The notes below the pieces were generated by a model. It was not told the origin of the DNA. It ran no database searches and worked only from the letters and a program-made list of their open reading frames with translations. From Leifsonia sp. CL147 (GTDB lineage Bacteria > Actinomycetota > Actinomycetes > Actinomycetales > Microbacteriaceae), in contig NZ_FOTM01000008.1 in the NCBI RefSeq assembly GCF_900114565.1, forward strand, positions 67,860 to 131,859: a stretch of 64,000 bases of DNA, given 5' to 3'. A program made the position numbers and the translations under genes. The first letter of the stretch is position 1; each line of letters starts with the position of its first letter. This document shows positions 1-64,000 of this stretch, piece by piece.

Positions 1-1817
1 CGTACGATGTCGATCAGCTTGGTGGGGTCCGAGTCGAGGTCGACCATGTTGCCTGCTTCCTTCGCCGCGGAGGTTCCGGTGTTCATCGCCACGCCGACAT
101 CGGCCTGCGCCAGGGCGGGCGCATCGTTCGTGCCGTCGCCGGTCATCGCGACGAGGCGCCCGCCCTCCTGCTCGCGCCGGATCAGAGCCAGCTTGTCCTC
201 CGGCTTCGCCTCCGCGAGGAAGTCGTCGACGCCTGCCTCTGCGGCGATCGCCTGGGCGGTCAGCGGGTTGTCGCCGGTGACCATGACCGTACGGATGCCC
301 ATCCTCCGCAGATCGGCGAACCGCTCGGCGAGGCCGGACTTGACCACATCCCGGAGCTGGATGACGCCGAGAAGGGATGCTGCGCCCTGCGGCGAGCGCA
401 CGGCCACGGCGAGCGGGGTGCCGCCGGTCCGCGAGATCCGCTCGACCGCAGCATCCAGCTCCTCCAGTTCGCCCGGCGAGAGGGCCGAGGATTCGCGGAC
501 CCAGGTGACGACGGCGCTCGCCGCACCCTTGCGCAGCTGGGAGCCGTCGGCGAGATCGAGGCCGCTCATGCGTGTCTGGGCGGTGAAGGGGACGACGGTG
601 GACCCGTCGGGGCGGGACGCGCCGGACGCGCCCATGGATCCGGTGGCGCCGGTGGGCTTCTCGAAGCCGAGGCTCTCCGCGAGCTGCACCACCGACACGC
701 CCTCCGGCGTCGGGTCGCTCAGGGAGGACAGCGCGGCGGCACGCACGAGCGTCTGGCCCGCCGTCTCTCCGACCGTCGTGAACTCGGTCGCGCGCCGGTT
801 GCCGTAGGTGATCGTGCCCGTCTTGTCCAGGAGCAGCGTCGTCACGTCGCCCGCCGCCTCCACCGCACGTCCCGACATCGCGAGGACGTTGTACTGCACG
901 AGGCGGTCCATCCCGGCGATGCCTATGGCCGAGATCAGGGCGCCGATGGTCGTCGGGATGAGGCACACCAGCAGCGCCACGAGCACGGGGACGGACGGGG
1001 AGGCATTCGAGTAGCCTGCGACGGCCGGGAGCACCAGGACGACGATCGTGAAGACGATCGACAGGCTGGCCAGGAGGATGTTCAGGGCCACTTCGTTCGG
1101 TGTCTTCTGGCGTGCGGCACCCTCCACCAGAGCGATCATCCGGTCGACGAACGTCTCGCCCGGCTTACTCGTGATGCGCACCACGATGCGGTCCGAGAGC
1201 ACGCGGGTCCCGCCCGTCACGGCGCTCCGATCGCCTCCGGACTCGCGCACCACCGGTGCCGACTCGCCGGTGATCGCCGACTCGTCGACCGTCGCGATGC
1301 CCTGGATGACGTCCCCGTCGCCGGGGATGAGCTCTCCCGCCGCGACGACCACCACGTCGCCCAGCCGGAGGTCGCTCGACGCGATCCGCTCCAGCGGGGC
1401 GAGCCGCGCCTCCGGATCGTCGTCGGTGTACGCGGTGACCCGGTGGGCGGGCGTCGTCGAGCGGGTCTGCCGGAGCGTGGCCGCCTGGGCCTTGCCGCGG
1501 CCCTCGGCGACGGACTCGGCGAGGTTGGCGAAGACGACGGTCAGCCAGAGCCAGGCGGCGATGCTCCCGGTGAAGGGGAGGGAGGCGGCCTCCGCGCCGC
1601 CGGCGCCCGGCCCGACGAAGGGCTGCGCCACCGCGATGACGGTGGTGAGCGCTGCGCCGACCTCCACGATGAACATCACCGGATTGCGCCACAGGAAGCG
1701 GGGATCGAGTTTGCGCAGGGCACCCGGAAGGGCGGAGACGAGCTGGCCGGGGGAGAAGGCGCCGGCCGGAGCGGTCGTCGCGTTCGGCTCGGAGCGGAGA
1801 GCGGTGGTGGTGGTCAT
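1..1817 (-). CDS. kdpB: Potassium-transporting P-type ATPase subunit KdpB (3' end outside window)
   Basis: Catalytic subunit of the Kdp high-affinity K+ uptake complex in the cytoplasmic membrane; it hydrolyses ATP to drive K+ import through KdpA. The first 605 codons are present; the family is about 680-700 residues, so the C-terminus lies beyond the left edge. Visible landmarks are the N-terminal membrane region, the actuator TGES motif, the phosphorylation motif [10 protein letters not shown] near residue 305, and the hinge motif [19 protein letters not shown]. The ATG at 1817 follows the kdpA TGA by one base, so the two are translated together. Identification is firm from these motifs and from kdpA next door. 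Confidence 0.97.
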
Positions 1818-1818
1818 G

Positions 1819-3465
1819 TCAGTGCAGTCCTTCTGCGAGGGGACCCAGCGCGAGAACGGGGAAGTAGGTGAGAGCCGAGACCAGCAGGATCGTCCCGGCC
1901 AGCAGACCGACGAACTGCGGGCGGTGGGTCGGCAGTGTCCCGGCCGTCACAGGGATGCGGCCCTGCGCTGCCAGGGAGCCGGCGAGCGCGAGCACGAAGA
2001 CGATCGGGAGGAAGCGCCCGAGGAACATGGCGACGCCCAGTGAGGCGTTGAGCCACGGGGTCGCCGCCGTCAGGCCGGCGAAGGCCGACCCGTTGTTGTT
2101 CGCCGCCGAGGTGAACGCGTAGAGGACTTCGGTGAAGCCGTGCAGCCCGGGGTTGAGGATCGAGGTCTGCTGGACGTCCGCGCGGATGCCCGGGATCGCG
2201 AAGCTGAGCCCCGTGCCGAGCAGCACGATCGCGGGCGTCGTGAGGATGTAGAGGCTCGCCAGCTTGATCTCCCGGGCGCCGAGCTTCTTGCCCAGGTACT
2301 CCGGTGTCCGGCCGACCATGAGCCCGGCGATGAAGACGGCGACGATCGCGATGACGAGGATGCCGTACAGGCCGGAGCCGACGCCTCCGGGCACGAGCTC
2401 GCCCAGCATCAGGTTGATCAGCGCCATCATCCCGGCGAGCGGGCTGTAGCTGTCCAGCATCGAGTTGACGGCGCCGCTGGAGGTGGCGGTGCTGGCCGTG
2501 TCGAACAGTGTCGAGCCGAACATCCCGAACACCGTCTCCTTGCCCTCCAGGGTTCCCGACGCCGCCTCGAACAGGCTCATGGCGGCGAGGGAGGCGGTGA
2601 ACAGCAGCGCCATCGTCCCGAGGATCGCGTACCCCTGCCGCGTGTCGCCGGCCATCGTCCCGAAGGTGCGCGGGAGCGAGAACGGGATCAGCAGCATGAG
2701 CAGCACCTCCAGGAGGTTCGTCCAGGCCGTCGGGTTCTCGAACGGATGCGCGGAGTTGACGTTGAAGAAGCCGCCGCCGTTCGTGCCGAGCAGCTTGATC
2801 GCCTCCTGCGAGGCGACAGGTCCGCCGGGGATGCTCTGCGTCGCGCCCGCGAGGGTGTGCGCGTCCTGGAAGCCGTTGAGGTTCTGGATCGCTCCGCCCG
2901 CGACGAGGACGACAGCGGCGACGAGCGAGAGCGGCAGCAGGATGCGCACGGTCGCCCGAAGCAGATCCACCCAGAAGTTGCCGATGGAGCCGGTGGAGCG
3001 CGACGCGAACCCGCGCACCAGTGCGATGGCGACGGCGATCCCGACGGCCGCCGACACGAAGTTCTGCACCGCCAGTCCCAGCGCCTGAACGCTGTAGCCC
3101 AGGGTCAGCTCGGGCGAGTAGGACTGCCAGTTCGTGTTGGTGACGAACGAGACGGCCGTGTTGAACGCCGTCCCCTCCGGGACGGCGGGCAGGCCGAGCG
3201 AGTACGGCAGGAACTGCTGCAGCCGCTGCAGGCCGTACACGAGGAGGATGCCGACGACCGAGAACGCCAGAACGGCGCGCAGGTAGGCCGGCCACGACTG
3301 CGAAGCGCGCGGGTCCACACCGATCAGCCGGTACACGCCGCGCTCCACGCGCGCGTCGCGCTCGGAGGTGAACACGCGGGCCATGTAGTCGCCGAGGGGC
3401 CGGTAGGCGACCCCCAGCAGGAGGACGAGCGTCGCCAGGTTCGCGACCGGGAGCCAGCCCTCCAC
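1819..3465 (-). CDS. kdpA: Potassium-transporting ATPase K+-binding subunit KdpA
   Basis: Ten-helix channel-like subunit that selects K+ in the Kdp complex. About 548 residues, the usual family length. Selectivity-filter-like loops are visible: [48 protein letters not shown] and [14 protein letters not shown]. The chosen start is the GTG at 3465, whose G is shared with the TAG stop of kdpF. The frame stays open further upstream, but that part reads through kdpF and is low-complexity, so it is not coding. kdpC would be expected beyond the left edge after kdpB. Confidence 0.97.
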
Positions 3466-3554
3466 TAGAACCGCTCCGGCTTCACGAGCGCGACGAGCAG
3501 GTAGCCGATCGCGGCGACGGCCAGGAGGGCCGCGACCATCGTGAGGACGATCAC
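3465..3554 (-). CDS. kdpF: Kdp complex small subunit KdpF
   Basis: A 29-residue single-helix peptide (core [18 protein letters not shown]) ending in KPERF, the typical KdpF tail. In other bacteria KdpF is a lipid-like stabiliser of KdpA. It starts with GTG at 3554, overlapping the stop of the preceding tiny ORF by four bases (GTGA), and its TAG overlaps the GTG start of kdpA. Both overlaps point to coupled translation through the operon. Size, position and the PERF ending make the call reasonably secure despite the short length. Confidence 0.85.
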
Positions 3555-3634
3555 AGCTTCTCGACCGCCCGGGCGACCAGGCCGACGCCGAGCGCGAGCA
3601 CGGCCACAGCGAGCAGGTAGACGACGTCGAGCAT
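3551..3634 (-). CDS. Tiny membrane peptide ORF heading the kdp operon
   Basis: A 27-codon ORF starting at ATG 3634, with a purine-rich ribosome site (GGAGAGAAG) just upstream and a TGA that overlaps the kdpF GTG. The product is one hydrophobic helix ([15 protein letters not shown]) followed by a basic/acidic tail ending RAVEKL. It is too short for most gene finders. The ribosome site and the GTGA overlap with kdpF suggest it is translated and is the true first gene of the kdp message. I recall similar short peptides ahead of kdpF elsewhere but cannot confirm that here. It could be a second Kdp accessory helix or a leader peptide. Confidence 0.55.
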
Positions 3635-3796
3635 GACTTCTCTCCATCCAGAGGACGCCATGCCGTTCGGCGATGGCAGGAGAGATTCCACACCCGCTTG
3701 GATGCGCCCGGCCGGGGTCCTAACGCGTCCCTAACGGACTCCCGCCGAATCCATGCGGGATGCTCACGCCCAGGCCGATCAGCCCGAGTGGGAAGC

Positions 3797-3875
3797 GAAG
3801 GAGATTCGAACGAACCGCGTTCGAATCTCCTTCACTACTGCCATTCGAAGGAGATTCGGCACCCGATCTCCTTCG
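3797..3875. repeat. Two adjacent inverted repeats between ppgK and kdp
   Basis: The first is a perfect 15-bp inverted repeat (GAAGGAGATTCGAAC at 3797-3811, complement at 3819-3833, 7-base loop). The second is an imperfect one built on the same core (3846-3859 and 3863-3875, 3-base loop). GAAGGAGATTCG therefore occurs four times in alternating orientation. It sits 3' of ppgK and 5' of the kdp promoter region (3635-3904 has no gene). It may be the ppgK terminator, a REP-like element or an operator; the sequence alone does not decide. Confidence 0.75.
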
Positions 3876-3904
3876 ATACGCGGCGCGGCGCCGCGCGCCG
3901 CCGG

Positions 3905-4732
3905 CTAGCGCGCGACCGCCGGCGTGTCGTCCGGCGTGCCGACCTCCGCGGTGCGCCCGCGCTCGCCGCGCTCCCGGCGCTCGTCGCGCACGGCCAGGGC
4001 CGCGGCGCCGAGGATGCCCGCGTTGTTGCGGTGCACGGCCGGGACGATCGGCGTCTTCAGGTCGAGCAGGGGCAGGAAGTCCTCGTAGTGCTTGGAGACG
4101 CCGCCGCCCACGATGAAGAGGTCCGGGGTGAAGAGGAACTCGACCGTGGTGTAGTACTTCTGGAGGCGCTTCGCCCACTTCTCCCAGCTGAGGTCGTCGC
4201 GCTCCTTCGCCGAGTAGGCCGCCCGCGACTCCGCGTCGTGACCGTCGACCTCCAGGTGGCCGAGCTCGGCGTTCGGGATGAGGATGCCGTCGTAGATGAG
4301 TGCGGAACCGATGCCCGTGCCCAGCGTCGTCATGATGACCAGGCCGTCCTTGCCCTTGGCCGCGCCGAACCGCGTCTCGGCGTAGCCCGCCGCATCCGCA
4401 TCGTTGACGAAGTGGATGTCGCGGCCGAGCGCCTTCTCGAAGAGGTCCTCGGCGCGCAGGCCGATCCAGTCCTTGGAGACGTTCGCGGCCGAGAGCGTGA
4501 CGCCGTGGCTGACGATGGCGGGGAAGCAGATGCCGACGGGGGCATCCGGCTCCTCCTTCGCGAGCTGGTCGACGATCAGCTTCGTCGTCTCGACGATGTC
4601 GTCCGGCTTGCCGCCGGCCGGTGTCGGCAGCTTCACCCGGTCGCTGAGGAGCTCGCCGGTCGTCAGATCGACCAGGCCCCCCTTGATCCCCGTACCGCCG
4701 ATGTCGATGCCGATCGCGTGCTTCTGCGTCAT
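3905..4732 (-). CDS. ppgK: Polyphosphate glucokinase
   Basis: Cytoplasmic ROK-family kinase that phosphorylates glucose using polyphosphate (and usually ATP). 275 residues, slightly above the usual 250-270 because of a charged C-terminal tail. Motifs in order: phosphate-binding GIDIGGTGIKGGLVD near residues 8-22, catalytic NDADAAGYAE, TTLGTGIGSALIYDG, the PNAELGHLEV segment, and the C-terminal FIVGGGVSKHYEDF. The short form without the ROK Cys zinc cluster, plus the EKWAKRLQKYY segment, is characteristic of PpgK. It reads alone, with map upstream in the same direction 49 bases away. Confidence 0.93.
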   Translation of the reverse strand: MTQKHAIGIDIGGTGIKGGLVDLTTGELLSDRVKLPTPAGGKPDDIVETTKLIVDQLAKEEPDAPVGICFPAIVSHGVTLSAANVSKDWIGLRAEDLFEKALGRDIHFVNDADAAGYAETRFGAAKGKDGLVIMTTLGTGIGSALIYDGILIPNAELGHLEVDGHDAESRAAYSAKERDDLSWEKWAKRLQKYYTTVEFLFTPDLFIVGGGVSKHYEDFLPLLDLKTPIVPAVHRNNAGILGAAALAVRDERRERGERGRTAEVGTPDDTPAVAR

Positions 4733-4781
4733 GCGTCGAATCTACCGCGCCTCCACGGAGGAGAGGATCGCCGCACAGCCC

Positions 4782-5648
4782 TCAGGGGAGTGTGAGGACC
4801 TCGGCGCCGCGTTCGGTGACCACGAGCGTGTGCTCGAACTGGGCGGTGAGGCTGCGGTCGCGCGTGACGACGGTCCAGTCGTCCGCCCATATCTCCCACT
4901 CGTGCGTGCCGAGGGTGAGCATCGGCTCGATGGTGAACACCATCCCGGGCTCCATGACGTCGTCGAAGGCGGGCGCCGCGTCGTAGTGCGGGATGATCAG
5001 GCCCGAGTGGAATGCGGCGCCCACACCGTGACCGGTGAAATCACGGACCACGCCGTAGCCGAAACGCTTGGCGTAGGACTCGATCGCCCGTCCGATCACA
5101 TTCACCTGCCGGCCGGGGGCGACGGCCTTGATGCCGCGGTTCAGCGCCTCCCGGGTCCGCTCGACCAGCCGGCCGACCTCGTCGGTGGCCGTCCCGGCGA
5201 TGAAGGTCTGGTTGCTGTCGCCGTGGAAGCCGTCCTTGTACGCCGTGATGTCGATGTTGACGATGTCGCCGTCCTCCAGCACCGTGTCGTCGGGGATGCC
5301 GTGGCAGATCACCTCGTTCACCGAGCTGCAGATCGACTTCGGGTAGCCGCGGTAGCCGAGCGTCGAGGGATAGGCGCCGGCCGCCAGCAGGAACTCGTGC
5401 CCGATCGCATCCAGCTCCTCCGTGGTGACGCCCGGGCGGACCGCCTGGCCGACCCGCTCGATGGCCTGCGCGGCGATCCGGCCGGCCTCGCGGATCAGTT
5501 CCACCTCGTCCGGCGTGTAGACGTCGCCGCGCGTGTGAGGCGCCGGTCCCGGCCGCCCCACGTACTCGGGGCGGGCGATCCGGCTGGGCACCGGACGCAT
5601 CGGGCTCACTCGGCCGGGGACCAGGTGACCGGCGGAATCCTTGGGCAT
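4782..5648 (-). CDS. map: Methionine aminopeptidase type I
   Basis: Removes the initiator methionine from new proteins using two metal ions. 288 residues with a 35-residue N-terminal extension ([19 protein letters not shown]) typical of the actinobacterial long form. Metal ligands and catalytic residues are visible: His in VICHGIPDD, Asp in [19 protein letters not shown], His in GHGVGAAFH, Glu in TIEPMLTLG and Glu in QFEHTLVV. Start taken at ATG 5648 ([12 protein letters not shown]); the longer open frame upstream runs antisense to the small gene at 5661 and is not credible. It is divergent from that gene, with starts 12 bases apart. Confidence 0.95.
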
Positions 5649-5660
5649 ACCATCAACTCT

Positions 5661-5870
5661 ATGACGAGCGACGAGTACGGCATCAAGCAGGATGCCGAGC
5701 ACAAGTTCTGGTACAACATGAAGACCGGCGAGGTCGAGCAGGGCTTCCTGTCGCCCGCGCCGAACCGTGTCGGTCCGTTCGACACCCGCGAGGAGGCGGA
5801 GCACGCGCTGGAGAAGCTGCGCGAGAACTCCGCCAAGTGGGCGGAGGAGGACGCCGCCGACAACCGCTGA
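5661..5870 (+). CDS. Small SPOR-like conserved actinobacterial protein
   Basis: 69-residue soluble protein rich in acidic residues. The pattern [35 protein letters not shown], followed by [12 protein letters not shown], resembles the small proteins annotated as SPOR-domain-like in Microbacteriaceae (aromatic-rich start, then GPF-T-EEA as in SPOR repeats). Function is unknown; SPOR domains elsewhere bind denuded glycan strands, but this protein has no signal peptide or membrane segment. It diverges from map, so the two may share the 12-base space and overlapping promoters. Confidence 0.75.
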
Positions 5871-5893
5871 CGCGTGTCGGTCGACGCCCGGCG

Positions 5894-6745
5894 TCAGAAG
5901 CTGTGCTCCGACGTGGGGAACGAGCCGGCCTGGACGTCCGCCTTGTACGCGCGGGCAGCGTCGGCGAGCACCGTCTTCAGGTCGGCGTACTGCTTCACGA
6001 AGCGCGGGACGCGACCGGTGGTGAAGCCGGCCCAGTCCGTCCACACCAGCAGCTGTCCATCCACATCCGGACCGGCGCCGACGCCGATGGTCGGGATGCG
6101 CAGCTCGGCCGTGACGCGCTTGGCCACTTCCGCCGGCACCATCTCGAGGACGACGGCGAAGGCTCCCGCGTCCTCGACGGCGTGCGCGTCGGCCAGGAGC
6201 TGGTCCGCTGCATCCCCGCGGCCTTGCACCAGGTGACCGCCGAGCCCGTGCTCGCTCTGCGGTGTGAAGCCGACATGCGCCATCACCGGGATGCCCGCAT
6301 CCACGATGCGCCGGATCTGCTCGGCGCTGCGACGCCCGCCCTCGAGCTTGACCGCGTGGGCGCCGGTCTCCTTCATGAACCGCACCGCCGTGTGCAACGC
6401 CTCCAGCGGCCCGGTCTCGTAGGAGCCGAACGGCATGTCGGCGACCACGAACGCGCGCTTCACGGCACGAGCCACCGCGCGGGTGAGCGGGATGAGGTCG
6501 TCGACCGTCACGGGAAGGGTGGTGTCGTACCCGAGCACGTTGTTCGCGGCGGAGTCCCCGACGAGCAGGAAGTCGATCCCCGCTTCGTCGAAGATCTGCG
6601 CGGTGAGCATGTCGTAGCTCGTCAGCCCGGTGAACGGCGACCGTTCCTCCTTCGCCGCCTGGAAGTGGCGCGTGCGCACCCGCTTCAGCGCTTGCATGGA
6701 CGAGGTGGCGGGATGGACGGAGGGCACCGGCGACTGCTCAGTCAT
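5894..6745 (-). CDS. panB: 3-methyl-2-oxobutanoate hydroxymethyltransferase
   Basis: First committed enzyme of pantothenate (coenzyme A) synthesis; it transfers a hydroxymethyl group from methylene-tetrahydrofolate to ketoisovalerate. 283 residues, within family range. Motifs: [36 protein letters not shown] (substrate and metal site), [28 protein letters not shown], and [18 protein letters not shown] at the C-terminal end. ATG at 6745. Its upstream space, shared with divergent glnA2, is filled by the 40-bp repeat array. panC and panD are not nearby. Confidence 0.96.
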
Positions 6746-6760
6746 GCGGCCAGTCTAGGA

Positions 6761-6940
6761 CGGTGATTCGTGACGAATGTCGCGTTCCGCTCGCGTGAAG
6801 CGACGATTCGTGACGAATGTCGCGTTCCGCTCGCGTGAAGCGACGATTCGTGACGAATGTCGCGTTCCGCTCGCGTGAAGCGGTGATTCGTGACGAATGT
6901 CGCGTTCCGCTCGCGTGAAGCGACGATTCGTGACGAATGT
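6761..6940. repeat. 40-bp tandem array with palindromic core, between panB and glnA2
   Basis: Four full 40-bp units (6761-6800, 6801-6840, 6841-6880, 6881-6920) and a half unit (6921-6940). Each unit holds the palindrome ATTCGTGACGAAT, centred on one G, followed by a near-invariant spacer CGCGTTCCGCTCGCGTGAAG. Only two bases vary between units (CGGTG or CGACG at the left edge). It lies wholly between two divergent start codons, so it must overlap both promoters or leaders. The same core and period recur at 57668-57880. Confidence 0.95.
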
Positions 6941-7016
6941 TCGCCCGCCCCAGCCCGCCACGATTCGGCCGGGGCTCTCACCCACTAGTCTGGGATCGGC
7001 CGAGGAAAGGGGCAGG

Positions 7017-8354
7017 ATGGACAAGCAGCGCGACTTCGTTCTTCGTACGATCGAGGAGCGTGGCGTCAAGTTCGTGAGGCTCTGGTTCACCGATGTCGTC
7101 GGCACGCTGAAGTCCGTCGCCATCGCGCCCGCCGAGGTCGAGGGAGCATTCAGCGAGGGTCTGGGCTTCGACGGCTCCGCGATCGAGGGCCTGACGCGCG
7201 CCTACGAGTCCGACCTGCTCGCGCTGCCCGATGCGACCACGTTCCAGATCCTCCCGTGGCGCGGCGAGATCGATCCGACCGCCCGGATGTTCTGCGACAT
7301 CACGACACCGGACGGCCAGCCCTCGGTCTCCGACCCGCGCAACGTGCTCAAGCGCACGCTCGAGAAGGCGGCCGACCGCGGCTTCACCTTCTACACGCAT
7401 CCCGAGATCGAGTTCTACCTGCTGAAGTCGTCCCAGTTCGGCACGGAGGGCCCGGAGCCCGTGGATTCCGCGGGCTACTTCGACAACGTGCCGGGCGGCA
7501 CGGCGCACGACTTCCGCCGTCGCTCCGTCCGCATGCTCGAGGATCTCGGCATCTCGGTCGAGTTCAGCCACCACGAGGCGGGCCCCGGCCAGAACGAGAT
7601 CGACCTCCGCTACGCCGACGCACTGACGACGGCGGACAACATCATGACCTTCCGCACGGTCATCAAGGAGGTGGCGATCGAGCAGGGCGTGTACGCGACG
7701 TTCATGCCGAAGCCCCTGTCGGGCCACCCGGGTTCGGGGATGCACACCCACATGTCCCTGTTCGAGGGCGACACGAACGCGTTCTTCGAGCCGGGCGCCC
7801 AGTACCAGCTCTCGAAGATCGGCCGGCACTTCATCGCCGGTCTCCTGCGCCACGCGCCCGAGATCACCGCGGTCACGAACCAGTTCGTGAACTCGTACAA
7901 GCGCCTCTGGGGCGGCGACGAGGCCCCGAGCTTCGTCTGCTGGGGTCACAACAACCGCTCCGCGCTGGTCCGCGTCCCGCTGTACAAGCCGAGCAAGGGC
8001 CAGAGCTCGCGCGTCGAGTACCGGGCGATCGACTCGGCCGCGAACCCGTACCTGGCGTTCTCGCTGCTCCTCGCCGCCGGCCTCAAGGGGATCGAGAACC
8101 AGTACGAGCTCCCGCCGGAGGCAGAAGACAACGTCTGGGGAATGTCCGACGCCGAGCGCCGCGCCCTGGGGTACAACCAGCTCCCCGCGAGCCTCGACCA
8201 CGCCATCTCCCTGATGGAGGAGTCGGAGCTCGTCGCCGAGACGCTGGGCGAGCAGGTCTTCAACTACGTCCTGCTCAACAAGCGCAAGGAGTGGGCGGAG
8301 TACCGGGCGCAGGTCACCCCCTACGAGCTGCTGACCAACCTCGAGATCCTCTGA
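7017..8354 (+). CDS. glnA2: Type I glutamine synthetase, GlnA2 class
   Basis: 445-residue glutamine synthetase paralogue; makes glutamine from glutamate, ammonia and ATP. Motifs: GLGFDGSAIEG near the N-terminus, THPEIEFYLL (metal), GHPGSGMHTHMSL (ATP/metal), NRSALVRVP and RVEYRAIDSAANPYLA. Compared with the housekeeping copy at 14200-15624 it is about 30 residues shorter. Position directly before glnE matches the M. tuberculosis order glnA2-glnE. Start is ATG 7017 after GAAAGGGGCAGG; the longer frame reads back into the repeat array. The glnE start is 9 bases downstream, so the two form an operon. Confidence 0.94.
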   Translation: MDKQRDFVLRTIEERGVKFVRLWFTDVVGTLKSVAIAPAEVEGAFSEGLGFDGSAIEGLTRAYESDLLALPDATTFQILPWRGEIDPTARMFCDITTPDGQPSVSDPRNVLKRTLEKAADRGFTFYTHPEIEFYLLKSSQFGTEGPEPVDSAGYFDNVPGGTAHDFRRRSVRMLEDLGISVEFSHHEAGPGQNEIDLRYADALTTADNIMTFRTVIKEVAIEQGVYATFMPKPLSGHPGSGMHTHMSLFEGDTNAFFEPGAQYQLSKIGRHFIAGLLRHAPEITAVTNQFVNSYKRLWGGDEAPSFVCWGHNNRSALVRVPLYKPSKGQSSRVEYRAIDSAANPYLAFSLLLAAGLKGIENQYELPPEAEDNVWGMSDAERRALGYNQLPASLDHAISLMEESELVAETLGEQVFNYVLLNKRKEWAEYRAQVTPYELLTNLEIL

Positions 8355-8363
8355 CCGTTCGTC

Positions 8364-11300
8364 GTGACGCGACAGCAGCTCTCCCTCACGTCCCTGGCGC
8401 GCGCCGGGTTCGTGGGGCTGAGCTCTGTTCGCGACGAGCTGGATGAGCTCGCCGACCGGACGGGCCTGGACCCCGAGGCGCTCATCGCCGCCCTCTCCGC
8501 CGCGGCGGATCCGGACGCTGCGCTGTCGTGGGCGCTCCGCCTGCTGCGACAGGCGCCCGCGCGAGCGACCGCCGCCTTCGGATCCGAGGAGAACGCCCGG
8601 CGCCTGTTCCGGGTGATCGGCGCCTCCGAGGGCGTGGCCGAGTTCTTCCTCCGCCAGCCCGCCCAGCTGGATGCGCTCGCCGCCCCGGTCAGCGGCCTGC
8701 CCGACCTCGACGTGCTGCGCGCCGACCTGATGGATGCGGTGTCCGCCGTCGACGGGGTGGCCCGCGACGACGACGAGGCGGCCTGGGCCGCTCTGCGCAT
8801 CCGCTACCGCCGCCGGCTGGTCCAGCTGGCGAGCTTCGACCTGGAGCAGCCGGACCCCGTCGACGGCTTCGACGCGGTCGCGGCGACCCTCTCCGACCTC
8901 GCGGCGGCCGCGCTGGAGGCCTCCCTCGCCGTCGCCCGGCGGATGACGATCGGTACCGGCCCCGGCCGGTTCCCCGAGGCCCAGGTGCGCGCCACACCGC
9001 TGGCGATCATCGGGATGGGCAAGGCCGGCGCCCGCGAGCTCAACTACCTCAGCGACGTCGACGTGATCTTCGTGACGGAGGGTGTCGAGCAGGCCGGACT
9101 CGAGCCCGGCCGGGCCGTGGACATCGCGACGCGCCTGGCGATGCTGACGATGCGCGGCATCCACGAGCCCGCCATCGAGCCGGGGCTCTGGGAGGTCGAC
9201 CCGAACCTGCGGCCCGAGGGCAAGGACGGCGCGCTCGTCCGCACCCTCGACTCGCACCTCGCCTACTACGACCGCTGGGCGCGGGGATGGGAGTTCCAGG
9301 CGCTCCTGAAGGCGCGGCCGCTCGCCGGCGATCTCGACCTGGGGGAGCGCTACGTCGCCGCGCTCGCCCCGAAGGTCTGGAGCAGCGCCTCCCGCGAGAA
9401 CTTCGTCGAGTCCGTGCAGCGGATGCGCGAGCGCGTCACCGAGAACATCCCGGACGACGAGGTCCACTTCCAGCTGAAGCTCGGCCCCGGAGGCTTGCGC
9501 GACGTCGAGTTCACCGTCCAACTGCTGCAGCTCGTCCACGGCCAGACCGACGACCAGGTGCGCCAGCGGGACACCCTCGGTGCCTTGGCCGCGCTGGCCG
9601 CCCAGGGCTACATCGGCCGCGAGGAGTCCGCGACGTTCTCGCGCGACTACTGCGCGCTGCGGCTCATGGAGCACCGGCTTCAGCTGCGCCGGCTGAGCCG
9701 CACGCACCTCATGCCGCGCGATGAGGCCGACATCCGCATCCTCGCCCGCGCGACCGGCCTCGCGCCGAACGCGGGCGAGCTGATGACGCAGTGGAACGAG
9801 ATCAAGCACCGCGTGCGCGGCCTGCACGAGCGGTTGTTCTACCGTCCGCTGCTGAGCGCGGTCGCCAGCACGTCCTCCGAGGATGCGCGGCTCGCCGGGG
9901 GAGCGGGCCTCACGAGCGCCCAGGCGGAGGCGCGGCTCGCGGCGATCGGATTCCGGGACCCGCGAGGCGCGCTCGCCCACATCGCAGCCCTCACCTCGGG
10001 CGTCTCGCGCCGCGCGGCCATCCAGCGCCATCTGCTCCCGGTGATGCTGCAGTGGTTCGCCGACGGTCCCGACCCGGACTACGGACTCCTGACCTTCCGT
10101 CGCCTCAGCGAGGAACTCGGGAGCACCCACTGGTACCTGAGGATGCTGCGCGACTCCACCGGCGCCGCCGAGAGGCTGACGCGGGTGCTGTCCGGCTCGC
10201 GCTTCGCCGGAGAGCTGCTCGGCCGCATCCCCGAGTCCGTCGCATGGCTGGAGTCGGAGGACGAGCTGCGGCCGCGTGCCGCCTCCCTGTTGCAGGAGGA
10301 GACCGCGGCGATCCTCGCCCGGCACGAGTCCGCCGATACTGCTGCGGCTGCCCTGCGTGCCGTGCGCCGGCGCGAGATCCTGCGGCTCGCGCTCTCCGGC
10401 ATCCTCGGCTTCGCCACCATCGAGGAGCTCGCGCACGGACTCACGGACGTCACCGAGAACCTCATCGCCGGCGTCCTGCAGGCGATCCGCATGGCGCGGG
10501 GCGACGCCGACGCCCTGGAGTTCGCGGTCATCGCCATGGGGCGCTTCGGCGGCCGGGAGCTCGGCTTCGGGTCGGACGCCGACGTCATGTACGTCTTCCG
10601 TGCGCAGGCGTCCGGACCCGGAGCCGCTGGAGCAGCTGCCGGGGAGCCGGATGCGGCCGCGGAGCCGGATGCGGCCGCGGAGCCGGATGCGGCCGCGCAA
10701 CAGGCGGCGAATCGCAGCGCGCTCGCGATCGTCTCCGAGCTGAACCGGCTCACCGAGGACAACCGCCTCCCACTCGACCTCGACATCGGCCTGCGCCCGG
10801 AGGGCAAGAACGGGCCGCCCGTGCGCTCCCTGGAGTCCTACCGGGCCTACTACGCGCGGTGGTCGCTGACCTGGGAGGCGCAGGCACTGCTGCGCGCCCG
10901 GGGCTTCGCCGGAGACACCGCCCTCCTCGCCGACTTCGAACAGCTCGCCGACGAGGTCCGCTACCCGAGCAGCATCGGCGAGCAGGCCGTGCGCGAGGTG
11001 AAGCGCATCAAAGCGCGCGTCGAGAACGAGCGGCTCCCGCAGGGTGCCGACCCGTCACGGCACCTCAAGCTGGGGCGCGGTTCGCTGAGCGACGTCGAGT
11101 GGTTCGTCCAGCTCATCCAGCTCGAGCACGCCGCCCGGATCCCGGAGCTCAGGACCACCTCCACTCTGGATGCGCTGGCCGCCGCCGCCGAGCACGGCTT
11201 CGTCTCGGCCGAAGACGCCGCCCGGCTGCGCGATGCGTGGCTGTTCGCCTCCCGGACCCGCTCCGCCATGACCCTCTGGGCCGACAAGACGGCCGATGTG

Positions 11301-11468
11301 CTTCCCTCCGACCGTGGCGCGCTGGATGGGGTGGCGCGCCTGATGGAGTATCCGCCGGGATCCGCCAGCCGGCTCGAGGAGGACTACCTCGCCGTGACGC
11401 GCCGTGCCCGCCAGGTCTTCGAGCGCTCTTTCTACGGCCTCCCGCAGCGCCCCGCGCCCACCGGCTGA
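8364..11468 (+). CDS. glnE: Bifunctional glutamine synthetase adenylyltransferase/deadenylase
   Basis: Regulates glutamine synthetase by adding or removing AMP. 1034 residues with two nucleotidyltransferase-like halves: the N-terminal deadenylase domain with GKAGARELNYLSDVDVIFV near residue 215, and the C-terminal adenylyltransferase domain with GRFGGRELGFGSDADVMYV near residue 730. The paired substrate-loop motifs LRPEGKDGALVRTLDS and LRPEGKNGPPVRSLES are both intact. GTG start at 8364. A low-complexity insert (see 10643-10696) directly follows the second active-site motif. The likely target is the glnA product at 14200-15624. Confidence 0.96.
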   Translation: MTRQQLSLTSLARAGFVGLSSVRDELDELADRTGLDPEALIAALSAAADPDAALSWALRLLRQAPARATAAFGSEENARRLFRVIGASEGVAEFFLRQPAQLDALAAPVSGLPDLDVLRADLMDAVSAVDGVARDDDEAAWAALRIRYRRRLVQLASFDLEQPDPVDGFDAVAATLSDLAAAALEASLAVARRMTIGTGPGRFPEAQVRATPLAIIGMGKAGARELNYLSDVDVIFVTEGVEQAGLEPGRAVDIATRLAMLTMRGIHEPAIEPGLWEVDPNLRPEGKDGALVRTLDSHLAYYDRWARGWEFQALLKARPLAGDLDLGERYVAALAPKVWSSASRENFVESVQRMRERVTENIPDDEVHFQLKLGPGGLRDVEFTVQLLQLVHGQTDDQVRQRDTLGALAALAAQGYIGREESATFSRDYCALRLMEHRLQLRRLSRTHLMPRDEADIRILARATGLAPNAGELMTQWNEIKHRVRGLHERLFYRPLLSAVASTSSEDARLAGGAGLTSAQAEARLAAIGFRDPRGALAHIAALTSGVSRRAAIQRHLLPVMLQWFADGPDPDYGLLTFRRLSEELGSTHWYLRMLRDSTGAAERLTRVLSGSRFAGELLGRIPESVAWLESEDELRPRAASLLQEETAAILARHESADTAAAALRAVRRREILRLALSGILGFATIEELAHGLTDVTENLIAGVLQAIRMARGDADALEFAVIAMGRFGGRELGFGSDADVMYVFRAQASGPGAAGAAAGEPDAAAEPDAAAEPDAAAQQAANRSALAIVSELNRLTEDNRLPLDLDIGLRPEGKNGPPVRSLESYRAYYARWSLTWEAQALLRARGFAGDTALLADFEQLADEVRYPSSIGEQAVREVKRIKARVENERLPQGADPSRHLKLGRGSLSDVEWFVQLIQLEHAARIPELRTTSTLDALAAAAEHGFVSAEDAARLRDAWLFASRTRSAMTLWADKTADVLPSDRGALDGVARLMEYPPGSASRLEEDYLAVTRRARQVFERSFYGLPQRPAPTG
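10643..10696 (+). repeat. In-frame 18-bp tandem repeat inside glnE
   Basis: Three identical copies of GGAGCCGGATGCGGCCGC in a row, coding for a repeated Glu-Pro-Asp-Ala-Ala-Ala tract just after the adenylyltransferase active-site motif. The unit is a multiple of three, so copy-number change keeps the frame. It probably encodes a flexible surface loop. Confidence 0.9.
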
Positions 11469-11511
11469 CCCGCCCTCGCCTCACCCTCGCGCCCCACCGC
11501 TCGTCGCGCCC

Positions 11512-11580
11512 CACCGCCGAGTACGCGGAGATTGCACGTTTACGGCGCCAGAACGTGCAATCTTCGTGTACTCGGCGGTG
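11512..11580. repeat. Long palindromic gene-end element, copy 1
   Basis: 29-bp arms beginning CACCGCCGAGTAC, with only two mismatches, around an 11-base loop; the inner arm carries GATTGCACGTT. It lies 44 bases after the glnE stop and ahead of an acyltransferase in the same direction. The strength fits a terminator, but the outer half is shared with 16261-16327 and 35613-35680, so it is also a dispersed repeat family. Confidence 0.88.
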
Positions 11581-11672
11581 GGGGGCGACGGTGGCGCTCG
11601 GCGGTGGGTGGAAAAGGGAGCCTAAGGTGGCCCCCATGGGGAAAGCTGAGAAAAAATCAACATTGGCCGGAC

Positions 11673-12794
11673 GTGCTCGACCTGCGACTCAACGCCTTGA
11701 ACGCCCTCCGGCTGGTGCTCGCCGTCAGCGTGATCGTGTGGCACACCTTCGCCGTCACGGGCGCTGCGCATCCGCCCGCCCCGGTGACGCAGTTGCTGGG
11801 CGACGGAGGCGTGGACGGATTCTTCGCGATCTCCGGCTTCCTCATCGTGTCGAGCTGGCTGCGGCGGCCGCACTGGTGGCCGTATCTCCGGGCGCGCATC
11901 CTGCGCATCCTCCCCGGGTTCTGGGTGTGCCTCGTCGTGACCGTTCTGGTGCTCGCGCCGATCGGCGTGCTCCTCACCGGGCACGGCTTCCCGCACAGCT
12001 ACGTGACGGACTCGGCACTGTACGTGGTGAAGAACGCGGCGCTCCGCATCAACGAGTTCGGGATCGCGGGAACGCCGCAAGGCGTCCCATACCCCGGCGT
12101 GTGGAACGGCTCCCTCTGGACGCTGTGGTGGGAGTTCCTGTGCTACCTCGTCGTGCTGGCGCTCGGGCTGACCCGAGTGCTCCGATTCCGCGTGACCGTC
12201 CCTCTGGCGTTCGTGGCCTGTCTGGTCGTCATGGTCCTGTCCGACCTGGGTGTCGTGCACAACTTCTATCTCGTGAACGGCGCCCGCTTCGGCATCATGT
12301 TCGCCGCGGGTGCGCTCATCCAGCAGTTCCAGCGGCTGCTTCCGGCGCGCTGGTGGCTGGTGGGCGTGGCGACCCTCGTCATCGCGGGGTCGGCCTTCCT
12401 CCCGGACTACCGGGTGATCGCCGCTCTGCCGCTCGCCTATGTCCTCATCACGGTCGGCGCTCTCGTGAAGGTGCGGAGGCTGCGCCTGGAGAACGACGTC
12501 TCCTACGGCACGTACATCTACGCGTTCCCGGTGCAGCAGGTGCTGGCGTGCGCGGGGCTCTCCGCGCTGGGCGTTCCGCTGTTCGCAACGGTGGCCACCG
12601 CGGCGACCCTCGGCGTCGCGACCCTGAGCTGGTACGGGGTGGAGAAGCCCGCCATGCGGCTGAAGAACATGCTGCGTCGACGCCCGGTCGTGGCCGCGCC
12701 TGCGGTGCCGCCCCGTGCGCCGCGGCCGACTGCCGCGGTCGTCCTTCCGGCCGTCGATGCGAGGCCGTCGGTTCGTCCGTCGGTCGACGGCTGA
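11673..12794 (+). CDS. Membrane acyltransferase (acyltransferase family 3, OafA-like)
   Basis: About 373 residues with roughly ten hydrophobic segments. The N-terminal signature is present: LNALRLVLAVSVIVWHTFAV (catalytic-type His), GVDGFFAISGFLIVSSWLRR and LRARILRILPGFWV, as in integral-membrane O-acyltransferases that acylate exported sugars or lipids. The C-terminal tail is Pro/Ala-rich. The start is uncertain: GTG 11673 is the first sensible in-frame codon. An ATG at 11636 (MGKAEKKSTLA) sits one base out of frame and would join DVLDLRLNALN if one G near 11670 were removed. That suggests a recent frameshift or a sequence error. The substrate cannot be inferred. Confidence 0.85.
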   Translation: MLDLRLNALNALRLVLAVSVIVWHTFAVTGAAHPPAPVTQLLGDGGVDGFFAISGFLIVSSWLRRPHWWPYLRARILRILPGFWVCLVVTVLVLAPIGVLLTGHGFPHSYVTDSALYVVKNAALRINEFGIAGTPQGVPYPGVWNGSLWTLWWEFLCYLVVLALGLTRVLRFRVTVPLAFVACLVVMVLSDLGVVHNFYLVNGARFGIMFAAGALIQQFQRLLPARWWLVGVATLVIAGSAFLPDYRVIAALPLAYVLITVGALVKVRRLRLENDVSYGTYIYAFPVQQVLACAGLSALGVPLFATVATAATLGVATLSWYGVEKPAMRLKNMLRRRPVVAAPAVPPRAPRPTAAVVLPAVDARPSVRPSVDG

Positions 12795-12856
12795 GCCGAT
12801 CGATGCCGCACCGTCGCACGGTACCGTTGGCGTTGCAGAGCGATGGGGAGTGACGC

Positions 12857-13324
12857 CTACGCGCTGCCCTTTGGGGCGGTGAGAGTGCCCGCTTCCGCTG
12901 CTTCGGCGATCGTGGTGTACGCCGTGGCGAGCGCTTTCGCGTCATAACCGCCGAGACCAAGCACGTACCGGACGGCGACGCTTGCGCTGTGCAGCTGGAT
13001 GTACTCGATCGCGATCTCGGGATACAACGTCTTCACCAGGTCGTTGACGCCCGGTGCGTTCGCCTGAGTGCGGCCCTTGCGTGCCTGGTGATGTGTGGCT
13101 CGACGATCATCCGGCGTCCAGTGGATATTGTGCGCCTTGAGCCGATTGAGATCGGAGAAAACGCTGTCTTGCATGAGAGCGGCCCGGACCGTGTGGTAGG
13201 CGGCGTAGAAGTAACTGACGGCGTACCACTGGCTTGGGAGCGCACACAGCTGGTCGGCATCACTGGCCATCACGGCCGCTCGCTGCCGGCACGCGTCAGG
13301 CGTTTGCAGCGTCGTCTCCGTCAC
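12857..13324 (-). CDS. HEPN-like hypothetical protein
   Basis: 155 residues, predicted helical, unlike anything I can name exactly. SQWYAVSYFYAAYHTVRAAL at residues 31-50 resembles the first long helix of HEPN-fold proteins. DRRATHHQARK at 73-83 contains an R-x4-H spacing (R74, H79) and an H-x2-R pattern (H79, R82), as seen in HEPN ribonucleases and related families. Start chosen as GTG 13324, which overlaps the TGA of the 104-residue partner by four bases. Base composition looks lower in GC than its neighbours, hinting at acquisition. Could be a toxin or a defence component; the function is not demonstrated by sequence. Confidence 0.6.
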   Translation of the reverse strand: MTETTLQTPDACRQRAAVMASDADQLCALPSQWYAVSYFYAAYHTVRAALMQDSVFSDLNRLKAHNIHWTPDDRRATHHQARKGRTQANAPGVNDLVKTLYPEIAIEYIQLHSASVAVRYVLGLGGYDAKALATAYTTIAEAAEAGTLTAPKGSA

Positions 13325-13635
13325 GCGTAGCTGTATTGGGTAGCAGAGAGCGTCGCGTCGATCGTGTCCCGAATATGGTCGACGAACACATACGTCAGTC
13401 CCATCTCGTCCGCATACAGAAGCTCGATGTCGAACATGGTGGCGATGGCCTGACGCTGCGCATCGTTGGACTGGTCCTTGAGCGCGATGGTTACAAGGGC
13501 GGTGGATTCCCGCGGGTTCGCAATAACCTGGAGACCTTCCAGGTTCTCTTTGCCCAGGGTGTCGACGGTGTACTCGCCGATAGCGTGCGTGAGGGCCTCG
13601 AACTCGCTCAAGCCGGTCATACGGACACGATACAT
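13321..13635 (-). CDS. Hypothetical protein, partner of HEPN-like gene
   Basis: 104 residues, soluble, mixed alpha/beta by appearance: MTGLSEFEALTHAIGEYTVDTLGKE, a strand-like LQVIANPRESTALVTIAL, and an acidic C-terminal half with YVFVDHIRDTIDATL. No recognised domain. It is translationally coupled to the HEPN-like gene (GTGA overlap at 13321-13324) and comes first in the pair, a common order for antitoxin then toxin. Its net acidic character would suit an inhibitor, but that is inference. No other gene lies within the transcript. Confidence 0.6.
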   Translation of the reverse strand: MYRVRMTGLSEFEALTHAIGEYTVDTLGKENLEGLQVIANPRESTALVTIALKDQSNDAQRQAIATMFDIELLYADEMGLTYVFVDHIRDTIDATLSATQYSYA

Positions 13636-13706
13636 CTGTCGTCCTCTTGTTCCGTCGCCCTGTGGACAAAGCGGTCAGCCCGTCCAATCCGGAGGTGACG
13701 TCGACG

Positions 13707-14111
13707 TCAGTCGTGGCCCTCGATCGCCCGGCCTTCCGTCGGCGGACGGTGTCGCTGCTCACGGCGATCCAGCTCATCCTGGAGCGCGACGAAGAAGCGG
13801 TCGATCTCACCCAGTCGACGGGTGTACAGCAGCGCCTCGGCACCGCCGACCCGTCCGAGCGCGTCGAACTCTACGCGCGTGTGCGTCTCATCCACCCGGA
13901 CGAACCGGAGTTGAGGCTTGAAGAGCGCGTAGCCGCCGAGGATCTGAGCGAACGGATCCCGGAGGCTCGTCCCTCGCAGCGCGTCGCGGACGAAGTCCTG
14001 CACCTCCTCGAACGCCACCGGCACGACCTCGCTCGGGATATGCCGCGGAACGACCGCTTTGCTCCCGGATCTCCGCAGCCTCCCGCGCTTCCGCGGATCG
14101 AGCTCGCTCAC
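13707..14111 (-). CDS. Hypothetical protein near glnA
   Basis: 134 residues; not recognised. A basic N-terminus (LDPRKRGRLRRSGSKAVVPRHIPSE) is followed by a soluble domain with VAFEEVQDFVRDAL and LRFVRVDETHTRVEFDALGRVGGAEALLYTRR, ending in a charged tail. No membrane segment or signal peptide. It is separated from the HEPN pair by 71 bases and from glnA by a terminator hairpin, so it is probably its own transcript or heads the HEPN pair. GC content is closer to the genome norm than in the pair downstream. Confidence 0.6.
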   Translation of the reverse strand: MSELDPRKRGRLRRSGSKAVVPRHIPSEVVPVAFEEVQDFVRDALRGTSLRDPFAQILGGYALFKPQLRFVRVDETHTRVEFDALGRVGGAEALLYTRRLGEIDRFFVALQDELDRREQRHRPPTEGRAIEGHD

Positions 14112-14143
14112 ACCGGAAGCGTACGCCGGAGTTCTCGTGAATG

Positions 14144-14182
14144 CAGAAGGGCCTATCGGAAGACGATTCCGGTAGGCCCTGC
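14144..14182 (-). terminator. Hairpin terminator after glnA
   Basis: Arms AGGGCCTATCGGAA and TTCCGGTAGGCCCT around a 4-base loop, one wobble pair, 18 bases past the glnA stop. Good position and stability for a glnA terminator; no clear T-run, as is usual in actinobacteria. Confidence 0.75.
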
Positions 14183-14199
14183 TGCACTCGTGCGGGTTC

Positions 14200-15624
14200 T
14201 CAGACCCCGTAGTACAGCTCGTACTCGAAGGGGTGCGGACGCTGCGCGAGCGGCTTGATCTCCTTCTCGCGCTTGTACTCGATCCATGTCTCGATGAGCT
14301 CCTGGGTGAACACGCCGCCTGCGAGGAGGAAGTCGTGGTCGGCCTCGAGCGCGTCGAGGGCCTCGCCGAGCGACGCCGGCACCTGCGGGATGTTGCGCGC
14401 CTCCTCCGGCGGGAGCTCGTAGAGGTCCTTGTCGACGGGCTCGTGCGGCTCGATGCGGTTCTTGATGCCGTCGAGGCCCGCCATCAGCTGCGCGGCGAAC
14501 GCGAGGTACGGGTTGCCGGAGGCGTCGGGCGCGCGGAACTCGATGCGCTTCGCCTTCGGGTTGGAGCCCGTGATCGGGATGCGGATCGACGCCGAGCGGT
14601 TACCGGCCGAGTAGACCAGGTTGACCGGGGCCTCGAAGCCGGGGACCAGGCGGTGGAACGAGTTCACCGTCGGGTTCGTGAAGGCGAGGACCGCGGGGGC
14701 GTGCTTCAGCAGGCCTCCGATGTACCAGCGGGCAACGTCCGACAGGCCGCCGTAGCCGGCCTCGTCGTAGAACAGCGGCTTGCCGTCGTTCCACAGCGAC
14801 TGGTGGGTGTGCATGCCCGAGCCGTTGTCGCCGAAGAGCGGCTTCGGCATGAACGTGGCGGTCTTGCCCCACTCGTTCGCCGTGTTCTTGACGATGTACT
14901 TGAACTTGAGGATGTCGTCGGCCGCGTGCACCATCGTGTCGAAGCGGTAGTTGATCTCGGCCTGGCCGCCGGTGCCCACCTCGTGATGCGCGCGCTCGAG
15001 GATGAGTCCGGCGTCGATCAGCTTCAGCGAGATGTCGTCGCGCAGGTCGGCCTGCTTGTCGACGGGGCTCACGGGGAAGTAGCCGCCCTTGTACGGGGTC
15101 TTGTTGGCGAGGTTGCCGCCCTCTTCGGTGCGGCCGGAGTTCCAGGCGCCCTCTTCGGAGTCGACGGAGTAGAAGCTGGAGTTCTGCTTCACCTCGTAGC
15201 GGACGTCGTCGAAGATGTAGAACTCCGCCTCGGGGGCGAAGTACGCCGTGTCCGCGATGCCGGTCGAGGCGAGGTACTTCTCGGCCTTCTTAGCGACCTG
15301 GCGCGGGTCCTTCGAGTAGATCTCACCGTTGCGCGGGTTGTAGATGTCGAACACCATGATCAGCGTCCGCTCGGCCCGGAAGGGGTCGACGTAGGCCGTC
15401 GAGACGTCCGGGATGAGCTGCATGTCCGACTCGTGGATCGACGCGAAACCGCGGATCGACGAGCCATCGAACAGCTGCCCGACCGAGAAGAACTCCTCGT
15501 CCACGGTCGAGGCGGGGATGTTGAAGTGCTGCTGCACACCCGGAAGGTCGGTGAAGCGGATATCAAGGAACTTCACGTCGGTGTCCTTGATGAACTTGAG
15601 CACCTCAGACGAATCACGGAACAT
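14200..15624 (-). CDS. glnA: Glutamine synthetase type I-beta
   Basis: Housekeeping glutamine synthetase, 474 residues, the standard length. Motifs: [57 protein letters not shown] and [18 protein letters not shown]. The adenylylation loop [16 protein letters not shown] near residue 400 carries the Tyr modified by GlnE, so this is the expected substrate of the glnE product 3 kb away. Start is ATG 15624 ([11 protein letters not shown]) with GGGAG upstream; the longer frame is rejected because the family begins here. It diverges from the RDD gene; 15625-15811 holds no gene and must contain both promoters. Confidence 0.97.
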
Positions 15625-15811
15625 ACGGACAACTCCCAATGGCTTTGCGGGTGACCGGACTGCGCCTGCAGCCCAGAACAACGTTAGGGGGAGGCCGTTT
15701 CCCGGCGGTGACGCAAATGTTTCCGGCATGTTACGCGTACCCGGGTCGGGCATGGATGTGACGCTCCCGCTGTGCTCAGGATACGCAGGTCCGCCTCGCT
15801 AGACTCAGGCC

Positions 15812-16234
15812 GTGCCGCAGAACCCGACCGACCGTCCCGGCGACATCGCCCCCAGCCGCTACCCGGGGGAGCGCCTCGGCCTCCCGGAGGCCGGCCCGCG
15901 TTCGGTGGGCCGGATCGGACGCCGCATCGGCGCGATCGTGGTCGACTGGGCGATCGCGTCGTTCCTGTCGTTCGCGTTCTTCCGTTACGACTCCTGGGCG
16001 ACGATCCTGCTCTTCGCGCTGCTGCAGATCGTCTTCATCCCGACGATCGGCGGCAGTGTCGGACACCGCATCTTCGGGATGCGCGTGGTGGCGGTCCGCG
16101 GCGGCTGGGTCGGCCTCTGGCGCCCTGTCGTCCGCACGCTGCTGCTGTGCCTCGCCGTTCCCGCCCTGGTCTGGGACTCGGACCAGCGCGGATTCCACGA
16201 CAAGGTCGCCGGAACCGTCCTCATCCGAACCTGA
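15812..16234 (+). CDS. RDD-family membrane protein
   Basis: 140 residues with three hydrophobic segments. RDD-type features: GRRIGAIVVDWAIASFLSF (Arg then Asp in helix 1), the GGSVGHRIFGMRVV loop, and the end WDSDQRGFHDKVAGTVLIRT, whose RG-HD is typical. RDD proteins are small membrane proteins of mostly unknown role, some linked to transport. GTG start at 15812. In actinobacteria this gene commonly lies beside glnA, as here, in divergent orientation. It converges on the DUF4191 gene, with a palindromic element between. Confidence 0.88.
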   Translation: MPQNPTDRPGDIAPSRYPGERLGLPEAGPRSVGRIGRRIGAIVVDWAIASFLSFAFFRYDSWATILLFALLQIVFIPTIGGSVGHRIFGMRVVAVRGGWVGLWRPVVRTLLLCLAVPALVWDSDQRGFHDKVAGTVLIRT

Positions 16235-16260
16235 CGCCGACGTACCCACCGCCGAGTACC

Positions 16261-16327
16261 CACCGCCGAGTACGCAAAGACTGCACGGAATTGATCGCAT
16301 TCCGTGCAGTCTGTGCGTAGTCGATGG
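16261..16327. repeat. Long palindromic gene-end element, copy 2
   Basis: Inner 20-bp arms (TACGCAAAGACTGCACGGAA and its near-perfect complement, one mismatch) around a 9-base loop, with a looser outer part CACCGCCGAG/TCGATGG. The outer motif CACCGCCGAGTAC is also repeated directly just before it (16248-16259). It sits between two convergent genes and can serve as a terminator in both directions. Related to 11512-11580 and 35613-35680. Confidence 0.88.
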
Positions 16328-16342
16328 AGGGGCGCGGGAGCG

Positions 16343-17038
16343 TCAGCGCGAACGCTGCGCGCGGACCTTCATCGGGTCGATTCCCTTGGGGATGGGCATC
16401 TGGCTCTCGATGGACTGCAGCCGGTTGCTGATCGCCAGCACCTCGGCCTTGGTGAGAGTCGGCTTGATCTTCGACAGCCGCCGCGGGACCTTGTGCAGCG
16501 GCACCGAGTCCGCGTCCGGCCCGACGCTGATGATGGTGACCGGGACGTTGGGGAGGATGCGGTTGACCTTGCGGCGCTCTTCGTCGATCATCCGCTGAGT
16601 CCGGGTCTTCGGGCCTTCGCTGATGAGAACCACGCCGCCACGGCCCGTCGCACGGTAGACCGCGTCCTGGGTCTTGCCGTTCACGGCCACCGGCATTTCG
16701 GAGCCGCGCCAGCTGCGCTTCAGCGACGATCGCAGGACGGCGCCGACCGCACCCGGCTGTCCCTCGATCTGCGAGTAGGCGGCACGTTCGGCGCGGCGGC
16801 CGAGGATGATGAGCGCCAGAAGGAGGCCGGCGAGGACGCCGGCGAGGATCCACAGCACCATGGTGAAGACGTTGCCGCCGGAGAGGAGCACCGCCACCAG
16901 AACGCCGAGGACGATCGGCAAGGCAGCCCCGAAGGCGATGTAGAGCACCGCGCGGTCGTCGTACCGGCGGGTCATCTGGAACACCTGCCACATCTGCTTC
17001 AGACGGCCGGGCTCCTTGGTGGACTTGTCCTTTGCCAT
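16343..17038 (-). CDS. DUF4191 integral membrane protein
   Basis: 231 residues, N-terminal MAKDKSTKEPGRLKQMWQVFQMTRRYD followed by two membrane helices (about residues 35-80) and a soluble C-terminal domain with RATGRGGVVLISEGPKTRTQRMI and ILPNVPVTIISVG. This is the conserved actinobacterial DUF4191 layout, generally found next to lipA, as it is here. Function unknown. Start ATG 17038 is chosen over an upstream ATG because the family starts MAKDK. It is followed by a bidirectional hairpin element. Confidence 0.9.
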   Translation of the reverse strand: MAKDKSTKEPGRLKQMWQVFQMTRRYDDRAVLYIAFGAALPIVLGVLVAVLLSGGNVFTMVLWILAGVLAGLLLALIILGRRAERAAYSQIEGQPGAVGAVLRSSLKRSWRGSEMPVAVNGKTQDAVYRATGRGGVVLISEGPKTRTQRMIDEERRKVNRILPNVPVTIISVGPDADSVPLHKVPRRLSKIKPTLTKAEVLAISNRLQSIESQMPIPKGIDPMKVRAQRSR

Positions 17039-17167
17039 AGGTCCAAGGATACCGGCACTGCAGGGTTCCAGACGACTCAGTCGATGCTCGTCCACGCCTC
17101 GCCCGCCGCTCGTTCGTGACGGGTCCGCGACGGGCCCGCGCGGCGTGCTTCTGGAGGCGGCCGACCC

Positions 17168-18157
17168 TTAGGAGACCGCCTGCGCGAACCCGAGCGACGC
17201 GTCGGCCAGGTGACGCAGCTCGTCCGGCACCGGCCGTCCCTTCGCCTGCATCGACTGCGCCCACAGACGTCCCGCCCGGTACGACGAACGCACCAGCGGG
17301 CCGGCGAGGACGCCCAGGAAGCCGATCTCCTCCGCTTCCTCCTTGAGCTCGACGAATTCGTCCGGGTGAACCCAGCGCGCCACGGGAAGGTGGCGCGGGC
17401 TCGGCCGCAGGTACTGGGTGATCGTGATGATGTCCGTCCCGGCGTCGTGCAGGTCGCGCAGCGCTGTGCTGACCTCGTGACGCTCCTCGCCCATCCCGAG
17501 GATCAGATTGGACTTGGTGATCAGCCCGGCCGCGCGGCCCTGGGTGAGCACATCGAGCGAGCGCTCGTACCGGAAGGCCGGCCGGATGCGCTTGAAGATC
17601 CGGGGGACCGTCTCGACGTTGTGGGCGAAGACCTCGGGCTCGGCCGAGAACACCTCGGCCAGGTGCCGCGGGTTGCCCGAGAAGTCGGGCACCAGGATCT
17701 CGACGCCGGTGCCGGGCGACTGCCGGTGGATCTCCCGGATCGTCTCCGCATAGAGCCAGGAGCCTTCGTCCTCCAGGTCGTCCCGGGCGACCCCCGTGAC
17801 GGTGGCGTATCGAAGGCCCATCCGCTCCACCGACTCGCCGACGCGGCGCGGCTCGTCGCGGTCGAACTCGGCCGGCTTCCCCGTGTCGATCTGGCAGAAG
17901 TCGCAGCGCCGCGTGCATTGCGAGCCGCCGATCAGGAACGTCGCCTCGCGATCCTCCCAGCATTCGTAGATGTTGGGGCAGCCGGCCTCCTGGCAGACGG
18001 TGTGGAGGTCCTCGGACTTCACCAGGCTCTGCAGCTGCCGGTACTCCGGCCCCATCTTCGCCTTGGTCTTGATCCACGCGGGCTTGCGCTCGATCGGCGT
18101 CTCGGCGTTGCGGATCTCCAGGCGCAGCATGCGGCGCCCTTCGGGTGCGGCGCTCAT
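17168..18157 (-). CDS. lipA: Lipoyl synthase
   Basis: Radical-SAM enzyme that inserts two sulfurs into the octanoyl group on lipoyl domains. 329 residues. The auxiliary 4Fe-4S cluster motif [12 protein letters not shown] is near residues 55-66, and the radical-SAM motif CTRRCDFCQ near 80-90. The closing part [14 protein letters not shown] matches LipA. ATG 18157 overlaps the lipB TGA by four bases (ATGA), so lipB-lipA is a coupled operon. The pathway's protein targets, such as the E2 subunit at 20452-22011, are encoded nearby. Confidence 0.97.
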
Positions 18158-18813
18158 GCGACGGCCTCCGCTGCGGTGAACTCCAGATCGAAGGCCTCGA
18201 TCACGAGGGGAGCCACGTCCTGGGGAGTCACCGTGCGGCCGAGGACGCGCGAGATCGTCGTGACCCCGGCGTCCCGGATGCCGCACGCCACGATGTGGTC
18301 GTAGGCGTCGAGGCTGTTCGAGCAGTTCAGCGCGAACCCGTGCATGGTCACGCCTTCGGCGACGCGGAGGCCGATGGCGGCGATCTTCTCGTCCTGCTCG
18401 GCTCCCGGGTTGTGCTCCGGCAGCATCCACACGCCGGACCGGCCTTCGACCTGCACTCCCGTCACGCCCACGCGGGCGAGCACATCGATCAGGACGCGCT
18501 CGAGCGAGCGGACGTAGCCGACGACGTCGATGGGTTCATGGAGGCGGACGATCGGGTACCCCACGAGCTGCCCCGGCCCGTGCCAGGTGATCTTGCCACC
18601 GCGGTCGGAGTCGACGACGGGCGTGCCGTCGGTCGGACGTTCGTCCGGGGAGGTCCGCTTGCCCGCGGTGTACACCGGCGGGTGCTCGAGGAGGATGACG
18701 GTATCGGGCGCCTGGCCTGCGACGACAGCGGCGTGCACGGCACGCTGCTGCTGAAGGGCCTCGAGATACGGCACGGAGTTGGCGCTTAGCCCCGTGACGT
18801 CATACGTGGTCAC
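18154..18813 (-). CDS. lipB: Octanoyltransferase LipB
   Basis: Moves octanoate from acyl carrier protein to lipoyl domains, the step before lipoyl synthase. 219 residues. Motifs: [32 protein letters not shown], and the catalytic Cys-Lys region with [26 protein letters not shown] start at 18813 gives the usual N-terminus. First gene of the lipB-lipA operon; divergent from the pseudokinase-like gene, with about 115 bases between the starts. Confidence 0.96.
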
Positions 18814-18931
18814 CGGGTCAGTCTATGCGCGCGACCCGGTCGCTGCTCACACCTCGGCCGACGGGCGAGTTCTCCACCGGTTTTCCCGTCCGGCCCGGTC
18901 GCGCACGCTGGTCCGATGTGATGGATGCGTG

Positions 18932-20446
18932 ATGCCGTCTTGCCTGTCCTCCCGTCCCTCCACCGCCACCCCAGCGGAACTCCTGCGCGTCGCGCGGGTG
19001 CTCGCCGATTCCGAAGGGTGGGAGGCGAGTGCGACCGCCGGCGGTGCCCCGGAGGACCGGCCGGGCGAAGGGCGGATCGTCGTATCGGGAGGGGCGCTTC
19101 CCGGGCGGGGGGTGCTCCGGGTGCGGGAGGCGGACCCTGTGGTGTGGCCGCCACGGGATGTGCTCGCCCGGCGAGCGGCAGGGAGCGAGCATGTGATCGC
19201 CGTGCTGTCCGAGGTCGGCACCCGGAGGATCCGCGGGCGCGAGGTGGATGCGGTGGTCCTCGCTCATGCGGATGGGGGAGACCTGGCTCAGCTCCTCCAG
19301 CGACGCAGAGGCCTTCGCGGAGGGGAGGCCGCGACGATCCTCCTCGGGGTGGCCGCAGGACTGGCCGCATTGCATACGGGCGGCTGGGCGAGTCCCGAGC
19401 TGTCGCCGTCCGGCATCGTCTTCGGCGGCGACGGCTGTCCGGCCCTCGACCTTCTCGACGGCGTGGTGAGGTCTGAACCGGCCGCTGTGGTCGCCGATGC
19501 GGATGCGTTCTATGCGCTCGCCAGGATGCTCTCGCTGCGTGTGGTGGACGGTACCGGGATGGTGCTGCTGTCAGCCGTCGAGAAGGGCTTGCGCGTGGGT
19601 CGCTGGGAGGCGGTCGAAGCGTCCGTGCTTTCGGCCATCGCCCCTGAGCCGGTCGGTCTTGCGGGGGACCGCGCCGGCCTCGGAGGCGTCACGGCCCCGC
19701 GGACACGGGAAGCACCGGGTCGCCGGAGGCGGAGCCGGAGCGCGAAACCCGTCGGCAGGCCGGCATCGGCCATCGGGGTGGTCATGGACTTCCTGGACGA
19801 TCAGCCGATCCGGGAATCGGCGCGACGCGTCGGTGCCTGGGTCCGGCGCCGGCCGATGGTCGTCGTGGCGGGCGCGGTTCCGATCGCGCTGGCGCTCGCC
19901 GCTGCGGTCCTGCTGCCCGGGTCGCCCTCCGCGGGAGCGCCCGCTGCGGGTGTTACGCCCGCGAATTCGCCTGGAGTGTCGGCGCATCCGAGCGAGGGCG
20001 GCGCGCCCACGGTGAGGCCCACGGTGAGGCCCACCCGCGAGAGCGGGCCGGCCTCATCGGCCCAGCCGACCGGAACTGCTGCTGGTGCTGCCGGGACCGC
20101 GCCGGCTCCGGCCGTGGGCGGCGACGATCCCGTGGATGCCGCGCGCGACGCCCTCCGGTCGCGCCACGACTGCTTCGTGGCCCGGCCGGCGACGAGCTCC
20201 TGCCTGGCGGACATCCTGGACGGCGCATCGGCGTTCGCCGAGCAGGAGGCTGCTGCGCTCGGTTCGCCGGGAGCGGACGGCGCCCGGGACTACACCGGCG
20301 CCCGGTTCTCCCTGCTGGAGCGGTGGGGCGCCGCCGCGCTGGTGAATGTCGTCCCGGATGCGGCGCGGACGCCGGAAAGCGAACCGGCCTCGCTCTTACT
20401 GGTGAAGAGCGAGGCCGGATGGCGCTTGCGGGCGGTGTTCCCGTGA
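18932..20446 (+). CDS. Membrane-anchored pseudokinase-like protein
   Basis: About 504 residues. The cytoplasmic N-terminal 200 residues read like the C-lobe of a Ser/Thr protein kinase (VVLAHADGGDLAQLLQRR, then GVAAGLAALHTGGWASPELSPSGIVF), but the catalytic HRD Asp, the paired Asn and the DFG motif are missing (ASPELSPS and LDLLDG in their place). A basic linker, one transmembrane helix (MVVVAGAVPIALALAAAVLL) and a Pro/Thr-rich outer stalk lead to a C-terminal domain with two cysteines (RHDCFVA, SSCLADI). The start is ATG 18932 or GTG 18929. Function unknown; perhaps a signalling scaffold. Confidence 0.75.
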   Translation: MPSCLSSRPSTATPAELLRVARVLADSEGWEASATAGGAPEDRPGEGRIVVSGGALPGRGVLRVREADPVVWPPRDVLARRAAGSEHVIAVLSEVGTRRIRGREVDAVVLAHADGGDLAQLLQRRRGLRGGEAATILLGVAAGLAALHTGGWASPELSPSGIVFGGDGCPALDLLDGVVRSEPAAVVADADAFYALARMLSLRVVDGTGMVLLSAVEKGLRVGRWEAVEASVLSAIAPEPVGLAGDRAGLGGVTAPRTREAPGRRRRSRSAKPVGRPASAIGVVMDFLDDQPIRESARRVGAWVRRRPMVVVAGAVPIALALAAAVLLPGSPSAGAPAAGVTPANSPGVSAHPSEGGAPTVRPTVRPTRESGPASSAQPTGTAAGAAGTAPAPAVGGDDPVDAARDALRSRHDCFVARPATSSCLADILDGASAFAEQEAAALGSPGADGARDYTGARFSLLERWGAAALVNVVPDAARTPESEPASLLLVKSEAGWRLRAVFP

Positions 20447-20451
20447 CGGGG

Positions 20452-22011
20452 TCAGAGACCGAGGTTGCCCTCGAAGTTCCCGCCCTCGAGGCGGTTCTTC
20501 ACCGCGACGAGGAACCGGGCCGCGTCGGCGCCGTCCACGATGCGGTGGTCGTAGGACAGGGCCAGGTACACCGTCGACCGGATCGCGATGGAGTCGGTCC
20601 CGTCGGCCGATACCACGACCGGCTTCTTCGACACGATGCCGGTGCCGAGGATCGCGACCTGCGGGAGGAAGACGAGCGGAGTGTCGAACAGGGCGCCGCG
20701 CGAACCGGTGTTGGTCACCGTGAAGGTACCGCCCGCGAGCTCGTCCGGCTTGAGCCGGTTGTCGCGGGTGCGCTCGGCCAGGTCGGCGATCTCCTTCGCG
20801 AGGCTGGCGAGGTCGAGATCCGAGGCGTTCCGCACCACCGGGGTGAGCAGGCCGCGCTCGGTGTCCACGGCGATCGAGATGTTCTCGTGGTCCGGGTACA
20901 CGATGCTGTCGCCGTCCACCGTCGCGTTGACGACGGGGTAGCTCTTCAGCGCCTCGGCAGCGGCCAGGGTAAAGAACGGCAGGAAGGAGAGCTTGACGCC
21001 GGTCTTGGCGAGGAAGTCGCCCTTCACGCGGTCGCGCAGCGCAGCGACCTTCGTGACATCGACCTCGACCACGCTGGTGAGCTGCGCGGTCGACTGCATC
21101 GACACGACGGCGCGTTCGGCCACGACCTTGCGCAGGCGGGACATCGGCTGCGTGGTACCGCGGAGCGGCGAGACGGGTGCGACAGGAGCAGCGGCGGGGG
21201 CGCCGGCCGCTTCCGGGGCGGGCGCGGCAGCCGAGAGGATGTCCTCCTTGCGGATGCGTCCGCCGACACCGGTTCCCGTCACGGTCGAGAGATCGACGCC
21301 CTGCTCGTTCGCCAGCTTGCGGACGATCGGGGTCACATAGCCGGCGTTGCCGGCGTGCGCGCCGCCCGAGGGGGCGGCAGCGGCCTGGGCCGGAGCCGGA
21401 GCCGGTGGAGCGGCCGGGGCGGGTGCGGTCTGGGAAGGAGCCGGTGCGGCAGCCGCAGGTGCGGCCGGAGCCTGCTGAGCGGGCGCGGCAGGGGCCGGAG
21501 TCGTCTCGGCCGTCTCGGCCGGGGCGGCCGGGGCGGCCTGTGCGGGAGCCGGAGCCTCCTGAACAGGGGCAGGGGCGGCCTGTGCGGCGGGCGCCTCCTG
21601 CTGGGCCGGAGCGGCCTGCGCGGGCGCCTGCTGCGCGGGAGCAGCCTGCGCGGGCGCAGCCTCGGCGGGTGCAGCCTGCTGCGCGGGCGCAGCCTCGGCC
21701 GGTGCGGCTGGTGCGGCCTCTGCCGGAGCGGCCTCGGCCGCGGGCGCGGCCGGCGCCCCGGCGCCTGCGCCGGAGCCGTCACCGATCGTCACGAGCGCGG
21801 TCCCCACCTCGACGGTCTCGTCCTCCTGCACCAGGATCGCCTCGATGACGCCGGCGACCGGCGACGGGATCTCGGTGTCGACCTTGTCGGTCGAGACTTC
21901 GAGCAGGGGCTCGTCCACCTCGACACGGTCGCCAACGTTCTTCAGCCAGCGTGTGACCGTGCCTTCCGTGACGCTCTCGCCGAGCGCCGGGAGGCTGACG
22001 GATTCGCTCAT
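20452..22011 (-). CDS. sucB: Dihydrolipoamide acyltransferase E2 (2-oxo acid dehydrogenase complex)
   Basis: E2 core enzyme of a 2-oxo acid dehydrogenase complex. Domains: one lipoyl domain (1-78) with modified Lys43 in [12 protein letters not shown]; an unusually long Ala/Pro/Gln linker (about 80-220); an E3-binding domain ([20 protein letters not shown] through [10 protein letters not shown]); and a catalytic acyltransferase domain ending with the [18 protein letters not shown] active site. In actinobacteria such proteins are annotated as succinyltransferase but often serve pyruvate dehydrogenase, so the exact substrate is uncertain. It follows lpdA (E3) in the same direction. Confidence 0.93.
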
Positions 22012-22053
22012 GAGCTTCTCTCCTTCAAACCTGATCGTTCAGTAGCTTATTGC

Positions 22054-22082
22054 AGCCGGGTCCGCACGGCGCGGACCCGGCT
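22054..22082 (-). terminator. Hairpin between lpdA and sucB
   Basis: Perfect 12-bp arms (AGCCGGGTCCGC and complement) with a 5-base loop, directly after the lpdA stop and before sucB. No T-run. It may end the lpdA message or reduce read-through into sucB. Confidence 0.6.
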
Positions 22083-22089
22083 GATGGTC

Positions 22090-23463
22090 CTAGAGGGTGT
22101 GCAGCGGCTTCCCCGCGAGGTACAGGAAGGCCTCGCCGAGCGACTCGTTCTGCGTCGGGTGCGCGTGGATGAGCGGCGCGATGTCCTCCGGGTACGCCTC
22201 CCAGTTCACGACCAGCTGCGCCTCGCCGATGAGCTCGCCGACGCGGGCGCCGATCATGTGCACGCCGACCACGGGGCCGTCGTTCACCCGCACGACCTTC
22301 ACCGAGCCGTTGGTGCCGATGATCTCGCTGCGGGCGTTGCCGGCGAGGCTGTAGTCGTAGCTGGTGACGCTGTCAGCACCATACTTCTCGGCGGCCTTCG
22401 CCTCGGTCAGGCCGATGGAGGCGACCTCCGGGTCGCAGTACGTGACCTTCGGGATGTTGACGTCGGGGATCACGATCGGGTTGAGGCCGGCGATCTCCTC
22501 GGCGACGAAGATGCCCTGCTGGAACCCGCGGTGCGCGAGCTGGAGGCCGGGGACGATGTCGCCGACGGCGTAGACGCCGGGGATGTTCGTGGCGAGGCGC
22601 TCGTCGGTGATGACGAAGCCGCGGTCCATGGTGACCCCGACCTCGTCGAAGCCGAGACCGGCGGTCAGCGGGCCACGGCCGACGGCGACGAGCAGCAGAT
22701 CGGCCTCGACGGTGTCGCCGTTCTCGAGGGTGACGACCACGCCGTTCTCGTTCTGGGTGACTCCCTGGAAACGGATGCCCAGGCGGTAGTCGATGCCGCG
22801 ACGGCGGAACGCGCGCTCCAGCGACTTGCTGATCGACTCGTCCTCGTTCGGGACCAGGTGGGGCAGCGCCTCGATGATGGTGACGTCCGCGCCGAACGAC
22901 TTCCAGACGCTGGCGAACTCCACGCCGATCACGCCGCCGCCGAGGACGGCGACCTTGTTCGGCACGAAGTCGAGCTCGAGGGCCTGCTCGCTGGTGATCA
23001 CGCGACCGCCGAGCTCGAGACCCGGGAGCGAGCGCGAGTAGGAACCCGTGGCGAGGATGATGTTCTTGCCCACGATGGTGTTCTCACCGACCTGGACGGT
23101 GGTGGGGGAGGTGAGACGGCCTTCGCCCTCGATCACCGTGATGCCGCGGGACTTGACCAGGCCCTGCAGGCCCTTGTACTTCTTGGCGACGATCCCCTGG
23201 CGGTACTCGGTCACGCCGTTGATGTCGACGCCCTGGAGCTGGGTCACGATGCCGTACTTCGACGACTCGCGCGAATAGTCCGCGACCTCGGCCGCGTGCA
23301 GCAGCGCCTTGGTGGGGACACACCCTCGGTGGAGGCAGGTGCCACCGACCTTGTCCTTCTCGATCATGCCGACGGTGAAACCGAGCTCGGCCGCACGCAG
23401 CGCCGCTGCGTAGCCTCCACTCCCACCGCCGAGCACCACAATGTCAAAGTTCTGCTCAGACAC
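22090..23463 (-). CDS. lpdA: Dihydrolipoyl dehydrogenase E3
   Basis: FAD enzyme that reoxidises dihydrolipoamide with NAD+, shared by 2-oxo acid dehydrogenase complexes. 457 residues. FAD fold VVLGGGSGGYAAALRAAELG, redox disulfide GGTCLHRGCVP (Cys43, Cys48), NAD-binding VAVLGGGVIGVEFAS, and the C-terminal His-Glu pair in HAHPTQNESLGEAF. Start ATG 23463. It sits between pepA upstream and sucB downstream, all leftward, with hairpins on both sides. Confidence 0.96.
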   Translation of the reverse strand: MSEQNFDIVVLGGGSGGYAAALRAAELGFTVGMIEKDKVGGTCLHRGCVPTKALLHAAEVADYSRESSKYGIVTQLQGVDINGVTEYRQGIVAKKYKGLQGLVKSRGITVIEGEGRLTSPTTVQVGENTIVGKNIILATGSYSRSLPGLELGGRVITSEQALELDFVPNKVAVLGGGVIGVEFASVWKSFGADVTIIEALPHLVPNEDESISKSLERAFRRRGIDYRLGIRFQGVTQNENGVVVTLENGDTVEADLLLVAVGRGPLTAGLGFDEVGVTMDRGFVITDERLATNIPGVYAVGDIVPGLQLAHRGFQQGIFVAEEIAGLNPIVIPDVNIPKVTYCDPEVASIGLTEAKAAEKYGADSVTSYDYSLAGNARSEIIGTNGSVKVVRVNDGPVVGVHMIGARVGELIGEAQLVVNWEAYPEDIAPLIHAHPTQNESLGEAFLYLAGKPLHTL

Positions 23464-23536
23464 CCAGCTACTCCCTCGCGCATCAGATCATGTGACACGA
23501 TTGGCCGCCCAGAGGGTGGCTCCGGGAGACGTGTTG

Positions 23537-23558
23537 ATGGGCGGGATTTCCCGCCCAT
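23537..23558 (-). terminator. Hairpin after pepA
   Basis: Perfect 10-bp arms ATGGGCGGGA and TCCCGCCCAT with a 2-base centre, 9 bases past the pepA stop and before lpdA. A likely terminator or pause site; no T-run follows. Confidence 0.55.
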
Positions 23559-23567
23559 ACGACCCTA

Positions 23568-25070
23568 CTACTTCCCGGAAATGGTCTCGGCCAGACGGAC
23601 GAGCGCGCGTACGCTGACCGCGGACGGGCCCTTCCCGGTGAAGCCGTACGGCGCCGGCGGGCTCTTCGCCGGCCCGGCGATGTCGAGGTGCGCCCAGGGG
23701 ATGCGCGGCGCGTCGTCCTCCTCGCCTGTCCGCCCGACGAACTCCTGCAGGAACACCCCGGCGAGCAGGGCCCCGCCGGCCGTGTTCCCCGGGTTGGCGT
23801 TGGCGATGTCGGCGACATCCGAGTTGATGCTGGCGCGCAGCTCGCCCGGGAGCGGCAAGGGCCACAGCAGTTCGCCGGACTCCTTCCCTGCGGCCAGCAC
23901 GTCGTCCACGAGCTCCTCCGAGCCCATCACGGCGGCGTACCGGGTGCCGAGCGCGACCATCGCGGCGCCGGTCAGGGTGGCCACATCCACGATCGCATCC
24001 GGCTGCTCCTCGCTGGCGGCGACCAGGCCGTCGGCGAGCACCAGCCGTCCCTCCGCATCCGTGTTGAGCACCTCGACCGTGCGGCCGCCGCGGATCCGCA
24101 GCACGTCGTTGGGGCGGATCGCCGATCCGGAGGGCATGTTCTCGGCCAGGCAGAGCCACGCGGTGACGCGCACCGGCAGCGCCAGCCGAGCGACGGCCTG
24201 CACCACGCCGAGCACCGTGGCGGCCCCGGTCATGTCGTACTTCATCCCGACCATCCCACCCGCCGGCTTGAGCGAGAGTCCGCCGGAGTCGAAGGTGATG
24301 CCCTTGCCGACCAAGGCCAGGTGCCGGGTTGCGCCGTCGGGGGAGTAGGACACCTTCACCAGGCGCGGCGGGCGGGTGGAGCCCTGGCCGACGCCGAGGA
24401 TGCCGCCGAAGCCGTCCGCAGCCAGCTGCTCCTCGTCCCAGACGGTGACCGTGAGGGGGAGGCCGGCGGCGACCTCGCGGGCACGCTCCGCGAACGTCTC
24501 GGGATACAGGTCCAGCGGCGGAGTGTTCACCAGGTCCTTGACCAGCGCCGCAGCCTCGGCCACGGCCAGGGCCCGGGACACCAGCGCGTCCCCCTCGGCC
24601 GCCGGGGCGGAGCCGAGCACCTCGATGGTTGCGACGGGCTCCTTGATTCCCGCCCGGCTCTTCTCGCGGTACTCGGTGAAGGCGTACGCGCCGAGCGCCG
24701 CGCCCTCGAGCACCGCGCCGAGCTCGCCGTCCCGCTCGGCCGGAAGATCGATGGCCACCGCCGGGGTTCCGGCCAGCTGGCGGACAGCGCTGCCCGCGGC
24801 GTAGCGCAGGGCGTCCGCGCCGCCCTCCGGCAGTCCCACAACGGCGACCGACGGACCGCCGCTGCGCCCGGGCAGCCGCACCACCTCATCCTTGCCGCCG
24901 CCGAACCCGACAGCGCGCAGCTGCTGCGCCAGCTCCTCCCGCCGGGCGCCCGACAGGACCGTGACGGTGTCGCGCGCGACACGCGCCGCGACCACGATCA
25001 CCTCGACGGGGTTGGCCGGGGAGGTCTCGGGGGAAGAGGCGTCGGTCAAGGTCAGCGCGGGAACGGTCAT
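23568..25070 (-). CDS. pepA: Leucyl aminopeptidase
   Basis: Cytosolic M17 metallopeptidase releasing N-terminal amino acids. 500 residues with a variable N-terminal domain and a conserved catalytic C-terminal half. Metal and active-site motifs: VGKGITFDSGGLSLKP (Lys and Asp ligands), MKYDMTGAATVL, and the signature NTDAEGRLVLADGL, with GTRYAAVMGS and HLDIAGPA following. ATG at 25070. It runs toward lpdA-sucB and diverges from the PAC2 gene. In some bacteria PepA is also a DNA-binding protein, but nothing here addresses that. Confidence 0.95.
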   Translation of the reverse strand: MTVPALTLTDASSPETSPANPVEVIVVAARVARDTVTVLSGARREELAQQLRAVGFGGGKDEVVRLPGRSGGPSVAVVGLPEGGADALRYAAGSAVRQLAGTPAVAIDLPAERDGELGAVLEGAALGAYAFTEYREKSRAGIKEPVATIEVLGSAPAAEGDALVSRALAVAEAAALVKDLVNTPPLDLYPETFAERAREVAAGLPLTVTVWDEEQLAADGFGGILGVGQGSTRPPRLVKVSYSPDGATRHLALVGKGITFDSGGLSLKPAGGMVGMKYDMTGAATVLGVVQAVARLALPVRVTAWLCLAENMPSGSAIRPNDVLRIRGGRTVEVLNTDAEGRLVLADGLVAASEEQPDAIVDVATLTGAAMVALGTRYAAVMGSEELVDDVLAAGKESGELLWPLPLPGELRASINSDVADIANANPGNTAGGALLAGVFLQEFVGRTGEEDDAPRIPWAHLDIAGPAKSPPAPYGFTGKGPSAVSVRALVRLAETISGK

Positions 25071-25199
25071 GCCACGACCCTAACGCGCAGTGGATGGGCT
25101 GCTCCGGCCAGGCGGAGCGCCCTGCGTGTTCGCTGTGGGCGTTCCGGGCGGGCGGCCTCATCCCTCATCGCGTGCCGGGGTCCGCTCTAGAGTTGACAT

Positions 25200-26129
25200 A
25201 TGCGTGATCCCGGCGAACTCTTCGAGCTCAACCCGGCATTGGAGGTGCCGGAAGGGCTGCCGCTGGTCGCCGGCCTCACCGGCTTCGCCGATGCGGGTTC
25301 CGGAGTGAGCCAGCTGGGCACCTACCTCCTGGGCACCCTCGACAGCGAGGTGGTCGCCACCTTCGATGCGGACATCCTGCTCGACTACCGCGCGCGCCGC
25401 CCGATCATCTACTTCGACCAGGATCACCTGACCGACTACCAGCCCGCGACGCTCAAGCTGTACCTGGCGTACGACGAGCTGCGCCAGCCGTTCCTGCTGC
25501 TCTCCGGCTTCGAGCCGGACTTCCGCTGGGAGGCGTTCACGGACGCGGTTCTCGGCCTCATCGAGCGGTTCAAGGTGAAGACGATCACGTGGGTGCACTC
25601 CATCCCGATGCCCGTCCCGCACACGCGCCCGATCGGTGTGACGGTGAGCGGCAACCGCACCGAGCTCATCGACTCCATGTCGATCTGGAAGCCGCACACC
25701 CAGGTACCGGCGAACGCCCTCCACCTGCTCGAGTACCGCCTCCAGAAGCTGTCCTATCCCATCGCGGGCTTCATCCTGCTCATCCCGCACTACCTCGCGG
25801 ACACCGAGTACCCCGCCGCGGCCGTCGCGGCCCTCGACTCGATCAGCGCCGCGACCGGCCTGATCTTCCCGACCGACCGGCTGCGCCAGGAGGACAGGGA
25901 CTTCGTCGCCAACATCGACGAGCAGGTCGCGGGCAACCCGGAGCTCGGGCGCCTGGTCGGCACCTTGGAGGAGCGGCACGACTCCTATATGGAGGACACG
26001 CAGCTGCGTTCCCCGCTGACCGACAGCGACGGGGAGCTTCCCAGCGCGGACGAGATCGCCGCGGAGCTCGAGAACTTCCTGGCGTTCCGTCGCCACGGCG
26101 ACGAGGAGAACGGGCGCGGCGAGCGCTGA
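25200..26129 (+). CDS. PAC2 family protein
   Basis: 309 residues with the PAC2 (proteasome-assembly-chaperone-like) fold found widely in actinobacteria. Motifs: LVAGLTGFADAGSGVSQLGTYLL near the N-terminus, LDYRARRPIIYFD, HSIPMPVPHTRPIGVTVSGN, and PHYLADTEYPAAAVAALDSI in the second half. The C-terminal 50 residues are charged and helical. Cytoplasmic, function not established in bacteria. The MFS gene follows 71 bases downstream in the same direction. Confidence 0.9.
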   Translation: MRDPGELFELNPALEVPEGLPLVAGLTGFADAGSGVSQLGTYLLGTLDSEVVATFDADILLDYRARRPIIYFDQDHLTDYQPATLKLYLAYDELRQPFLLLSGFEPDFRWEAFTDAVLGLIERFKVKTITWVHSIPMPVPHTRPIGVTVSGNRTELIDSMSIWKPHTQVPANALHLLEYRLQKLSYPIAGFILLIPHYLADTEYPAAAVAALDSISAATGLIFPTDRLRQEDRDFVANIDEQVAGNPELGRLVGTLEERHDSYMEDTQLRSPLTDSDGELPSADEIAAELENFLAFRRHGDEENGRGER

Positions 26130-26200
26130 GCGCACGCCGTCCCATCCGTCACCGCCCCGGCGTTCCGGAGCGCGTCCGCTGCCGGGCGTAGGATCGTCCG

Positions 26201-27532
26201 GTGAATTCGCGTCGTTCCTGGGTCGTCTATGGGATCGGCGTCTTCGCCTACCTGATCGCGGTCATGCAGCGCACCACGATCGGTGTCGCGGGCGTCGCCG
26301 CGACCGACCGGTTCCACGTCTCCGCCTCCGTCCTGTCGGCGCTCGCCGTGGTGCAGCTGATCGTCTACGCCGGCATGCAGGTGCCCGTCGGCGTGCTGAT
26401 CGACCGCATCGGCTCACGGGTCCTCATGCTGGTCGGCACGTCGCTGATGGTCGTCGGGCAGGTCGCCGTCGCCCTGGCCCCGAGCATCGCGGTCGCGATC
26501 ATCGGGCGCATCCTCGTCGGCGCCGGGGATGCCACGGTGTTCACCTCTCTGATGAGGCTGACCAATTCCTGGTTCCGCGGAAGGCTGGTGCCCCAGCTCT
26601 CCCAGTGGATCGGGAACGTCGGCCAGCTCGGGCAGGTCCTGTCGGCCATCCCCTTCGCCCTGCTGCTCCATCTCTCGGGCTGGAGCGTCGCCTTCCTGTC
26701 GGCCGCGTCGCTCTCCGTGGTCGCCGCGATCGCGATCGCGGCGGCTGTGACGGATCGTCCCGCGGGTGCGAGCGAGGGGCCGCGGCCCGCGACCTGGCCG
26801 GACTCCATCCGGCAGCTGCGCGTCAGCATGTCGCGGCCCGGCACGCAGCTCGGATTCTGGTCGCACTTCGTGACCCAGTCCTCCGGAACGGTCTTCAGCC
26901 TGATGTGGGGCATCCCGTTCCTGGTGTTCGCGATCGGCATCCCGCAAGCGACGGCGTCGGCGCTGCTCACCGTGCTGGTCGGCGCCGGACTGATCTCCGG
27001 TCCGATCCTCGGGATCCTGACCGCGCGATTCCCGACCCGCCGCAGCAATCTGGTGCTCGGCGTCGTCGCGCTCATGGCGGCGGCCTGGACGCTCGTGCTG
27101 CTCTGGCCGGGGACGCCGCCGCTGTGGACGGTGATCGTCCTCATCGTGGCGATCGGCATCGGCGGGCCCGGGTCCCTGATCGGCTTCGACTTCGCGCGCA
27201 GCTTCAACCCGCTGCACAGCCTCGGCTCCGCCAACGGGGTCGTGAACGTCGGCGGCTTCCTCGCCAGCTTCGTGATGATGTTCCTCATCGGGGTGTCTCT
27301 GGATGCACAGGCCCACGGCGCGGGCGGCGACGCGCAGCTCTACCAGCTCGACCACTTCCGCTGGGCGTTCGCCATCCAGTACGTCATCGTGGGCGCCGGT
27401 GTCGTCTTCCTCGTCCGCGCCCGCCGTCGCACACGTCGGCAGGTGCTGCAGGAAGAGGGAATAGAAGTAGCCCCTCTCTGGGTTGCACTCGTCGGAGCGT
27501 GGAGGAGACGCGGCGGACGCGAGGCGCTGTAG
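26201..27532 (+). CDS. MFS transporter
   Basis: 443 residues, about twelve membrane helices. The helix 2-3 loop QVPVGVLIDRIGSRVLMLVG is the major-facilitator signature, and the GRILVGAGDATVFTSLMRL region resembles nitrate/nitrite or oligosaccharide-type MFS members. GTG start at 26201. The C-terminus is a basic tail with ARRRTRRQVLQEE. Substrate unknown. The gene is followed by about 220 bases without a gene, then the principal sigma factor. Confidence 0.88.
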   Translation: MNSRRSWVVYGIGVFAYLIAVMQRTTIGVAGVAATDRFHVSASVLSALAVVQLIVYAGMQVPVGVLIDRIGSRVLMLVGTSLMVVGQVAVALAPSIAVAIIGRILVGAGDATVFTSLMRLTNSWFRGRLVPQLSQWIGNVGQLGQVLSAIPFALLLHLSGWSVAFLSAASLSVVAAIAIAAAVTDRPAGASEGPRPATWPDSIRQLRVSMSRPGTQLGFWSHFVTQSSGTVFSLMWGIPFLVFAIGIPQATASALLTVLVGAGLISGPILGILTARFPTRRSNLVLGVVALMAAAWTLVLLWPGTPPLWTVIVLIVAIGIGGPGSLIGFDFARSFNPLHSLGSANGVVNVGGFLASFVMMFLIGVSLDAQAHGAGGDAQLYQLDHFRWAFAIQYVIVGAGVVFLVRARRRTRRQVLQEEGIEVAPLWVALVGAWRRRGGREAL

Positions 27533-27609
27533 CGGGTGCTGACGGACCGGTCGCGCGAACTGGTCGGGGGCGCACGTGGAACGTGCAATAATTGACGTCT
27601 GGACCCGTT

Positions 27610-27668
27610 CATGTCCCGGGGCCGGAGCATTCGACGATGCCCGGTGCCTCTACCCCGGACTTGACATG
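27610..27668 (+). promoter_or_regulatory. Nested inverted repeat upstream of the sigma factor
   Basis: Outer arms CATGTCCCGGGG (27610-27621) and CCCCGG-acttGACATG (27653-27668) enclose an inner hairpin CCGG-CAT/ATG-CCCGG. It lies in the 222-base gap (27533-27754) ahead of sigA. It could be the terminator of the MFS gene or a structured leader of the sigA message. No firm promoter could be picked. Confidence 0.4.
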
Positions 27669-27754
27669 GGTCTTAGTAGTGTCCGCACGCAAACCCTGAG
27701 CCAGGCTCGGCCATCAGGATCTCGGCCCCTCCGCTTGGTATGAAAGGTGTTCAC

Positions 27755-29155
27755 ATGGCAACCCGTGCAGCAACGAAGGCCCGCGACGCGGAGGTCGAGG
27801 TCGATGAGACCGTGACCGTCGCGGCGGACAGCGAGACGACGAAGCCCGCAGCCAAGAAGGCGGGCGCGAAGGCCGCCCCCAAGAAGGCGGCGGCGAAGAC
27901 CACGACGGCTGCGAAGAAGCAGACCGCAGCGGCGAAGGACAAGGCAGGCGCGTCGGGCGACGACGAGGAGCTCGACGACGACGCCGAAATCGAGATCGAC
28001 GAGGATGCGGTGGTCGTCGACGATGACGCCGTAGCAACCGACGACACCGACACCGACACCGACACCGAGGCCGAGGCCGCGCCGGTCGACCCGGAAGCGG
28101 ACGACGCCGACGACACCGACGCGGAGGACGGCAAGGCCGTCGTCGGCGGTACGCCGATCGCGATCCCCCTGCCCACCGATGCCCTCGTGCTGCGCGCCGT
28201 GGACGAGGACGACGACATCCCCGTCTACTCGTCGACGATCACCGGCGCCACCGCGGACCCGGTCAAGGACTATCTGAAGCAGATCGGCAAGGTCCCCCTG
28301 CTGAACGCGGCAGAGGAGGTCGAGCTCGCGATGCGCATCGAGGCCGGGCTGTTCGCCGAGGACAAGCTGGCCAACACCCCGAACCTGACCAAGGAGCTGG
28401 AGCGCGAGCTGCGGTGGGTCGCCCGCGACGGCCAGCGCGCCAAGAGCCACCTGCTGGGCGCCAACCTGCGTCTCGTGGTCAGCCTGGCCAAGCGCTACAC
28501 CGGCCGCGGCATGCAGTTCCTCGACCTCATCCAGGAGGGCAACCTGGGCCTCATCCGTGCCGTCGAGAAGTTCGACTACACGAAGGGCTTCAAGTTCTCC
28601 ACCTACGCCACCTGGTGGATCCGTCAGGCGATCACCCGCGCGATGGCCGACCAGGCGCGCACGATCCGCATCCCGGTCCACATGGTGGAGGTCATCAACA
28701 AGCTGGCGCGCGTGCAGCGCCAGATGCTGCAGGACCTCGGCCGCGAGCCCACTCCGGAAGAGCTCTCCAAGGAGCTCGACATGACCCCGGAGAAGGTCAT
28801 CGAGGTGCAGAAGTACGGTCGCGAGCCCATCTCGCTCCACACTCCTCTCGGCGAGGACGGGGACAGCGAGTTCGGCGACCTGATCGAGGACACCGAGGCG
28901 GTCGTCCCGGCGGATGCGGTCGGCTTCACCATGCTGCAGAAGCAGCTGGAGAGCCTGCTCGACTCCCTGTCCGAGCGCGAGGCGGGCGTGATCCGCATGC
29001 GCTTCGGCCTGGGCGACGGGATGCCCAAGACCCTCGACCAGATCGGTGACACTTTCGGCGTGACGCGCGAGCGCATCCGCCAGATCGAGTCGAAGACGAT
29101 GGCGAAGCTGCGCCACCCGTCCCGCTCGCAGTCGCTGCGCGACTACCTCGAGTAA
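27755..29155 (+). CDS. sigA: Principal RNA polymerase sigma factor
   Basis: 466-residue housekeeping sigma-70. The N-terminal 130 residues are a low-complexity Lys/Ala then Asp/Glu tract ([15 protein letters not shown], then [12 protein letters not shown]), typical of actinobacterial RpoD/HrdB. Then region 1.2 [21 protein letters not shown], region 2 [20 protein letters not shown] and [14 protein letters not shown], region 3, and region 4 with [19 protein letters not shown]. Start ATG 27755 is preferred over ATG 27740, because GAAAGG lies in between as ribosome site. murT begins 4 bases after the stop. Confidence 0.96.
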
Positions 29156-29159
29156 ACCG

Positions 29160-30434
29160 GTGCGCTACCGACTGGCGGTCATCGCCGGCCGCCTCGCCCG
29201 CTGGCTTCTGCGCCTGCGGGGAGGCGGCTCCGCGGTGCCGGGCCGCGTCGCGCTCGCGATCGCTCCGAAGTTTCTCGAGCGCGCCGTCAGCCGGCTGCCG
29301 CTGGGAGTCGTGTTCGTGTCCGGCTCGAACGGCAAGTCGACGACGACGAACATGCTCACGGCGATCCTGCGGGAGCACGGGCTGGAGGTCTTCACCAACC
29401 CCTCCGGCGGAAATCTCCCGCAGGGCATCGCCTCGGCGCTCCTCGCCGACGTTCCCCTCGACGGTTACGTGCGCGGCGATGTCGGCGTGATCGAGGTGGA
29501 TGAGGCGTACGGCGTCGACCTGGCGCGTGTCCTCAAGCCGCGCGGTTCCCTCCTGCTCAACGTGCAGATCGACCAGCTGAACCGGTTCTTCGAGCCGGCC
29601 CGCGTGATCGGGATGCTGCGCTCGATCGCCGAGGGCTCCTCCGAGTTCGTGGTGGTGAACGCCGACGACGACAGCCTCGCGCGCGTCGGTGGCGAGCTGG
29701 CCGCCGCGGACCGGGACGTGACCACGTTCGCGGTGGCGCCATCCATCATCGAGTCCTCGCCGAACGGCCTCGCCAACGTCAAGGACCTCACGGGCGCCGC
29801 CGCGGCGGCGCTGCCCGTCCCGTCCGTCTTCGTCAGCAAACTCGAGGTGCAGAGCGCCCAGCTCACCATCGGCGGCGAGAATGTGCGCATCGGGCTGCCG
29901 GCCCGCGGCCTGCACTACGCCGTGGATGCGGCGGGCGCGACGGCGATGGCGCGGCGCCTGCTCGGCGACCGGTTTCAGCCGAACGCCGTGGTCGCTGCCA
30001 TGGCCGCGCTCCGCACCGTCTACGGTCGCGGCGAGACGCTGCACGTGGGCGACGAGGAGCTCGAGATCATCATGATGAAGAATCCGCCGAGCCTCCAGCT
30101 GAACCTCGACTATCTGAGCGAGTCGCCCGAGCAGGTGTTCGTCTCGGTCGACGAGGGCACGCCCGACCCGTCGTGGGTCTACGACATCGACCTGTCCAAG
30201 CTCAGCCACGTGGATGTGGTCTCCGGAACGAAGGCCTGGCAGTTCGCGACGCGGTTCGCGTACGCCGGCGTCGAGGTCGATCAGGTCGTGCCCGAGCTGA
30301 AGCCCGCTCTGCAGGCCTTCCTCACCCTGCCGAAGCCGTCACGCGGCAGGAAGACCATGATCGTGAACTACGAGCAGATGATGCTGATCCGCAAGCAGCT
30401 CGGCTTCCTCGATCTGGAGGGCGGGGAGCGATGA
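29160..30434 (+). CDS. murT: MurT-type Mur ligase (lipid II D-Glu alpha-carboxyl activating subunit)
   Basis: 424 residues. Central Mur-ligase ATPase domain with P-loop VSGSNGKSTTTN (Lys59), IEVDEAYG and NVQIDQLNRF, and a C-terminal DUF1727 domain (DPSWVYDIDLSKL, KAWQFATRFAYAGVEVDQV). In S. aureus MurT activates the alpha-carboxyl of D-Glu in lipid II for amidation by GatD. Here the whole protein has no cysteine, so the Cys4 zinc ribbon of typical MurT is absent and the stretch after FAVAPS reads as ordinary loop. GTG start; ATGA overlap with gatD. See the findings for a possible changed reaction. Confidence 0.9.
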   Translation: MRYRLAVIAGRLARWLLRLRGGGSAVPGRVALAIAPKFLERAVSRLPLGVVFVSGSNGKSTTTNMLTAILREHGLEVFTNPSGGNLPQGIASALLADVPLDGYVRGDVGVIEVDEAYGVDLARVLKPRGSLLLNVQIDQLNRFFEPARVIGMLRSIAEGSSEFVVVNADDDSLARVGGELAAADRDVTTFAVAPSIIESSPNGLANVKDLTGAAAAALPVPSVFVSKLEVQSAQLTIGGENVRIGLPARGLHYAVDAAGATAMARRLLGDRFQPNAVVAAMAALRTVYGRGETLHVGDEELEIIMMKNPPSLQLNLDYLSESPEQVFVSVDEGTPDPSWVYDIDLSKLSHVDVVSGTKAWQFATRFAYAGVEVDQVVPELKPALQAFLTLPKPSRGRKTMIVNYEQMMLIRKQLGFLDLEGGER

Positions 30435-31147
30435 CCGTCCTGCGCATCCTGCACCTCTATCCGGCGGAGCTCGGCATCAACGGCGACGCGGGCAACGTGC
30501 TCGCCCTGGCCGAGCGCGCCCGCTGGCGGGGTGTCGACGTGGACGTGGTGACCCACGCGCCCGGTGGCGAGCTGCCCTCCAGCGTGGACCTGATCCACAT
30601 CGGCTCCGGACCGTTGTCGGCGCAGCGCGCCGTCCACGAAGATGTGCTGCGGATCGCGCCGCGGCTGCGCGCCTGGCGCGACGCCGGCGTCCCGGTCCTC
30701 GCGATCGCCGGCGGCTGGCAGCTGCTGGGCACGGAGCTCGAGACGGCCGAGGGCGAGGTGCTGGCGGGAGCCGCGGTCTTCCCCAGCCGCTCGGCGCTCG
30801 GCGCCAAGCGGCACGTCGGCGAGATCGTCGTGCGCCTGGCGGACGGCACCACGATCGCCGGGTTCGAGAACCATTCCGCCCGCACCGTGCTCGACGGTGC
30901 CGAGCCTCTGGGCCGCGTCCTCAGCGGCACGGGCAACGACGGCTCTGTGGAGGGTGTGGTCGTCGGCGCGTCGATCGGAACGCACCTGCACGGACCTCTC
31001 CTGCCGATGAACCCCGTGCTCGCGGACCGCCTCCTGGGGACGGCTCTGCGCAGCGAGCTCCCGCCCGTGGCGCAGACCGAGCGGGTCGACCGCTACGCCA
31101 CCAACGCGCGGCGCGCGATCGCCGAGCGCCTCAGCGTCTCCCTCTGA
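30431..31147 (+). CDS. gatD: GatD-like glutamine amidotransferase subunit lacking the catalytic cysteine
   Basis: 238 residues, CobB/CobQ-like class I amidotransferase fold (LRILHLYPAELGINGDAGNVLAL at the N-terminus). GatD normally supplies ammonia from glutamine to MurT using a Cys in a CGGYQ-type elbow. Here the elbow reads LAIAGGWQLLG: Ala93 (codon GCC at 30707-30709) replaces the nucleophile. The usual catalytic His remains in GTHLHGPLLPMNP (His187). The gene is otherwise intact and coupled to murT (ATGA), so it is probably a functional protein without glutaminase activity. Confidence 0.88.
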   Translation: MTVLRILHLYPAELGINGDAGNVLALAERARWRGVDVDVVTHAPGGELPSSVDLIHIGSGPLSAQRAVHEDVLRIAPRLRAWRDAGVPVLAIAGGWQLLGTELETAEGEVLAGAAVFPSRSALGAKRHVGEIVVRLADGTTIAGFENHSARTVLDGAEPLGRVLSGTGNDGSVEGVVVGASIGTHLHGPLLPMNPVLADRLLGTALRSELPPVAQTERVDRYATNARRAIAERLSVSL

Positions 31148-31180
31148 TCTCTGGGGGTTCGCCGTCCGTCCGGCCGCGAG

Positions 31181-32257
31181 TCAGCCGACGTAGACGCGGG
31201 GGACGCGGGCGGCGACGCCGGTGACCATCTCGTCGGCGATCGTCTCGGCCCAGTCGGCGTACTGCTCCGCCGTCGGCTCGCCGGCGGTGCCGGGACCGAA
31301 GAGGATGGCGGTGTCGCCCAGCTCGACGCGGCTCCGTCCCGCATCCACCAGCATGCTGTCGGCCGCCACCTCGACGACCGGGCAGCGACGGCCGTTCAGC
31401 AGAACCGAGGTCTTCGCAATGCCGAGCGTCGGGACGCCGTCCGCATAGCCGATGCCCAGGCGCGCGCGAGCGGTCCCGCCGACGTGCACTTCGGTGACCG
31501 GCGCCTCGAGCCGCATCACCGGGATGAGGCCCAGCTCGGCCCCGGTCGAGTCGTCGAACGGGGAGAATCCGTACGCGGCGATCCCGAAGCGCACGAACGA
31601 GAAGCGGGCCTCGGGCATCCGGATGCCGGCCGAGCTCGCTGCGAGATGCAGCGCCTCGAACCGGGCGCCGAGCGCTTCCGCCTCCGCGACCGCCGCACGG
31701 AACTCGGCGAGTGCGGCCGCATCCGCGGTGATCGAGGCGTCCGCGAGATGCGACCAGGCGGCGCGGATGCGGACCACACCGCGGCGCTGAAGGTCCACGG
31801 CGGATTCCACCAGGCCCGGCCACTCCTCACGGGTGGCGCCGTTGCGGCTGAGCCCTGTGTCCACCTTCAGGTGCACGACGGCGGGACGGTCGGCGCCCGC
31901 CGCTGCGATCGCATCCAGCTGCCACGCTGCGGAGACGCCGAGCTCGATGTCCGCCTCGATGCCGGCCCGCCAATCGGTGTCCTGTCCGTGCAGCCAGGCG
32001 AGGAGCGGGACGGTGACCCCGGCGTGACGCAGGAGGAGCCCGGCCGGGATCTCCAGGACCGCCAGCGACGTGGCGCCGGCCTGGAGCCCCGCCTCCGCGA
32101 TGGGGAGGAGTCCGTGCCCGTACGCGTCCGCCTTCACGGCGAGCATTGTCTCGGCGGGAGCGATCAGCCGGGTCAGGTGCGCGACGTTGTGCCGCAGCGC
32201 GGCGAGGTCGATCACGGCGCGGGGGAGCGGCTCGGCGACCGCATCCACGATGGTCAT
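31181..32257 (-). CDS. alr: Alanine racemase
   Basis: PLP enzyme making D-alanine for peptidoglycan. 358 residues. PLP lysine Lys42 in LAVKADAYGHG; catalytic Tyr in the C-terminal domain within RARLGIGYADGVP. The Met-Asp-Gln loop usual in Alr (RVSMDQ) reads VAADSMLVDAG, a divergence that could affect substrate choice. Start ATG 32257 agrees with the family; the longer frame overlaps the upstream gene. It lies 10 bases after the racemase-like gene at 32268 in one operon and converges on gatD. Confidence 0.92.
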   Translation of the reverse strand: MTIVDAVAEPLPRAVIDLAALRHNVAHLTRLIAPAETMLAVKADAYGHGLLPIAEAGLQAGATSLAVLEIPAGLLLRHAGVTVPLLAWLHGQDTDWRAGIEADIELGVSAAWQLDAIAAAGADRPAVVHLKVDTGLSRNGATREEWPGLVESAVDLQRRGVVRIRAAWSHLADASITADAAALAEFRAAVAEAEALGARFEALHLAASSAGIRMPEARFSFVRFGIAAYGFSPFDDSTGAELGLIPVMRLEAPVTEVHVGGTARARLGIGYADGVPTLGIAKTSVLLNGRRCPVVEVAADSMLVDAGRSRVELGDTAILFGPGTAGEPTAEQYADWAETIADEMVTGVAARVPRVYVG

Positions 32258-32267
32258 GCGGGAGCCC

Positions 32268-32984
32268 TCATGAGCGGTGGATCCTCTCGATGCGCCGGCC
32301 GAGCCGGCTCGTGATGACCGGGGCGGCGATGCGCAGGGCGTCCGCCCAGTCCAGCACCGAGGGCTCACCGCGGCCCGGGTCGCCGAACAGGACGACGGGG
32401 TCGCCCGGCCGGGCGGAGTCGTCGCCGATGTCGACCACGAACTGGTCCATCGCGATGCGCCCGGTGATCCGGCCGATGGTGTCGCCGACCTTCACCGGTG
32501 CCGTGTTGGATGCCACGCGCAGGATGCCGTCGGCGTAGCCGAGAGCGACCAGCACCAGGGTGGTCGGTCGCGGGGTGCGGTAGGTGTAGCCGTAGGAGAC
32601 GCCACGATCGGCGGGGACGCGCTTCACGGCGATGATCTCGCCCTCCAGGCGCATGGCGGGCAAGGAGGGACGGGCGGGGTCGAGACCGAACAGCGCCGGG
32701 CCGAGGACCGCGGTGCCGGCGGCAGCACCATCCCTGCCGACGGTGACACGCGCGGTGAGCCCCGCGTCCGCGATGGCCGCCGCATCCTCCACCCGGGAGA
32801 CGAGAAAACCGCCGACCCCGGCATCCGTCAGCGCACCTGCCACGGGCAAGAGCCCGTGGCCGTACGCATCGGCGCGGAGATCGGCGGTGGAGCCGGGGAG
32901 CGATGACGCGAGAGCGGATGCCGTGGAGCGGATGGCGGAGAGGTCGATGTGGGCGTGCCTGCGCACGCTCGTGCCTGTCGCCAT
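32268..32984 (-). CDS. Truncated alanine-racemase-like protein (no PLP lysine)
   Basis: 238 residues, against about 360-380 for alanine racemase. The start of the barrel (HIDLSAIRSTA, DLRADAYGHGLLPV) and the full C-terminal domain (LEGEIIAVKRVP, VALGYADGILR, GRIAMDQFVVDIG) are present, but the middle of the barrel is missing. The PLP lysine position is Arg37 (LRADAYGHG). It keeps the MDQ loop that its neighbour has lost. Reading frame, codon use and coupling to alr look healthy, so it is a maintained gene and not debris. It may be a partner or regulator of alr. Confidence 0.82.
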   Translation of the reverse strand: MATGTSVRRHAHIDLSAIRSTASALASSLPGSTADLRADAYGHGLLPVAGALTDAGVGGFLVSRVEDAAAIADAGLTARVTVGRDGAAAGTAVLGPALFGLDPARPSLPAMRLEGEIIAVKRVPADRGVSYGYTYRTPRPTTLVLVALGYADGILRVASNTAPVKVGDTIGRITGRIAMDQFVVDIGDDSARPGDPVVLFGDPGRGEPSVLDWADALRIAAPVITSRLGRRIERIHRS

Positions 32985-33020
32985 CCTCCGGTCAGCCTCG
33001 CGGTTCGCGATGCGGACGCG

Positions 33021-33257
33021 TTACGCGCGCTGCTCTTCGAACAGGCGGGCGGTCTCGTCGTGCCAGCTGTGGGCGATCTGAGAGAGCTTCTCCTGGTGCT
33101 TCTTGCCGTGGTGAGCGCAGAAGAGGAGTTCGCCGTTGTTGACGACGACGCGGATGTACGCCTGTGCGCCGCAGCTGTCGCAACGATCGGCGGCCGTCAG
33201 TTGCGGCCCCGACGCGAGCTCGTCAACGGCCCCGTTCTCCGAGGTGAGTGTCGACAT
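33021..33257 (-). CDS. DUF7455 small zinc-ribbon-like protein
   Basis: 78 residues with the conserved actinobacterial pattern LTAADRCDSCGAQAYIRVVV, LLFCAHHGKKH, then a helical end AHSWHDETARLFEEQ. The C-x2-C and C-x2-H pairs suggest one bound zinc. ATG at 33257 with AAGGAG upstream. Commonly found beside the topoisomerase or sigma-factor genes, as here. Function unknown. The 218 bases between it and divergent parE contain no other gene. Confidence 0.9.
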   Translation of the reverse strand: MSTLTSENGAVDELASGPQLTAADRCDSCGAQAYIRVVVNNGELLFCAHHGKKHQEKLSQIAHSWHDETARLFEEQRA

Positions 33258-33475
33258 GTGAGGCTCCTTTCCGTCGCAACCGCTGAACTCGATACCTCTA
33301 TAGAACCACGGATACTCGGCAACCAGGCGCGCATTGGCTGCTATTTCGCTCAACGCGTAGCCTCGCGAGCGGCCCGGGTGTCGCGGCATGGCCTCCCGGG
33401 TCCCGGCGCTTACGCTGGTGGTGTACGTGCTCCCGCATCCCGGGCGGGGAGGCACCCGATCCACAAGGAGCACCC

Positions 33476-35575
<2,100 letters not shown>

Positions 35576-35612
35576 CCCCCGCCTCCCACCGCCGAGCCCC
35601 ACCGTCGAGCCC

Positions 35613-35680
35613 CACCGTCGAGTACACAAAGACTGCGCGTTTTTCGGCATAGAAGCGTGCAGTCTTTGTGTACTCGATGG
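35613..35680. repeat. Long palindromic gene-end element, copy 3
   Basis: Arms running from CACCGTCGAGTACACAAAG inward to CTGCGCG and its complement on the right (one mismatch in the inner 23 bp), loop about 16 bases. It is preceded by two direct partial copies of CCCACCGYCGAG (35587-35612). Placed between convergent parE and parC, so it can terminate both. Same family as 11512-11580 and 16261-16327. Confidence 0.88.
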
Positions 35681-35720
35681 CGGGGGGCGACACGCGCGGG
35701 TGGGGGCGGGGGGCGAGGGG

Positions 35721-38198
35721 CTAGGCGATGCGGCGGCCGATGGAGCCGACGACGGTGTCGAGGGGGGTGCCGGAGCCGTCGCGGCGGGCGCCGCCCTCCG
35801 GGAGGGTCCGCGCGACGCCGTCGGGGGCGACGGCGAGGGCGGGTCCGCGGCCGGCCCAGGCGAGCACGAGCTCGCTCTCGCCCTTGAGGAAGCGCTGGGC
35901 GCGGACGCCTCCGGTGGCACGTCCCTTCGCCGGGAACTCCGCGTAGTCGCTGACCTTGGCCGTCCCCGGGTCGGCCCCGGGCAGCGTCGCGTCGCTGGCG
36001 GCGATCGTCGCGACGACGGCCTGCTCGGCGTCCTCCGCCGATACCGAGCCGAAGAAGATCGCACGCGCGCCCGCGCTGAGGTTCATGCCGGCCATTCCGC
36101 CGGCGGCCCGGCCTTGCGGGCGGACGCTCGAGGCGGCGAACCGCAGCAGCTGCGCGTCGCTTGCGACGAACACCAACTCGTCCGCATCCGTCACCGTCGT
36201 GGCGCCGACGACCTGGTCGCCGGGCTTCAGCGCGATGATCTCGAAGTCGGGCTTGTTCGCCCAATCGCCCGCGGCGACGCGCTTCACGACGCCCTGGGCG
36301 GTTCCGAGCGCGATGGTCCGCTCCGAGTCGAGACCGACCAGGGCGAGGATGCGCTCCTTCTTGTCCGCGAGCGCCAAGTAGTCGCCGATCTTGACGCCGG
36401 CGCCGAGTTGGATGGAGTTGGCCGGCACTCCGGGCAGGTCGACGGGGGAGAAGCGGATGAGCCTCCCGCGGTTCGTCACCGCGCCGATCTCGCTGCGGCT
36501 GGTCGTATCCAGCTGCGACAGGATCGCGTCGTGCTTGCTGCGCCGGGCCGGCGGCTGGATGCGGTCGAGGCCCTGCTCCTCACCTGGGCCCGCATCCACG
36601 CGCAGGATGCGACCGGTCGTGGAGAGGTACACCCGCGTCGGGACGTCGGCGACCTCCAGCTGCACCGTTGCCGCCTTGCTGCGGGAGGCGGACGCGATCG
36701 ACGGCTTCGCTTCGGTCAGCAGCGTGCGACGGGGCGTGCCGAACGTCGCGGCCACGCGCTCCAGCTCGTCCGACACCAGGTCTTCGATGCGCTGGCGCGA
36801 GGCGAGCAGGGCCTCCAGCTCTTCGATCTCTGCGCGCAGCTGGTCGCGTTCGGTCTCCAGCTCGATGCGGCTGAACCGGGTGAGCCGGCGGAGGCGCAGC
36901 TCGAGGATGTAGTCCGCCTGCAGAGTGCTCAGGTCGAACACCTGCATCAGGCGGCCTCGTGCCTGCTCCGTGTCGTCGGAGGTGCGGATGACCTGGATGA
37001 CCTCGTCGATGTCGACGATCGCCACGAGCAGTCCTTCGACCAGGTGCAGGCGTTCTTTGCGGCGCGCGAGGCGGAACTGCGAGCGCCGGGTGACCACGCT
37101 GATCCGGTGGTCCAGGTAGACCTGCAGCAGGTCCCGCAGGCCGAGCGTCTGCGGGCCGCCGGCGACGAGGGCGACGTTGTTGATCGCGAAGCCCTCCTCC
37201 AGCGGCGTGTGCCGGTACAGCTGCTCCAGCACCGCCTCCGGGCTGAACCCGGTCTTGATGCCGATGACCAGCCGGAGGCCGTGCTGACGGTCGGAGAGGT
37301 CGGTGACGTCGGAGATGCCGTTCAGCTTCTTGCCGTTGACGCCGTCCTTGATCTTCTCGATGACCTTCTCGGGCCCGACACCGTAGGGCAGTTCGGTGAC
37401 GACCAGTCCGCTCTTGCGCGCAGTGATGGACTCGACGGCCACCTTCGCGCGCATCCGGAAGCTTCCCCGGCCGGTCGCGTAGGCGTCGCGCACACCGGCG
37501 AGGCCGGCGATGGTCCCGCCGCCCGGCAGATCGGGACCGGGGACGTAGGCCATCAGGTCGTCGAGGGTCGCGTCCGGGTTCTCGAGCAGGTGGCGGGCAG
37601 CGCCGACGACCTCGATGAGGTTGTGCGGCGCCATGTTGGTGGCCATGCCGACCGCGATCCCGCTCGCGCCGTTGACCAGGAGGTTCGGGAAGGCAGCGGG
37701 CAGCACATCCGGCTGCATCAGCTGGTTGTCGTAGTTGGGGACGAAGTCGACGACGTCCTCGTCGAGGTCCTCCGTCATGGCCAGCGCGGCGGCGGCCAGG
37801 CGGGCCTCGGTGTAGCGGGCGGCGGCGGGCCCGTCGTCCAGCGAGCCGAAGTTGCCGTGCCCGTCGATGAGGGGGACGCGGAGGGTGAAGTCCTGCGCCA
37901 TCCGCACGAGCGCGTCGTAGATGGCGCTGTCGCCGTGCGGGTGCAGCTTTCCCATCACCTCGCCGGTGACACGCGCCGACTTGACGTGGCCGCGGTCGGG
38001 CCGCAGTCCCATCTCGGTCATCATGTAGAGGATGCGGCGCTGCACCGGCTTCAGGCCGTCGCGAGCATCCGGGAGGGCGCGGGAGTAGATCACCGAGTAG
38101 GCGTACTCGAGGAAGGAGCCCTGCATCTCGGTCGTGACGTCGACGTCTTCGATGCGTTCCGTCGTTCCGGCGGCGGGCTGGTCGTCTGCTGGTGTCAT
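35721..38198 (-). CDS. parC: DNA topoisomerase IV subunit A
   Basis: 825 residues. Breakage-reunion domain with [49 protein letters not shown], and catalytic Tyr in [12 protein letters not shown] near residue 130. Then a coiled coil ([19 protein letters not shown]) and a C-terminal beta-pinwheel with degenerate repeats and no clear GyrA box, which supports ParC. Start ATG 38198 ([11 protein letters not shown]); the longer frame antisense to the next gene is not coding. Forms topoisomerase IV with the parE product. Confidence 0.93.
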
Positions 38199-38280
38199 TC
38201 GTGCATTCTGTGCAGGAGGGGCGGGGAGGGCCGTGGGGGCGCCTCGGCCGGCCGGGGATGGCTGTGCCAGACTGGGCCGG

Positions 38281-39414
38281 ATGCCCCCCATGCTACCGGC
38301 CGCGTTCACGACGAGAGCGAGCCTCGCCACGGTTCTGCCGAGTTCGCTGGCCGCCGTCTCAGCCGGTGCGAACGAGCTGGGGCTGCCTCCGCTGGAGCAC
38401 GTCGTGGTGATCGTCGTCGACGGACTCGGTGCGGCGTCGCTGCGCGCCAGAGCCGGGCATGCGCGCACGCTTGCGCCGCTGCTGGGCAAGGCGACCACCA
38501 TCGATGCCGGGTTCCCCACGACGACGGCCGCCGCTCTCGCGACGCTGACGACGGGGACGACTCCCGGCGAGCACGGGCTGGTCGGCTACCGCGTCCGCGA
38601 TGGGGCCGGACGGCTCACCAACCAGCTGAGCGGCTGGGATGCGGCCATGCATCCGGACACCTGGCAGCGCTCGCGGACGGTGTTCGAGCGCGCAGCGGAC
38701 CAGGGGGTCCGGGCCCGGGCGATCGGGCTCCCCAAATTCGAGAACACCGGCTTCACCGCGGCCGTGCTGCGTGGAGCGGAGTTCACCGGCGTGTCCAAGC
38801 TGGCCGACCGGTTCGCGGCCGCTGCCGACATCGTCGCGTCGCCGGGTCCCGGGCTGACGTACCTCTACGTCGCCGAACTCGACCAACTGGCGCACGCACG
38901 CGGCTGGGAGTCCCCGGAGTGGACGGCCGCCCTGGAGACGGTGGATGCGCTGGTCGCCGGCTTCGCCCGTGGCCTCGGCCCCGGCCGGGGGGCCCTGCTC
39001 ACGGCCGATCACGGTGTCGTGGATGTTCCGCACAGCGGCCACATCCTCTACGACACCGCTCCGGAGCTTCTGGAGGGTGTCGCCGGGATCGCGGGCGAGC
39101 CGCGGCTCCTCCACCTCTATCTGGAGGACGGCGCCCCGCCCGAGGCCGTGGCTGATCGCTGGCGCGACTCCGAGGGCGAGCGCTCGTGGGTGGCGACGCG
39201 GTCAGAGGCGATCGGTGCCGGCTGGTTCGGGCCGAGCGTCCATCCCGAGGTGGCGCCGCGGATCGGGGATGTGCTGGTCGCCGCCCGCAAGCGGATCGCC
39301 TATTACGACGGACGCGACCCGCAGCGCACCGGCCGCAACATGGTGGGCCAGCACGGATCGCTCACGCCGGAGGAGACGCGGGTTCCCCTGCTGCGCTTCG
39401 GAGCGGCAGGCTGA
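38281..39414 (+). CDS. Type I phosphodiesterase / nucleotide pyrophosphatase family protein
   Basis: 377 residues, alkaline-phosphatase superfamily. Metal ligands and nucleophile in order: Asp in [13 protein letters not shown], Thr in [15 protein letters not shown], Asp/His in [13 protein letters not shown], Asp-His in [12 protein letters not shown], His in [10 protein letters not shown]. No signal peptide, so probably cytoplasmic. ATG at 38281 begins directly downstream of divergent parC. The last 53 bases overlap the 3' end of the convergent acyltransferase gene. Substrate unknown. Confidence 0.9.
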
Positions 39415-40660
39415 GCTCGCCCGCGACCGGATGCGGGGCGTGGTGCGGCACGTGCTGTGCTGCCGCGGCGGACGTCGTCTCGGGCGTCGGAACCTCATCG
39501 GCGGTCGTGCGCGACCCGATCCCGAACCGCTCGATCCAGTAGGCGAATCCGCGGCCGGGTCCCCAGCCCTTCAGCGACATCGCCTTGCTCTCGAGGAACC
39601 GCCAGCTGAGCCACGAGAGCGCGAGCACGATGATCGCTGCGCCGAGGATCATCGGGATGACGCCGAGTTTGTAGAGACCGAAGTAGGCGAGCGTCTGCTG
39701 CACCGGGAATGCGTACAGGTAGACGCCGTACGAGATGTCGTTCTTCTGCCCGATCGTCCGCAGCCGGCCGGGGATGGCGGATCCGACCCACAGGATGAAG
39801 TAGACGCCCGCCGGAACGCCGACGACGGCGTACCCGCCGTTCAGCAGCGTCCACGCGAGCACCACACCGGCGGCGATCCCGAAGCGCGGGGTGAGCGGGA
39901 TGGAGCGCGAGTACACCGCGAACACCGACCCGATGGCGAACGGATAGGCCAGAAGCAGGAACTGCGGGTCGCCGAGCGGCGGGAAGACCGCTCCCATCGT
40001 CCCCGGGCTGACCAGTTGCACGATCTGGCCGGCGAAGATGACGGCCGCGACCGCGACGACCACCGGTCGCGCCTTCGCCAGGACTCCCGCGGCGAGGAGG
40101 ACCGCGACCATCAGGTAGCAGGCCCATTCGTACGAGAGGGTCCAGGTGGAGCCGTTGAAGACGCTGGCGTGCGCGCCGAGACCGTAGGGGGTGGAGTAGC
40201 GGAAGACGTCGAGGATGCCCCAGGCGCCGACATGCAGCGTCCAGTTGGAGGCGAGGTAGTGCCAGGGGCTGGCTGCGGATCGCGCGAAGTAGTCGGCGAT
40301 CGCGTGACCGTCGAGCGTCCAGATCACCGGCCCGAGGACGAATGCGGACAGCAACAGGACGAGGAAGAACGCGGGGAAGATGCGGAGGACGCGGCGCCAG
40401 AGGAACTGCATCACATCCGCCGACATCCCGCTCTTCGTGATCAGGTAGCCGCTGATGGCGAAGAAGCCGGCCACCGCCAGCGAGCCGAGGTTCGACTGGC
40501 CGTGCGTGATCCCGGTTCCCGGATCGTGGCCGAAGCCGCCGAGAGGGAAGGTGTGCGAGACCAGGACCGCCAGCGCGAGAACGAGACGGATCAGGCCGAG
40601 CGCGTTGTCATGCCCGCGGAGGGCAGAACTGATCGTCCGTGCAGGGTCCGTTGAGAGCAT
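39362..40660 (-). CDS. Membrane acyltransferase (acyltransferase family 3, OafA-like)
   Basis: 432 residues, about ten membrane helices. Signature: GLIRLVLALAVLVSHTFPLGG (His), GSLAVAGFFAISGYLITKSG, FLWRRVLRIFPAFFL, and C-terminal KNDISYGVYLYAFPVQQTL. The last motif is also in the acyltransferase at 11673-12794 (ENDVSYGTYIYAFPVQQVL), so the two are clear paralogues. Start ATG 40660, or the in-frame GTG at 40666. Likely modifies an exported glycan or lipid. The tail overlaps the preceding convergent gene by 53 bases. Confidence 0.88.
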   Translation of the reverse strand: MLSTDPARTISSALRGHDNALGLIRLVLALAVLVSHTFPLGGFGHDPGTGITHGQSNLGSLAVAGFFAISGYLITKSGMSADVMQFLWRRVLRIFPAFFLVLLLSAFVLGPVIWTLDGHAIADYFARSAASPWHYLASNWTLHVGAWGILDVFRYSTPYGLGAHASVFNGSTWTLSYEWACYLMVAVLLAAGVLAKARPVVVAVAAVIFAGQIVQLVSPGTMGAVFPPLGDPQFLLLAYPFAIGSVFAVYSRSIPLTPRFGIAAGVVLAWTLLNGGYAVVGVPAGVYFILWVGSAIPGRLRTIGQKNDISYGVYLYAFPVQQTLAYFGLYKLGVIPMILGAAIIVLALSWLSWRFLESKAMSLKGWGPGRGFAYWIERFGIGSRTTADEVPTPETTSAAAAQHVPHHAPHPVAGELSLPLRSAAGEPASPPA

Positions 40661-40753
40661 TCCCACAGGATACGGGACGATCGGCGGTCGGCGTTCCGCC
40701 GCGCGCGGGAACTCAGCGCTCCCGGAGACTCAGCTGCGGCGCCCGCTGGAGCA

Positions 40754-41884
40754 TCAGGCCAGGTCGTCGTCCGTCCGGGCGCCGAAGACGATCTCGTCCC
40801 AGCTCGGCATGGCCGCGCGGCCCTTCTTGCGCGCCGACGGCTGCGGGCCCGAGTCGTTCGACGGGGCGCTCGGGGGAGCCGGGACGTCGAGGGGCAGCGG
40901 CGGCTGCTCGGCGACGGGAGGACGCTCGGCGGCCAGCGGACGCTCCTCGACGAGACGGAACGGCGTCGGGATCTCGATCGGCGTGGTCGCAGCGGGCGGC
41001 TGCGGCTGGCCGGCAGCGGGACCGTCTTCGTAGGCCGCCGCCTCGCGCTCGCCCCGGCGGCGGCGCAGAGCCTCCAGCAGGTCGGCGGTCTGGTGGAGGT
41101 CGCGAGGGGCGTCATCCGACCGCTTGATCGCCGAGACGGCGATGGAGTTGTTGGTCCCCGGCGTCCGGGGCGGCAGCGGCTCGATCGGAGAGGTGACCTC
41201 GGGGCCGAGCAGGTCCGCGGACGGCGGCGGGAAGGTGAACGCACCGCTGTCGAAGCGGGAGGTGTCCGGCTCGCCCTCGTGCGGCAGCACGGCGCGCAGC
41301 CGGGGGATGAGCGTCCCGCCGCGCAGCTCTCCCGCCTGGGAGAGCGTGGTCGCCTCGGAGTTCAGTGGCGCGAGGGCGTGCTTGCGCGCGTCGTACGACC
41401 AGCGGGCATCGTGGTCGATGGTGTCCGCCGTGAACTCGAGCTTGACGATCCAGCCGGTCTCGCTGTCCTTCCAGCTCGCCCAGCGCTCGCCGGCGACACC
41501 GAGGGACGCCAGACGTTCGCGGATGACGCTTCCGAACGTCTCCTGCTCGCCGAGCGGGTCGACCGCGTCGGAGGTGTGGACGGGGACGCTGAGGGCGCTC
41601 GCCACGATGTGCTCGCGCTCGGCGATGATCGGTCCCTCGAAACGCTGAACGTAGTCCAGCGGCGCTCCGGTGACGGCCGCCACATCCTCGGCGGACATGC
41701 CGGAGCGGATGTGCGCCTGGACCTCGCGCGGTGAGAGCTTGGGCGCGTCGGCGGGCGTCTCCTGACGCACCTGGCGCACCTTCGACTGCAACGCCTCGTC
41801 GACGGCGATGCGGAACCGCTCACCGTCGTCGCCGACGGCGACGAGTGCACCGTTCTCGACCCCGATGACCTTCAAATCCTGCAT
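40754..41884 (-). CDS. sepH: Cell division protein SepH
   Basis: 376 residues. The N-terminal DUF3071 domain (MQDLKVIGVENGALVAV, LSPREVQAHIRSGMSAEDVAAVTG with a helix-turn-helix look, ETGWIVKLEFT) is followed by a long Pro-rich disordered middle, and a conserved C-terminal motif KKGRAAMPSWDEIVFGA. In Streptomyces and mycobacteria SepH binds FtsZ and promotes its assembly. Start ATG 41884; the extra 31 upstream codons are not conserved. Divergent from the DUF4193 gene, the usual neighbour. Confidence 0.93.
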   Translation of the reverse strand: MQDLKVIGVENGALVAVGDDGERFRIAVDEALQSKVRQVRQETPADAPKLSPREVQAHIRSGMSAEDVAAVTGAPLDYVQRFEGPIIAEREHIVASALSVPVHTSDAVDPLGEQETFGSVIRERLASLGVAGERWASWKDSETGWIVKLEFTADTIDHDARWSYDARKHALAPLNSEATTLSQAGELRGGTLIPRLRAVLPHEGEPDTSRFDSGAFTFPPPSADLLGPEVTSPIEPLPPRTPGTNNSIAVSAIKRSDDAPRDLHQTADLLEALRRRRGEREAAAYEDGPAAGQPQPPAATTPIEIPTPFRLVEERPLAAERPPVAEQPPLPLDVPAPPSAPSNDSGPQPSARKKGRAAMPSWDEIVFGARTDDDLA

Positions 41885-42089
41885 GTGGATTGCCTTCCGA
41901 GCTCGTTCGTACGGGCCCAGGATGACACGGAGAACCGGGCAATCCGGGGAATATCCCGGGCGTGCCGGAAGTTGCACTGGCAGCGATCGCTGAAAGGGTC
42001 CTGGATGGTTTTGCTATTCGGGGGCGATTGATGCAAACTATGGCCGCCGATTGCGAGAATCGGCCGCTACATACGAGAAGTGGATGGGC

Positions 42090-42383
42090 ATGGCAACGGA
42101 TTACGACGCACCACGGAAGACCGAGGACGACTCCGAGTCGATCGAGGCCCTCAAGGAGCGTGTCCCGGACAAGATGTCGGGTGTCGTGGACGTCGAGGAC
42201 GCCGACAATCCCGGTGGCTACGAGCTGCCCGGTGCCGACCTCTCCGACCTCGACCTCGATGTCGTGGTGCTCCCTCCCCAGGCGGACGAGTTCACCTGCG
42301 TGAACTGCTTCCTGGTGAAGCACCGTTCGCAGATCGACCACGAGACCAAGCTCGGGCCGATCTGCGTGGAGTGCGCTGCGTAA
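42090..42383 (+). CDS. DUF4193 zinc-ribbon protein
   Basis: 97 residues: MATDYDAPRKTEDDSESIE, an acidic middle, and a zinc-ribbon C-terminus with FTCVNCFLVKHRSQ and GPICVECAA (two C-x2-C pairs). Conserved across actinobacteria beside sepH; function unknown. ATG 42090 is the family start. The segment holding its leader and first codons (about 42040-42112) has been copied into the toxin locus at 45091-45163. Confidence 0.94.
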   Translation: MATDYDAPRKTEDDSESIEALKERVPDKMSGVVDVEDADNPGGYELPGADLSDLDLDVVVLPPQADEFTCVNCFLVKHRSQIDHETKLGPICVECAA

Positions 42384-42518
42384 GCACCGGGTCGCTTGAT
42401 CGACATTCACCTCACGCGCGTTCTCGCATCACGATTCGCCGCATAGCGCGTCCCAAGAAGTAACGGGCGTCGGTGCCCACTCGTCGGAGTGGGCGCGTCC
42501 GTGGGCGAGGGGTGTGGT

Positions 42519-42806
42519 GTGAGCGGAAGAGTCGCGGTCGATACGGGCCGCTTGCGGGCGTGGGGACAGTTGCTGTCGGAGGCGCAGGCCGAACGTGGGC
42601 GTCGGGTGGCCGACGGGCGCGACATCGGTTCTGGCGCGTCCGTGAGCGCGGTGGAGAGGTTCACCGAGTATTGGGTGCCCGCGGTGTCGGTGGTGGCCGA
42701 CACTGTCGACGCTCTGGCGACGGCGGCGCGGTCGGCGGCGGACGCGTACGAGCGCCGGGACGCGAAGAGCGCTTCGTCGTTCGACGGAGGTGCACGTGCG
42801 ATCTGA
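42519..42806 (+). CDS. WXG100/ESX-like small partner protein
   Basis: 95 residues, predicted to be an all-helical hairpin: VAVDTGRLRAWGQLLSEAQAERG, then SAVERFTEYWVPAVSVVADTVDALATAARSAADAYERRD. Length, helix content and position directly before a WXG100-like effector fit a type VII secretion partner, though no W-x-G is present. GTG start 42519 after GGGCGAGGGG. Its end overlaps the start of the effector by 11 bases, so the two are co-translated. No secretion machinery genes are in the window. Confidence 0.65.
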   Translation: MSGRVAVDTGRLRAWGQLLSEAQAERGRRVADGRDIGSGASVSAVERFTEYWVPAVSVVADTVDALATAARSAADAYERRDAKSASSFDGGARAI

Positions 42807-44427
42807 GGACTGGTCTGCCGTCGGGTTGTCGTCCGATCCGACGCCGGGGGAACCGGAATCGGTGGATGCGCTGTCGTCTGCGTTGATGGCGGAGGCGGAG
42901 CGGTTGTGGCACGTGTCGGACAGGGTCTCCCGGGTCCTGTCGGATCTCGATGGCTCGCACTGGTCCGGAGCCGCGGCGGAGGCGTTCGCGGGTCGGCTGC
43001 GTGCGGTGACCGACGGGGCGAAGGCGGCGTCTGATCGGCATGTGGAAGCGGCGGACGCATCGCGACGCTGGTGCGGCGAGTTGTGGGCGGCGCAGGAGGA
43101 CGCCGACGCCGCGCTGCGGGAGGCGGAGGAGGCGCTGGAGCATCTGTCGACGGCGAAGGCGTTACCGGCGGACGTGGTGAGCGCTCCTGCCCGCGTTGCC
43201 GAGGCCGAGCAGCGGGTCGCGGAGGCGAAGGCCAAGGCGCGACATGCGCAGCAGGAGCATGCCGAGGCTGAGGCGAGATTCGTCGCAGCGTTGGACGCCA
43301 CGCTGCACGGCGCTCGGCCCCGCGTCCCGGTCGGGCAGTTGGAGGACTTCCTCGATACGTTCAGCACTGCGGCGTTCGTCCTCCCGGCCAGCACCACGAC
43401 GAAGTCCACGAAGGCCACGAGCGAGAAGCTGCTGAAGGAGGTCGAGCTTCAGTACCGCACGTGCCGCACGGAGGCGGAGTGGGCCGCCTGGGCGAAGAAG
43501 AACGGGTACGCCCCAGCGGAGGTGATCGCCGCGCTGAAGAAGATGAAGCCGGACGACCTCAAACGGTTCAACCAGCTGATCGCCCATGGCGGCATCGCCG
43601 GGGGTCTCGCGTCGTGGCTGTTCGAGGGAGCCCGGTCCCGTAAGGATGTGGCATGGCTCCACGACCACCTGCCGTCGCTTGAGCCGCAGATCCCGGGCGG
43701 GACTTTCTGGAACGAGTGGGACGACATCGATCTCTCCTGGCCGTTCGGGCCGGAAGACATCAACCAGGGTGGCGTGAACGACTGCTGGTGGCTGGCGACA
43801 CTCGCCGCCTACGCCGACACCCCGGAAGGGGCGAACTGGCTCAAGGACCACATCCACGACAACGGAAACGGCAGCTACACCGTCACGCTGTACCGTGACG
43901 GGAAACCGATCAAGGTCACCGTCACCGACTACTTCCCCGCTGTGAAGGGCAAGGATGGAAGGACGTACCCCTATGGCGCCTATAGAGGCGACGAGCCGAA
44001 TTGGGTGTCGATCTTCGAGAAGGCGCGGGCGGCGATGCCGGATACCGGGTCGTATGATTTTGTCAACGGCTTCTACTCGGTGTTCAACAAGGACTTCGGC
44101 TCCGGTGGGGCCATGGAGACCCTGACCGGGGATCCCGCCCACTGGTTCTCGCCTCCTGGCCCTCACAGGGCGGACACGCACAGTGCGTCCGAGCTTCGCG
44201 GCGACCTGGAAGAGGGGCGACCAATCACTGTCACCACGGCATTCCCAGGCCGTGAGGACATGGTCAACTGGCACGTCTATACGGTGATGGCGATTGACGA
44301 GCAGGGGAATGTCGCCCTGCGCAATCCCTGGGGACCGGGTGACGGAACCATGCCCGAGTATGTTCATCTGACCTTCGAAGAGATGTGCAGAGCAGGCTGG
44401 TACGTGAACATCGGGGCGCCGAAGTGA
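42796..44427 (+). CDS. WXG100-like effector with C-terminal calpain-family protease domain
   Basis: 543 residues. Residues about 20-110 form a WXG100-like helical hairpin (SHWSGAAAEAFAGRL at 55-69), followed by coiled coil to 165 and a helical linker. The C-terminal domain (about 300-543) is a C2 calpain-like cysteine protease: Cys330 in INQGGVNDCWWLATLAAYA, His493 in NWHVYTVMAID, Asn510 in LRNPWGPG. The catalytic triad is complete. GTG 42796 is chosen because GGAGG lies 5 bases upstream. No signal peptide. Likely a secreted antibacterial or host-directed toxin; the target is unknown. Confidence 0.82.
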   Translation: MRSEDWSAVGLSSDPTPGEPESVDALSSALMAEAERLWHVSDRVSRVLSDLDGSHWSGAAAEAFAGRLRAVTDGAKAASDRHVEAADASRRWCGELWAAQEDADAALREAEEALEHLSTAKALPADVVSAPARVAEAEQRVAEAKAKARHAQQEHAEAEARFVAALDATLHGARPRVPVGQLEDFLDTFSTAAFVLPASTTTKSTKATSEKLLKEVELQYRTCRTEAEWAAWAKKNGYAPAEVIAALKKMKPDDLKRFNQLIAHGGIAGGLASWLFEGARSRKDVAWLHDHLPSLEPQIPGGTFWNEWDDIDLSWPFGPEDINQGGVNDCWWLATLAAYADTPEGANWLKDHIHDNGNGSYTVTLYRDGKPIKVTVTDYFPAVKGKDGRTYPYGAYRGDEPNWVSIFEKARAAMPDTGSYDFVNGFYSVFNKDFGSGGAMETLTGDPAHWFSPPGPHRADTHSASELRGDLEEGRPITVTTAFPGREDMVNWHVYTVMAIDEQGNVALRNPWGPGDGTMPEYVHLTFEEMCRAGWYVNIGAPK

Positions 44428-45026
44428 GCTGGCCGGTCCTGTCTCGGCGACGACGGCTTGTCAGGGGCTGGGTGATCACTTTCGCGCTGATTGCCGTCGC
44501 GGCTGCAGGGGTTTCGGTCATAGCCGTGATGAACGCCCCGGAAGCTGCTCCGGCTCCGCCGCCTGGGACGAATGTGACTGCAACGGCAACCGGCTCAGGG
44601 CTTGGGGCTCCCGGCCCAAACCTTCAGTTCAGGTTGGCTGGGACTTCCTCAGCGGAAGTGAATGCCTGCTGGATCGGTTTACTGATCCGGTGGGGCGCCC
44701 CTGGGAAGAGCACCACTGGCCTGAGGAATGGTTTCAAGATCTATCAGAGCACGAATGCCTATTCGAAGAGCCTGCTCGGCGGTCATAGCTCTCCAGAGCA
44801 TTCCTCCAGTCCCAATCAGAACACCTGGGGCGAGGAATACGTTGTGGAGCAGGCGAAGGTCGGTCATACGTATCGCCATGGACCGGTGGTGATTCGGGTT
44901 CTCGGGACGTGGCAGTCGTCGAAGTCCGCGGACGACAGGCGGGGGTATCTGCATGTCTCGTTCGATGAGGGCGAGATCGTCTGCCCGCCGCTGCCTGCGG
45001 ATACGGTCGAGGTCGCGGGGCAGTGA
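44424..45026 (+). CDS. Putative immunity protein, copy 1 (membrane-anchored)
   Basis: 200 residues: short basic N-terminus (LSRRRRLVRGW), one membrane helix (VITFALIAVAAAGVSVIAVM), Pro-rich stretch APAPPPGTN, then an outer domain ending KVGHTYRHGPVVIRVLGTW and PPLPADTVEVAGQ. GTG overlaps the effector TGA by four bases. Position right after the effector and the presence of two more copies suggest immunity; the topology places the protective domain outside the membrane. No known family recognised. Confidence 0.65.
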   Translation: MSWPVLSRRRRLVRGWVITFALIAVAAAGVSVIAVMNAPEAAPAPPPGTNVTATATGSGLGAPGPNLQFRLAGTSSAEVNACWIGLLIRWGAPGKSTTGLRNGFKIYQSTNAYSKSLLGGHSSPEHSSSPNQNTWGEEYVVEQAKVGHTYRHGPVVIRVLGTWQSSKSADDRRGYLHVSFDEGEIVCPPLPADTVEVAGQ

Positions 45027-45363
45027 GCAGGCCGATCCAACGTGAGGGATCCCGTCAGATTCGCGGGTGGCGTTGGAGCGGGCGAAGGTTATGGCCGCCG
45101 ATCGCGAGAATCGGCCGTTACGACGAGAAGTGGATGGGCATGGCAACGGATTACGACCCACCGTCACCGCGGCGTTCACAGGCCGGGGGGACATGGTGGA
45201 CTGGCACGTCTATACCGTGACCGGGATTGACGAGCAGGGTAATGTCACCCTGCGCAATCCCTGGGGGCCGGGTGACCGTGACAAGCCGGAGATCCTCCAT
45301 CTGACATTCGACGAGATGTGCAGAGCAGGCTGGTACCTGAACATCGGGGCGCCGCCGAAATGA
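45023..45363 (+). pseudogene. Composite remnant: immunity N-terminus, DUF4193 5' copy, orphan effector tail 1
   Basis: Three pieces in order. 45023-45068 encodes MSRPIQREGSRQIRGW, the N-terminus of the chimera at 45959, starting at a GTGA overlap. 45091-45163 is a copy of the DUF4193 leader and start. 45163-45363 encodes an effector C-terminal tail (GDMVDWHVYTVTGIDEQGN, ending NIGAPPK) matching effector residues about 478-543, with His and Asn of the triad but no Cys. The tail is in a different frame from the two upstream starts, so no full protein is expected. Its TGA still overlaps the next immunity ATG. Confidence 0.75.
45091..45163 (+). repeat. Copy of DUF4193 leader and start region
   Basis: About 73 bases match 42040-42112 with few changes: a run from ATGGCCGCCGAT through AATCGGCCG, then ACGAGAAGTGGATGGGCATG and the first codons of DUF4193 up to TTACGAC. 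One 3-base deletion and a few substitutions separate the copies. It lies inside the array, in the same orientation as its source. Confidence 0.85.
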
Positions 45364-45962
45364 GCGGGCCGGTCCTGTCTCCGGGGCACCGCCGGGTCCG
45401 GGGGTGGTTGATTGCTCTAGCGGTCTTCGTTGTGGCGGCGGCAGGGGTTGCGGCCGTCATCATCGTGAATGTCCCGGAAACTCCACCGCCGATGCCGGCG
45501 GGGACGAATGTGGTGGTGACGACCCACGGGACGGGGCCAGGGAGACCCGTCCCGGATGTCCCGCCCGGTAAATCCGGGCCAAGCTCTCGTGACATAAACG
45601 GGTGTTCGGTGGGCGTTCGGAGCGACTCTGTGGTGGCCGCCAAGTATCTCACCGCCGAATCCGTCGCCTTCCAGTTCGCCCAGGTCACCGAGAACGTGCC
45701 CGAGACCACCCCGGGCGGTAGGCCGCATCCGTTTGTGATGTCAGGTCCAAACCGCAACCGTTGGAGCGAGCTGTATGACATGAAGGGGGCGAAAGTGGGT
45801 CATACGTATCGTCATGGCCCGGTGGTGATCCGAGTGCTCGGGACGTGGCAGTCGTCGAAGTCCGCGGACGACAAGCGTGGGTACCTGCATGTCTCGTTCG
45901 ATGAGGGCGAGATCGTCTGCCCGCCGCTGCCTGCGGAAACGGTCGAGGTCGCGGGGCAATGA
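45360..45962 (+). CDS. Putative immunity protein, copy 2
   Basis: 200 residues, the same length and layout as copy 1: N-terminal basic patch, membrane helix LIALAVFVVAAAGVAAVIIV, PPPMPAGTN, outer domain. The last 75 or so residues (from KGAKVGHTYRHG to the end) are almost identical to copy 1, while the middle (DINGCSVGVRSDSVVAAKYL) differs strongly. ATG overlaps the stop of orphan tail 1 (ATGA). The variable middle with constant ends is what would be expected if the copies recognise different effector variants. Confidence 0.68.
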   Translation: MSGPVLSPGHRRVRGWLIALAVFVVAAAGVAAVIIVNVPETPPPMPAGTNVVVTTHGTGPGRPVPDVPPGKSGPSSRDINGCSVGVRSDSVVAAKYLTAESVAFQFAQVTENVPETTPGGRPHPFVMSGPNRNRWSELYDMKGAKVGHTYRHGPVVIRVLGTWQSSKSADDKRGYLHVSFDEGEIVCPPLPAETVEVAGQ

Positions 45963-46315
45963 GCAGGCCGATCCAACGTGAGGGATCCCGTCAGATTCGC
46001 GGGTGGCACATCACCGCGGCCGTTCTTCTTGCGGGGGCAGTGATGATTGCGGTTGTCGTTCTTGTGGGCATTCCGGAGACTCCGCCGCCGTCGCCGGCGG
46101 GAACGAATGCCGTGCTGACGACACGGGGCACCGGCCCGGGGGACATGGTGGACTGGCACGTCCATACCGTGACGGGGATTGACGAGCAGGGTAATGTCAC
46201 CCTGCGCAATCCCTGGGGACCGGGTGACGACGACCACCCGGAGTACTTGCATCTGACATTCGACGAGATGTGCAGAGCAGGCTGGTACGCGAACATCGGG
46301 GCGCCACCGAAATGA
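45959..46315 (+). CDS. Chimeric protein: immunity-type N-terminus fused to effector tail 2
   Basis: 118 residues in one open frame. Residues 1-61 are immunity-like (MSRPIQREGSRQIRGW, helix ITAAVLLAGAVMIAVVVLV, PPPSPAGTN, TTRGTGPG); the rest is the effector C-terminus (DMVDWHVHTVTGIDEQGN through NIGAPPK), with the catalytic His and Asn but no Cys domain. The joint falls at a GC-rich GGCCCGGGGGACATGG stretch shared in part with the effector. It starts at an ATGA overlap with copy 2. It may be a recombination by-product or an expressed membrane-tethered decoy. Confidence 0.6.
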   Translation: MSRPIQREGSRQIRGWHITAAVLLAGAVMIAVVVLVGIPETPPPSPAGTNAVLTTRGTGPGDMVDWHVHTVTGIDEQGNVTLRNPWGPGDDDHPEYLHLTFDEMCRAGWYANIGAPPK

Positions 46316-46891
46316 GCGCCCCGGTGCAGCCTCCACGTAGGCCCCGAGCACGCAAGTGGTTGATCGCCCTTGCGGTCCTTGTCGTTGCGGCGGCAACCGT
46401 TGCGGTTGTTGTCATTGCGAATATTCCGGAGAATCCGCCCCCGATGCCGCCCGGTACGAACCTGGTGCTGACGACGCGGGGCACCGGCCCAGGAGCGCCG
46501 GTGCCAGATCTCCCCTCCAGACAAACGAGTGCTGGCCGCAACTGGCGCAAACGGGTGCACCGTGAGTTTTATCACCGGCGTGGCTGGGATTACCGCCGAT
46601 TCGGTTTCCGTCTTGATCAGGCAAGGGGCGTGGAATGCGCCGGGCGACGAGGAGACTCCGTTGCGGGTGTCGGGCCCGAATCAGAACACGTGGGGTGAAC
46701 AGTACGTATTGAAGGGGGCGAAAGTGGGTCATACGTATCGTCATGGACCGGTCGTGATCCGAGTGCTCGGGACGTGGCAGTCGTCGAAGTCCGCGGACGA
46801 CAAGCGTGGGTACCTGCATGTCTCGTTCGACGAGAGCGAGATCGTCTGCCCGCCGCTGCCTGCGGAAACGGTCGAGGTCGCGGGGCAATGA
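46312..46891 (+). pseudogene. Putative immunity protein, copy 3, frameshifted
   Basis: Starts at ATG 46312 (ATGA overlap) with a normal N-terminus (MSAPVQPPRRPRARKW, helix LIALAVLVVAAATVAVVVI, PPPMPPGTN). After PVPDLP, near 46510-46520 in a C-rich run, the frame shifts. The remainder continues one frame over as VLAATGANGCTVS, then NQNTWGEQYVLKGAKVGHTYRHG, to the usual EVAGQ end at 46891. A single one-base change accounts for it, so it is a recent pseudogene, a sequencing error or phase variation. Confidence 0.75.
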
Positions 46892-46947
46892 GCAGGCCGA
46901 TCCAACGCGGAGCACTGAGCGGACCGGTGCGAGTTCCCGGCGCTTAG
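46888..46947 (+). pseudogene. Remnant start of a further array module
   Basis: ATGAGCAGGCCGATCCAACG, the same start as the modules at 45023 and 45959, again at an ATGA overlap, but the frame ends after 19 codons inside the 3' end of the convergent DUF3093 gene. It marks the broken right edge of the array. Confidence 0.65.
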
Positions 46948-47402
46948 GCAGCACCCGAAGAACTGAGGCGAGCCTCTTCGAGAACCCGGACCAGCTGGTC
47001 CGGGTTTCTTGTCGAGAGGAGCCAGTACGGTGTCGGGTCGTCGAGATCGGCCAGCGGCACCTTCACCACGGGCTTGATCCAGCCGCGGATGAGCAGCCAG
47101 GCCCGCGCATCCAGCAGGCGGCCGCGCTGCTGGGTCGCCTCCTCCCCCCGGTAGGCGGCCGGCGCACCGGTGAGGCCGAGGGGGATGCGCGCATTCCCCG
47201 CGACGAGCTCCTCCTTCGTGACCCGGATGACCGGCGTGGTCGCGACCAGGAAGATCGCCCAGGCCACGTAGATGACGATGGCGAGCACCACCCCCACCGC
47301 GAAGTTGATCGGCGCGAAGACGAGCATGACGGCGGGGATGACGAGCAGGGTCGAGATGAACAGCCAGGGCGTCGCCCACAGTCGTTCTCGGTAGAGGTCC
47401 AT
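46944..47402 (-). CDS. DUF3093 membrane protein
   Basis: 152 residues: MDLYRERLWATPWLFISTLLVIPAVMLVFAP, two membrane helices, then a small soluble domain (VTKEELVAGNARIPL, RGWIKPVVKVPLADLDDPTPYWLLSTRNPDQLV). This is the conserved actinobacterial DUF3093 pattern, usually divergent from dut as here. ATG 47402; the longer frame is antisense to dut. Function unknown. Its 3' end borders the toxin array. Confidence 0.9.
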   Translation of the reverse strand: MDLYRERLWATPWLFISTLLVIPAVMLVFAPINFAVGVVLAIVIYVAWAIFLVATTPVIRVTKEELVAGNARIPLGLTGAPAAYRGEEATQQRGRLLDARAWLLIRGWIKPVVKVPLADLDDPTPYWLLSTRNPDQLVRVLEEARLSSSGAA

Positions 47403-47441
47403 GACCTCTATTCGATCAGACTTCTGCACTAGCCTCGACAC

Positions 47442-47900
47442 GTGACAGATACCGTCGACGTGCCGATCATCGCCGAGTTCCCTCCCGCCTACGCGCACCC
47501 CGGCGACGCCGGCGCCGATCTGTGCGCTGCGGAGGCGGTCACCCTGGGCCCCGGGGAGCGCTTCACGATGCCGACCGGAGTCTCCATCGCCCTGCCCGAG
47601 GGCTACGCCGGGTTCGTCGTGCCGCGCAGCGGCCTCGCCATGCGCCACGGCCTGACCATCGTCAACGCGCCCGGCACGGTGGATGCGGGCTACCGCGGCG
47701 AGATCCGGGTCACCCTCCTGAATACGGACAGGTCGATGGCCTACGATATCGGGGTCGGCGACCGGATCGCCCAGCTGATCGTGATGCCGGTCACCCGGGC
47801 GAGGTTCATCCCCGTCGACACCCTCCCGGACAGCCACCGTGGCACCGCGGGCTTCGGCTCCTCCGGGTACACCGTGACCACGTCAGGAGAACACGCGTGA
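47442..47900 (+). CDS. dut: dUTP diphosphatase
   Basis: Cleaves dUTP to dUMP, keeping uracil out of DNA and feeding dTMP synthesis. 152 residues, trimeric type. The five motifs are visible: AHPGDAGADLCAAE, VPRSGLAMRHGLTIVNAPGTVDAGYRGEI, LLNTD, GDRIAQLIVMPV and the C-terminal RGTAGFGSSGY. GTG start at 47442. The TGA overlaps the GTG of the DUF3710 gene by four bases. Confidence 0.97.
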   Translation: MTDTVDVPIIAEFPPAYAHPGDAGADLCAAEAVTLGPGERFTMPTGVSIALPEGYAGFVVPRSGLAMRHGLTIVNAPGTVDAGYRGEIRVTLLNTDRSMAYDIGVGDRIAQLIVMPVTRARFIPVDTLPDSHRGTAGFGSSGYTVTTSGEHA

Positions 47901-48598
47901 CCGACAGCAGTACCCCCCGAGGCTCCGACGACGGCGCCGGGCTCGAGCAGCGGGGAGCGGAGGCTCCGGGTGCCGACGCGCTCGAGGGCGACGCCCTCGA
48001 ATTCGAGAAGTCGGCGCCGGAGGACCGCGAGACCGAGGGCCCCCTCGATGAGAGCGAGGCCAATCCCGTCCGCCCGTATGTCGATCTCGGCGGCGTGAAG
48101 ATCCTGCCGCGCGAGGGGCTCCACCTGCGACTGGAGGTCGAGGAGGAGTCGCAGCGCGTCGTCGCCGTCGGCCTCGACTACGCGGGCTCGACCCTTCAGG
48201 TGCAGCCGTTCGCCGCTCCGCGGTCCTCGGGTCTCTGGCACGAGATCCGCGCTCAGATCTCGGAGCAGGTGCAGCGCCAGGGCGGCCGGGTGACGGAGCG
48301 CGACGGTGCATTCGGGCCGGAGCTCGTGGCCGAGATCCCCGTCGCCGCCCCGCAGGGCGGCCCCGTCGAGACACGCGTGGCCCGGTTCGTCGGCGTGGAC
48401 GGCCCGCGCTGGTTCCTCCGCGGAGTGATCGCCGGCGATGCGGCCGTGCAGCCCGAGGCCGCCGCGCTGGTCGAGGACCTCTTCCGCAGCATCGTCGTGG
48501 TGCGCGGCACGGTCCCGATGCCGCCGCGCGACCTCATCCCGCTCCGGATGCCCGCCGCGCCCGCCGGGGGCACCGAGAACGACTACTCCTCTCTGTAA
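47897..48598 (+). CDS. DUF3710 protein
   Basis: 233 residues. Disordered acidic N-terminus (to about residue 55), then the conserved domain: NPVRPYVDLGGVKILPREGLHLRLEVEE, RQGGRVTERDGAFGPELVAEIPV, FVGVDGPRWFLRGVIAGDAA, and an end with MPPRDLIPLRMP. Always near dut in actinobacteria. Function unknown. It starts at the GTGA overlap with dut, and the DUF3159 gene follows 3 bases later, so dut-DUF3710-DUF3159 is one operon. Confidence 0.92.
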   Translation: MTDSSTPRGSDDGAGLEQRGAEAPGADALEGDALEFEKSAPEDRETEGPLDESEANPVRPYVDLGGVKILPREGLHLRLEVEEESQRVVAVGLDYAGSTLQVQPFAAPRSSGLWHEIRAQISEQVQRQGGRVTERDGAFGPELVAEIPVAAPQGGPVETRVARFVGVDGPRWFLRGVIAGDAAVQPEAAALVEDLFRSIVVVRGTVPMPPRDLIPLRMPAAPAGGTENDYSSL

Positions 48599-48601
48599 GG
48601 C

Positions 48602-49384
48602 ATGAGCATGACCGATCAGGACCGGCCGGACCGGGAAGCACAGAACCCGGAAACGCGGGCCCCGGAACCGCAGACCCCGGCCCTCGGCGACAGCATCGCC
48701 GCCGCGGCGCGCCGCTCCGGACTCGGGCAGCTGGCCGAGAGCGACGCCTCCACGGGGGCGGCGCTGCTGGGCGCCCTCGGAGGCTTCCGCGGGCTGTGCG
48801 AGACCATCCTGCCCGGCCTGGTGTTCCTCGTCCTCTTCACGTTCACCGAGAACGTCCCGGTCTCGATCATCTCGTCGGTGGCTGTCGCAGTCGTCTTCAC
48901 CGTGCTGCGCATCGTCGGGAAGACCCCGGTCACGCAGGCCATGGCCGGCCTGATCGGTGTCGGGATCTCGGCGATCCTCGCGCTCATCACGGGCCGTGGA
49001 GAAGACAACTTCGTGTTCGGGATCTGGGTCAACATCGCGTTCGGAGCGGCGATCCTGATCTCCATGCTCGTGCGCTGGCCGCTCATCGGCCTGGTCGCCG
49101 GCTACCTCATGGGCGGCGGCGTGGCCTGGCGCCGCGACAAGCGGAAGTTCCGGGTCCTGCAGGCGGTGACGTTCCTCTGGCTCCTGCTCTTCGTCGTCCG
49201 GCTGCTCGTGGAGGTTCCCCTCTACCTGGCCCACACGGATGCGGCCACGAGCGCGCTCGCTTTCGCCCGGCTCCTCACCGGTGTTCCGCCCTACGCGCTG
49301 CTGCTGCTGGTGACGTGGTTCATCGTGAAGGGACAGTTCCCGCAGGTGCAGGACGAGCGCGCGCGGGGCGCCTCGGCCGGGTAG
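48602..49384 (+). CDS. DUF3159 membrane protein
   Basis: 260 residues. Hydrophilic N-terminus ending in the conserved ALLGALGGFRGLCETILPGLVFL, then about six membrane helices, with VFTVLRIVGKTPVTQAMAGLIGV and YLMGGGVAWRRDKRKFRVLQAVTFLW as family markers. Function unknown; conserved with DUF3710 and dut. ATG at 48602 (MSMTDQ). The P-type ATPase begins 28 bases after its stop. Confidence 0.92.
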   Translation: MSMTDQDRPDREAQNPETRAPEPQTPALGDSIAAAARRSGLGQLAESDASTGAALLGALGGFRGLCETILPGLVFLVLFTFTENVPVSIISSVAVAVVFTVLRIVGKTPVTQAMAGLIGVGISAILALITGRGEDNFVFGIWVNIAFGAAILISMLVRWPLIGLVAGYLMGGGVAWRRDKRKFRVLQAVTFLWLLLFVVRLLVEVPLYLAHTDAATSALAFARLLTGVPPYALLLLVTWFIVKGQFPQVQDERARGASAG

Positions 49385-49412
49385 AGCGCGCCACGAAGGA
49401 CGAGGGGGACGG

Positions 49413-51788
49413 ATGCTGGACGCCGAGACGACCGAGGGGCTGAACGCCGCCCAGGTCGCGGAACGGGTGGCGGACGGCCGCGTCAACACGCAGACCCAGC
49501 CGAGCTCCCGTTCGGTGAGCGACATCCTCCGCGAGAACATCTTCACGCTGTTCAACGGCATCCTCACCGCCTGCTTCGTCGCCGTGCTGCTTCTCGGCGA
49601 CCTGCGGGACGGCTTCTTCTTCGGGATCGTCGTCGTCAACGCCCTCATCGGCATCGTGCAGGAGTACCGCGCCAAGCGCGTGCTCGACCGCGCGGCGCTC
49701 CTCGCGGCGCCGCACAGCCGGGTGCGACGCGACGGGGAGGTCACGACCGTGGCGCTGGAGGACGTGGTCCTCGACGACCTGCTCGTGCTGCGTCCGGGCG
49801 ATCAGATCCCGGCGGACGCGGTCGTCGTCGAGAGCACGGGTCTCTCGCTCGACGAGTCGATGCTGACGGGGGAGTCGGACCCGGTGTTCAAGGATGCCGA
49901 GGCCCCGCTCCTGTCCGGCTCCCACGTCGTCACCGGCACGGGGCTCGCCCTTGTGACGGCCGTCGGCGCCGACTCCTACGCGAGCTGGCTGACCAGGGAG
50001 ATCCGCAAGCACTCGCTGGTGCGTTCCGAGCTGCGGGACGCGACCAACCGCATCCTGGTGTACCTCTCCTGGATCCTCGGGCCACTCATCCTGGTGACCC
50101 TGATCGGGCGGGTCCTCACGTACGGCGGCTTCGCGCACCTGTTCCGCGACGACCACTGGCGGCGCGCGCTGCTGGATGCGGTGGCCGCGGTCGTTGGCAT
50201 GATCCCGGAAGGTCTCGTGCTCCTGACGAGCCTCGCATTCGGTGTGGCCGCCATCCAGCTGGCCGCCCGCAAGGTGCTGGTCCAGGAGCTGGCCGCGGTC
50301 GAGGTGCTCGCGCGCGTCGACGTGCTCTGCCTCGACAAGACGGGGACCCTGACGACGGGGGAGCTGTCGTTGCACGGCACCGAGCCCATCGGCGACGCGG
50401 TGGATGCGGAACTGGCCGAGACGGCGCTGGCCGCGTTCGGCTCGGATGAGGCGGGCAACGCGACCTCGGGGGTCCTGGGATCGCGGTACCGCAGCGACCG
50501 GTTCCGGGTCTCGCGGCGCATCCCGTTCAGCTCGGCGACGAAGTACAGCGCCGTGGTGATGACGGTGGACGGCCGGGAGTCGTCGTGGGCGCTGGGCGCG
50601 CCCGAGTTCGTGCTGGAGGAGCATCCCGGCGCGCTGGAGCGGGCGACCGCGCTCGCGGCGACCGGTTTGCGGACGCTGGCCCTGGCGCGGGCGATCGACC
50701 CGCTGCCCGAGGCGGTCCACGTACCTCTTGCCGGGACGCGGGTGGAGCCGGCCCTCCTCGTGCTGCTCGCCGAGACCCTGCGGCCCGAGGCCCGCGACAC
50801 CCTCGCGTACTTCCGCGATCAGTCGGTCCGGGTGGTCGTCATGTCCGGCGACAACCCGGTCACGGTCGCCGCGATCGCCCGGGAGCTGCAGCTCGAGGGC
50901 GAGGCCGTGGACGCGTCCACCCTCACGAGCGACGAAGCGCTCTCCGACGCGCTGGAGACCGCGAGCGTGCTCGGCCGCGTCAGCCCGGACCAGAAACGCG
51001 CGGCGGTCCGGCTGCTCCAGGAGCGCGGCCGCACGGTCGCGATGACCGGCGACGGCGTCAACGATGCGATGGCGGTGAAGGATGCGGACCTCGGCATCGC
51101 CATGGGGACCGGGACGGCCGCCACCAAGGCGGTCTCGCGGGTGGTGCTGCTGGACGATCGCTTCGACCGGCTGCCCGATGTGCTGGCGTTCGGCCGCCGG
51201 GTGATCGCCAACGTCGAGCGCGTCTCGAACATCTTCCTCGCGAAGACGACCTACGGCATCCTGCTGGCGCTGGTGAGCGCGTTCCTGCTGTGGCCCTTCC
51301 CCTTCCTTCCGCGGCAGCTGACGCTCGTCTCGTCGCTGGCCATCGGCATCCCGTCCTTCGTCCTCGCGCTGACGCCGAACAAGCGCATCTACACGCCCGG
51401 GGTGCTCGGCCGGGTGCTGCGGTACTCCGTGCCGACCGGACTGATCGCCGGCGTGACCGCGATCGTGACCTATGCGCCCCTGCACCGCAGCATCCCGCTC
51501 CACGAGGCGCGCAGCGTCACCACCGTCGCCCTGTTCTGCGTGTCGCTGTGGATCCTGTGCGTGCTGACTCGGCCGCTCACGGGAGTGCGGTGGCTGCTGC
51601 TCGCGGCGGTCGCGACGGCGTTCGTCCTGGTGTGCGTCATCCCGTTCACCTCGTCGTTCTTCGAGATGCACCTGCAGCTGGACGGGTCGCTCGCCTGGGG
51701 CGTCGTCGTCGGCGCTGCCGGGGCCGCAGGAGTGGAGCTCTTCTACCGCTTCGCGAAGCGGCGCGCGCTGGTCTTCGATCGCGTCTGA
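49413..51788 (+). CDS. Cation-transporting P-type ATPase (CtpE-like)
   Basis: 791-residue P2-type pump. Actuator TGES in SMLTGESDPVF, phosphorylation motif LCLDKTGTLTTGE near residue 308, hinge MTGDGVNDAMAVKDADLGIAMG, and about ten membrane helices. The N-terminal NIFTLFNGILTA and RAKRVLDR resemble mycobacterial CtpE, a calcium-linked pump; this substrate is inference from family similarity. No heavy-metal N-terminal domain or CPC motif, so not a copper or cadmium pump. ATG at 49413. Confidence 0.88.
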   Translation: MLDAETTEGLNAAQVAERVADGRVNTQTQPSSRSVSDILRENIFTLFNGILTACFVAVLLLGDLRDGFFFGIVVVNALIGIVQEYRAKRVLDRAALLAAPHSRVRRDGEVTTVALEDVVLDDLLVLRPGDQIPADAVVVESTGLSLDESMLTGESDPVFKDAEAPLLSGSHVVTGTGLALVTAVGADSYASWLTREIRKHSLVRSELRDATNRILVYLSWILGPLILVTLIGRVLTYGGFAHLFRDDHWRRALLDAVAAVVGMIPEGLVLLTSLAFGVAAIQLAARKVLVQELAAVEVLARVDVLCLDKTGTLTTGELSLHGTEPIGDAVDAELAETALAAFGSDEAGNATSGVLGSRYRSDRFRVSRRIPFSSATKYSAVVMTVDGRESSWALGAPEFVLEEHPGALERATALAATGLRTLALARAIDPLPEAVHVPLAGTRVEPALLVLLAETLRPEARDTLAYFRDQSVRVVVMSGDNPVTVAAIARELQLEGEAVDASTLTSDEALSDALETASVLGRVSPDQKRAAVRLLQERGRTVAMTGDGVNDAMAVKDADLGIAMGTGTAATKAVSRVVLLDDRFDRLPDVLAFGRRVIANVERVSNIFLAKTTYGILLALVSAFLLWPFPFLPRQLTLVSSLAIGIPSFVLALTPNKRIYTPGVLGRVLRYSVPTGLIAGVTAIVTYAPLHRSIPLHEARSVTTVALFCVSLWILCVLTRPLTGVRWLLLAAVATAFVLVCVIPFTSSFFEMHLQLDGSLAWGVVVGAAGAAGVELFYRFAKRRALVFDRV

Positions 51789-51800
51789 TCGTGGTAGTTT

Positions 51801-51818
51801 TATCTCGACGTCAAGATA
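51801..51818. promoter_or_regulatory. Operator-like palindrome upstream of aconitase
   Basis: TATCTCGACGTCAAGATA, an 18-bp inverted repeat with one mismatched pair around GACGTC, 110 bases before the acnA start. Its size and symmetry fit a dimeric repressor site. The binding protein is not identified. Confidence 0.55.
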
Positions 51819-51928
51819 GTTTCGTTCAGCGCGGGATTAGGGTTACCTTGCTGGAAAGGCACTTGGACGGACGACGAAGATGAACGAGGCGTGCGTGAAC
51901 ATCGCCTGCCGATGAAGGAGAGGGCACT

Positions 51929-54757
<2,829 letters not shown>

Positions 54758-54778
54758 GGATGGTTCCGAGCTAGGACG

Positions 54779-54816
54779 GAAACCCCCGGTCATCCATACA
54801 GGATTCCGGGGGTTTC
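54779..54816. terminator. Bidirectional terminator after acnA
   Basis: Perfect 11-bp arms GAAACCCCCGG and CCGGGGGTTTC with a 16-base loop. A-rich left and T-rich right ends suit termination in both directions; it serves acnA and the convergent Abi-like gene, whose stop lies at its edge. Confidence 0.85.
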
Positions 54817-55501
54817 AGTTCTTGCGCTCGAATTCCGGCCACTCCCGATAGAAGTCGTCGGCCGCCCCGGAGAACGGCTCGTGCTCGACGAACCACTTGC
54901 GCGCCGATCCGCTCACGCTGTGGAGCACGTCCCGCATGGCTCTGCGCTTGCCCCGGAGATCGAGGCCGAACACCGGCTCGTGGTGGGCGATCCGGTTTCG
55001 GAAGTCGTAGACGATGGCGAGAGACTGGGCGACCTGATCAGGACGGACCCCATGGCGGTTGGCGAACGAACGCTCCAGCGCATCGTCCCACAGCTTCTGC
55101 TTCCCCTGGTGTCGTTGAGAGGGAAGCAGATAGCGCCAGGTACCCAGGGACAGCTGCGCCACCACATCATCGTGACCGATTGTCCTACGGCCTCCGACGG
55201 CCCGGCTGGCGTCCCGCCTGGCAGTCATCAATCGATCCGGAGTGATCACGGACAGCAGGAGGGGAGCGGCATCCAAAGCCCAGTCCGGTGTCCCGTGCGT
55301 CGTCTGATTCCACACGCGCAGCTCGCGATCGAGTGCGTTCCTCAGAATCACTTCGACGTAGTGGAGTGACGTGTAGGCGATCCCGCTGACGCGCGCGTTC
55401 GCCCGGTACAGCTCCAGTGCTCGGGACTCGTCATGCGCGCACGCGGCGAGATAGGTCGACATCCGGGGGCCGCTCAGGTACGGCAAGATGTCGACAGTCA
55501 T
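54815..55501 (-). CDS. Abi_2-like abortive-infection family protein
   Basis: 228 residues. ARVSGIAYTSLHYVEVILRNALDRELRVW near the N-terminus and VYDFRNRIAHHEPVF near residue 170 match the Abi_2 (AbiD/F-type) family, whose R-x4-H motif (here within RNRIAHHE) places it in the HEPN superfamily. Such proteins can be linked to phage abortive infection, but many lone copies have no tested role. It is a single gene flanked by hairpins, between two core genes, with lower GC than its neighbours, so it was probably acquired. Confidence 0.8.
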   Translation of the reverse strand: MTVDILPYLSGPRMSTYLAACAHDESRALELYRANARVSGIAYTSLHYVEVILRNALDRELRVWNQTTHGTPDWALDAAPLLLSVITPDRLMTARRDASRAVGGRRTIGHDDVVAQLSLGTWRYLLPSQRHQGKQKLWDDALERSFANRHGVRPDQVAQSLAIVYDFRNRIAHHEPVFGLDLRGKRRAMRDVLHSVSGSARKWFVEHEPFSGAADDFYREWPEFERKN

Positions 55502-55592
55502 CCGATGATCGTATTAGGCTGTTCGGGAAGACGTCGAACAGAAGCACCGACGTTTACGCTCTAAGCGGCCCGGGAAACCGGGCCGCTTTGCT
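55491..55592 (+). ncRNA. Candidate short transcript between Abi-like gene and dxs
   Basis: TCGACA (55491-55496) and TAGGCT (55515-55520) with 18-base spacing form a plausible sigma-70 promoter. About 40 bases downstream lies a strong hairpin AAGCGGCCCGG-gaaa-CCGGGCCGCTT (55563-55588) followed by TTGCTTTG. A transcript of roughly 65 bases starting near 55527 would end there. It could be a small RNA or an attenuated dxs leader. No known RNA family recognised. Confidence 0.4.
55563..55592 (+). terminator. Strong hairpin upstream of dxs
   Basis: Perfect 11-bp GC-rich arms with a GAAA tetraloop and a T-rich 3' side, about 100 bases before the dxs start. A textbook intrinsic terminator on the + strand, although no upstream + strand gene needs one. 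Confidence 0.8.
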
Positions 55593-55690
55593 TTGTCCTG
55601 TAGTCAGATGGTGAGGATTCCCGTCACGCTTGGCTCTGAATGAACGGTTCCGAGTCTCCTGGCGATTTCAGCGAGCCTAGACTCGAATCC

Positions 55691-57643
55691 ATGGGCATTC
55701 TCGAGACCATCCACGGTCCCCGCGACCTCGACCGTCTGACGGACCGGGAGCTCGGCCAGCTCGCCGCCGAAGTGCGGGCCTTCCTGGTCGCGAACGTCGC
55801 GAAGACCGGTGGGCACCTGGGCCCGAACCTGGGCGTGGTGGAGACGACCATCGCCATCCACCGGGTGTTCGACTCGCCGCGGGACGCCGTCGTCTTCGAC
55901 ACCGGCCACCAGTCGTACGTGCACAAGCTGCTGACCGGTCGCCAGGACTTCTCGCAGCTGCGGCAGAAGGACGGCCTCGCCGGCTATCCGCAGCGCTCGG
56001 AGTCCGAGCACGACATCGTCGAGAGCTCCCACGCCTCCTCCTCCCTCTCGTGGGCGGACGGCATCTCGCGCGCGTTCGAACTGACCGGCCAGCGGGACCG
56101 CCACGTCGTCGCCGTCGTCGGCGACGGCGCTCTGACCGGCGGGATGACGTGGGAGGCGCTCAACAACATCTCCGACGACAACAATCGCCGGCTGATCATC
56201 GTGGTCAACGACAACGGCCGGTCGTACGCGCCGACGATCGGCGGGATGGCACGGTTCCTGAACACGGTCCGCACCCGCAAGAGCTACCGCAGCCTCTACC
56301 TCACCTCGCAGCGGGCATTCGACAAGCTCGGCACGCCCGGGCGCGCCTTCTACCGCGGCGTGCGCGGCGGCCTCCACGGATTCCTCAGCCGGTTCACCAA
56401 CAACGAGGCGCTGTACTCCAACCTCGATATCAAGTACATCGGCCCCGTCCACGGGCACGACATCGGAGCGATGGAGGAGGCGCTGCGCCAGGCGAAGAAC
56501 TACGGCGCCCCGGTCATCGTCCACGCGATCACCCAGAAGGGACGCGGCTACGCGCCGGCCCTGCGCGACGCGGCCGACCAGTTCCACTCGGTCGGGCAGA
56601 TCGACCCCGAGTCCGGCGAGTCGCTCGGCAGCTCCGGCAAGGCGACCTGGACGGACGTCTTCGCCGACGAGATCGTCCGGCTCGCCGAACAGGACCCCAC
56701 GATCGTCGGCATCACGGCCGCGATGCTCCGGCCGACGGGCCTGCACAAGCTCGCCGAGCGCTTCCCGGCGCGCGTCCACGACGTCGGCATCGCCGAGCAG
56801 CACGCCACCACGAGCGCCGCCGGCCTCGCGTACGGAGGACTGCATCCCGTCGTCGCCATCTACGCCACCTTCATGAACCGCGCGTTCGACCAGGTGCTGA
56901 TGGATGTGGCCCTCCACAAGGCGGGGGTGACGTTCGTGCTCGACCGGGCCGGCGTCACAGGACCGGACGGACCCAGCCACCACGGGATGTGGGACCTCGC
57001 GATCCTGCAGGTCGTGCCCAACATCCGGCTGGCCGCACCGCGCGACGGCACACGGTTGCGCGAGGAGCTGGCTGAGGCCGTCGCCGTCGACGACGCGCCG
57101 ACGGTACTGCGCTTCCCGAAGGGCGGCGTGCTCCCCGACATCGACGCGCTGCGGCGACTGGACGACGGCGTCGACGTGCTCCGCGAGGGCGATCGTAAGG
57201 ATGTGCTGCTCGTCACGGTCGGCCCGATGGCGGACCTGGGCCTCCAGGTCGCGGAGCGGCTGGCCGCGCAGGGAATCGGCGCCACCGTCGTCGACCCGCG
57301 CTGGGTCGTCCCCGTGCCGCGCAGCATCCTCTCCCTGGCCGCCGAGCACCGCATCGTCGTGACCGTCGAGGACGGCATCCGGGTCGGCGGCATCGGGACC
57401 CGCGTCCGCCAGGACCTCCGCGAGGCGGGCATCGACACCGCGGTCGACGAGCTGGGGCTGCCGGACGCGTTCATCGACCACGCCTCCCGGGAGCAGATCC
57501 TGGAGGAAGCGGGGCTCACCCCGCAGAAGATCGCGCGCGACCTCGTGGCCCAGGTACTCGGCAGCCGCGTCCCGATCGCCCGCCCCCTCCCGGACGACGC
57601 GCCCGGCACCGAAGCGGCCCCGGCCAAGAAGCGCGGCGCCTGA
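55691..57643 (+). CDS. dxs: 1-deoxy-D-xylulose-5-phosphate synthase
   Basis: First enzyme of the MEP isoprenoid pathway; joins pyruvate and glyceraldehyde-3-phosphate using thiamine diphosphate. 650 residues. Motifs: GHLGPNLGVVETTIAIHRVF, DTGHQSYVHKLLTGR, the thiamine site GDGALTGGMTWEALNNI, catalytic Glu in VGIAEQHATTSAAG, and DRAGVTGPDGPSHHGMWD. ATG 55691 (MGILETIHGPRDLDRL) is the family start. The tail ends in a basic APAKKRGA. A 40-bp repeat array follows. Confidence 0.96.
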   Translation: MGILETIHGPRDLDRLTDRELGQLAAEVRAFLVANVAKTGGHLGPNLGVVETTIAIHRVFDSPRDAVVFDTGHQSYVHKLLTGRQDFSQLRQKDGLAGYPQRSESEHDIVESSHASSSLSWADGISRAFELTGQRDRHVVAVVGDGALTGGMTWEALNNISDDNNRRLIIVVNDNGRSYAPTIGGMARFLNTVRTRKSYRSLYLTSQRAFDKLGTPGRAFYRGVRGGLHGFLSRFTNNEALYSNLDIKYIGPVHGHDIGAMEEALRQAKNYGAPVIVHAITQKGRGYAPALRDAADQFHSVGQIDPESGESLGSSGKATWTDVFADEIVRLAEQDPTIVGITAAMLRPTGLHKLAERFPARVHDVGIAEQHATTSAAGLAYGGLHPVVAIYATFMNRAFDQVLMDVALHKAGVTFVLDRAGVTGPDGPSHHGMWDLAILQVVPNIRLAAPRDGTRLREELAEAVAVDDAPTVLRFPKGGVLPDIDALRRLDDGVDVLREGDRKDVLLVTVGPMADLGLQVAERLAAQGIGATVVDPRWVVPVPRSILSLAAEHRIVVTVEDGIRVGGIGTRVRQDLREAGIDTAVDELGLPDAFIDHASREQILEEAGLTPQKIARDLVAQVLGSRVPIARPLPDDAPGTEAAPAKKRGA

Positions 57644-57667
57644 CGCAGGCCTGCCCCTCCCCGCGGC

Positions 57668-57880
57668 ACATTCGTCACGAATGTGCGCTTACAGGCGGCG
57701 TGAGGCGACATTCGTGACGAATGTGCATTTACAGCCGGGGGAGGCGACATTCGTGACGAATGTGTACTTGCAGGCGGCGTGAGTGGACATTCGTGACGAA
57801 TGTGTGCTTACAGGCGGCGTGAGTGGACATTCGTGACGAATGTGCACTTGCAGGCGGCCAGAGCGACCATTCGTCACTGT
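57668..57880. repeat. 40-bp-period palindrome array between dxs and merR
   Basis: Five copies of the 17-bp palindrome ACATTCGTGACGAATGT (57668, 57708, 57747, 57787, 57827; the first has C at the centre) and a decayed sixth near 57868. They are spaced 39-40 bases apart by a semi-conserved spacer like GCGCTTACAGGCGGCGTGAG. Core and period match the array at 6761-6940. It fills most of the 318-base gap between dxs and merR. Confidence 0.93.
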
Positions 57881-57924
57881 GAGTCTGGACTTGGCTGGTC
57901 GAATGTGCGCAGGGCGAGGGACGT

Positions 57925-57955
57925 TTGACTTAGAGTGCGCTCTAAGTTCTAGGGT
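57925..57955 (+). promoter_or_regulatory. MerR-type promoter with operator palindrome
   Basis: TTGACT (-35) and TAGGGT (-10) separated by 19 bases, the long spacer typical of MerR-controlled promoters. A perfect palindrome CTTAGAGTGCGCTCTAAG (57929-57946) lies between them. The -10 ends 6 bases before the merR ATG, so the message is probably leaderless. Confidence 0.78.
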
Positions 57956-57961
57956 GACGGT

Positions 57962-58374
57962 ATGACCGACACACACACGGCGATGTCCATCTCGGATGTC
58001 GCCGAGCGGACCGGACTCAGCACCCACACCCTGCGCTACTACGAGCGGGAAGGACTCATGCTCGCTCCCGTGGAGCGCGCATCCTCGTCCCACCGCCGCT
58101 ACACGGAGGCGGACGTCACCTGGGTGACGTTTCTCACCAAGCTGCGCTCGACGGCGATGCCGATCGGGACCATGCGCGAGTACGTGGTGCTCGCACGGCA
58201 GGGAGCGGGGACGGAGGCGGAGCGGCTGGAACTGCTGCTCCTGCACCGGATGGCGGTCGTACGCCAGCTGGAGGAGATGACGGCGAGCCTCGCTGCCATC
58301 GACTACAAGATCGACCTGTACCGGCACAGCGCTGGTGGACAGCGCACGGCGCAGGTCATGGAAGGGAACGACGT

Positions 58375-58378
<4 letters not shown>
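57962..58378 (+). CDS. MerR-family transcriptional regulator
   Basis: 138 residues. N-terminal winged helix-turn-helix: [25 protein letters not shown] and [25 protein letters not shown], then a long dimerising helix ([32 protein letters not shown]). No metal-binding cysteines, so it belongs to the group sensing small molecules or redox state, not to the metal sensors. Its own promoter carries the matching operator, so it should autoregulate together with the aldo-keto reductase, whose ATG overlaps its TGA by four bases. Confidence 0.92.
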
Positions 58379-59355
<977 letters not shown>

Positions 59356-59362
59356 CGAAACG

Positions 59363-59416
59363 ACTGGTCCCGACATGCCGTATGGAGCGTATCCATGACG
59401 GCATGTCGGGACCAGT
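59363..59416. terminator. Long perfect hairpin between convergent genes
   Basis: 19-bp perfect arms (ACTGGTCCCGACATGCCGT and complement) closing a loop that itself contains ATGG/CCAT. It lies between the aldo/keto reductase and the convergent hydratase/dehydrogenase gene and can terminate both. Sequence is unrelated to the other palindrome families here. Confidence 0.8.
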
Positions 59417-59437
59417 AGGTGTCCCCGGAGGTTCGGC

Positions 59438-61576
59438 TTACGCGACGCCCGCGATCCGCGGGTGGTGGAACGTGTCCCCGAAGACGCGCTCGGAAGCTCC
59501 GACGCGATCCAGGTAGGGCGTGATGCCGCCCATCTGGAACGGGAAGCCCGCGCCCAGGATCATGCAGAGGTCGATGTCCTCCGGTGCTTCCACGACATGG
59601 TCGTCGATCAGCATCCGGTGGATCTCGTCGGCCAGGCCGTCCTCGAGCCGACGCAGCATCTCCTCCTTCGTCCATGGGTTCTTGCCGCCCGAGACGATCT
59701 TCGCAGCACCCTTGTCGATGCCCTTCACCGTGCCCTTGGCGTCCTTCTCCAGCAGCGTGCCGTACTCGGCCAGCTTGTGGAGGTTCTCCGACCGGTAGAA
59801 CCGGTCCGGGAACGCGGCATGGTGCGTGTCGAGCACGTGCGCGCCGACCTTCAGCCCGACCAGGTCGAGGAGACGGGAAGGCGGCATCGGGAGGCCGAGC
59901 GGCGCGATGGCCTCGTCGACCACAGCGAACGGCGTCCCGTCGTCCACGGCGTGCATGGCGTCGCCCAGGATCTTGGCGAGGATGCGATTCACGACGAAGC
60001 CGGGCGTGTCGGCCGTGATGACCGCATTCTTCTTCAGCGCCGCGGCCGTGACCATGGCGGTGGAGAGGGTGGCCTCGTCCGTGTGCGGCGTCTTCACGAC
60101 CTCGATCAGCGGCATGACCGCGACCGGGGTGAAGAAGTGGAAGCCGACCAGGCGTTCGGGATGCGCGAGCTTCGCGCCGATCTGCTCCACGGACAGCGAG
60201 GACGTGTTCGTCGCCAGGACGGCGTTCTCGGAGAGGAACGGCTCCACCTCGGCGAAGACGTCCTGCTTGACGGACAGCTCCTCGAACACGGCCTCGATGA
60301 CCCAGTCGCAGTCGGCGAAGTCGGCCTTGTTCGTGGTGCCCGTGACCAGGGCGCGCAGGCGGTTGGCCTCGTCGGGGGAGATGCGGCCCTTCTCCTGCAG
60401 CTTGCCGATCTCGTCGTGGATGTAGGCGACGCCCTTGTCGACGTGCGCCTGGTCGAGGTCGGTGATGACCACGGGCACCCGGAGGCGGCGGACGAACAGC
60501 AGCGCGAACTGGCTGGCCATGTAGCCGGCGCCGATCACGCCGATCTTGGTGACCTTCTTCGCGACCTTCCTGTCCGGCGCTTCGGCTGGGCGCTTGGCCC
60601 GCTTCTGAACCAGGTTGAACGCGTAGATGCTCGCCTGGAACTGGTCGCCCGCGATGAGTTCGGCGAGCGCGTCGTCCTCGAGGGCGAACCCGGCCTCGCG
60701 GTCGTTCGACTTCGCGGCCTTCAGCAGGTCGAGCGCCTTGTAGGGGGACTTCGGGACGGTGCCGATGCGCGACTCGAGCATCTTCCGCGCGATGCCGATG
60801 GCGGCATCCCACTTCACCATCCGCTCGATCTTGCCGGGCTCGTTCGGCCGCTTGACGACGACGTCGCCGGTGAGCACCGTGTCGGCCCAGCGCAGCGAGT
60901 CCTCCAGGAAGTTCGCCGAGTCGAAGATCGCGTCGGCGATCCCGAGGTCGAAGACCTCCTGCGGCTTCAGCATCCGGTTCTGCTTCAGCGGGTTCTCGAC
61001 GACGACCTTGAGGGCGTTCTCGATCCCGATCAGGTTCGGCAGGATGGTCGCGCCGCCCCAGCCCGGGATGAGGCCGAGGAAGACCTCGGGAAGCGCGAAC
61101 GCGGCCGCATTGCGGTCGATCGTGCGGTAGTCGGCGTTGAGGCCGATCTCGACGCCGCCGCCGAGCGCGAGGCCGTTGGTGAACACGAACGACGGGACGC
61201 CGAAGGTCGCCTGCTTTCCGAGCACATAGTGGCCCAGCTGGGGGAGCAGCTTGGCCACCTCCACGCTCGGGATGTCGCTGACGCGGCTGAGGTCGGCTCC
61301 GGCGGCGAGGATGAACGGCTTGCCGGTGACGGCGACCGCGTCGATCTCGCCGCGCTTCGCGCGCTCGGTGAGCTCGTCGAACGTCTTCCCCAGCTCCAGC
61401 AGGGTGGCGGGGCCCATCGTGTTCGGCCGGGTGTGGTCCCGTCCGTTGTCCAGGGTCACGAGCGCGAGGGTCTTGCCGCTGGGGAGCCGCACATCCTTCA
61501 CGAAGGAGTGGGTGACGACTTCGTCGTCGGTGAGCTCCGCGAGCGGGCCGAAATCGATCGTGCTGTAATCCGTCAC
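59438..61576 (-). CDS. 3-hydroxyacyl-CoA dehydrogenase / enoyl-CoA hydratase (FadB-like)
   Basis: Fatty-acid beta-oxidation multifunctional enzyme, 712 residues. N-terminal hydratase domain (about 1-320) with oxyanion-hole GLALGGGVEIGLNAD and catalytic Glu in ALPEVFLGLIPGWGG. C-terminal dehydrogenase with the NAD fold VIGAGYMASQFALLF and catalytic region NTSSLSVEQIG through GFHFFTPVAVMPLIEVV. GTG start at 61576. The thiolase gene lies 6 bases upstream, so the pair forms a two-step operon. Confidence 0.94.
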   Translation of the reverse strand: MTDYSTIDFGPLAELTDDEVVTHSFVKDVRLPSGKTLALVTLDNGRDHTRPNTMGPATLLELGKTFDELTERAKRGEIDAVAVTGKPFILAAGADLSRVSDIPSVEVAKLLPQLGHYVLGKQATFGVPSFVFTNGLALGGGVEIGLNADYRTIDRNAAAFALPEVFLGLIPGWGGATILPNLIGIENALKVVVENPLKQNRMLKPQEVFDLGIADAIFDSANFLEDSLRWADTVLTGDVVVKRPNEPGKIERMVKWDAAIGIARKMLESRIGTVPKSPYKALDLLKAAKSNDREAGFALEDDALAELIAGDQFQASIYAFNLVQKRAKRPAEAPDRKVAKKVTKIGVIGAGYMASQFALLFVRRLRVPVVITDLDQAHVDKGVAYIHDEIGKLQEKGRISPDEANRLRALVTGTTNKADFADCDWVIEAVFEELSVKQDVFAEVEPFLSENAVLATNTSSLSVEQIGAKLAHPERLVGFHFFTPVAVMPLIEVVKTPHTDEATLSTAMVTAAALKKNAVITADTPGFVVNRILAKILGDAMHAVDDGTPFAVVDEAIAPLGLPMPPSRLLDLVGLKVGAHVLDTHHAAFPDRFYRSENLHKLAEYGTLLEKDAKGTVKGIDKGAAKIVSGGKNPWTKEEMLRRLEDGLADEIHRMLIDDHVVEAPEDIDLCMILGAGFPFQMGGITPYLDRVGASERVFGDTFHHPRIAGVA

Positions 61577-61582
61577 TGTGGC

Positions 61583-62791
61583 TCAGCCCTTCCGCGCAGC
61601 GCGCTTGTCGTAGGTGGGGTTCTCCCAGATCACGGTGCCGCCCTGGCCGAGGCCCACGCACATCGCGGTGATGCCGTAGCGCACCTCGGGGTGCTCGGCG
61701 AACTGGGCGGCGAGCTGGATCATGAGGCGCACGCCGCTCGCGGCGAGCGGGTGCCCGATCGCGATCGCGCCGCCCCACGTGTTGACGCGCGGGTCCTCGT
61801 CGTCGATCCCGAAGTGGTCGAGGAATGACAGCACCTGGATGGCGAAGGCCTCGTTCAGCTCGAACAGCCCGATGTCGTCGATGCCGAGCCCCGCCTTGCG
61901 CAGGGCCTTCTCGGTCGAGGGGACAGGTCCCAGACCCATGATCTCCGGCTCGACGCCTGCGAAGGCGAAGCTCACCATCCGCATCTTCGGCGTCAGCCCG
62001 AACTCCTTCACGACGTCGGACGAGGCGAGGAGGGAGGCGGTGGCGCCGTCGGTCAGCGGCGACGAGTTGCCGGCGGTGACGCGCCCGTGCGGGCGGAACG
62101 GCGTTTTCAGGGTGGCGAGGCCCTCGAGCGTGGTCTCCGGCCGCATCCCCTCGTCCTGTGTCGCCAGGCCCCAGCCCGACTCGGAGCGGATCGCCACCGG
62201 CACCAGGTCCGGCTGGATCCTGCCCGCCTCGTAGGCTGCGGCCAGCTTGTGCTGGCTGCGCATCGCGAAGCGGTCGGAGCGCTCCTTGGTGAGCGCCGGG
62301 AACCGGTCGTGGATGCGCTCGGCGGTCATGCCCATGTTGAGAGCGTCCTCTGCGACCATCTTCTCCGACAGGAAGCGGGGGTTCGGGTCGGCGCCGAAGC
62401 CCATGGGGTGGCGTCCCATGTGTTCGACGCCACCGGCGATCGCGAGGTCGTAGGCGCCGAAGGCGATGCCGGAGCCGAGCGTGGTGACGCTCGTCATGGC
62501 GCCGGCGCACATCCGGTCGATCGCGAATCCGGGAACCGACTTCGGCAGCCCGGCGAGGATCGCGGCGGTGCGGCCGAGGGTCAGCCCCTGGTCGCCCTGC
62601 TGGGTGGTGGCGGCGATCGCCACATCGTCGATCCGGTCCTTGGGCACCTGGGGGTTGCGCTCCAGCAGTCCGATCATCGCCTTCACGACGAGGTCGTCCG
62701 CGCGGGTGTTCCAGTACTGCCCTTTTTCGCCGGCCCGCCCGAACGGAGTCCGGACTCCGTCTACGAACACGACATCGTTCTTCTCGGCCAC
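61583..62791 (-). CDS. Acetyl-CoA acyltransferase (thiolase)
   Basis: Last step of beta-oxidation: thiolytic release of acetyl-CoA. About 402 residues. Active-site Cys in IDRMCAGAMTSV near residue 89, His in AIGHPLAASG, second Cys in MCVGLGQGG. The start is GTG 62791, directly after GGAGGCACT; a longer start at 62803 would place the ribosome site inside the gene. Upstream partner of the FadB-like gene in one operon. Confidence 0.94.
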   Translation of the reverse strand: MAEKNDVVFVDGVRTPFGRAGEKGQYWNTRADDLVVKAMIGLLERNPQVPKDRIDDVAIAATTQQGDQGLTLGRTAAILAGLPKSVPGFAIDRMCAGAMTSVTTLGSGIAFGAYDLAIAGGVEHMGRHPMGFGADPNPRFLSEKMVAEDALNMGMTAERIHDRFPALTKERSDRFAMRSQHKLAAAYEAGRIQPDLVPVAIRSESGWGLATQDEGMRPETTLEGLATLKTPFRPHGRVTAGNSSPLTDGATASLLASSDVVKEFGLTPKMRMVSFAFAGVEPEIMGLGPVPSTEKALRKAGLGIDDIGLFELNEAFAIQVLSFLDHFGIDDEDPRVNTWGGAIAIGHPLAASGVRLMIQLAAQFAEHPEVRYGITAMCVGLGQGGTVIWENPTYDKRAARKG

Positions 62792-62863
62792 AGTGCCTCC
62801 CAAATCAGGTCGGGAACGATCCTAGGTACACGGTTGTGCACGAAAAGAATCGTTTGATCCTTC

Positions 62864-64000
62864 CTACGAAACGGGCTCGGACCCCTCGTCTACGGTTTGG
62901 GTGCCATCTACAAGAGACGCCGTCACGAACGACAGGGCGATCACCTGTGCCGTTGCCTCAACCTGCCACGGGCGCGCGCCGTGCGCGGCGAGCGCCTCCC
63001 TGATGGATTCCGGCGTGATCTCGGCGGGCGGCGTCCACGCGACGCGTCGCAGTGTGTCGGGCGTGAGCAGGTTCTCGAGCGGGATGGCGCGCTCCTCCGA
63101 GACCAGTGTCAGCGCTGCCCGCGCGGCCTTGAGGCGCCCGTCCGCCTCGGGATTGCGGTCGGACCAGGCGCGCGGCGGCGGAAGGGTCTCGCCGTTCCCC
63201 CGCAGCACCGGCAGGTCGTTCGTGGTGCGTCCGGCCTCGATGGCGGCCCACCAGCGGTCGAGCTCCGTGCGGCTCGCCCGCCCGGTGAACTCCCGCAGCG
63301 CCGCAAGCGCTCGCTTGCTCTCCGGCATCGCCTTCGCCGCGGCGGTGAGTGACGCGTCCGGGACCAGACGGCCGGGCGCGGTGTCGAGCTCGCGCGCCAG
63401 CGCATCCCGGCTCAGCCAGAGCTCCCGGGCGACGGCGAGGTTGCGCAGGCCGCGGATGGAGTGGATGCCGGACAGGCGACGCCAGGGTTCGTGACGCACC
63501 GGCGTGAGGTCGCGCACCAGCTCGTCCGCGAACTCCTGGCGCGCGATGTCGAGCTTCCCCGCCTCCTCCAGCAGGGCCGCGATGGCGTCCCGCAGGTCGG
63601 GCAGCAGTTCCACATCCAGTGCGGCGTAGTTCAGCCACGGCTCCGGGAGCGGACGCGTCGACCAGTCGGCCGCGCTGTGCTCCTTCGCCAGGTGGATGCC
63701 GAGCAGCTCCTCGACGACCGTTCCGAGCCCGACCCGCGGCATCCCGAGCAGGCGTGCGGCGAGCTCGGTGTCGAAGATGATGGACGGGTCGAGCCCGACC
63801 TCCCGCAGGCAGGTCAGATCCTGCGTCGCGGCATGCAGCACCCATTCGTGGTCGTGGATCGCCTCGTTCAGCTCGTCGAAGCGTCCGATCGCCGGCGGGT
63901 CGAGCAGGAAGGTGCCGGACCCGCGGCGGAAGACCTGGATGAGGTACGCACGCTGCGAGTACCGGAATCCGCTGGCCCGCTCCGCGTCCACCGCGATCGG
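62864..64000 (-). CDS. rnd: RNase D-like 3'-5' exonuclease with HRDC domain (5' end outside window)
   Basis: Runs off the right edge; 379 codons are visible. Exonuclease motifs of the DnaQ type: Exo I at PIAVDAERASGF (Asp and Glu), Exo II at VLHAATQDLTCL, Exo III at LNYAALDVELLPDL. The HRDC helical domain follows (RRLSGIHSIRGLRNLAVARELWLSRDALAREL), then a C-terminal helical region. Role in RNA 3'-end processing is inferred from the family. The 72 bases to the thiolase gene hold no other gene. Confidence 0.9.
   Translation of the reverse strand, partial: PIAVDAERASGFRYSQRAYLIQVFRRGSGTFLLDPPAIGRFDELNEAIHDHEWVLHAATQDLTCLREVGLDPSIIFDTELAARLLGMPRVGLGTVVEELLGIHLAKEHSAADWSTRPLPEPWLNYAALDVELLPDLRDAIAALLEEAGKLDIARQEFADELVRDLTPVRHEPWRRLSGIHSIRGLRNLAVARELWLSRDALARELDTAPGRLVPDASLTAAAKAMPESKRALAALREFTGRASRTELDRWWAAIEAGRTTNDLPVLRGNGETLPPPRAWSDRNPEADGRLKAARAALTLVSEERAIPLENLLTPDTLRRVAWTPPAEITPESIREALAAHGARPWQVEATAQVIALSFVTASLVDGTQTVDEGSEPVS

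Follow-up and report, generated by a model that had tools for sequence, protein, structure and literature searches.

A MurT-GatD pair without the glutaminase nucleophile in Microbacteriaceae, a candidate amino-acid ligase for the B-type peptidoglycan bridge

The window, i.e., the whole stretch of 64,000 nucleotides of Leifsonia sp. CL147 (contig NZ_FOTM01000008.1) that was analyzed, contains a gene run in the order sigA, murT, gatD, alr, alr2, parE. The murT gene (29160..30434, forward strand, GTG start, 424 amino acids) encodes a Mur ligase without any Cys and with its ligase residues intact, and gatD (30431..31147, forward strand, 238 amino acids) encodes a GATase_3 fold minus its nucleophile; pairs of this kind are called type V here. 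Both frames are intact and overlap by an ATGA, as a sequence-only reading of the window had described, and its statement that MurT has no Cys at all was confirmed in the 424-residue translation. The same reading had placed an alanine at the catalytic Cys of GatD. Read again in the sequence and in the alignment, codon 30707..30709 (forward strand) is GCC for Ala93, at the position where GatD enzymes have the catalytic Cys, within an elbow that reads VLAIAGGWQLLG. Residue positions were matched to the pneumococcal enzyme by alignment and with the accessible part of PMC6085368. GatD retains a catalytic-type His187 and Asp19, and its residue 17 is Asn, where pneumococcal GatD has the glutamine-site Tyr30. 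MurT has Lys59, Asn85, Asp114/Glu115, Asp138, Arg142, Arg290, and Asp336, and its codon 29568..29570 (forward strand) is for Ile137, which aligns with Arg135 of Streptococcus pneumoniae MurT, the gate of the ammonia channel.

Pfam and NCBIfam assign the two proteins as MurT_C/Mur_ligase_M (MurT) and GATase_3 (GatD). MurT matches PF08245 at 37 bits (cut-off 24) and PF08353 at 35 bits (cut-off 25), in keeping with the earlier claim that the MurT_C (DUF1727) domain is kept. The best NCBIfam models are those for MurT and GatD, their equivalog cut-offs being missed by far (103 of 800 bits for MurT; 126 of 450 and 100 of 400 bits for GatD). The AlphaFold2 model of GatD (pLDDT 96.7) has a TM-score of 0.91 to Staphylococcus aureus GatD (6gs2_A). 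The MurT model (pLDDT 90.9) has as its best PDB match 9sq9_B, the MurT of a MurT/GatD complex, with a TM-score of 0.62. Models for anti-phage defence gave no match.

A sequencing error at Ala93, or a local pseudogene, was considered and ruled out. The alanine is also found in three other genomes of the same genus (L003-L005) and in the nearest named relatives among the best 80 of 420 matches, Leifsonia virtsii (96% amino acid identity) and L. aquatica (91%); the sequence-only reading had allowed for an intact Cys in close relatives, and these carry none. The dN/dS ratio of the window against L003-L005 is 0.09-0.11 for murT and 0.14-0.29 for gatD; for gatD it reaches up to 0.51 against other genera. 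A second, canonical murT-gatD elsewhere in the genome, the other reservation of that reading, was not found either: the genome has one MurT_C match and one GatD match.

GatD and MurT from 230 distinct locus rows were grouped by elbow residue and ribbon motif. Type V has neither elbow Cys nor ribbon (160 rows in Microbacteriaceae by this rule, 159 after L120 was assigned to type X on the tree). Type W has the Cys and is scored ribbon-less by the motif rule (19 rows in the family and 30 outside it), and type C has both Cys and ribbon (4 in the family and 3 outside it). Type X, with 11 rows in the family, has other elbow residues (His in 8, Gly in 2, Gln in 1) with a ribbon or a THN/TQN elbow. 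Please note that three rows stand outside the counts of 159 and 56 given below, i.e., L138 and L152 from outside the family, which have an elbow Cys, and L184 from Clavibacter, which has Gly.

The nucleophile Cys93 of GatD is present in 56/56 Cys-type pairs and in 0/159 type V pairs, which have A, G, S, T, or N instead. Two further positions behave in the same way: the counterpart of the gate Arg135, MurT residue 137, is Arg in 56/56 Cys-type pairs and in 0/159 type V, and the counterpart of Tyr30, GatD residue 17, is Tyr in 56/56 Cys-type and 0/159 type V (one row being gapped). In the accessible part of PMC6085368, changing this Tyr in the pneumococcal GatD left 7% activity. The GGGQD motif of GatD has become GSGPxS-like in type V, and the catalytic His187 is present in 95 of the 151 type V rows read there, 8 further rows being unread at this site. 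On the ligase side, MurT K59, N85, D114, E115, D138, R142, R290, and D336 are invariant in 159/159 type V pairs, which bears out the earlier remark that the ATP-site Lys59 is kept, and N308 is Asn in 155/159. In pneumococcal numbering, the MurT residues compared are K59, N85, D112/E113, D136, R140, and D355, and the type V invariants include counterparts of those whose change cut activity, as far as the accessible part of that study goes (PMC6085368). From these residue counts, the kept folds, and the dN/dS values, it follows that the glutaminase site is gone and that the ligase is under selection.

Compared with the MurT-GatD lipid II isoglutaminyl synthase of S. aureus, S. pneumoniae, and S. 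pyogenes, type V shares both subunits, their folds, the ATP and acceptor residues of MurT, and Asp336 (pneumococcal Asp355); it differs in being without the GatD Cys, the glutamine-site Tyr, the gate Arg of MurT, and the zinc ribbon. Our data suggest that the isoglutaminyl synthase annotation would be wrong for the whole clade. MurC-F ligases, which ligate peptides by acyl-phosphate chemistry, share the fold of type V MurT (TM-score of 0.68 between the AlphaFold2 model and MurF 4qf5); unlike them, type V has a GatD partner and a MurT_C (DUF1727) domain. The type W pairs of the order are, like type V, ribbon-less by the motif rule and are its neighbours in the tree, but they keep the Cys, the His, the Tyr, and the gate Arg, and the flanks read, of about 1.5-3 kb, showed no SigA. 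The zinc ribbon had been taken earlier to have been lost as part of the same change as the Cys, which does not agree with the 49 distinct pairs that keep the Cys and score as ribbon-less; judged from these motifs, absence of the ribbon is separate from loss of the GatD Cys.

Within the sample, type V loci are confined to Microbacteriaceae, and a GatD Cys was read in each of the 35 pairs from outside the family. The earlier argument from the zinc ribbon proved uninformative. Two database titles touch on this confinement. The L211 locus, titled Planococcus sp. APC 4015, is type V and its MurT groups with Microbacterium; the title looks wrong and the locus Microbacterium-like. The MurT of L219, titled Cellulomonadaceae and also type V, is sister to that of L106 (support 100), itself type V, and groups with Pontimonas. 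A scan of named loci with a type V alignment as the query, which is biased to type V and is no census, gave an elbow in 79 of the best 80 of 420 matches, with Cys in 0; the remaining locus (L246, Naasia) has no GatD in the stretch read. Type V titles include Leifsonia, Pseudoclavibacter, Herbiconiux, Subtercola, Clavibacter, Frondihabitans, Salinibacterium, Agreia, Mycetocola, Frigoribacterium, Curtobacterium, Okibacterium, Microbacterium, Microcella, Arenivirga, Cryobacterium, Agromyces, Plantibacter, Rathayibacter, Galbitalea, Rhodoluna, Pontimonas, and others.

In a MurT tree of 116 rows, 63 of the 64 V-labelled rows come out as a single group (SH-aLRT 100) lying among the order's Cys-type MurTs, and the 64th, L120, falls with type X; this is a quick tree without bootstrap and with a midpoint root, in which the long rows L104 and L112 are uncertain. 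The type W rows L166, L167, and L171, on deep branches, fall with type C in this tree; they are ribbon-less by the motif rule only. The accessible part of the pneumococcal study describes murTgatD as universally present in Actinobacteria, with the Cys tetrad in some (PMC6085368); this universality fails in our sample, since MurT is found at E<1e-30 in 107/297 genomes of the sampled order.

The type V pair sits in a defined slot. Its left border (27740..29155, forward strand) we take from its sequence to be sigA, present in 108/110 type V loci that span 9 kb or more, and its right border (33476..35575, forward strand) is presumably, also from its sequence, a parE-type topoisomerase subunit, present in 106/110. 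Between gatD and parE lie two genes on the reverse strand. The alr-like gene (31181..32257, its start being an internal ATG) encodes a racemase that keeps the PLP Lys (VKADAYGHG), and alr2 (32268..32984) a shortened Alr paralogue in which this Lys is replaced (LRADAYGHG) and the C-terminal GYADG Tyr is kept. The genome has three Alr domains in all, the best-scoring one being on another contig. Across loci the PLP Lys is kept in 63/63 Alr and in 0/67 Alr2 (20 of these are gapped at the column; 0/47 ungapped), and the Alr2 barrel is often shrunken; the C-domain Tyr position is Tyr in 22, Phe in 16, and another residue in 25 of the 63 Alr, and Tyr or Phe in 67/67 Alr2. This complementary decay suggests an obligate heterodimer, and Alr with Alr2 is, as predicted from the alignment, probably an obligate heterodimeric racemase that may make the D-residue of the bridge. 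Of the 110 type V loci that span 9 kb or more, only 38 show alr2 together with alr in the stretch. The two genes are also retained in 9/20 slots without MurT-GatD, so they are not tied to it.

Not every genome of the family has MurT. With a MurT profile run on 199 Microbacteriaceae genomes, matches at E 4e-41 or better were taken as MurT and weaker ones (best E 8.7e-20) as other Mur ligases; MurT was found in 164/199 genomes and only weaker matches in 35/199. A second search of 20 of these 35 MurT-less genomes gave MurT matches no better than 8.7e-20; GatD matches turned up in 6 of the 20, the best of them no stronger than E 3e-6. The sigA region was read in the same 20 genomes (the stretches L303 and L308 are short). 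In 15/20 a protein of about 230 amino acids of the PF01996 (CofE-like) family follows sigA, with EctB between them in L305 (TIGR02407, 602 bits against a cut-off of 552); in the 16 genomes in which a CofE-like gene was located, it is in the slot in 15 and on another contig in one. A PF14397 (ATPgrasp_ST) protein is in the slot of 13/20. Pfam was run on three CofE-like and four ATP-grasp slot proteins, the rest being placed by search matches. The CofE-like and ATP-grasp genes can be seen between sigA and parE across L292-L309. There is no room for a ligase in the slots of L294, L308, and L310, and that of L311 contains, by eye, transporter-like genes. An ATP-grasp gene was found in 33 genomes; type X genomes are among them, as is one of type V (G016).

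A CofE-like protein at E<1e-100 occurs in 28/35 MurT-less and 0/164 MurT-bearing genomes (two-by-two table 28, 7, 0, 164; Fisher p = 6e-28, kinship ignored), with weaker matches in the MurT-bearing G049, G112, and G134. Nine sampled genera hold both states, and every MurT-less genome there has the CofE-like gene. A search of plasmids with the CofE-like protein gave no match. CofE (coenzyme F420-0:L-glutamate ligase, PF01996) joins a carboxyl to an amino acid through an amide bond; it belongs to a different protein family from the type V pair, and its relative fills the same slot in genomes without the pair. The three slot CofE-like proteins score 31-35 bits against a CofE equivalog cut-off of 181, so their substrate can only be inferred. 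From sequence, the alternation looks as if, at one locus, one ligase had repeatedly taken the place of another.

These counts bear on the idea that the pair alone defines B-type cross-linking, which the sequence-only reading had put forward and which we abandon. With 35/199 genomes MurT-less, 28 of them having the CofE-like gene, the type V pair was rejected as a universal B-type enzyme; besides, of 111 typed genomes, 14 showed only type W pairs and 4 only type C. The type-W-only set leaves out G189, which has a MurT of type V level on another contig, and each of the 18 Cys-type-only genomes has one match to PF08353, a less sensitive model (141 genomes against 164 by the MurT profile), so some of them may have a second pair. 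These 18 genomes, together with the 7/199 that have neither MurT nor the CofE-like protein, would imply that B-type synthesis there needs other enzymes or that these lineages differ in wall type. The data favour the pair being one of several interchangeable ligases rather than the single B-type enzyme.

Microbacteriaceae have group-B peptidoglycan, which is cross-linked via the alpha-carboxyl of D-Glu, and EctB is the diaminobutyrate aminotransferase that makes diaminobutyrate. We think it quite likely, on sequence grounds, that the type V MurT-GatD arose from an amidotransferase and works as an amino-acid ligase that adds the bridge residue to D-Glu, as had been proposed earlier; the dismantled glutaminase site, the invariant ligase site, the racemase and EctB neighbours, and the CofE-like replacement favour this. 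With ATP, MurT would activate a peptidoglycan precursor at the alpha-carboxyl of its D-Glu, as canonical MurT does, and the attacking nucleophile would be the amino group of the interpeptide-bridge residue instead of glutamine-derived ammonia. In a B2-type wall this residue would be a D-diamino acid, e.g., D-diaminobutyrate or D-ornithine, for which the neighbouring Alr/Alr2 racemase may be the source in some genomes, and GatD would stay as a non-hydrolysing subunit. Substrate, product, and the role of GatD are those we infer for the pair, amino-acid ligation being suggested by the CofE-like replacement and the slot-mates.

Alternatively, MurT might still make D-isoglutamine from free ammonium with GatD as a stabiliser, consistent with the retained ligase residues and GatD fold and with the use of free ammonia by other glutamine amidotransferases once their glutaminase is disabled. 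We consider this unlikely: none of the 159 type V pairs has the gate Arg137 or the glutamine-site Tyr, the replacing gene comes from an amino-acid-ligase family, a racemase pair can adjoin the locus, and in the wall described for Clavibacter, as far as the accessible part of the source goes, the bridge occupies the carboxyl. It also seems rather improbable that the pair acts outside the B-type bridge, e.g., by placing glycine on the stem carboxyl or by acting on another wall precursor. The genus-level group g78, whose MurT has 84% identity to that of Microbacterium, would fit such a role, with at least 8 genomes without MurT and 4 with it among the matches listed, so that one genus can in part do without the pair; the slot-mates, however, indicate D-amino acids and, in one genome, diaminobutyrate. 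That the pair is a pseudo-enzyme or relic under relaxed constraint is very hard to believe given the within-genus dN/dS of 0.09-0.29, the invariant MurT catalytic residues, and its retention in streamlined genomes, one of 0.93 Mb, even though GatD is more variable than MurT and some small genomes have a short, very divergent GatD of which both ends align.

Returning to the amino-acid ligase, we tentatively extend it to the slot as a whole, a speculative reading that may well need revision. The sigA-parE slot could be a bridge-building cassette for group-B peptidoglycan with exchangeable ligases, i.e., a type V or X MurT-GatD without glutaminase, or a CofE-like protein, sometimes an ATP-grasp, joined in part of the family by the split racemase; in type V, the former glutamine pocket of GatD and the opened ammonia channel could bind an intact D-diamino acid and pass it on to the activated D-Glu, so that an ammonia tunnel would have become an amino-acid gate. 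B-type walls are reported for single genera in the accessible parts of PMC9603630, PMC4156110, and PMC7033078, and a genus table in the last has a B-type wall in 9 of 10 genera compared, the tenth being given as unknown (PMC7033078, accessible part). No paper naming the enzyme that attaches the B-type bridge was found among the matches listed, and none relevant to a link of CofE with peptidoglycan; likewise, none was found that joins MurT, GatD, and Microbacteriaceae, or MurT and B-type peptidoglycan, in a search with most subscription journals outside its scope. The data give named candidate genes and a natural set of interchangeable enzymes for the B-type bridge. If true, a glutamine amidotransferase would here have given up its glutaminase and turned into an amino-acid ligase, a clear example of such a change.

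Several loci have features of their own. The type X loci (L055-L061, L114-L117) have MurT frames of about 460-550 amino acids, most of which include a Cys4 ribbon, and their GatD has an elbow like FTHNALEVLG and lacks the catalytic His; SigA is nearby in L055-L061, and six type X genomes have an ATP-grasp gene close to MurT. In the small planktonic genomes L109, L111, L112, L119, L121, L242, and L249, GatD is short (frames of 205-224 amino acids); its two ends still align and its middle part diverges strongly, and MurT is near full length. The very reduced one-contig genome L104 (927303 bp) retains the Cys-less GatD, MurT, and alr2-alr. In the Microbacterium-like L124 (G446, g78), MurT is closest to that of Pseudoclavibacter (70%), which suggests horizontal transfer, as judged from sequence identity. 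A MurT-GatD that keeps the Cys was found by a plasmid search with MurT on a plasmid of Leifsonia shinshuensis (L312, NZ_CP043642.1), where it adjoins an M15 peptidase that the record labels, by prediction, as vanY-like.
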